Below, in pieces: positions 1-25,043 of a stretch of DNA of 25,043 nt. The DNA is from a virus. The notes below the pieces were generated by a model. It made no database searches and was not told where the DNA came from. It was given only the letters and a program-made list of their open reading frames with translations. How positions within the stretch are numbered: position 1 is the first letter of the stretch; each line of letters opens with the position of its first letter. The translations under genes and the position numbers were made by a program. Location: IMG/VR virus record IMGVR_UViG_3300046457_000046, positions 1 to 25,043 of that record, one strand, 5' to 3'.

Positions 1-17
1 GTGATCGAGGATTAATC

Positions 18-27
18 TAAAGGGGGG
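18..27 (+). promoter_or_regulatory. Ribosome binding site of the late regulator gene
   Basis: AAGGGGGGAT lies 6 nt before the ATG at 34 and fixes that start. The first 33 bases contain no other feature I can support. Confidence 0.7.
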
Positions 28-33
28 ATAACC

Positions 34-453
34 ATGAACTGGAAGGAGTCATACAACGACATATGCGCTGAACTGCGGATTGTACAGATCCACGAAATGG
101 AGATCAGGCGGCGGGTGGAACTGGCACACGGTGTAATGGTCGCAGGCAAGATGCCATCCTCCGGCGACTACGTGCATATCTCTCTGGATAAAGGGCTGGA
201 GAAGTATTTAGCAGTGGTCAGCGAGTTGGAGGCAGCACAGGCAGAAACTGACCGGTTACAGAAGATCAAGGATGAGATGGAATCAGAATTGGCGAAGTTT
301 ACCGGGCTGACATATGTAATACAGTGCAAGCGAATCGAAGGCAAGTCGTACAAGGTAATTGCCGCTGAACTCGGATACAGCGAGGGATACCTGAGGAGAC
401 ACATGAGTGAATCAGGTAACAAACAGGTAACACAAAGTGCAAAAGCATCGTGA
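34..453 (+). CDS. Putative phage late transcription regulator (sigma-region-4-like HTH)
   Basis: A 139-aa protein. Residues about 55-88 form a charged, probably coiled-coil helix. Residues about 96-124 look like a sigma-70 region 4 or ArpU/RinA-type helix-turn-helix (IEGKSYKVIAAELGYSEGYL). Proteins of this size and architecture commonly sit immediately before the terminase genes in Firmicutes phages and activate late transcription; that role is inferred here from position and the HTH, not from a family match I could run. Its TGA stop (451-453) is the TG part of an extended -10 promoter, and two CAGGTAACA repeats lie inside its last codons, so the gene and the promoter it may control overlap. 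It could also be a generic phage HTH protein. Confidence 0.7.
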   Translation: MNWKESYNDICAELRIVQIHEMEIRRRVELAHGVMVAGKMPSSGDYVHISLDKGLEKYLAVVSELEAAQAETDRLQKIKDEMESELAKFTGLTYVIQCKRIEGKSYKVIAAELGYSEGYLRRHMSESGNKQVTQSAKAS

Positions 454-459
454 TATAAT
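413..459 (+). promoter_or_regulatory. Probable late promoter with tandem activator-type repeats
   Basis: TGATATAAT at 451-459 is a consensus extended -10 element. No good -35 hexamer is present at the right distance (431-436 is cacaaa). Instead CAGGTAACA occurs at 413-421 and again at 424-432, an 11-bp period (one helix turn) ending where the -35 box should be. This is the layout of an activator-dependent promoter, and the upstream HTH protein is the obvious candidate activator (inference). Expected start of transcription is about 466. Confidence 0.6.
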
Positions 460-579
460 GGTTTTATGAGGAATTGGCGATCAGTGACCCGGGGACTGCC
501 CCTATCGCCGATTCCCATCACTTGGATGTTTTACTCCTACCCCTTGGCGCTGGCTTTAATCGGCTGGCGCTACATTTTC

Positions 580-672
580 ATCCTTGTAACTCAGTTGGTA
601 GAGTAGGTCGCTAAACCGGATATGAATGAACCCGGAGGAGGCATGTCGCTGGTTCAAGTCCAGCCAAGGATG
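580..672 (+). ncRNA. tRNA-like domain without a normal anticodon arm
   Basis: Acceptor stem ATCCTTG 580-586 pairs perfectly with CAAGGAT 665-671, followed by G672. The D arm is ACTC 589-592 / GAGT 601-604 with loop AGTTGGTA. The T arm is GCTGG 648-652 / CCAGC 660-664 with the standard loop TTCAAGT. All three are canonical. The 43 nt between D and T arms (605-647) contain no 5-bp stem with a 7-nt loop in any register; the best pairings are GGT/ACC (606-617) and CCGG/CCGG (616-635, loop 12). No CCA is encoded (GCAC follows). It could be a degenerate class II tRNA, a tRNA with an unusual insertion, or a tRNA mimic that is part of a larger RNA. Confidence 0.7.
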
Positions 673-885
673 CACAAACGGCAACACCCATCCATAACGC
701 GCTAATGCGCACACTTCGATGTTGGGGATGGTTTGCATATATGATGGGTCGCCCTAGCGGTTTAACTGTCCTCATAGAGGTGCAGCTAGTCCCATCAAAC
801 ACAGCAGCCCCAGCGGACCGGGGATATGAGGCAGGCAAAGGATGGACCGCCCCCACTGGCACGGGTTTACCCAGACCGAGTAGCA

Positions 886-924
886 GGAGAGTAACGGTAT
901 ATCGCCGTTGCTCTTTTTGTTTTT
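886..924 (+). terminator. Rho-independent terminator of the structured RNA
   Basis: AGAGTAACGG 888-897 pairs with CCGTTGCTCT 905-914 (10 bp, one G-U) around loop tatatcg, followed by TTTTTGTTTTT. It is a strong terminator that would end the RNA and must be bypassed if downstream late genes are read from the same promoter. Confidence 0.85.
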
Positions 925-967
925 CCTACGATTCGACCGAATATGCTTAACGATAGTGGAGGCCGTA

Positions 968-1042
968 ATGAGGCATTCAGAGTATTACTTATCAATTTTA
1001 TTTATCATTATGATGACTATAGTGATCGAGGTGGTGAGATAG
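968..1042 (+). CDS. Small membrane peptide (24 aa), function unknown
   Basis: The ATG at 968 has a good ribosome binding site (GTGGAGG 956-962, 5-nt gap). The product is 24 residues: a polar start (MRHSEYY) followed by an uninterrupted hydrophobic stretch LSILFIIMMTIVI and a charged end (EVVR), the shape of a single-pass membrane peptide. Its TAG stop (1040-1042) is directly followed by the ATG of the next gene at 1043, whose ribosome binding site lies inside this ORF, so the two are probably translationally coupled. It is not recognisable as a holin and is too short for homology. It may simply be a leader peptide controlling the next gene. Confidence 0.5.
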   Translation: MRHSEYYLSILFIIMMTIVIEVVR

Positions 1043-1312
1043 ATGGATAAACAAGTGGAATACGGTCCAGATACATTCAGCATCTCGGTAGACGCTGAAA
1101 CTGGAGATTATCACATCTTAGGCACGGATATAGTGCTTACAAAGGAACAAGCTGCGCAGGTGGCTGCTTTGTATGGCGTTATGCACATTTTTGAAGACGA
1201 TAATCATGGAGAACAAAACGAAGACATGATGTTGCTTGCTGCGTTCGATATGATAGGAATTAAGGATTATGAAACGCAAAAAAGTAAGTTTTACCGTGTT
1301 GATGATGTGTGA
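1043..1312 (+). CDS. Hypothetical acidic protein (89 aa)
   Basis: The start ATG at 1043 abuts the stop of the 24-aa peptide and is preceded by GAGGTGGTGAG (1028-1038). The protein is acidic, with an N-terminal beta-like half (FSISVDAETGDYHI) and a C-terminal helical half containing EDDNHGEQNED. I do not recognise a family. Position between the structured RNA and the small terminase suggests a packaging-region accessory or late-switch protein, but this is only context. Confidence 0.65.
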   Translation: MDKQVEYGPDTFSISVDAETGDYHILGTDIVLTKEQAAQVAALYGVMHIFEDDNHGEQNEDMMLLAAFDMIGIKDYETQKSKFYRVDDV

Positions 1313-1402
1313 GTCTCCAAAATCACGGGGGTTATACTCCATAAGCTGCAAAACAGACTGAATTATAGCGCAATTAAGTTAGATTAGAGGGAGGTGAACA
1401 CA

Positions 1403-1840
1403 ATGGCAGGAGGCAGACCAAGCAAATACTTCAGCAATGTTGAACCTAAACTCCTGCTCATTGAAGCGTGGGCAAGGGATGGATTGACGGATGAACAGAT
1501 AGCCGCAAACCTTGAAGTGGCTTACTCGACATTCCGGACATATAAAGACGACTATCCGGCATTGTCGGCGGCCTTAAAAAATGGTAAGGAAGTCATTGAC
1601 ATCATGGTCGAGAACGCCTTGCTTAAGGCAGCGCTTGGTTATCAGTACGAAGAGACGAAGGAAACAGAGGATGGATTTGAACGGTCTACAAAGATGGCCC
1701 ATCCTAATACGACAGCGTTAATCTTCTGGTTGAAGAACCGCAAGCCTAAAGAATGGCGCGACAAGCAAGAACTTGAACACAGCGGCGGCGTAAACTTCGT
1801 TGTGAACCGTAAGAAGGTGATGCCAGATGCCGGAGATTAA
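1403..1840 (+). CDS. terS: Terminase small subunit
   Basis: DNA-recognition subunit of the packaging motor. I chose the ATG at 1403 because GGGAGGTG (1389-1396) is correctly spaced from it; an in-frame GTG at 1394 overlaps that site. The product is 145 aa. After a basic N-terminus (GGRPSKY) comes a helix-turn-helix (about residues 17-45, with GLTDEQIAANLEVAYSTFRT), then the helical segment IMVENALLKAALGYQYEE and the C-terminal HPNTTALIFWLKNRKPKEWR, all typical of Firmicutes phage small terminases in which HTH and oligomerisation segments follow each other. It overlaps the large subunit start by 14 nt, the usual coupled arrangement. Small terminases recognise pac/cos DNA, which may lie nearby, but I could not identify the site. 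Confidence 0.85.
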   Translation: MAGGRPSKYFSNVEPKLLLIEAWARDGLTDEQIAANLEVAYSTFRTYKDDYPALSAALKNGKEVIDIMVENALLKAALGYQYEETKETEDGFERSTKMAHPNTTALIFWLKNRKPKEWRDKQELEHSGGVNFVVNRKKVMPDAGD

Positions 1841-3320
1841 CATCGACATTGACATAGACGGGATCATGAACACCTGGGCGCACAAGATCATTGATGATCA
1901 CAGCCGATACTTGGTGCTGTATGGTGGAGCCGGTTCGGGTAAGAGCGTGTCGGCTGCACAAAAGATGATCATTCGCATGCTGGAGGAACCAAAGCACAAG
2001 TTCCTGGTCGTACGGAAGGTAGCGAATACACTTCGTAACTCGGTATTTTCCCTATTGCGGGGAACGATTGCGGACTGGGGGTTGTCTGAGCTATTCAAGA
2101 TTAACAAGTCAGACATGGATATCACCTGTGTCAATGGCAATCAGATTATCTTCGCAGGGCTTGACGATGTAGAAAAGCTGAAATCGATACATGGTATCAC
2201 CGGCATGTGGATGGAGGAAGCTTCAGAGATACTACAAGAAGACTTCCAGCAGCTCGACCTTCGCTTACGTGGTCAAACCGCAAATTATAAACAAATAATG
2301 ATCAGCTTCAACCCAATCAGCATTACACATTGGTTGAAACTGGTCTTTTTTGATGCAAAGAAAGCCAATAGCACAGTCATTCATACCACTTATAAGGACA
2401 ACATGTTCATTGATGACGAGTACAAGGGCACGCTGGAGTCGCTGAAAGAGCAAGATCCTTACTATTACACGGTGTACGCACTCGGTGAGTGGGGAGTACT
2501 GGGACAGACGGTGTTCAATGCTCAGATCGTCACAGAGCGTTTGGTGTGGCTTAAGGCGAACAAGAAGGTTATCAAGCGTGGTAGATTCGTGTACGACTAT
2601 GTAAATGAGCAGATTATCGTTGACTCTATCAAGCTTATGCCGGACGAGAACGGGCCACTGACCATCTACGAGGAACCAATCAAAGATCACCCATACGTGA
2701 TAGGCGGGGATACAGCAGAGGGCGGGTTTGACTCATCCGTGGGTCAAGTGAGGAATAATATTACCTGGAACCAAGCAGCTGTGTGGCGTGATCGAGTGGA
2801 CACTGACTTATATGCAAAGCAGATGTTCTGCTTGGGCCACTATTACAACAAGGCTCTGATCGGCATAGAGACCAACTTTGACACACATCCGCACAAGGAA
2901 CTGGAAAGACTGCACTATCCCAAACAGTACATGCGGGAGACGATAGACAAGTTTACCTATTCCACACAGCAGAAATTTGGCTTCGTGACTACAAAGATCA
3001 CACGGCCTATTATCATTGCTTCCTACGTTCAACTGGTCAGGGAGCATATACACCTGTTTAATGACCTTCCTACACTGGAGGAAATGCTGGTGTTTGTCCG
3101 TGATGAGAACGGAAAGCCACAAGCACAGGATGGAATGCATGATGATTTAATCATGGCAGACGCGATATGCCAAGAGATACGGGGACAGCAGACCACGCGT
3201 ATTCCAAAAGCACAGCCAAGCATTAAGGACTTGCCCGAGGATCTACAAGAGGATTACCGCAAGGCAGCGCCGGACATGAAAAAGTATCTCGCTGACAAAT
3301 GGGGATTGAAAGTAGGTTGA
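1827..3320 (+). CDS. terL: Terminase large subunit (PBSX-type ATPase/nuclease)
   Basis: ATP-driven DNA translocase and headful/cos nuclease docked on the portal. The 497-aa length is normal. ATPase domain: Walker A GGAGSGKS at residues 33-40, Walker B GMWMEEASE at 126-134 with the catalytic Glu, and coupling motif SFNP at 160-163. RNase H-like nuclease domain: Asp in GGDTAEGG (D295), Glu in GIETN (E348) and the Asp pair in MHDDLIMAD (439-440) form the expected metal triad, so the enzyme looks intact. The ATG at 1827 has AAGGTG 8 nt upstream and lies within the small subunit's last codons. The next gene, the portal, begins 4 nt after the stop. Confidence 0.95.
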   Translation: MPEINIDIDIDGIMNTWAHKIIDDHSRYLVLYGGAGSGKSVSAAQKMIIRMLEEPKHKFLVVRKVANTLRNSVFSLLRGTIADWGLSELFKINKSDMDITCVNGNQIIFAGLDDVEKLKSIHGITGMWMEEASEILQEDFQQLDLRLRGQTANYKQIMISFNPISITHWLKLVFFDAKKANSTVIHTTYKDNMFIDDEYKGTLESLKEQDPYYYTVYALGEWGVLGQTVFNAQIVTERLVWLKANKKVIKRGRFVYDYVNEQIIVDSIKLMPDENGPLTIYEEPIKDHPYVIGGDTAEGGFDSSVGQVRNNITWNQAAVWRDRVDTDLYAKQMFCLGHYYNKALIGIETNFDTHPHKELERLHYPKQYMRETIDKFTYSTQQKFGFVTTKITRPIIIASYVQLVREHIHLFNDLPTLEEMLVFVRDENGKPQAQDGMHDDLIMADAICQEIRGQQTTRIPKAQPSIKDLPEDLQEDYRKAAPDMKKYLADKWGLKVG

Positions 3321-3324
3321 TACG

Positions 3325-5328
3325 ATGGGCATAAAGGATGTGATTAAGAAGATGAAGAAGACCGTAGTCAAAGCACAGCGCCCGAGAAAGCTTATCCAGT
3401 GGCAGGAACGATTAGAAGCAGCCAAGAGTGGGCAGAACATATCCCTCATGGATGAGCGAGAATACCTGTATCTGGGTGACCGCAAGGTAGACAAAAACAT
3501 CAACTCCACGAAGATACCGACTAAAATGTCGAACAACATCTGGAACATCACCTTTGAGTTCATCGAGAGCCAAGTTAACAACCAGATCCCAATGCCTACA
3601 TGTAAGAGTAAGCGTGAGGGATTCGAAAAGCAGGCGACTATGATCGCGGACAGCATCGGAAATGACTTGAAAGAATCGGAGATCGACTCCATCAACGATA
3701 AGAACGAGCGCATAACGCCGCTGCAGGGATTCTCATTGATTGAGGTAGCTTGGAACCCCAACTATAAGCACCACCTGTACAGAGGCGAGATAGAGCTTAT
3801 AGGGCGGCATCCGAAGCAACTGGTGACACAGCTTAAGGTGTACAACCTGCAAAAGATGGATTACTTCTTCGTGTTGTCGGATGTAACCAAGGATTATGTG
3901 CAGCGCCGATACAAAAAGGACCTATCCGGCGAGGAAGAACAATATCCAGAGAACACACGGCTGTTTGACACAGATCAGAATGCCTCTGGATCCGCGACAG
4001 TCCGCAGCTCAGCCAGTGAAACTGAGGAAGAACCGCTGACAGAGATCGTGTGCTGGTACAAAGACGAGGACAACGACATCTGCAAGTATGTGTGGATCAA
4101 TGACACCGAGCTAGAGGATCTGCCGAAGTTCTTCTACCGGCGAAATAAAGATGGATCGCTGATGAAAACCGAAACGCTTGATCGAGACATTATGTCACCT
4201 GCTGGTGAATTGATTGCTCGTGCTGGAGAAACAGTTCCGTTCTTCATTCCACAACGGTATCCAGTCAGCGTTCGTATCAACGTGCCGAAGAACTTCAGCT
4301 TTGGTGGGCAGAGCGACCTTGATATTATCCGGGACCAGCAGGACAGCATCAAGCGTGTGGTTCACAAGATGGAGGAGAAAGTCATCAAGGGCGGTTCGAT
4401 AATCAAGGCACTGGAGGACCATGACCGACTGAAGATCACAGATGAAATATACCAAGTGATTAGAGGCACACAGCCACAGCTTGCAGCCATCGCCACACTT
4501 GACCTTACCGCAGACATCAGCAAGGATCTACTGTTCTGTCAGGAACAATACAGCATCGCTCAGTCCATGCTAGGCATCACCAATAGTTTCCAAGGCAAAG
4601 AAGATCCCACGGCACAGAGTGGGAGGGCCAAGCAGATACAGGTGCAGCAAGCCTCCGGGCGGCTACAGTCCAAAATGTTCAATAAGATGGTCCATTATAA
4701 GGAACTATTCGAGATCATCTTCGAACACAAGATTGCTTTTTACGATGAGATCCGGCCATATCTGGCGCAGGATGTAAACGGCAATGACTCCTTCGGTGAG
4801 TTTGACAAGTACCTGCTGCTCCAGCGGGACAAACTTGGAAAACTATACTGGAACACGGACTTCATGATCGGCACAGACGGTGTGTTTGGCCTACCGAAAG
4901 ACCCAATGTTTATGTATGAACAGACGTTGGCGCTATTCTCGGCCCAGGCTATTGATGTACAGCAGCTATGGACGATCCTGGAGGGGCTGCAATTCCCTTC
5001 GGCCAGCAAGATCAAAGAGCAGTGGGATCAGAAGATGCAGCAGCAAGAGGAAGCAGCGCAGAAGGATCAGATTATCGCAGAGTTGCAGAACCAGTTGCAA
5101 CAGGTGATGGGTGAACACCAGCAGACACAAGCAATGCTGGAACAGACATCACAGAGTAACGCGCAGGCTGAAGCACAGGCGATACAGGCAGCAAATGAGG
5201 CACAGAAGCAACAGTACGAGCAGCAGAAGGCACAAGAGGATGGAGATCATCAGAAGGCCGTGGACATGGCTAAGATTCAACTTGAAGCCGCGAAGATAGC
5301 ACAGGCAGGTAATAAAACAGCAAGTTAG
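3325..5328 (+). CDS. Portal protein (P22-like)
   Basis: A 667-aa protein directly after the large terminase, the standard portal position. It is larger than most siphophage portals and matches podoviral P22-like portals. N-terminal residues to about 60 are basic; the centre holds the alternating helix/strand pattern of portal stem and wing (for example FSFGGQSDLDIIRDQQDSIKR and QSMLGITNSFQGKEDPTAQS, an IxG...ps-like motif before the stem helices). The last ~100 residues are a Gln-rich coiled coil (KIKEQWDQKMQQQEEAAQ onward), as in the P22 barrel extension. The portal dodecamer is the DNA gate and the binding site for terminase and later for the adaptor encoded downstream. Start ATG 3325 has only a weak ribosome binding site (AGTAGGTTGA), consistent with coupling to terL. 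Confidence 0.88.
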   Translation: MGIKDVIKKMKKTVVKAQRPRKLIQWQERLEAAKSGQNISLMDEREYLYLGDRKVDKNINSTKIPTKMSNNIWNITFEFIESQVNNQIPMPTCKSKREGFEKQATMIADSIGNDLKESEIDSINDKNERITPLQGFSLIEVAWNPNYKHHLYRGEIELIGRHPKQLVTQLKVYNLQKMDYFFVLSDVTKDYVQRRYKKDLSGEEEQYPENTRLFDTDQNASGSATVRSSASETEEEPLTEIVCWYKDEDNDICKYVWINDTELEDLPKFFYRRNKDGSLMKTETLDRDIMSPAGELIARAGETVPFFIPQRYPVSVRINVPKNFSFGGQSDLDIIRDQQDSIKRVVHKMEEKVIKGGSIIKALEDHDRLKITDEIYQVIRGTQPQLAAIATLDLTADISKDLLFCQEQYSIAQSMLGITNSFQGKEDPTAQSGRAKQIQVQQASGRLQSKMFNKMVHYKELFEIIFEHKIAFYDEIRPYLAQDVNGNDSFGEFDKYLLLQRDKLGKLYWNTDFMIGTDGVFGLPKDPMFMYEQTLALFSAQAIDVQQLWTILEGLQFPSASKIKEQWDQKMQQQEEAAQKDQIIAELQNQLQQVMGEHQQTQAMLEQTSQSNAQAEAQAIQAANEAQKQQYEQQKAQEDGDHQKAVDMAKIQLEAAKIAQAGNKTAS

Positions 5329-5329
5329 C

Positions 5330-5360
5330 AGGACGCTCCTAGTCGTAGGGCGTCCTTTTT
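5330..5360 (+). terminator. Rho-independent terminator after the portal gene
   Basis: AGGACGC 5330-5336 pairs with GCGTCCT 5350-5356, with an inner CCTA/TAGG hairpin, followed by TTTTT. It starts 2 nt after the portal stop and lies inside what should be one late operon. Confidence 0.75.
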
Positions 5361-5404
5361 CATGCCGATTTTCGGGCTATTCCAATTGAAAGGTGGTGAG
5401 CAAC

Positions 5405-5536
5405 ATGGCAGACAAAGGCGGCGGCGGATACAAAGTCCCCAACTCTTCGAGCGGCGTGGTGAAATCACCTAACGCGATCATCAAAAACCAGGGAACGCCG
5501 AAGAAGACAACCGGTGGAGATTTGAGAGCAAAGTAA
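5405..5536 (+). CDS. Small Gly/Lys-rich protein (43 aa), function unknown
   Basis: The ATG at 5405 follows a strong ribosome binding site (AAAGGTGGTGAG). The product is 43 residues, basic, Gly-rich at its N-terminus (MADKGGGGYK) and probably disordered. It lies between the post-portal terminator and the scaffold gene. Codon use and the strong translation signal favour a real gene. I do not recognise a family; a minor virion component or a capsid-assembly helper would fit the position. Confidence 0.6.
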   Translation: MADKGGGGYKVPNSSSGVVKSPNAIIKNQGTPKKTTGGDLRAK

Positions 5537-5578
5537 AATTCGCGTGGGATCGTAGTAAAAACCCAAAGGAGACTAATT

Positions 5579-6562
5579 ATGAACCAACACATAAGCAGCA
5601 AAATGGGAGAAGTCGCTGACCTCCCTAGCCGTTACCCTCTTAACCTGCAACTCTTCGCTGGCGATGGTACACCAAGCCTCGAAGATAGCCCGGATTATGC
5701 GGCCGACATGAACGAATTTGACCAGAAAATGAGCAAATACGTGAGTTCACGGCAGCAAGAGGAACCGGCTACACCAACGGATACACCCGAACCAACAACA
5801 CCTGTCCCAGCAGAGGAATCCCAACAAGCAGGAAATCCGGAAGTCGCTATCCCGGGGGATAAACCGAAGCAGGATCCAGAGACCAATAAAGCTTTTCAGG
5901 AGATGCGGAAGCAATTAGAAGCAGAGAAAGCGCGCGCTGCTGAAATTGAAGCCAAAGCCAAGAAAGCAGATGAATTGATCGCTCAACAATACGGTGAGAG
6001 CCATGGTATCTACACCGTTGAGCAGTATGAGAAACAACTGCAGCGTGAACAAGAACAGGCAGACCGCCAACGATACGAAGAGGCTGGTCTTACACCTGAA
6101 GAAATCCAGATGCTGAAGGAATACCCGCAGCTTAAGCAAACAACGGAGTCCTTTCAGCAATCCCGGCAGACCGAAGACTTCACCGCAGCGTGGAAGAGTC
6201 TGTACGCCATGTACCCAGAAGTGGAACAGGCCATTAATCAGTACAATGCCGGTGAAGCGCAAGATATTTTCAATGACGAAATGCGCGCGGAGTTGGGACG
6301 TGGGGCTTCCCCATTGGCTGCATACCGCAGCGCTCACTTTGAACGAATCATGCAGAGTCAACTTAAGAATGTGCAGGAAGTGGCCAAACAGGAAGCACTC
6401 GACAAACTCAACAGCAAGGAACACCTTGCCCCAAATGCATCAACCGGCGGGGAAGTGGACCATGTGGAGATTGACGAGGAGACCATGAGGGCTTACCGAG
6501 CACTCAACAAAGGTAAATCAGATGCGCAGATCCGCGCATGGCATAAAAAACACGCTAATTAG
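5579..6562 (+). CDS. Capsid scaffolding protein
   Basis: A 327-aa protein between portal and capsid genes. The N-terminal motif LNLQLFAGDG (about residues 21-30) is widespread at the start of Firmicutes phage scaffold and capsid proteins. It is followed by a Pro/Thr/Glu-rich disordered stretch (about 60-100), a long charged coiled coil (about 105-165, EMRKQLEAEKARAAEIEAKA) and a C-terminal basic helix (about 295-327, ending in HKKHAN), as scaffolds use to bind the capsid inner face. The ribosome binding site AAAGGAG is 8 nt before the ATG. A scaffold co-assembles with the major capsid protein and exits or is degraded before packaging; this role is inferred from architecture and gene order. 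Confidence 0.82.
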   Translation: MNQHISSKMGEVADLPSRYPLNLQLFAGDGTPSLEDSPDYAADMNEFDQKMSKYVSSRQQEEPATPTDTPEPTTPVPAEESQQAGNPEVAIPGDKPKQDPETNKAFQEMRKQLEAEKARAAEIEAKAKKADELIAQQYGESHGIYTVEQYEKQLQREQEQADRQRYEEAGLTPEEIQMLKEYPQLKQTTESFQQSRQTEDFTAAWKSLYAMYPEVEQAINQYNAGEAQDIFNDEMRAELGRGASPLAAYRSAHFERIMQSQLKNVQEVAKQEALDKLNSKEHLAPNASTGGEVDHVEIDEETMRAYRALNKGKSDAQIRAWHKKHAN

Positions 6563-6573
6563 GAGGGTTATAC

Positions 6574-6984
6574 ATGGCAAACGCACCAGGATTCAGACCG
6601 AAGATGCGCCCAGGAATGGGTGAGCTTCCTTTCGAATATTTGCTTTTGACAGACGCTGAAGGGGCTGCATTGGGCGAAGGATTGGTACAAACCAGCGGCC
6701 GGCTCACAAAGGTAGGAGCTACAGCAAAGCCTCAGTTTATCGCTGTACGTACTCAAGCTGCTGAAGCGACATCCGTTACACCGCTGCCTGTATGGCGCGT
6801 AGACGCTCTACAAGAGTGGACAACCCAATCTACAGCAACTGTAGCTGCAACACTTAAGGGAGCCAAGGTGACGATCCACACGGACGGCTTGAAGGTTACA
6901 GCGACAACCACATCTGGCGTATTCGAGATTGACGATACTGACGGAGCTACCACGACATCAAATGTCAGTGGCCGCTTTGTATAA
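6574..6984 (+). CDS. Probable head decoration/stabilisation protein
   Basis: 136 aa, directly before the major capsid gene with a strong AGGAGGG site. The N-terminal half contains LLLTDAEGAALGEGLVQTSGRLTKVGATAKPQFIA, the beta-rich 'supply a default property value' type seen in phage lambda gpD-like small decoration proteins. The C-terminal half is Thr/Ala-rich and beta-like, ending in NVSGRFV. Decoration proteins bind the outside of the expanded capsid and stabilise it under packaging pressure. The function is inferred from gene order and composition; no diagnostic residues are visible. Confidence 0.55.
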   Translation: MANAPGFRPKMRPGMGELPFEYLLLTDAEGAALGEGLVQTSGRLTKVGATAKPQFIAVRTQAAEATSVTPLPVWRVDALQEWTTQSTATVAATLKGAKVTIHTDGLKVTATTTSGVFEIDDTDGATTTSNVSGRFV

Positions 6985-6998
6985 GGGGGCGAACTTAG

Positions 6999-8009
6999 AT
7001 GATATTCTCAAAAGCAGCAGGGCTTAATGATTCCGTGTTCGGCAAGTCGCAGGAACCTATCAAAATGATGTTGACTGACCAGAAGGAAGCATTCGAGGCT
7101 GAATCCGTCATTGATAAGATATTCTGCATGGACGAAACCAGCAATTTCGCTGAAAAGTATACTTACGAAACGTCCCTCGGTGACTTCGAAGCCGTAGGGG
7201 AGCAAGGGGCTTACCCTGAATCCTCATTCCAGGAAGGTTACGCAGCTGTCATTGAGCCGGACGAATGGAAACTGCAGTTCTCCGTGACTCAGACGATGGT
7301 AGAAGACGCCAAAATGGGCAAGGTTAAGCAGAAAGCATACGGATTCATGAAATCATACCACCGTGGCCGGGAACAATTCGGTCTTGGCATCCTTAATAAC
7401 GGTACTGCTACGACAATGACATTCGGCAACAACAATAAAGTGTTCAATATCGCTGCAGCTGATGGACTGTCGTTGTTCAACACGGCGCACACATCCAAAA
7501 CTGGCGGTTATGGCACTCAATCCAACTACATTTCCAACCCATTCAGCTATGATGCCCTCTGCTTGGCCGAAGAAGCTATGCAGTACATCCGCGATGATGA
7601 TGGAAATATCATGGACGTTAGCCCGGATACGATCATCATCCCATCGAAAGCGCGTATCAAGAAGCTGGTATTTGACGCTATCGGAGCCGAAGAAGGCGCG
7701 CCAAACACTGCAAACAACTCCTTCAACTTCCAGTACGGCCGGTGGAATGTCATCATGTCGCCTTACCTTAACAATGCGTCCGGAATTACTGCAGGTACAG
7801 ACACATGGTATCTGGCTGACTCGAAGTGGATGGAAATGTACGAAGGTTTGGTCTTCCTGGATCGCATCCCGTTGAGTGTCCGTTCGTACGTGGACGAAAA
7901 AACAGACGCCAATATCATCAAAGGCCGCAGTCGGTGGATTGCTAAGCCTAACCGCTGGAACGGTATCCTGAAAGCAGATCCGGGATTGTCCGGCACCCTG
8001 TTAGCATAG
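6999..8009 (+). CDS. Major capsid protein (HK97-like fold expected)
   Basis: 336 aa, within the normal 300-400 range for HK97-fold coat proteins, directly following scaffold and decoration genes. An N-terminal segment with NDSVFGKSQEPIKMMLTDQKEAFE (helical arm) is followed by alternating strands and helices (TSLGDFEAVGEQGAYPESS, an E-loop-like region). The P-domain helix region (SYHRGREQFGLGILNNG) follows, then the DTIIIPSKARIKKLVFDAIG segment typical of the A-domain, where many coat proteins have a 'tlivpp.....a..ll' strand/helix. The C-terminus RSRWIAKPNRWNGILKADPGL is also coat-like. The ribosome binding site is AAGGGGGCG. No protease gene is visible, so capsid maturation is probably protease-independent as in P22. 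Confidence 0.85.
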   Translation: MIFSKAAGLNDSVFGKSQEPIKMMLTDQKEAFEAESVIDKIFCMDETSNFAEKYTYETSLGDFEAVGEQGAYPESSFQEGYAAVIEPDEWKLQFSVTQTMVEDAKMGKVKQKAYGFMKSYHRGREQFGLGILNNGTATTMTFGNNNKVFNIAAADGLSLFNTAHTSKTGGYGTQSNYISNPFSYDALCLAEEAMQYIRDDDGNIMDVSPDTIIIPSKARIKKLVFDAIGAEEGAPNTANNSFNFQYGRWNVIMSPYLNNASGITAGTDTWYLADSKWMEMYEGLVFLDRIPLSVRSYVDEKTDANIIKGRSRWIAKPNRWNGILKADPGLSGTLLA

Positions 8010-8019
8010 GAGGTAGCAT

Positions 8020-8340
8020 ATGGCTAGTTCAGGAACAACCAGTTATACAGGTCTAGCGCTTGGTGCGAATGACCTTTTCACGGCGGTCCTAAATGCCACA
8101 ACAACATTTGATCCAGCATCATTGACGACCTACACTGGCACAGTATCGTCCGGGATAACTGTCACCGGTGCCGCGCTTGGTGATTTTGTACTGGTATCTG
8201 CTCCTTACACTCAAGCAGGGTTAATTGCTCAAGGGTATGTGAGTGCAGCAAATACAGTAATAATCACGGTGTTCAACGCAACGGCAGGCACTGTAGACCT
8301 TGCTTCAGGTACTTGGAAAATCAAGGTGCTGAAGGGATGA
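8020..8340 (+). CDS. Small Thr/Ala-rich head-associated protein
   Basis: 106 aa with a strong ribosome binding site (AGGAGGT). Low in charge, rich in Thr, Ala, Gly and Val, and predicted all-beta (for example TTYTGTVSSGITVTGAALGDFVLVSAP and ANTVIITVFNATAGTVDLASGTWKIKV). This composition and pattern are common among small virion surface proteins encoded just after the capsid gene. I would call it a capsid decoration or head-fibre-base candidate; no specific family is claimed. Its stop overlaps the next start (ATGA). Confidence 0.6.
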   Translation: MASSGTTSYTGLALGANDLFTAVLNATTTFDPASLTTYTGTVSSGITVTGAALGDFVLVSAPYTQAGLIAQGYVSAANTVIITVFNATAGTVDLASGTWKIKVLKG

Positions 8341-8510
8341 TGGACATGCAGAAGAGTACATGGGAAGACGTGAAGAAGCGAGAAAAACTGCCGTTCCGGG
8401 GATATCAGAAAGTATCTAAGGATATGGATGAGCCCAATCGTAAAGGTGCAGAAGTATGGAATGAAATGGTCGATCGGTTGATCGAAGTCAATGAAATGAA
8501 GGACAAGTAA
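8337..8510 (+). CDS. Hypothetical protein (57 aa)
   Basis: Starts at the ATGA overlap with the previous stop; GAAGGG lies directly upstream. In-frame ATGs at 8340 and 8346 are alternatives, and a start at 8313 lacks a ribosome binding site. The product is small, charged and helical (STWEDVKKREKLPFRGYQ, EVWNEMVDRLIEVNEMKDK). Function unknown. It is followed at once by a terminator. Confidence 0.6.
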   Translation: MMDMQKSTWEDVKKREKLPFRGYQKVSKDMDEPNRKGAEVWNEMVDRLIEVNEMKDK

Positions 8511-8535
8511 GGGGGCTATCTAGCTCCCTTTTTTT
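8509..8535 (+). terminator. Rho-independent terminator in the head gene block
   Basis: AAGGGGGCT 8509-8517 pairs with AGCTCCCTT 8522-8530 (9 bp, one G-U) around a 4-nt loop, followed by seven T. It lies between co-oriented structural genes. Confidence 0.8.
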
Positions 8536-8554
8536 CTTTATAAGGAGGGATTTT

Positions 8555-8818
8555 ATGCTATTACCGCTGGAAGTTGTGGAAAAACAGGTCAGCAAGACGG
8601 ATCAGCAGCTACTGCTGCACCTCATATTGGAGCAAAAAGAAACTAACCGGTTGCTTAATCTACTTCTCAGCCAGTCTGAACCTGCTGATGTGATATCGAT
8701 AGACGAACTGAAACGCCCGGAGATCATGAAACGTGTATCTGAGTTACCTAACAAACCGCAAGGCTGGCAAAAATGGGGTACAGAAGAGATACGCAATCTA
8801 TTGAAGGAGGCTGTGTAA
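8555..8818 (+). CDS. Hypothetical helical protein (87 aa)
   Basis: The ATG at 8555 follows AAGGAGGG. The N-terminal half is a Leu-rich amphipathic helix that could form a coiled coil (TDQQLLLHLILEQKETNRLL), and the C-terminal half has ELPNKPQGWQKWGTEEIRNLL. I do not recognise the family. Leu/Gln helices of this sort are seen in phage proteins that trimerise at fibre bases. Its TAA stop shares one base with the next ATG. Confidence 0.6.
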   Translation: MLLPLEVVEKQVSKTDQQLLLHLILEQKETNRLLNLLLSQSEPADVISIDELKRPEIMKRVSELPNKPQGWQKWGTEEIRNLLKEAV

Positions 8819-9110
8819 TGAGCCGTGGGATATACACCAGTCCGAAACATACCGCCGTGACCGTAGGTACCGGCACAACATTGGCGCTTGCTGCTAACAC
8901 GGGTTGCCAGACAAGAGTGTTTGTAAATGACAGTGATGAGGCTATCTATCTATCATTCAATGCATCTGCTGTGCTGAACGCCGGGATTCGTCTTAATGCC
9001 AATGGCGGCAGTTATGAGATGGCTGAGAAGTTTGGAAATCTCTATCAAGGCGTGGTAAACGCAATTAGTACATCCGGCAGTAAGAAACTATTGGTGACGG
9101 AGGGATCATA

Positions 9111-9111
<1 letters not shown>
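8818..9111 (+). CDS. Small beta-rich virion protein (97 aa)
   Basis: Start ATG 8818 is chosen because AAGGAGGC is correctly placed; a longer reading from 8773 has no ribosome binding site. The protein has the pattern [56 protein letters not shown], a beta sandwich-like sequence found in small phage surface proteins that describe 'value or default' beta domains. It is probably a head or tail decoration protein (inference). It overlaps the collagen-like gene by one base (TAGTG). Confidence 0.6.
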
Positions 9112-9734
<623 letters not shown>

Positions 9735-9745
9735 GGAGGTGTCCC

Positions 9746-10357
9746 ATGTTAGTACAAGAAGTAGTGGAGGAGATCATCGAGAAACTACCGGAAAACACTG
9801 CCCCTGTGGTATCCATCCTTCGGAAAATAACACAGACTCGTGACCGTTTTTTGCGCAATATGAGCGCCTCTCAAATGCAGTCAGAAACTCTCAACCAAGC
9901 ATTTGATGTAACTGTAGGAGAATCATTATTCAGCCTCATATGCCCTCCTGGTAACGTCACAGAAGTGGTTATACGTCACGCCATCTACAACAATCAGACG
10001 TTTAATGATGATGCCAGAGACTGGCGCAGGATTCCCCTCAGACACTTCAATGAAAACGAAAAGGGCCCATTCTTCTATTTTGTATCCGGTCAACTCGGCA
10101 TATACCCCCCACCTGAGTACGACACATTTTATGGGATCAAGATTTTTTACACCACCGTATTAGGCGAACTGACGATGGACGACCTGGATAATGGTACTGG
10201 ATTTGACCCAGACTTTGACATGCTCTTAGTGTATGGAGTCCTGAAGGACATGCAGCCAAGTAACGAGGCATTCGAACTGCGATATCAGCAGATTTACTCC
10301 GAATACCGCAGAGCAACGAACGATTACGAAAAATTTGTTGTCCAGGAAAGTTGGTGA
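9746..10357 (+). CDS. Head-tail adaptor protein, first copy
   Basis: 203 aa with a strong AAGGAGGTG site. The layout is an N-terminal helix, a beta-rich centre with GQLGIYPPPEYDTFYGIKIFYTTV, then the C-terminal segment DPDFDMLLVYGVLKDMQPSNEAFELRYQQIYSEYRRA. The Tyr-rich C-terminal helix after a 'd.D..ivyG...d' motif is characteristic of podoviral gp4/gp11-type and SPP1-type adaptors that dock under the portal. A second protein with the same plan is at 14309. Whether both are adaptors, or one is an adaptor and one a tail accessory protein, cannot be settled from sequence. Confidence 0.6.
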   Translation: MLVQEVVEEIIEKLPENTAPVVSILRKITQTRDRFLRNMSASQMQSETLNQAFDVTVGESLFSLICPPGNVTEVVIRHAIYNNQTFNDDARDWRRIPLRHFNENEKGPFFYFVSGQLGIYPPPEYDTFYGIKIFYTTVLGELTMDDLDNGTGFDPDFDMLLVYGVLKDMQPSNEAFELRYQQIYSEYRRATNDYEKFVVQESW

Positions 10358-10361
10358 TAAC

Positions 10362-12263
10362 ATGACAATTCCATTTCCGTGGAGACCAGACACCACACCC
10401 CCCATAGCAGCAGAAGATGATTCACGGTACGAGACACCGGGCGGGGCCGCAAACAAGATCGAGCAAGCGCTGGAGGATGCCAAGGAGTACACAGACGCTG
10501 AGCTGCTGTCGTACGTAGCGCAGACACTCAACCTCGCGGACGACTCTGTTACGCGTCCTAAGATTGCGCCGGGTGCGGTGGGAGCTACAGAGATTGACCC
10601 ATCGCTGCTGGATTACACTACGGACATTGCGGTGGCGGCGAAGTTTAATGAGGTTGATGCGCAGTTGGCGGATATTGCGAATGTGGAAAACTACGAATTG
10701 AATAGTAAGAAGAGGGAAAAGAGTGCGGTGGTAACGTTCATTACCGATGACGGGAATCAAACAGACATCAGTCGGTTTAAGCCTATCTTTGATGCTGAAG
10801 GTGTTCCATGCGTATCCGCCATTATCCCGACGAGAGTAGGAACTATCGGTCATATGACTCTAGCAAACCTGAAAATGCTTGAGGCGGCAGGTTGGGAGAT
10901 GGCTTCCCACACATACACCCATGAGCATCTCGCGGAGCTGAGTGACCAAGACTCAGAGAATGAAATTAAATTAGCTATGGACTGGTTTGCAGCTAATGGG
11001 CTAAGGGTCGAAAGTCTTTGTTATCCTTACGGAAGTTGGAGTGACCGCGAAAAGGTATACACCAGAAGGTACAACCGGAGCGCGAGAACCTCTGATCGCG
11101 GAATCAACGTAGCCCCAATAGAAACGTATCAATTGAAGTCCGTTGTTCTCGGTGAGGAAACGGGTATAGAGCCGGAAAGTGGACTTGAGAAGAATTCACT
11201 GGAATACTACAAGTATTGGGTGGATAAGGCATTTGCTAATAACGGATGGCTTATATTCCTGACTCACTCATGGGCGATGGACCCGACTCAGCTAGACTTC
11301 ATGCAGGAAACAATCCAATACATCAAGTCCAAGAGCATGGATATCATAACGATGAATCAAGCGTTAAATAGGTATGGAAACATCGTTGATGTCGGGAATT
11401 TTAATAAGAACTCGGTAGAAAGTCAGCACTTTGTAATTGGATCTGATGGATCTATTAGCTCTGCTGGATCTAATACGATCTACACCGGCTATAATACCTA
11501 TACTGCCACCGACACAATAGACAAATTTGAGAACAGCAAGATATCCATTACTGAAATACGCACATCCGGTGCGGCTACGTTTCCAGAAGCCAAAGCCGGA
11601 ACGCTATACACCTATAAAATGTCCGTCGATGATTATTTCGGATATCAGGAGTATAAAATCGCTCAGAAGAACTCGAAGTACATTCGATACGCACGGGTAG
11701 ACAAGACTTGGACAGCCTGGGAGTACGAGAATGCTCACATCGTTTTAAGTCAGAACTCAGTAAATAACGCCTCGCTCTCTACGGATTTTCCTGACGATAC
11801 CATCTCTGTGGTGAATGTCGGTACATCATTTGCAAGTGGGCTTCCTGAGAATAAAGCCGGAACGCTGACGACTTATAAGCTCGGAACTGATAAAGGCTTT
11901 TTCAAGCAGGAGTATTCAGTTTACGCATCCAACAATAAGTATATTCGGTACTGCAACTCAGGTGATGGCACTTGGCAACCATGGATTAAAATAACGACTT
12001 CGGTCATTACCGCGCAGAATGCATTCTTGGCTTCGAGCGCCTACACTGCATTTGAAAATGAGAAGATCACGTATACAAAGGTGACCAACGCCAGCGCCAG
12101 TGGATTTCCGGAAACAAAAGGCGGGATGCTCATTACTCATCGCTTAGCAGAATTAGGTTATGTTTTTCAAGAGTACCATATTTACGGCTCTTGGAACGTC
12201 TATAAGAGGTATGTGGACGAAGCTGGAAGTTGGAGCGCGTGGAAATCTTTTACTATGGCTTAA
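10362..12263 (+). CDS. Tail fibre/spike with polysaccharide deacetylase (NodB) domain
   Basis: 633 aa from ATG 10362. Layout: N-terminal anchor (residues 1-40, SRYETPGGAANK) shared with the SGNH protein at 13133; helical linker to about 120; NodB deacetylase domain about 121-340 with TDDG (D129, D130), H-T-Y-T-H (H183, H187), CYPYGSW (220-226) and LTHSW (H302). The Asp-His-His metal site and catalytic Asp are present, so it is probably active on N-acetylated surface glycan. The C-terminal ~260 residues contain three ~80-residue repeats (about 375-455, 465-545, 550-632), each with xGTLxTYxL...QEY...KYIRY...W.W, like pyocin-knob receptor-binding domains. It likely removes acetyl groups from host polysaccharide during attachment. 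Confidence 0.88.
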   Translation: MTIPFPWRPDTTPPIAAEDDSRYETPGGAANKIEQALEDAKEYTDAELLSYVAQTLNLADDSVTRPKIAPGAVGATEIDPSLLDYTTDIAVAAKFNEVDAQLADIANVENYELNSKKREKSAVVTFITDDGNQTDISRFKPIFDAEGVPCVSAIIPTRVGTIGHMTLANLKMLEAAGWEMASHTYTHEHLAELSDQDSENEIKLAMDWFAANGLRVESLCYPYGSWSDREKVYTRRYNRSARTSDRGINVAPIETYQLKSVVLGEETGIEPESGLEKNSLEYYKYWVDKAFANNGWLIFLTHSWAMDPTQLDFMQETIQYIKSKSMDIITMNQALNRYGNIVDVGNFNKNSVESQHFVIGSDGSISSAGSNTIYTGYNTYTATDTIDKFENSKISITEIRTSGAATFPEAKAGTLYTYKMSVDDYFGYQEYKIAQKNSKYIRYARVDKTWTAWEYENAHIVLSQNSVNNASLSTDFPDDTISVVNVGTSFASGLPENKAGTLTTYKLGTDKGFFKQEYSVYASNNKYIRYCNSGDGTWQPWIKITTSVITAQNAFLASSAYTAFENEKITYTKVTNASASGFPETKGGMLITHRLAELGYVFQEYHIYGSWNVYKRYVDEAGSWSAWKSFTMA

Positions 12264-12274
12264 GCGAAATAAAG

Positions 12275-12318
12275 GATTCCCCCTTGTTATATTGAATAAA
12301 AATAGAAAAGGGGGAATC
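12275..12318 (+). promoter_or_regulatory. Hairpin masking the ribosome binding site of the 245-aa gene
   Basis: GATTCCCCCTT 12275-12285 is perfectly complementary to AAGGGGGAATC 12308-12318 (11 bp, 22-nt loop). The right arm is the ribosome binding site of the ATG at 12323. No T-run follows, so it is not a terminator. It would block translation from transcripts that include the left arm, and allow it only if unfolded or if transcription starts inside the loop. Confidence 0.75.
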
Positions 12319-12322
12319 GTAA

Positions 12323-13060
12323 ATGAGGAAGTCGGACATAGCTGAACTACTCGTGGAAGTTGAAGGAATTATAGAAACATTAGAGTACCAGAGGACAATG
12401 GCTAATGTGAAATTAGATATATTGGAAGTTTCAAAACCCAAGGTGAAATCCTGTCTTGAGCATTTAAGGAGTTGCTTGGAATATGCAGCACACGACGTTT
12501 ACGACAAGGTCTACAAAGATAATGACGGCAAAACAAATGAGCAGCGAGAGAGAATGAAAATATACTTTCCTTATGGTAAAAACCTAGGTGATTTCCATTC
12601 CAACTTAGGCAGAAGCTTTAAGGATCTAAAAACTAAGAACAAGGAAATATATGAATTGATTTTATCAATACAATCATTCAATAGTCGTACTTCTTGGTTA
12701 TATGACATTTGCAATATAACAAACAAAATAAAACACGTCGAGCAAAGAAAGCAAGATAGAGTTTCTATGAGAACAGTAAATATGTCAAATGCCTTTAATC
12801 TAAATTTTACAAAAGGAAGCAATACCAATATATTCATCTCCGGAAATATTATTAACGGGGTAAAGCAAAACTCTGATGTTATAATTGATCGTGGACAAGT
12901 CAGGAACAATATTCTTGTGGACAGAGGATTGCTCGAAGTGGTTGATTGGACTGACTTCGTTTTTAAGAATAGCAAAATAAAAGTTCTGGAATTAATAAGG
13001 AGTTCTCTTGAAAATATTAAAGCATTTTCACATGAAATGTATATTATATTAGATTGCTGA
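12323..13060 (+). CDS. AT-rich accessory gene of unknown function (245 aa)
   Basis: Start ATG 12323 follows AAGGGGGAA, which lies in a hairpin. The gene is clearly AT-richer than its neighbours and separates two fibre genes, typical of a recently acquired 'moron'. The N-terminal half (residues 1-135) is helical. The stretch around residues 43-62 (CLEHLRSCLEYAAHDVYDKV) resembles the first helices of HEPN-type or 'LRSALDHLA' hypothetical proteins, but no R-X4-6-H motif is visible, so I do not call HEPN. A beta-rich segment (about 145-200, LNFTKGSNTNIFISGNIING) and a final helix follow. No membrane segment or signal is seen. It has no obvious structural role; superinfection exclusion or anti-phage activity is a guess from context. 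Confidence 0.7.
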   Translation: MRKSDIAELLVEVEGIIETLEYQRTMANVKLDILEVSKPKVKSCLEHLRSCLEYAAHDVYDKVYKDNDGKTNEQRERMKIYFPYGKNLGDFHSNLGRSFKDLKTKNKEIYELILSIQSFNSRTSWLYDICNITNKIKHVEQRKQDRVSMRTVNMSNAFNLNFTKGSNTNIFISGNIINGVKQNSDVIIDRGQVRNNILVDRGLLEVVDWTDFVFKNSKIKVLELIRSSLENIKAFSHEMYIILDC

Positions 13061-13132
13061 TTCGCATACGGACCATACTGCGCACCACCACGCCCTCACT
13101 AGAGGGCTATTAACATTGAAAGGAGGCCAACC

Positions 13133-14296
13133 ATGACACTACCATGGCGCGGCACCACGCCGGAGATAGCGAACGAGGTTGACAGTCGGTACGAAACGCC
13201 GGGAGGCGCACAGAACAAGGTGGATACGGCGTATTACGCACTATTGCACCTGCTGAAGCTTGCGGTAACGGGCCTTAGTGACGGATCAGAGGCGGCGATA
13301 GCGCGGTACAGTACGCCGTATGGGACTACGTACGATTGGCTGAAGGATCGGCTGGATGCAGCAGATACAAGAGAAAAGGACTCCACCTATTTGTACGCTA
13401 AAAAAGTAATCGTCTTTGGAGACAGTATAAGCGCAGGACAAGATACTTTTATACCTTGGACAGTTCCCTTTTACGAGTACATGCAGTCAGTCAATGGAAC
13501 ATTTACAAACAAGGCTATCGGTGGAAATGACATTGCAATGACAACGACGATCATCGAAAGCGTGACTGATTTAAACAGTTATGATATTTGTATCGTTATG
13601 ATTGGTACGAACAACATCAATGGAACCGTAAAACAAACCATGGATGATGCAAATGAAATGTACAATGCTTTTGAAAATTACACGGGTGATTTATATGTGG
13701 TCACTCCATTTCACCGAGAAATAGAAGTTGGTGGTGCTGGGTATCAGTGTTTATCTCAAATCAGCAACGCATTATACAGCACATTCAGCCAGCGTTGGAA
13801 GGTTGTCAATGGTTATGATGCGGGTTATTTAGAACTTTATGATGCTGTTCATCCAACCACAGAATCCAGCAAAAAGATAAATGAATGGATTATCAAAATG
13901 ATTAACGGACAAAACGTTCACTACACGTGCGGGTTGTTCAAATATGTTCATCTTCCGGTAACTTCGGCTACTGCTGATGTTGTTTTAGCCAAAGGGCTTA
14001 TCACCTCTGTAACAGGTTGTGAACACTATTTAACCATAGACTGCCCAACAACTACCGAAGGCATCCAAGTTATCAATTTAAACTACGGAACTTGCGTGGA
14101 TAGTTGGCTCAGTAACACATTGTATACGCAGTATACAGGCGTAGCAATGGAACAACCTTCTGGCATTCCAATACCCGTTGTCTTTAAAAACGAATCTGGC
14201 GTTAGGCAGGTCACATTTAATGGATCAGCAGGAAAAGTATACAGAATAACACTTATAGTCAACGTTCCCAATACTCAAATTGATAAAGAAATATAA
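13133..14296 (+). CDS. Tail fibre/spike with SGNH (GDSL) hydrolase domain
   Basis: 387 aa; ribosome binding site AAAGGAGGC. Residues 1-30 (DSRYETPGGAQNK) are the same anchor as in the deacetylase protein at 10362. The SGNH hydrolase domain runs about 90-265: block I GDSIS with catalytic Ser98; block II Gly in AIGGND (about 130); block III GTNN with Asn160; block V DAVHPT with Asp237 and His240. All four catalytic blocks are present. SGNH domains on phage spikes usually act as esterases that remove O-acetyl or other acyl groups from surface glycans. The C-terminal ~120 residues are beta-rich and probably a trimerisation or binding domain. Base composition drops sharply in G+C after about 13380, at the anchor/enzyme boundary. 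Confidence 0.87.
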   Translation: MTLPWRGTTPEIANEVDSRYETPGGAQNKVDTAYYALLHLLKLAVTGLSDGSEAAIARYSTPYGTTYDWLKDRLDAADTREKDSTYLYAKKVIVFGDSISAGQDTFIPWTVPFYEYMQSVNGTFTNKAIGGNDIAMTTTIIESVTDLNSYDICIVMIGTNNINGTVKQTMDDANEMYNAFENYTGDLYVVTPFHREIEVGGAGYQCLSQISNALYSTFSQRWKVVNGYDAGYLELYDAVHPTTESSKKINEWIIKMINGQNVHYTCGLFKYVHLPVTSATADVVLAKGLITSVTGCEHYLTIDCPTTTEGIQVINLNYGTCVDSWLSNTLYTQYTGVAMEQPSGIPIPVVFKNESGVRQVTFNGSAGKVYRITLIVNVPNTQIDKEI

Positions 14297-14765
14297 GGTG
14301 GTGAACGTATGAACTTACAATCCATCATAAGTGAAGCGGATATTCTTGTTCCCAATGAAGTTGATACAGGGGATAAATTAATCGTTTTAGATTCACTGAA
14401 TAGGGACTTTTTCAACGTGGTCAAGATTCCGCGAGTTGCACCGTTTACGCCTGTTAAAGATCAAGCAACTTACACATTGCCGACAGATGTTAGGCTTAAA
14501 AATATCGACTTAATCATGTGCGGTGTAATCAAATACAAAGAACTGATGCCGAACACTCCAAACCCATTGCAGAACACCTTCACCTTTGATGATTCAACGT
14601 ATTTGCTCACGCTTCGACCAGCACCGTATCAGGCGGGCTTACAAGCCATTGTGCGTTACAATCGAATTGCGACAACGACATTTGAATTCAGTAATTTATT
14701 AGCTACGCCAGATTCACCTTTAGAATATCATTATAGCCTAGTGATTGGGCTTGCATCATACCTCG
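13380..14765. other. AT-richer imported segment (mosaic block)
   Basis: By eye, G+C is clearly lower from about 13380 to about 14765 than in the flanking parts of the same genes. The left edge falls at the anchor/enzyme boundary of the SGNH fibre and the right edge inside the second adaptor gene. This is compatible with a recombination exchange of the fibre enzyme and part of the adaptor together. Confidence 0.45.
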
Positions 14766-14872
14766 CTGCTGCCATGGACGACATGGGCAAGGCGGCAACC
14801 TACGAGAGCCAGTACCTCGCCGTATGGGCGCAGGCGGCGACACAATATGCAGGGGTGACTGCTAATGGTTAA
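14309..14872 (+). CDS. Head-tail adaptor-like protein, second copy
   Basis: 187 aa with site AAGGTGGTG. Same plan as the 203-aa protein at 9746: N-terminal helices, then FTPVKDQATYTLPTDVRLKNIDLI, a strand ending YLLTLRPAP, a Tyr-containing strand IVRYNRIA, and the C-terminal helical pair (EYHYSLVIGLASYLAAAMDDMGKAATYESQYLAVWAQAA). This fits adaptor/tail-completion proteins of podoviruses. It is AT-rich up to about 14765 and GC-rich after, suggesting a recombination junction inside the gene. It overlaps the next gene by 8 nt. Confidence 0.55.
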   Translation: MNLQSIISEADILVPNEVDTGDKLIVLDSLNRDFFNVVKIPRVAPFTPVKDQATYTLPTDVRLKNIDLIMCGVIKYKELMPNTPNPLQNTFTFDDSTYLLTLRPAPYQAGLQAIVRYNRIATTTFEFSNLLATPDSPLEYHYSLVIGLASYLAAAMDDMGKAATYESQYLAVWAQAATQYAGVTANG

Positions 14873-16268
14873 CTATGTACCACGCAAACCTACGGAGTAT
14901 CAGCCGCTGACAGGGATGCAGGAGCCGATCAGCATCCGGCAGTGGCAGGGGCTGAACAAATATGACCCCTTCAATATCGCTGACGGTCAACTCACGGAAA
15001 TGTCTAATATGACGAATGAGGATTACCCGGCTCTCTCTGTGAGGGCTGGGTATTCTGTTTTAGGCACATTTGGCACTAAGGTGTTGGGGCTGATGGTCTG
15101 GAAGGGAACGCAGTTGCACGCTGTGTTTAACTCAGGTGAATGGAAGAGATGGAACGGCAGCAGCTGGGATACACTAGCATCTGGCCTGAACACTTCAGCA
15201 CGCTGGCACTGGACGAATTACCAGGGTAACCTGACCGACATTAATCTGATTGCCTCAAACGGCGTTGATCCAGTCAAAAGGTATGACGGCAGCACGGTCC
15301 AGAACCTCACAGGAGCGCCGTCAGGAGGCAACTACATCACCACATACAGCAACCGGCTGTGGCTCGGTGTAGGCAAGGAATTACACGCCTGTGCGTTGGA
15401 TCAGCCGGAGGAGTGGAGTCTATTTGAAGGCACTGACCAGGACAGTTATGTTAAGGACATGGAATCAACAGCTGGTGAGAACATCAACATGCTTTCTGGG
15501 GGGCTGTATCGGTTAACCATCGGTATGCCGTCATCGGTGCATTTGCTGTTCGGAAATATCCCTTCAGACTTCAACACTCGGAAGATCACGGAAGACGAGG
15601 GCGTGGCTAACAATAGCTCTGTGGTCACTCAGGAAGGCACCATGCGCTTCATGCATACGAACGGTATATATGAGTACGCCGCATCAGCTAACCCGGACAA
15701 GGGCTTCAGCGAGATCATAAAGCCATACTACAATGACATCAATGCGGATAGTGTAGCCGGTACAGACGGAGAGAAGCTTTACTTCACTCTTGGTACTGGT
15801 CGCACACTGGTATATGACAACTATCTGAGTGCATGGTCCATGATGGATATACCACGGCCGGAACAGTACGCCCTGATCGGCAAGCAGCTGTACATCGGTG
15901 ATACCACCGGACGGGTGCTGAAGATGAACGACACCACAACGGACGCAGGAACGGCGATAAGCTGGTCCTTTACCACCAAGCCCTTCACTAACCCGGTGAT
16001 GTCCCAGCGGCAGCGGTGGATTAAGATGTGGCTGTATGCTGAGATCCCAACAGGCACCACAGTCAACATCTACCTGTCCACCACGAAAGACGGCAACGAC
16101 TTTAACCTGGTGCATACTGCGGTTGGTACCGGGTCCGGTGTCGAGCGTATCATCATCCCGGTACGTAGTGTGGTTTTGGAGAACACCGTCCGAGTCAAGA
16201 TATCTGGCGCCGGTCCGGCGAAAATACATGAGCTTGTACGCCAAGTGCGGCAGCTCTCCCTATTCTAA
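14865..16268 (+). CDS. Tail nozzle-like protein (gp10/gp12-type)
   Basis: 467 aa, beginning inside the end of the adaptor gene. It opens with a docking-type segment (MQEPISIRQWQGLNKYDPFN, then MSNMTNEDYPALSVRAGY: 'd..l.e..N....dypal..R.G', a motif typical of phage tail nozzle and propeller-like proteins). It continues with repeated beta units such as LWLGVGKELHACAL, YSNRL, RFMHTNGIYEYAA and LYIGDTTGRVLKM. This resembles podoviral tail nozzle proteins (P22 gp10, T7 gp12), which form a hexameric tube under the adaptor. The assignment rests on position (after adaptor, before fibre) and beta-propeller-like repeats. Confidence 0.65.
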   Translation: MVNYVPRKPTEYQPLTGMQEPISIRQWQGLNKYDPFNIADGQLTEMSNMTNEDYPALSVRAGYSVLGTFGTKVLGLMVWKGTQLHAVFNSGEWKRWNGSSWDTLASGLNTSARWHWTNYQGNLTDINLIASNGVDPVKRYDGSTVQNLTGAPSGGNYITTYSNRLWLGVGKELHACALDQPEEWSLFEGTDQDSYVKDMESTAGENINMLSGGLYRLTIGMPSSVHLLFGNIPSDFNTRKITEDEGVANNSSVVTQEGTMRFMHTNGIYEYAASANPDKGFSEIIKPYYNDINADSVAGTDGEKLYFTLGTGRTLVYDNYLSAWSMMDIPRPEQYALIGKQLYIGDTTGRVLKMNDTTTDAGTAISWSFTTKPFTNPVMSQRQRWIKMWLYAEIPTGTTVNIYLSTTKDGNDFNLVHTAVGTGSGVERIIIPVRSVVLENTVRVKISGAGPAKIHELVRQVRQLSLF

Positions 16269-16279
16269 GGAGGTCTATC

Positions 16280-17005
16280 ATGGGCTTATGGGACACAGCA
16301 CCATCATTTAATAACCCGCCGAACTTCAATGATCTGGCGAGCGTACAGAAGTACCTCAAAGAGAACATCAACAAGATCGCGCGGAGCCTACAGGAGATTG
16401 ATTTTGTCATTAACGGCAATATGGACAGCCGCAACACACGCGAAATCGGCGGTTACAACGTTGATCTCACCGAGCTGAAGTCCAAAAACGGCACAGTGGG
16501 CATATCCAGCTACAACGACCCGGACCCGGATGTGGATGATGTTCGGTTCTGGGCGGGAGATGTGGACAAGAACGCGGCACCGTGGAAAGTAACCGAGGAA
16601 GGCAAGATGTACGCGACAGGAGCAGAAATATCTACTAGTGACGGATATCCAAAGGTTGTAATTGATCCAAATGGAAATTTAATTGGCGCATATTTAGACG
16701 CTGACCGGTATGTGACGATCACGCCATCATATTTAGGATCACCGTCAATATACTTCCAGTCACTATTGAATTCATTCATTTTCAGCTGCAATGACACAAT
16801 GTCTTCTATAGACTCAAACAAGAATGTTTTTATAACATCTACAGGAGATATTACTTTGGATCAAGGTACTGGTAAGAATATTAATCTCCGTGATTTTAAT
16901 TCTCTGTTTTTTACTTCGCCGGGTACATCCTTAGGTGATATTCTTGGTGACATTTATGATAATTTGGCTGATTTATCCGATAGAATCACGGCTTTGGGAG
17001 GTTAA
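16280..17005 (+). CDS. Tail fibre-like protein (chimeric)
   Basis: 241 aa; ribosome binding site AAGGAGGT. Residues 1-60 are helical (ASVQKYLKENINKIARSLQEID). Residues 89-117 hold RFWAGDVDKNAAPWKVTEE and MYATGAEI, a motif seen in many Firmicutes tail fibres where it precedes a swappable C-terminal domain. From residue about 118 (nt ~16630) the DNA becomes AT-rich and the sequence is beta-rich, ending in the coiled-coil-like DILGDIYDNLADLSDRITALGG. This is the classical layout of a fibre with a conserved proximal part and an exchanged distal receptor part. Confidence 0.7.
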   Translation: MGLWDTAPSFNNPPNFNDLASVQKYLKENINKIARSLQEIDFVINGNMDSRNTREIGGYNVDLTELKSKNGTVGISSYNDPDPDVDDVRFWAGDVDKNAAPWKVTEEGKMYATGAEISTSDGYPKVVIDPNGNLIGAYLDADRYVTITPSYLGSPSIYFQSLLNSFIFSCNDTMSSIDSNKNVFITSTGDITLDQGTGKNINLRDFNSLFFTSPGTSLGDILGDIYDNLADLSDRITALGG

Positions 17006-17019
17006 GAATAGGAAATATA

Positions 17020-17028
17020 TGCTATACT
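17020..17028 (+). promoter_or_regulatory. Candidate promoter of the secreted-protein gene
   Basis: TGCTATACT is an extended -10 element (TG, one base, TATACT) 33 bases before the ATG at 17061. No clear -35 box is present. It suggests the next gene can be transcribed independently of the late operon. Confidence 0.45.
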
Positions 17029-17060
17029 GGTGGAAAAAAGAGAGTTGAAGGTGGACAACG

Positions 17061-17546
17061 ATGAAAAAATATGTTGTTGGATTTTTAGCCGGGGTACTTT
17101 TGACATTTTCCATGTCTGCATATGCTGATGATATCAAGAATTTAGTGGGACAAAAGGTGCAAGGAACAGTAGCTGTAAAGGTTAATGGTGCACAAGTCGC
17201 AGACGGGGTCATTATCAAAGGAACAAGTTATGCTCCAGTACGTTCATTAACCGAAGCAGCCGGTCTTGATGTTAGCTATGATAAAGGAGTTGTGACCGTA
17301 GTGAATGGAATTAAAATAACATTAACGGCAGATCAAATCAAAACACAATTGGTGTCCTTGAATGAGTTAAAGGATTATTATCTTAGTCAGATAGGAAAAT
17401 ATGAAACGCTGCTTAATGATGATAAATATAAGAATGAATGGTCAAGCTATCAAGAACTTTTAAATGGAGTTAAGCAAAAACTAGATGAATGTCAAGTTAG
17501 TATAGATAAAGCAGAATCTCAACTAGCAGAACTCGAAGCACAGTAA
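17061..17546 (+). CDS. Secreted protein with copper-amine-oxidase-N-like stalk domain
   Basis: 161 aa; ribosome binding site GAAGGTGG. Residues 1-22 are a signal peptide with basic start (MKKY), hydrophobic core (VVGFLAGVLLTF) and SAYA|DD cleavage site. Residues about 33-85 (VAVKVNGAQVADGVIIKGTSYAPVRSLTEAAG) match the Cu_amine_oxidN1-type stalk domain, very common in Paenibacillus cell-surface proteins. Residues about 95-161 form a charged coiled coil. The domain name reflects homology only; no oxidase is present. An extracellular phage-encoded protein with its own promoter inside a tail module is typical of a lysogenic-conversion or superinfection-exclusion 'moron'; that role is inferred. 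Confidence 0.8.
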   Translation: MKKYVVGFLAGVLLTFSMSAYADDIKNLVGQKVQGTVAVKVNGAQVADGVIIKGTSYAPVRSLTEAAGLDVSYDKGVVTVVNGIKITLTADQIKTQLVSLNELKDYYLSQIGKYETLLNDDKYKNEWSSYQELLNGVKQKLDECQVSIDKAESQLAELEAQ

Positions 17547-17574
17547 AAAGACCGTACCCACAAAAGGCGCGGTC

Positions 17575-17583
17575 TGATATAAT
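17575..17583 (+). promoter_or_regulatory. Promoter of the type I toxin mRNA
   Basis: TGATATAAT is a perfect extended -10 element, identical to the one at 451-459. The -35 region is poor. The expected start is about 17590, giving a mRNA of ~240 nt ending at the terminator at 17803-17830. Confidence 0.65.
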
Positions 17584-17642
17584 AATCCAGTACAATGGCA
17601 TAAGGGCGGTCGGCTAATCTCCCGTGAAGGGAGGTGATGCTT

Positions 17643-17726
17643 GTGGAAGTGAAAGATGCGCTACTGTTGATGATTCAATTCTCAACACTGGTGATTCTCA
17701 TTCTCTCCTTCAACAAAAAGAAATAG
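17643..17726 (+). CDS. Holin-like type I toxin peptide (27 aa)
   Basis: GTG 17643 lies 6 nt after GGGAGGTG (17629-17636). The ATG at 17637 touches that site and is less likely, though it would add two residues. The peptide (VEVKDALLLMIQFSTLVIL then a Lys tail, SFNKKK) has the pattern of the Bacillales 'putative holin-like toxin' / TxpA-BsrG group: one hydrophobic helix with M-I-x-F-x-T-L-V and a basic end. These act at the membrane and are silenced by antisense RNA. CTCCC 17619-17623 pairs with GGGAG 17629-17633 and would hide the ribosome binding site, a typical brake in this group. Confidence 0.72.
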   Translation: MEVKDALLLMIQFSTLVILILSFNKKK

Positions 17727-17753
17727 ACCGCCCGTGGTAGGAATCGGTCTATT
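17714..17753 (-). terminator. Terminator of the antitoxin RNA, inside the toxin 3' end
   Basis: On the - strand AATAGACCG pairs perfectly with CGGTCTATT (9 bp, + strand 17722-17730 and 17745-17753), followed by TCTTTTTG. On the + strand there is no T-run after the hairpin, so it works in the antisense direction; there the same hairpin covers the toxin stop codon. Confidence 0.75.
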
Positions 17754-17802
17754 CGTGGATCGCCCTTGCCAAGCCGACCGCTCTTAATGCGGATTGTACA
17801 CT

Positions 17803-17830
17803 GGAGTCGTGTTGACGCACGGCTCCTTTT
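17803..17830 (+). terminator. Terminator of the toxin mRNA
   Basis: GGAGTCGTG 17803-17811 pairs with CACGGCTCC 17818-17826 (9 bp, one G-U) around loop ttgacg, followed by TTTT. Confidence 0.75.
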
Positions 17831-17855
17831 ATGATTGTATCTTATCACATCGTTT

Positions 17856-17884
17856 TTTATACCACAAGGACCCGTATGATACAA
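17856..17884 (-). promoter_or_regulatory. Promoter of the antitoxin RNA
   Basis: On the - strand: -35 TTGTAT, 17-bp spacer, -10 TATAAA preceded by TGG (extended -10). It is the best conventional promoter seen in the window. It fires toward the toxin gene. Confidence 0.65.
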
Positions 17885-17946
17885 AAATAATCAAAAAGTA
17901 TTGCCTACGGGTGATACACTGTAAGTAACACATAAGATCGGACAAG

Positions 17947-17970
17947 AGGACTCCTAACGGGGTCCTTTTT
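17947..17970 (+). terminator. Terminator before the internal virion protein gene
   Basis: AGGACTCC 17947-17954 pairs with GGGGTCCT 17959-17966 (8 bp, one G-U), loop TAAC, followed by TTTT. The stretch 17831-17946 holds the antitoxin promoter and an inverted repeat ACCCGTA/TACGGGT (17870-17876, 17906-17912) but no gene I can support. Confidence 0.75.
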
Positions 17971-17992
17971 GCATGCCAAAAGGAGGTAAATC

Positions 17993-19513
17993 ATGGGACT
18001 AATCAACATTGACGCCATCAAAAGGCTGATGCAATCACCCAGTTACACCAAGCCGACAACGGTACCGAAGAACATGTCTACCACACCTACTACAGGCGTT
18101 GTAGGAGCGCTGGCGGGTGTACCCGTACCAAACATGAGCCTAAGCCAGCCGACGACTCCCGGCGTGACTGTACCCAACATGAACCGTCAACCGTTGCCCA
18201 CTGGACTGCCCGGCAGCACAACACCAGTGCCGAACATGAACCTATCGTCAGCCAACCAGGCCAGCAGCGTGACAATTCCGAATGGGTACAGCGCATCCAA
18301 TCCCGGCGGCGGATACCAACCTTCTCCAACCGGTGGAGTAACGCTGCCACGCACAGAGCAGACGCTGAACTCACAGGCAGGGCTTGTAAACGCGCCTTGG
18401 AATTACAATGCTGCAGATGACCAGTCACTCCAGGCTGCGATACGGGACGCAGACAACAAGCTGCTGATCAACCAGAAGAATACGAATGCGCAGCTGAGAG
18501 CTACCGGGCAAGGAAAGTCATCATACTCCGAGACTGTTGCGAACCAACTGGCGAACCAATCGGCAGAGAACATTGCGAATACACTGGTGCCGCAGTATGA
18601 ATCAATGGCGTATCAGAAGAACCAAGACCAGATCGGCAACCTGCGGAACCTTTACCAAGACTACAACCAGCAGGACTTCCAGAACCCGTTAACAGAGGCA
18701 CAGACAACTGGAACATACCAGAATGCAGCGACAAAGGAAGCGCTGAACAAGATCATGTTCTACAAAGCTGAAGCTGAAGGGCCAAACATTACCGCAGCCC
18801 GGCGCGCCGAACTTTCAAAGCTTGCAGACCAGCAAAGAGCGATCATTGACGCAAACGGCGGTAATTCATCGCAGGTCGGGGCAAACGTTAACTCGAAGAA
18901 TATCAATCAAACCGGCATCGGGGTACGCACACTGGCCGGACAGAACCAGGACTTGGCTGCACAGAACCAGACATTTAACCAATCCACGCAGACCCGACAA
19001 CTGGATACAGCGGATAAGCAGTACACAGAGCAGTTTGCATATCAGAAAGCGCGAGACTCCATCAGCGATGACCGGTGGAAGGCTGAATTTGACTACAACA
19101 AGGAGCAAGGCGGACTGGATTATGCGCTTCGCAGGCTTGCACAGGCTGATTCTACAGCGTATCAACAGGCTCAATTGGCGCTGTCGCAAGACGATAACTC
19201 CCGGGCGTGGGCTACGCTTGATTACGACCAGTCGCAGGGGACTGGCAGCACAACATCAGGGCTATCTCCAAATCAAATATTGGGTAGTATGCAAAGTCTG
19301 TATACAGAGCCTGTGTATGTAACCAACCCAGATACTGGAGAACAAACGAAAACAGGGGAGAAAATAACATCTGACCCAGCTAAGCGCAAACAAATGTTTG
19401 AATCTGTAGTAGATTCAGGACTTAGTGACACTGAAACTAATCAAATATTGTTATCTCTGGGGATGACCAAGAAAGAAATTGATTCGCTCATTAAACAATA
19501 TTCGGGGGAGTAA
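17993..19513 (+). CDS. Putative internal virion (ejection) protein, 506 aa
   Basis: Start ATG 17993 with a strong AAGGAGGT. Residues about 20-120 are Pro/Thr/Asn-rich and disordered, with repeats of VPNM (four instances of VPNM or IPNG flanked by Ser/Thr/Pro). The remainder is Gln/Asn/Ala-rich and helical (for example ADNKLLINQKNTNAQLRATGQGKSSYSETVANQLANQSAEN), as in podoviral internal head proteins that are ejected with the DNA. From nt about 19265 the DNA becomes AT-richer. The final part (TKTGEKITSDPAKRKQMFES...SDTETNQILLSLGMTKKEIDSLI) looks like a small folded module. A transglycosylase follows in the -1 frame and could be its C-terminal domain. Confidence 0.65.
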   Translation: MGLINIDAIKRLMQSPSYTKPTTVPKNMSTTPTTGVVGALAGVPVPNMSLSQPTTPGVTVPNMNRQPLPTGLPGSTTPVPNMNLSSANQASSVTIPNGYSASNPGGGYQPSPTGGVTLPRTEQTLNSQAGLVNAPWNYNAADDQSLQAAIRDADNKLLINQKNTNAQLRATGQGKSSYSETVANQLANQSAENIANTLVPQYESMAYQKNQDQIGNLRNLYQDYNQQDFQNPLTEAQTTGTYQNAATKEALNKIMFYKAEAEGPNITAARRAELSKLADQQRAIIDANGGNSSQVGANVNSKNINQTGIGVRTLAGQNQDLAAQNQTFNQSTQTRQLDTADKQYTEQFAYQKARDSISDDRWKAEFDYNKEQGGLDYALRRLAQADSTAYQQAQLALSQDDNSRAWATLDYDQSQGTGSTTSGLSPNQILGSMQSLYTEPVYVTNPDTGEQTKTGEKITSDPAKRKQMFESVVDSGLSDTETNQILLSLGMTKKEIDSLIKQYSGE

Positions 19514-19536
19514 CAACCGGCGTATCATCCGTTAAT

Positions 19537-19929
19537 GTGCCGACAAGGTACTCCGGTGTAATTGGATCGGCTACAAAGAAGTACGGTCTTCCAGAAGGAT
19601 TACTTGCAGCTGTAGCAAGTGCAGAATCTGGCTTTAACCCAAACGCTAAAAATAGCAAGAGTGGCGCTTCTGGTATGTTCCAGTTTATGCCGGCAACAGC
19701 TCAAGGATATGGTATAGACCCCTTCAACGTTAACCAAGCTGCAGACGCGGCAGGAAAGATGCTCAATGGTTTAATTGCCAAGTACGATGGTGATGTGTCA
19801 AAGGCTCTTGCTGGTTACAACTGGGGCGGTGGAAACGTAGACAAAGCAGTGAAGAAATACGGCAGCAATTGGTTACAGCACGCACCTACTGAAACAAAGA
19901 ACTACATCAAAAAAATACTAGGACGGTGA
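19537..19929 (+). CDS. Lytic transglycosylase (SLT domain), possibly frameshift product
   Basis: 130 aa from GTG 19537. Catalytic Glu in ASAESGFNP (E30), GASGMFQFMPATAQGYG (43-59) and LAGYNWGGG (about 90-98) are the three classical SLT motifs, all intact. The enzyme cleaves peptidoglycan and is typically virion-borne in podoviruses to let the ejected DNA pass the wall. No ribosome binding site precedes GTG 19537. The reading frame is open back to 19495, through the previous gene's stop, and a GGGGG run (19504-19508) lies at the overlap, so it may instead be the C-terminal domain of the 506-aa protein. Its stop is followed 4 nt later by the next ATG. Confidence 0.85.
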   Translation: MPTRYSGVIGSATKKYGLPEGLLAAVASAESGFNPNAKNSKSGASGMFQFMPATAQGYGIDPFNVNQAADAAGKMLNGLIAKYDGDVSKALAGYNWGGGNVDKAVKKYGSNWLQHAPTETKNYIKKILGR

Positions 19930-19933
19930 GAAA

Positions 19934-22900
19934 ATGTCTACTTTTGACGCAGTCCGCAATCGGAAAAGAGGAGAAGAGGCCAAGGATCGCGTGCTGTCAC
20001 GGACCTATTCTCCAAAAGAGGAACATCAAGAAAGTACGTTTTCTGCCGTCCGTAATCGCAAGTCTGCAGATACAGCAACCACTGATTCGGATGAAGCAGA
20101 CAGAGCAAGGATGATTCTAGGAGATACATTGGCTGGAGTCGGTATTGGTTCACAGCCGCAGGGATTCGATACTACTCCGGCTCCGCAGAAGACGGTTGAC
20201 TTTAAAGCAGAACAAGCTAAGAAAAATTCATCGCCATTCCAGGATAAGTTGCCTGCTGCAAGCCTGATTCAAACCGGCCAGGGCGTTCAATCCACACTGA
20301 AGGATAAAGTTCCAGCAGCCAACCTCGTGCAGCAGACCGGACGCGGACCGGCTAATGCTTCAAACATCCCTGGAGTTTCGCAATATGAGATCACCAAGAA
20401 GGAAATTGCAGACGACAACGCGCCGGACGCTGTGAAAGCCTACGCGAATATCATGAACTACATCACACAGGGTAATCCAGCAGGGGGGGCGGTGTCCCGG
20501 GCTTTTGCTGGTAACTCTGGTGCGACCCGTAGAGACACTACAAAATTCCCTGTAATTGACAAAGTGACCGATGCAATTAACAACTTTGTGACACCTTTTG
20601 TGACACCTACAGGTGCGCCAGTGGGCCAAGGCATTATCGGATCAACGTATGGAGCGACAGAGAAGGCATTGAGTGGTAAAACTGGGCAATCCATTCTCAA
20701 TGCAGCTAGCAAGGTTATTCCGGGCTCACAGGACGTTGTGCGGGTGGCTGCTACAGAGGCGCTTGCTGGTGGCTTACAGGGCGCAGGGTTTGGTCTGCAA
20801 CAAGGACAAGACAGTGGTAACGAAATTGCCCGTAACGCCCTCTTAGGGACCGCGGCAGGCGGTGTACTTGGTGGTATAGGTGCTGCAGCTAGCGAAGGAC
20901 TCACATCTGCACTCAGCAAGATCATGAAGAGATCCGGCCGGGCAGATGATGAAGTCGCCGCAACGCTGGAAGAAGTATTTACACCTCGTCAGGCGGAGGG
21001 TGTACCACAGAGCGAAATCAGAAATAACCTGCCTGAAACGAATCCTTTAGCTCTGCCACAATCACCTGAACTGTTGGCACTACCACCTGGACGAAGTACA
21101 GCCACGACAGCACGTATTGAACAACGTACAAACGTGTACCGGCAGAAGTTCGAAAACCTTATTGCTGAAGCACAAAAGCGTCCATTAACACCGGGTCGCG
21201 AAGACTTGGAACTGGAGAACCTATGGTCCCAAATGGCTGACCGCACGGATCCAAGCCTCAACGAACTGATTGATCTGGCTTACCCGAAACGTACCGCCGT
21301 TCCACAAAAAGGTATGGTCGGAGCAGCTAGAGCCAATCAAGAAATGCGGGAAGTGGCTGGAGTAGGAAATCCGGTTAAAAGCTCTGCTCCGCAAGTGTTT
21401 AACGATGCCGCAGCACCTACGCAAGTCCTAGGTCGCAAAGGAACAACTGGTACAGCATCTGAGGGTAGACTAAGAACCAACACACTCACACGTGAACAGG
21501 AAATTATGAACAAGGTCAACGCAAAGCAGCCTCTGACACAATCAGACATTGAGTTTGCCCAAAGTGCGGAGTTTGATAAAAATAAATTGTTCCCTGAGTC
21601 CACACCTGAGAAATCAACCTATGTCAAAGCGAGACCGGCACAGCCAGAAGTAAAGCCACCTTATAAACCTGAACCAGTGATGAAATCAACACCAAAAAGT
21701 GAAGTGCAGGAAGTTGAAGAGGCTATCAAAGCTGTCAATCAGCCGAATGTCCGGGACAAGGTTTACTCTTACCTGGATGAAGCAGAGAAGGCAGCGAGAG
21801 AACGTATCGCCAAGCGTAAAGGGTATCTTAACTCTAGTCCATTGCCGGAATGGGCTGACTATGCGGTGATCATGGCGGCCAAACTCGGTAAGGGAACAAT
21901 CAAAACGGCTAATTTCACTGAAGAGTTGGTGAAAGAATTCGGCGAGAAAGTCCGTCCGCATGCAGAGAAAATCTTGCGTATGAGCAGGGAGGAACTGCGG
22001 AAACAGGAACGTTTGGCAACCAAAGAAGGTAAATCAGCAGCTGAATTCAATGCTAAACCTGAAGGTGACGCTGCATCATTCGCTGAGAAGATCAGCCGGA
22101 ACGCACCAAAGAAGTCAACGCCATTCGCAGAACGGTGGCAGAAGTGGCGTACGCAGACCACAGACGACCTAGCAGCCTTGGAGACCGTTGAAAAGAACGT
22201 CCGTGGAGGAAAGTTAGCCAGTGCAGAAGACAGCCTGTATAAGGCGGCTAGAATGTTCAAAGGCGCACCGGAACGAGCGAGTCAAATTGTTCAGGACCGG
22301 TTAGGATCTGTAATCAAAAAGGTGGAGAAGGCCGGAAACTCCGTGGAAGACCTGGAAAAGTACGCACTTGCCATGCATGCAAAGGATGTAAACGCAGCCG
22401 GTTATAAATCAGGTTTCACCGATCAAGAAATCAAATCCATCTTGGATCAGTTCAACACCCCAGAGATGAATGCGGCACAAAAGGAACTGGTGAAGGTAAA
22501 CCGAGATATGCTGAAGGAATTGGTGGACAGTGGGGTGGTATCCAAGGAGCTCTATGATGTTCTGGAGGATCGGTGGAAGAACTATATCCCACTATTCCGC
22601 GAAATGGACAACGAAAAGGTTGGCTTCGGGGGTGGATTATCCAGTGCTCTTGCCAATGTAACCAGTCCTATCAAGGCCCTGCAAGGATCGGAAAAAAAAG
22701 TCATTGCGCCACTGCAGAACATGGTGAAGAACATCTTCCAGAGTGTGAATGCTGCGGAACGAAATAAGGTGGCCCAGCAGATTCCGAAGCTTGCTGAACT
22801 GGATGAAAACGGGACATTCTTCCGAAAGATTACCAACGCGGAGCAAGTAGGGGAGAAAAACGTAGTCAAGGTTAAGGTTGATGGCAAGGAGGTTCGGTAC

Positions 22901-24481
22901 GAGGTACAGCCAGAGGTGTATAAGGCGATCATGAACCTGGACCAGGAGTCCAGCAATACGCTGATGAACATCCTTTCCAAGCCAGCCAGCCTGTTGCGTG
23001 CCGGGGCTACATTGACTCCTGAGTTCGCGCTGCGTAACCCGATTCGTGATATCAACAATGCCTTTGTTGTCTCAGAGAGTGGATTCAATCCCATCACGGA
23101 CTTTGGCGCCGGGCTGATCCAGACAATCAAGAAAGGGCCATTGTACAAAGACTGGATTGATAATCTGGGAGCATACGGAAATACGCTGTCACTTGATCGA
23201 GATGTTCACAAAAAAGCCTTAGAAACCGTACTGAAGCAGCCGAATTCAAAGAAATTCGTCAATATTGTGAACGGTAAATCGATTATCGGACTACTGAGAG
23301 CCATTTCAGACACTACGGAATCAGCAACAAAAGTTGGGGAGTACCGAGCGGCACTACGTTCTGGCGCCAGCAAGCAAGAGGCTGCATACCGTTCCAGGGA
23401 TCTGATGGACTTCGCCCGGGCAGGATCAAGCATCCGACCAACAAATAAAATTGTGGCCTTCATGAATGCTAACATCCAAGGTAAATCAAAGCTGATTCGG
23501 GCTATTAAGAACGACTGGGTTGGAGTTACCACACGAGGCGTTGTATCTGTATCAGTTCCGACAATTGGGATATTTATCTTAAACCATAAGTATGCCAATG
23601 AAACACAGAAATCAACGATTAGCAACGCCCCGGACTGGATGAAGGATTCCTTCTGGCTGATGGCTATCCCAGGTACAGATACGGTGGCTCGGATCCCGAA
23701 GCCGTTTGACCTAGCAACCATATTCGCCAACCTGCCAGAAAAGGCGTTATCTTACACACTGGAGAAAGATCCAGAGGCATTTGATGGGTATGTGAGACGT
23801 TCAATTAAGAGTAACTCTCTACCAACTCAAATATCCGGTATCCTACCGGTGATTGAGGGCATGGCGAACTATTCATTCTTCAAGGAAGGCACTATTATCC
23901 CCCGGGCAGAGCAATTGTTACAGTACAAAGACCAGTATGACCCGGTTCGCACCACGTCCACGGCCCGGATTATCGCGGGAGGCGTGGAGAAACTGACTGA
24001 CGGCAAAGGGTCATTCAAGAACTTCAGCTCGCCGCGGGTGATTGACAATACCCTGCAAGGATTGACTGCCGGTCTTGGTAAATATGCCACCGATGCCATT
24101 GATGTCATTCTTGATAAAACCGGGGCCTATGAGCGCACCACAAAGCCAGCAAAGTCCATTGAGCAGGCGCCGTTTACCCGTTCCTTCCTGGTTGACCCGA
24201 ATCAGGGCGGAAAAGCCATGGATAAGTTTTATATGAAGAAAGATGAACTCACTAAGGAAAAAGCTTCTGCCAAGCTGAACAAGAAGCCATTCAAAAAGCA
24301 GGGCGAATTGGAACGTATCAACAATGTGTCGGATGCAGTGAGCGATATTAACAAAACTATCAAGGCTATAGAGCGCGGGGAATTGTCGGCCAAGCAAAAG
24401 CAACTGAAGATTGAACCATTGATTAAACGCCGGAACGACTTGGTTCAGCGCATCACACAAAGCCTGAAGGACAAAAAATAA
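19934..24481 (+). CDS. Large internal virion protein with LPD38-like region (1515 aa)
   Basis: Start ATG 19934 after GGTGAG. The N-terminus has a duplicated motif STFxAVRNRK (residues 2-11 and 34-43) and a second duplication DKxPAAxLxQTGxG (about 102-138). A Gly/Ala-rich, membrane-active-looking stretch follows (about 275-323). Residues about 594-692 contain the helical module ending GEKVRPHAEKILRM that recurs in large phage polyvalent proteins. About 1030-1060 has TPEFALRNPIRDINNAFVVS, a hallmark of LPD38 regions, followed by a hydrophobic segment (about 1200-1218). The C-terminus is basic and helical. Proteins of this size and position are packaged and ejected to build the DNA channel. No enzyme motif was identified. 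Confidence 0.75.
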   Translation: MSTFDAVRNRKRGEEAKDRVLSRTYSPKEEHQESTFSAVRNRKSADTATTDSDEADRARMILGDTLAGVGIGSQPQGFDTTPAPQKTVDFKAEQAKKNSSPFQDKLPAASLIQTGQGVQSTLKDKVPAANLVQQTGRGPANASNIPGVSQYEITKKEIADDNAPDAVKAYANIMNYITQGNPAGGAVSRAFAGNSGATRRDTTKFPVIDKVTDAINNFVTPFVTPTGAPVGQGIIGSTYGATEKALSGKTGQSILNAASKVIPGSQDVVRVAATEALAGGLQGAGFGLQQGQDSGNEIARNALLGTAAGGVLGGIGAAASEGLTSALSKIMKRSGRADDEVAATLEEVFTPRQAEGVPQSEIRNNLPETNPLALPQSPELLALPPGRSTATTARIEQRTNVYRQKFENLIAEAQKRPLTPGREDLELENLWSQMADRTDPSLNELIDLAYPKRTAVPQKGMVGAARANQEMREVAGVGNPVKSSAPQVFNDAAAPTQVLGRKGTTGTASEGRLRTNTLTREQEIMNKVNAKQPLTQSDIEFAQSAEFDKNKLFPESTPEKSTYVKARPAQPEVKPPYKPEPVMKSTPKSEVQEVEEAIKAVNQPNVRDKVYSYLDEAEKAARERIAKRKGYLNSSPLPEWADYAVIMAAKLGKGTIKTANFTEELVKEFGEKVRPHAEKILRMSREELRKQERLATKEGKSAAEFNAKPEGDAASFAEKISRNAPKKSTPFAERWQKWRTQTTDDLAALETVEKNVRGGKLASAEDSLYKAARMFKGAPERASQIVQDRLGSVIKKVEKAGNSVEDLEKYALAMHAKDVNAAGYKSGFTDQEIKSILDQFNTPEMNAAQKELVKVNRDMLKELVDSGVVSKELYDVLEDRWKNYIPLFREMDNEKVGFGGGLSSALANVTSPIKALQGSEKKVIAPLQNMVKNIFQSVNAAERNKVAQQIPKLAELDENGTFFRKITNAEQVGEKNVVKVKVDGKEVRYEVQPEVYKAIMNLDQESSNTLMNILSKPASLLRAGATLTPEFALRNPIRDINNAFVVSESGFNPITDFGAGLIQTIKKGPLYKDWIDNLGAYGNTLSLDRDVHKKALETVLKQPNSKKFVNIVNGKSIIGLLRAISDTTESATKVGEYRAALRSGASKQEAAYRSRDLMDFARAGSSIRPTNKIVAFMNANIQGKSKLIRAIKNDWVGVTTRGVVSVSVPTIGIFILNHKYANETQKSTISNAPDWMKDSFWLMAIPGTDTVARIPKPFDLATIFANLPEKALSYTLEKDPEAFDGYVRRSIKSNSLPTQISGILPVIEGMANYSFFKEGTIIPRAEQLLQYKDQYDPVRTTSTARIIAGGVEKLTDGKGSFKNFSSPRVIDNTLQGLTAGLGKYATDAIDVILDKTGAYERTTKPAKSIEQAPFTRSFLVDPNQGGKAMDKFYMKKDELTKEKASAKLNKKPFKKQGELERINNVSDAVSDINKTIKAIERGELSAKQKQLKIEPLIKRRNDLVQRITQSLKDKK

Positions 24482-24642
24482 TGGACAAATTAATCCAGTA
24501 TGACGATGAAGAATATCTGCAGATTGACTTCACAGATAAATCACTTCAACTAATAGCATCCTTAAACGGGGATGAAGTAGCGAACAATCTATATGCCCCG
24601 GCGGTGAGGATTAATGTGGAGTGTCTTCGAGACGCTGTATGA
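24481..24642 (+). CDS. Hypothetical protein (53 aa)
   Basis: The ATG at 24481 shares one base with the TAA stop of the 1515-aa gene (TAATG), with GAAGGA upstream. The product starts MDKLIQYDDEEYLQIDFTD and is acidic, with the second half containing ASLNGDEVANNLYAPAVRINV. No family recognised. Coupled translation and coding-like codon use support it; it overlaps the next frame by 29 nt. Confidence 0.55.
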   Translation: MDKLIQYDDEEYLQIDFTDKSLQLIASLNGDEVANNLYAPAVRINVECLRDAV

Positions 24643-25043
24643 TCTGTGCTATTTTATCTTCAAAAATATAGACAACATCAAATGGGAGGCCCTTATAGGG
24701 TACTCCCTTTATTTATTCGGCAAGCGATCCGGAATGAAGATGTTCCGCAGGTTCATGGTGACGCATTTCAAACATCTGGAGGATGAAGATACACAATGGA
24801 GAAACTGGGTTTCAAAACAACTCGTGCGGGTAGGAGGGGAGCCATTTCTACCCCAAAAAGAGTACCGTGGTGCTGGGCGTTCAAGGAAGTTGCCAGTGAA
24901 GAACTTCGGTTCATCTTTAATGAGATTACAGGGGGCAGACGCCCCGGAAAGGCGGTACCCGATGAAGACAGTCATACTTGATGCCGGACATGGCAAGAAA
25001 GACTCCGGCGCAGTAGGCGTAACGAAGAAGCTTGAGAAAGACT
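24614..25043 (+). CDS. N-acetylmuramoyl-L-alanine amidase frame, 3' partial, with N-terminal extension
   Basis: The frame is open from ATG 24614 (site GGTGAGG, 24604-24610) to the window end, with no stop. Residues 1-116 are an unrecognised region with a hydrophobic/aromatic start (MWSVFETLYDLCYFIFKN, ALIGYSLYLFG) and a basic second half. At residue 117 (nt 24962) begins MKTVILDAGHGKKDSGAVG, the canonical N-terminus of Amidase_3 enzymes (zinc-binding His in DAGHG). The amidase cleaves the amide between muramic acid and peptide and would act in lysis. AAAGGCGG before ATG 24962 suggests that the amidase may also be made alone from this internal start. The remainder lies outside the window. Confidence 0.75.
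   Translation, partial: MWSVFETLYDLCYFIFKNIDNIKWEALIGYSLYLFGKRSGMKMFRRFMVTHFKHLEDEDTQWRNWVSKQLVRVGGEPFLPQKEYRGAGRSRKLPVKNFGSSLMRLQGADAPERRYPMKTVILDAGHGKKDSGAVGVTKKLEKD

Follow-up and report, generated by a model that had tools for sequence, protein, structure and literature searches.

The DNA analyzed here, referred to as the window, spans positions 1 to 25,043 of the IMG/VR virus record IMGVR_UViG_3300046457_000046, and all features described below lie on its plus strand. A late transcriptional regulator gene (34–453) encodes a protein of 139 amino acids with a coiled-coil and a sigma-70-region-4-like helix-turn-helix (HTH), for which only weak, sub-cutoff matches to Pfam HTH_28 and Sigma70_r4_2 and to PHROG 36 ("transcriptional regulator") were obtained. 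Phased direct repeats (413–445; best period 11, p = 0.025) are followed by an extended −10 late promoter, TG-A-TATAAT (451–459), which lacks a −35 consensus and has a predicted transcript start at around position 466. From there to position 924, a noncoding stretch of about 450 bases extends from promoter to terminator, between the late regulator and the packaging genes. The terminase genes open the late operon, after this leader and two small ORFs: the small subunit gene (1394–1840; PHROG 309 terminase small subunit, 3e-56), with the leader 470 bp upstream of it, and the large subunit gene (1827–3320; Pfam Terminase_3, 3e-58, and NCBIfam TIGR01547 above cutoff).

The original prediction held that this stretch, of approximately 455 nt, contains no plausible protein gene and is bounded by an extended −10 promoter and a strong terminator. 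Both statements were borne out, with the promoter at 451–459 and the terminator at 885–917 plus T tail. ORFs crossing the leader (e.g., 705–950, 81 amino acids) had no Pfam match and their frame is disrupted by 1–2-nt indels with respect to the relative L181, on which grounds a coding potential was rejected. Global folding energy was within the range expected by chance (z = −1.53; 8 of 100 shuffles folded equally well) and was discarded as evidence of structure. Because folding energy alone is not unusual, the case for structure rests on comparison with related loci.

Homologous loci were gathered through terminase searches, DNA patterns, a covariance model built on the 5′ hairpin (module A) and a DNA search that used the type I version of this hairpin as query. 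The covariance model matched 16 of 400 Paenibacillaceae genomes, once per genome, and among 400 genomes sampled from the class it recovered only four, all within those 16. Against 89 sources, it found L003, L004, L008 and L090 and no other terminase-selected loci, while the type I hairpin DNA search contributed four additional loci. Once near-duplicates had been removed, 47 distinct leaders of 98–631 nt were retained, chiefly from Paenibacillus phages and prophages, 14 of them with a type I hairpin, as in the window, and 33 with type II. The comparison of homologous regions that the original prediction had proposed showed that other phages also carry conserved, covarying helices between late regulator and terminase. 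No description of this leader turned up in the literature with the search terms used, and the annotated phage and plasmid collections contained no homologue at the sensitivity used. Two sets of matches in these collections were dismissed, those of L174 being tRNA genes of unrelated phages and that of L004 a single 21-nt chance match. We conclude that the leader is a new, undescribed RNA family in Paenibacillus phages.

The promoter arrangement was highly regular in these relatives. In all 44 distinct loci with enough upstream DNA, a −10 hexamer is located 8–11 nt upstream of hairpin A, which makes A the first element transcribed; the TG extension is present in 36 of the 44, compared with 0.9% in shuffles. 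Of 26 dissimilar loci, 13 had repeats upstream of the −10 at p ≤ 0.05, with a best period of mostly 10, 11, 21 or 22, and RinA/ArpU-like regulators occupy the equivalent position in homologous loci. In other Gram-positive phages, the binding sites of Ltr activators are repeats of this kind, located at the 3′ end of the activator gene itself (PMC13123087), and the late promoters of the Ltr/RinA/ArpU group (Phi13 P23, PMC13123087; TP901-1 Alt) have phased upstream repeats like those of the window. In contrast, a structured leader or cassette is not described in PMC13123087, where the words "leader" and "terminator" are absent. No second extended −10 promoter was seen between positions 300 and 2578 of the window besides that at 451–459. 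Similarly, plus-strand promoter-like sites ahead of the terminase genes were absent in the window, L004 and L078, and L002 showed one weak plus-strand candidate before the terminase (4901–4930).

Module A of the window (type I, 470–515) consists of an outer helix (470–481/504–515) and an inner helix (482–485/495–498), with a conserved single-stranded CCCCU at 499–503. Helix strands were registered by hand for all covariation counts reported here. In module A of type I, all cells of the 16 pairs were paired (100%) in nine rows and 6 of the 16 pairs had changed on both sides, a covariation score equaled by none of 500 shuffles. The type II hairpin, with a conserved loop UAGCUnnnUGCGCAGUC, comprises 15 pairs, which were 98.1% paired over 14 distinct rows; nine pairs had changed on both sides, and no shuffle matched any of five covariation measures.

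The two hairpin types, unrelated to each other, followed the identity of the regulator. By blastp, the regulators fall into two unrelated families, one associated with type I in 10 of 10 cases and the other with type II in 36 of 36. The type II-associated regulators are RinA/ArpU/sigma-region-4-like, mostly under curated cutoffs, and the window regulator is more distant from these models than they are; no Q-family antiterminator was matched among the leader-adjacent regulators in Pfam, NCBIfam and PHROG-type model searches. A different gene adjoins A in L205 and L240, both of which carry type II. Both A types occurred together with modules B, C and D and with tRNA modules, all described below. 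As the A types segregate with the regulator and the downstream modules are mixed, A appears to belong with the regulator and promoter, and the middle of the leader to be freely exchanged, although the linkage between A and the regulator could merely reflect physical adjacency. In 8 of the 47 leaders, those of 98–125 nt, only A and the terminator are present. Judged from this comparison of sequences, the core of the leader is A plus the terminator, about 100 nt. No consistent complementarity between these two elements was seen by eye, and their pairing as a simple attenuator was rejected for this reason.

Downstream of A, the window carries a series of further modules. Module B (545–577) is a hairpin (545–572) followed by a T-run that scored as a terminator in a terminator scan, not only in the window but also in most relatives carrying it (−10 to −21 kcal/mol), a character that the original prediction had not noted. 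Covariation, which for B and C is based on 6–8 distinct rows, was modest for the B helix, its score being reached by 1 of 500 shuffles. Module C (681–736; consensus GCAACAnCC...GGnnnGC) pairs GCAA with TTGC (681–684/733–736) and CCATCC with GGATGG (688–693/726–731). Its cells were 92.9% paired, with two pairs changed on both sides and a score likewise reached by 1 of 500 shuffles. Module E (742–797), an insert with a 7-bp closing stem (TGATGGG/CCCATCA), is common only to the window and L181 and sits in the slot where relatives hold tRNA-Leu-like modules. The sequence of module D (798–884; CAGCAGCCCCAGCGGACCGGGG...CTGGCACGGGTTTACCCAG) is kept in L181, L176, L192, L197, L199 and L219 and diverged in L190, and its candidate helices at 808–823 and 863–872 are conserved at the sequence level. 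The leader ends in an intrinsic terminator (885–924) of 14 pairs (885–917) followed by the T tail TTTTTGTTTTT. Nearly every one of the 47 leaders is closed by a terminator, and both sides of the terminator helix (886–914) change among relatives, as read by eye.

Between B and C lies the slot for a tRNA. The embedded tRNA-like domain of the original prediction was confirmed at 580–672, where Rfam RF00005 scored 43.0 bits against a cutoff of 29 (37.7–65.4 bits in homologues). The acceptor stem (580–586/665–671), the D-arm and an intact T-arm (GCTGG-TTCAAGT-CCAGC) are present and the domain is degenerate, since the anticodon arm has been replaced and is bypassed by the RF00005 model as a 37-nt insert. 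The model also skipped this arm in L192 (37 nt) and L181 (18 nt). ARAGORN called a tRNA at 580–673 of the window with the non-canonical anticodon "aaa" and gave "aa" and "gtgg" in these two relatives; an encoded CCA is absent at 673–675 of the window. A decoding-capable anticodon arm is thus absent in the window, L192 and L181, and present in L078, L174, L176 and L171. Among seven slot occupants, compensatory changes were found at 7 of 12 acceptor/T-stem positions. The occupants themselves differ: tRNA-Ile(UAU) lies between B and C in L078, L174, L176 and L194 and adjoins B in L219, which is without module C; L171 holds tRNA-Trp(CCA), the tRNA of L181 is irregular, that of the window and that of L192 are degenerate, and L256 has a different structured insert. 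The slot is empty in L196, L197, L198, L199 and L002, and in L196 its flanks join cleanly (GGCGCTACATTTT|AGCAACACCC).

A second type of cassette, which we refer to as tRNA-Leu-like on the basis of complementary acceptor and T stems, a D-arm resembling that of tRNA-Leu and the sequence of the T-loop, is present in one or two copies in 11 of the 47 leaders, further 3′ or directly after A. It has a 7-bp acceptor, often starting GATGTGG, a tRNA-Leu-like D-arm (UGGCGGAA..AGACGC) and T-loop variants UGAAAGU, UGAGAGU or UGCAAAU, and its anticodon arm has been replaced by a structured RNA unrelated to tRNA-Leu-like parts from one module to another. Scanned alone, these modules had no Rfam match. Their strands were chosen by complementarity, so that the 96/96 pairing arises partly by construction and compensatory variety alone carries weight. 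Loci with near-identical regulators carried different cassettes (none, one or two), as in L004/L207, L089/L220 and L187/L206/L213. By eye, the tRNA-Leu-like frame of L252 (1078–1300, plus strand) appears to have its anticodon arm replaced by two nested tRNA-like units, both of which have an acceptor stem of their own and a TTCGA T-loop, and the replacement in L237 apparently holds another T-arm. One tRNA-Leu-like module was also observed in L249, L250 and L251 behind differing 5′ elements, in L251 immediately 3′ of a sigma-4-like regulator gene. Behind this module, L250 and L251 carry a further module (CAGCCGTAAAG..GGTAATAACACCCCATCAATAAGGGCGGCAG..) and a tRNA or tRNA-like unit. This arrangement indicates that the cassettes reach beyond leaders with hairpin A.

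Several additional elements were noted outside the leader. A conserved short hairpin (GACCGAAU..CUUA-(hairpin)-GGAGGCCG; 934–965), situated past the leader terminator and overlapping the ribosome-binding site of the small gene that comes next, is also found in L002, L003, L004, L078, L082, L083, L171, L174, L189, L253 and L256. Both strands of its inner stem vary (AC/GU, GC/GC, GUCCC/GGGAC, AUCCC/GGGAU, GGC/GCC), and the element persists where the leader is short; it might be an RNA that controls translation, or it might belong to a cos region. Directly 3′ of it, a 24-codon hydrophobic peptide frame (968–1042, MRHSEYYLSILFIIMMTIVIEVVR) has counterparts, as similar short membrane peptides, at that place in several relatives, with no family match. 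In L089, L240 and L247, a moron-like gene with its own TTGACG..TATATT promoter and an operator-like repeat (CGTACATACGAC) has been inserted behind the leader terminator, ahead of the terminase. Further downstream, positions 17591–17825 of the window gave a sub-threshold Rfam match to BsrG (50.2 bits against a cutoff of 55, E 3e-9) and contain, by eye, a short hydrophobic reading frame, MEVKDALLLMIQFSTLVILILSFNKKK; this is a probable type I toxin-antitoxin system of the BsrG/TxpA kind.

Taken together, the region is very probably a structured, modular late-operon leader RNA. The eight helices originally proposed fared unequally: those at 470–515, 546–571, 580–672 and 688–731 were supported by covariation or compensatory changes and that at 886–914 by changes on both sides read by eye, whereas that at 742–797 was shared with L181 only. 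The view of a single large structured RNA did not hold and gives way to a chain of modules that are independently gained and lost, with a slot that is sometimes empty and shortest leaders of about 100 nt.

The reading that we favor, to which we give roughly an even chance on what the sequences suggest, is a late-operon leader with A-dependent antitermination, whose middle serves as a cassette site. The regulator would activate the extended −10 promoter from the phased 11-bp repeats, and the transcript would begin essentially at hairpin A, matched to the regulator type. Polymerase would then meet B, the variable cassettes and the strong final terminator before the terminase and other late genes. 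RNA polymerase may be modified so as to pass B and the final terminator, either by A itself or by a factor brought in by way of A and the regulator. The stretch from A to the terminator would be free to hold exchangeable accessory RNAs (tRNAs, degenerate tRNAs and tRNA-Leu-like RNAs) that could be liberated by RNase P and 3′ processing. Regulator-dependent transcription, terminator read-through and tRNA-like processing are thus all predicted steps. The position of A, fixed near the start and followed by 50–500 nt of variable RNA before the terminator, fits processive antitermination and is a poor fit to a local attenuator. Moreover, as no other promoter-like site was seen before the window terminase, we infer that transcription can reach the terminase genes only by way of B and the final terminator. 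The simplest alternative is leaky termination; leaky terminators, or a promoter type missed by the scans, could supply late transcription without antitermination.

Late leaders of this general design are known from phage lambda, in which the pR′–6S RNA–tR′ leader acts together with Q, an example of processive antitermination, and some lambdoid late leaders carry tRNA genes. The two arrangements share a promoter directly after the regulator gene, a short leader, an intrinsic terminator ahead of the late genes, and tRNAs in the leader. In contrast to lambda, the regulator here is a RinA/ArpU-like activator with a sigma-4-like HTH instead of Q, the host is Gram-positive, hairpin A lies at +2 in two regulator-matched types, and the cassettes are degenerate and tRNA-like. 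In phage HK022, the putL and putR RNAs, each of two stem-loops in about 70 nt of the early transcripts, lie just downstream of their own promoter and act across 10 kb independently of protein (PMC9378689). Like put, A is a structured RNA at the transcript start, and by analogy it is predicted to act at a distance on terminators. Unlike put, it is a single (branched) stem of approximately 50–60 nt in a late transcript, and no sequence resemblance to known antitermination RNAs, put included, was noted.

Among the alternatives, a stand-alone late noncoding RNA of about 455 nt, abundant and acting in trans or in an RNA assembly in the manner of GOLLD or ROOL, with A as a hairpin cap that protects the 5′ end and with the late genes expressed via leaky read-through, is possible but rather doubtful. 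It would account for the promoter and terminator boundaries, the several covarying modules and the linkage to tRNAs, given that GOLLD and ROOL are phage RNAs near tRNAs, that tRNAs sometimes occur within the GOLLD linker and that GOLLD is expressed at lysis (PMC12286853). The present leader resembles both as a structured phage RNA linked to tRNA and differs from them in being shorter, in gaining and losing modules and in its site in a late-operon leader. The original prediction could not match the region by eye to GOLLD, ROOL or the phi29 packaging RNA (pRNA), and this agreed with the Rfam scan, in which the leader matched tRNA only and no family spans the region: the GOLLD and ROOL models gave no match up to E = 5 in the window and E = 2 in six relatives, and phi29 pRNA none up to E = 5 in the window. 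Furthermore, a conserved body of GOLLD/ROOL size (~600–900 nt) is absent from these leaders of at most 631 nt, which have no universal middle module. An identity with GOLLD or ROOL was therefore rejected, and the commonness of leaders of about 100 nt, with A and the terminator only, means that a conserved trans-acting body is missing; the link of A to the regulator type points towards transcription instead. The cabRNA of staphylococcal phages, a structured RNA of ~400 nt made from inside the terS–terL coding sequence (PMC10686824), is similar in size and lies in the terminase region, but its location within coding sequence sets it apart from an upstream, noncoding leader, and this identity was also rejected. 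A role in packaging, either as a phi29 pRNA-like molecule or as a cos-type DNA signal beside the terminase, is highly improbable. Apart from the position 470 bp upstream of the small subunit gene, the packaging or capsid role once suggested found no support, as the shortest leaders keep just the 5′ hairpin and terminator, no pRNA match was obtained in Rfam and homologous loci carry other genes between leader and terminase.

Other explanations place the cassettes at the center. It is somewhat improbable, though conceivable, that the locus houses trans-acting, tRNA-derived RNAs that retain acceptor, D- and T-arms and have foreign structured payloads, nested tRNA-like units included, replacing the anticodon arm, in addition to the regulator-matched hairpin antitermination; payload RNAs would be freed late by tRNA processing and might serve, for example, as charged non-decoding tRNAs or defense decoys. 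We regard as unlikely a phage tRNA gene unit, in which the cassette tRNAs would tune late translation (AUA/Trp codons) or replace host-cut tRNAs and the rest would be scaffold. The intact tRNA-Ile(UAU) of L078, L174, L176, L194 and L219, the tRNA-Trp(CCA) of L171 and the share of ATA among the window Ile codons (22%) speak for it, but the window, L192 and L181 miss a normal anticodon arm, several relatives have an empty slot, the tRNA-Leu-like modules cannot decode, and A, B and C are left unexplained. Less likely again is a hypervariable anti-defense locus, with the tRNA-like cassettes as decoys or replacements against tRNA-targeting host defenses. Fast cassette turnover among close relatives, the retention of acceptor, D- and T-arms with a replaced anticodon arm and the apparently nested tRNA-like units of L252 are in line with it, whereas expression would be late for such a role.

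If A is indeed an antitermination element, as the favored reading of a regulator-matched antitermination leader proposes, a put- or Q-like mechanism would exist in Gram-positive phages with RinA/ArpU-type regulators. The leader marks a testable site between late-promoter activation and packaging-gene expression, and its exchangeable cassettes represent a natural experiment on the reasons for which phages couple tRNAs to structured RNAs, as they also do in GOLLD and ROOL.
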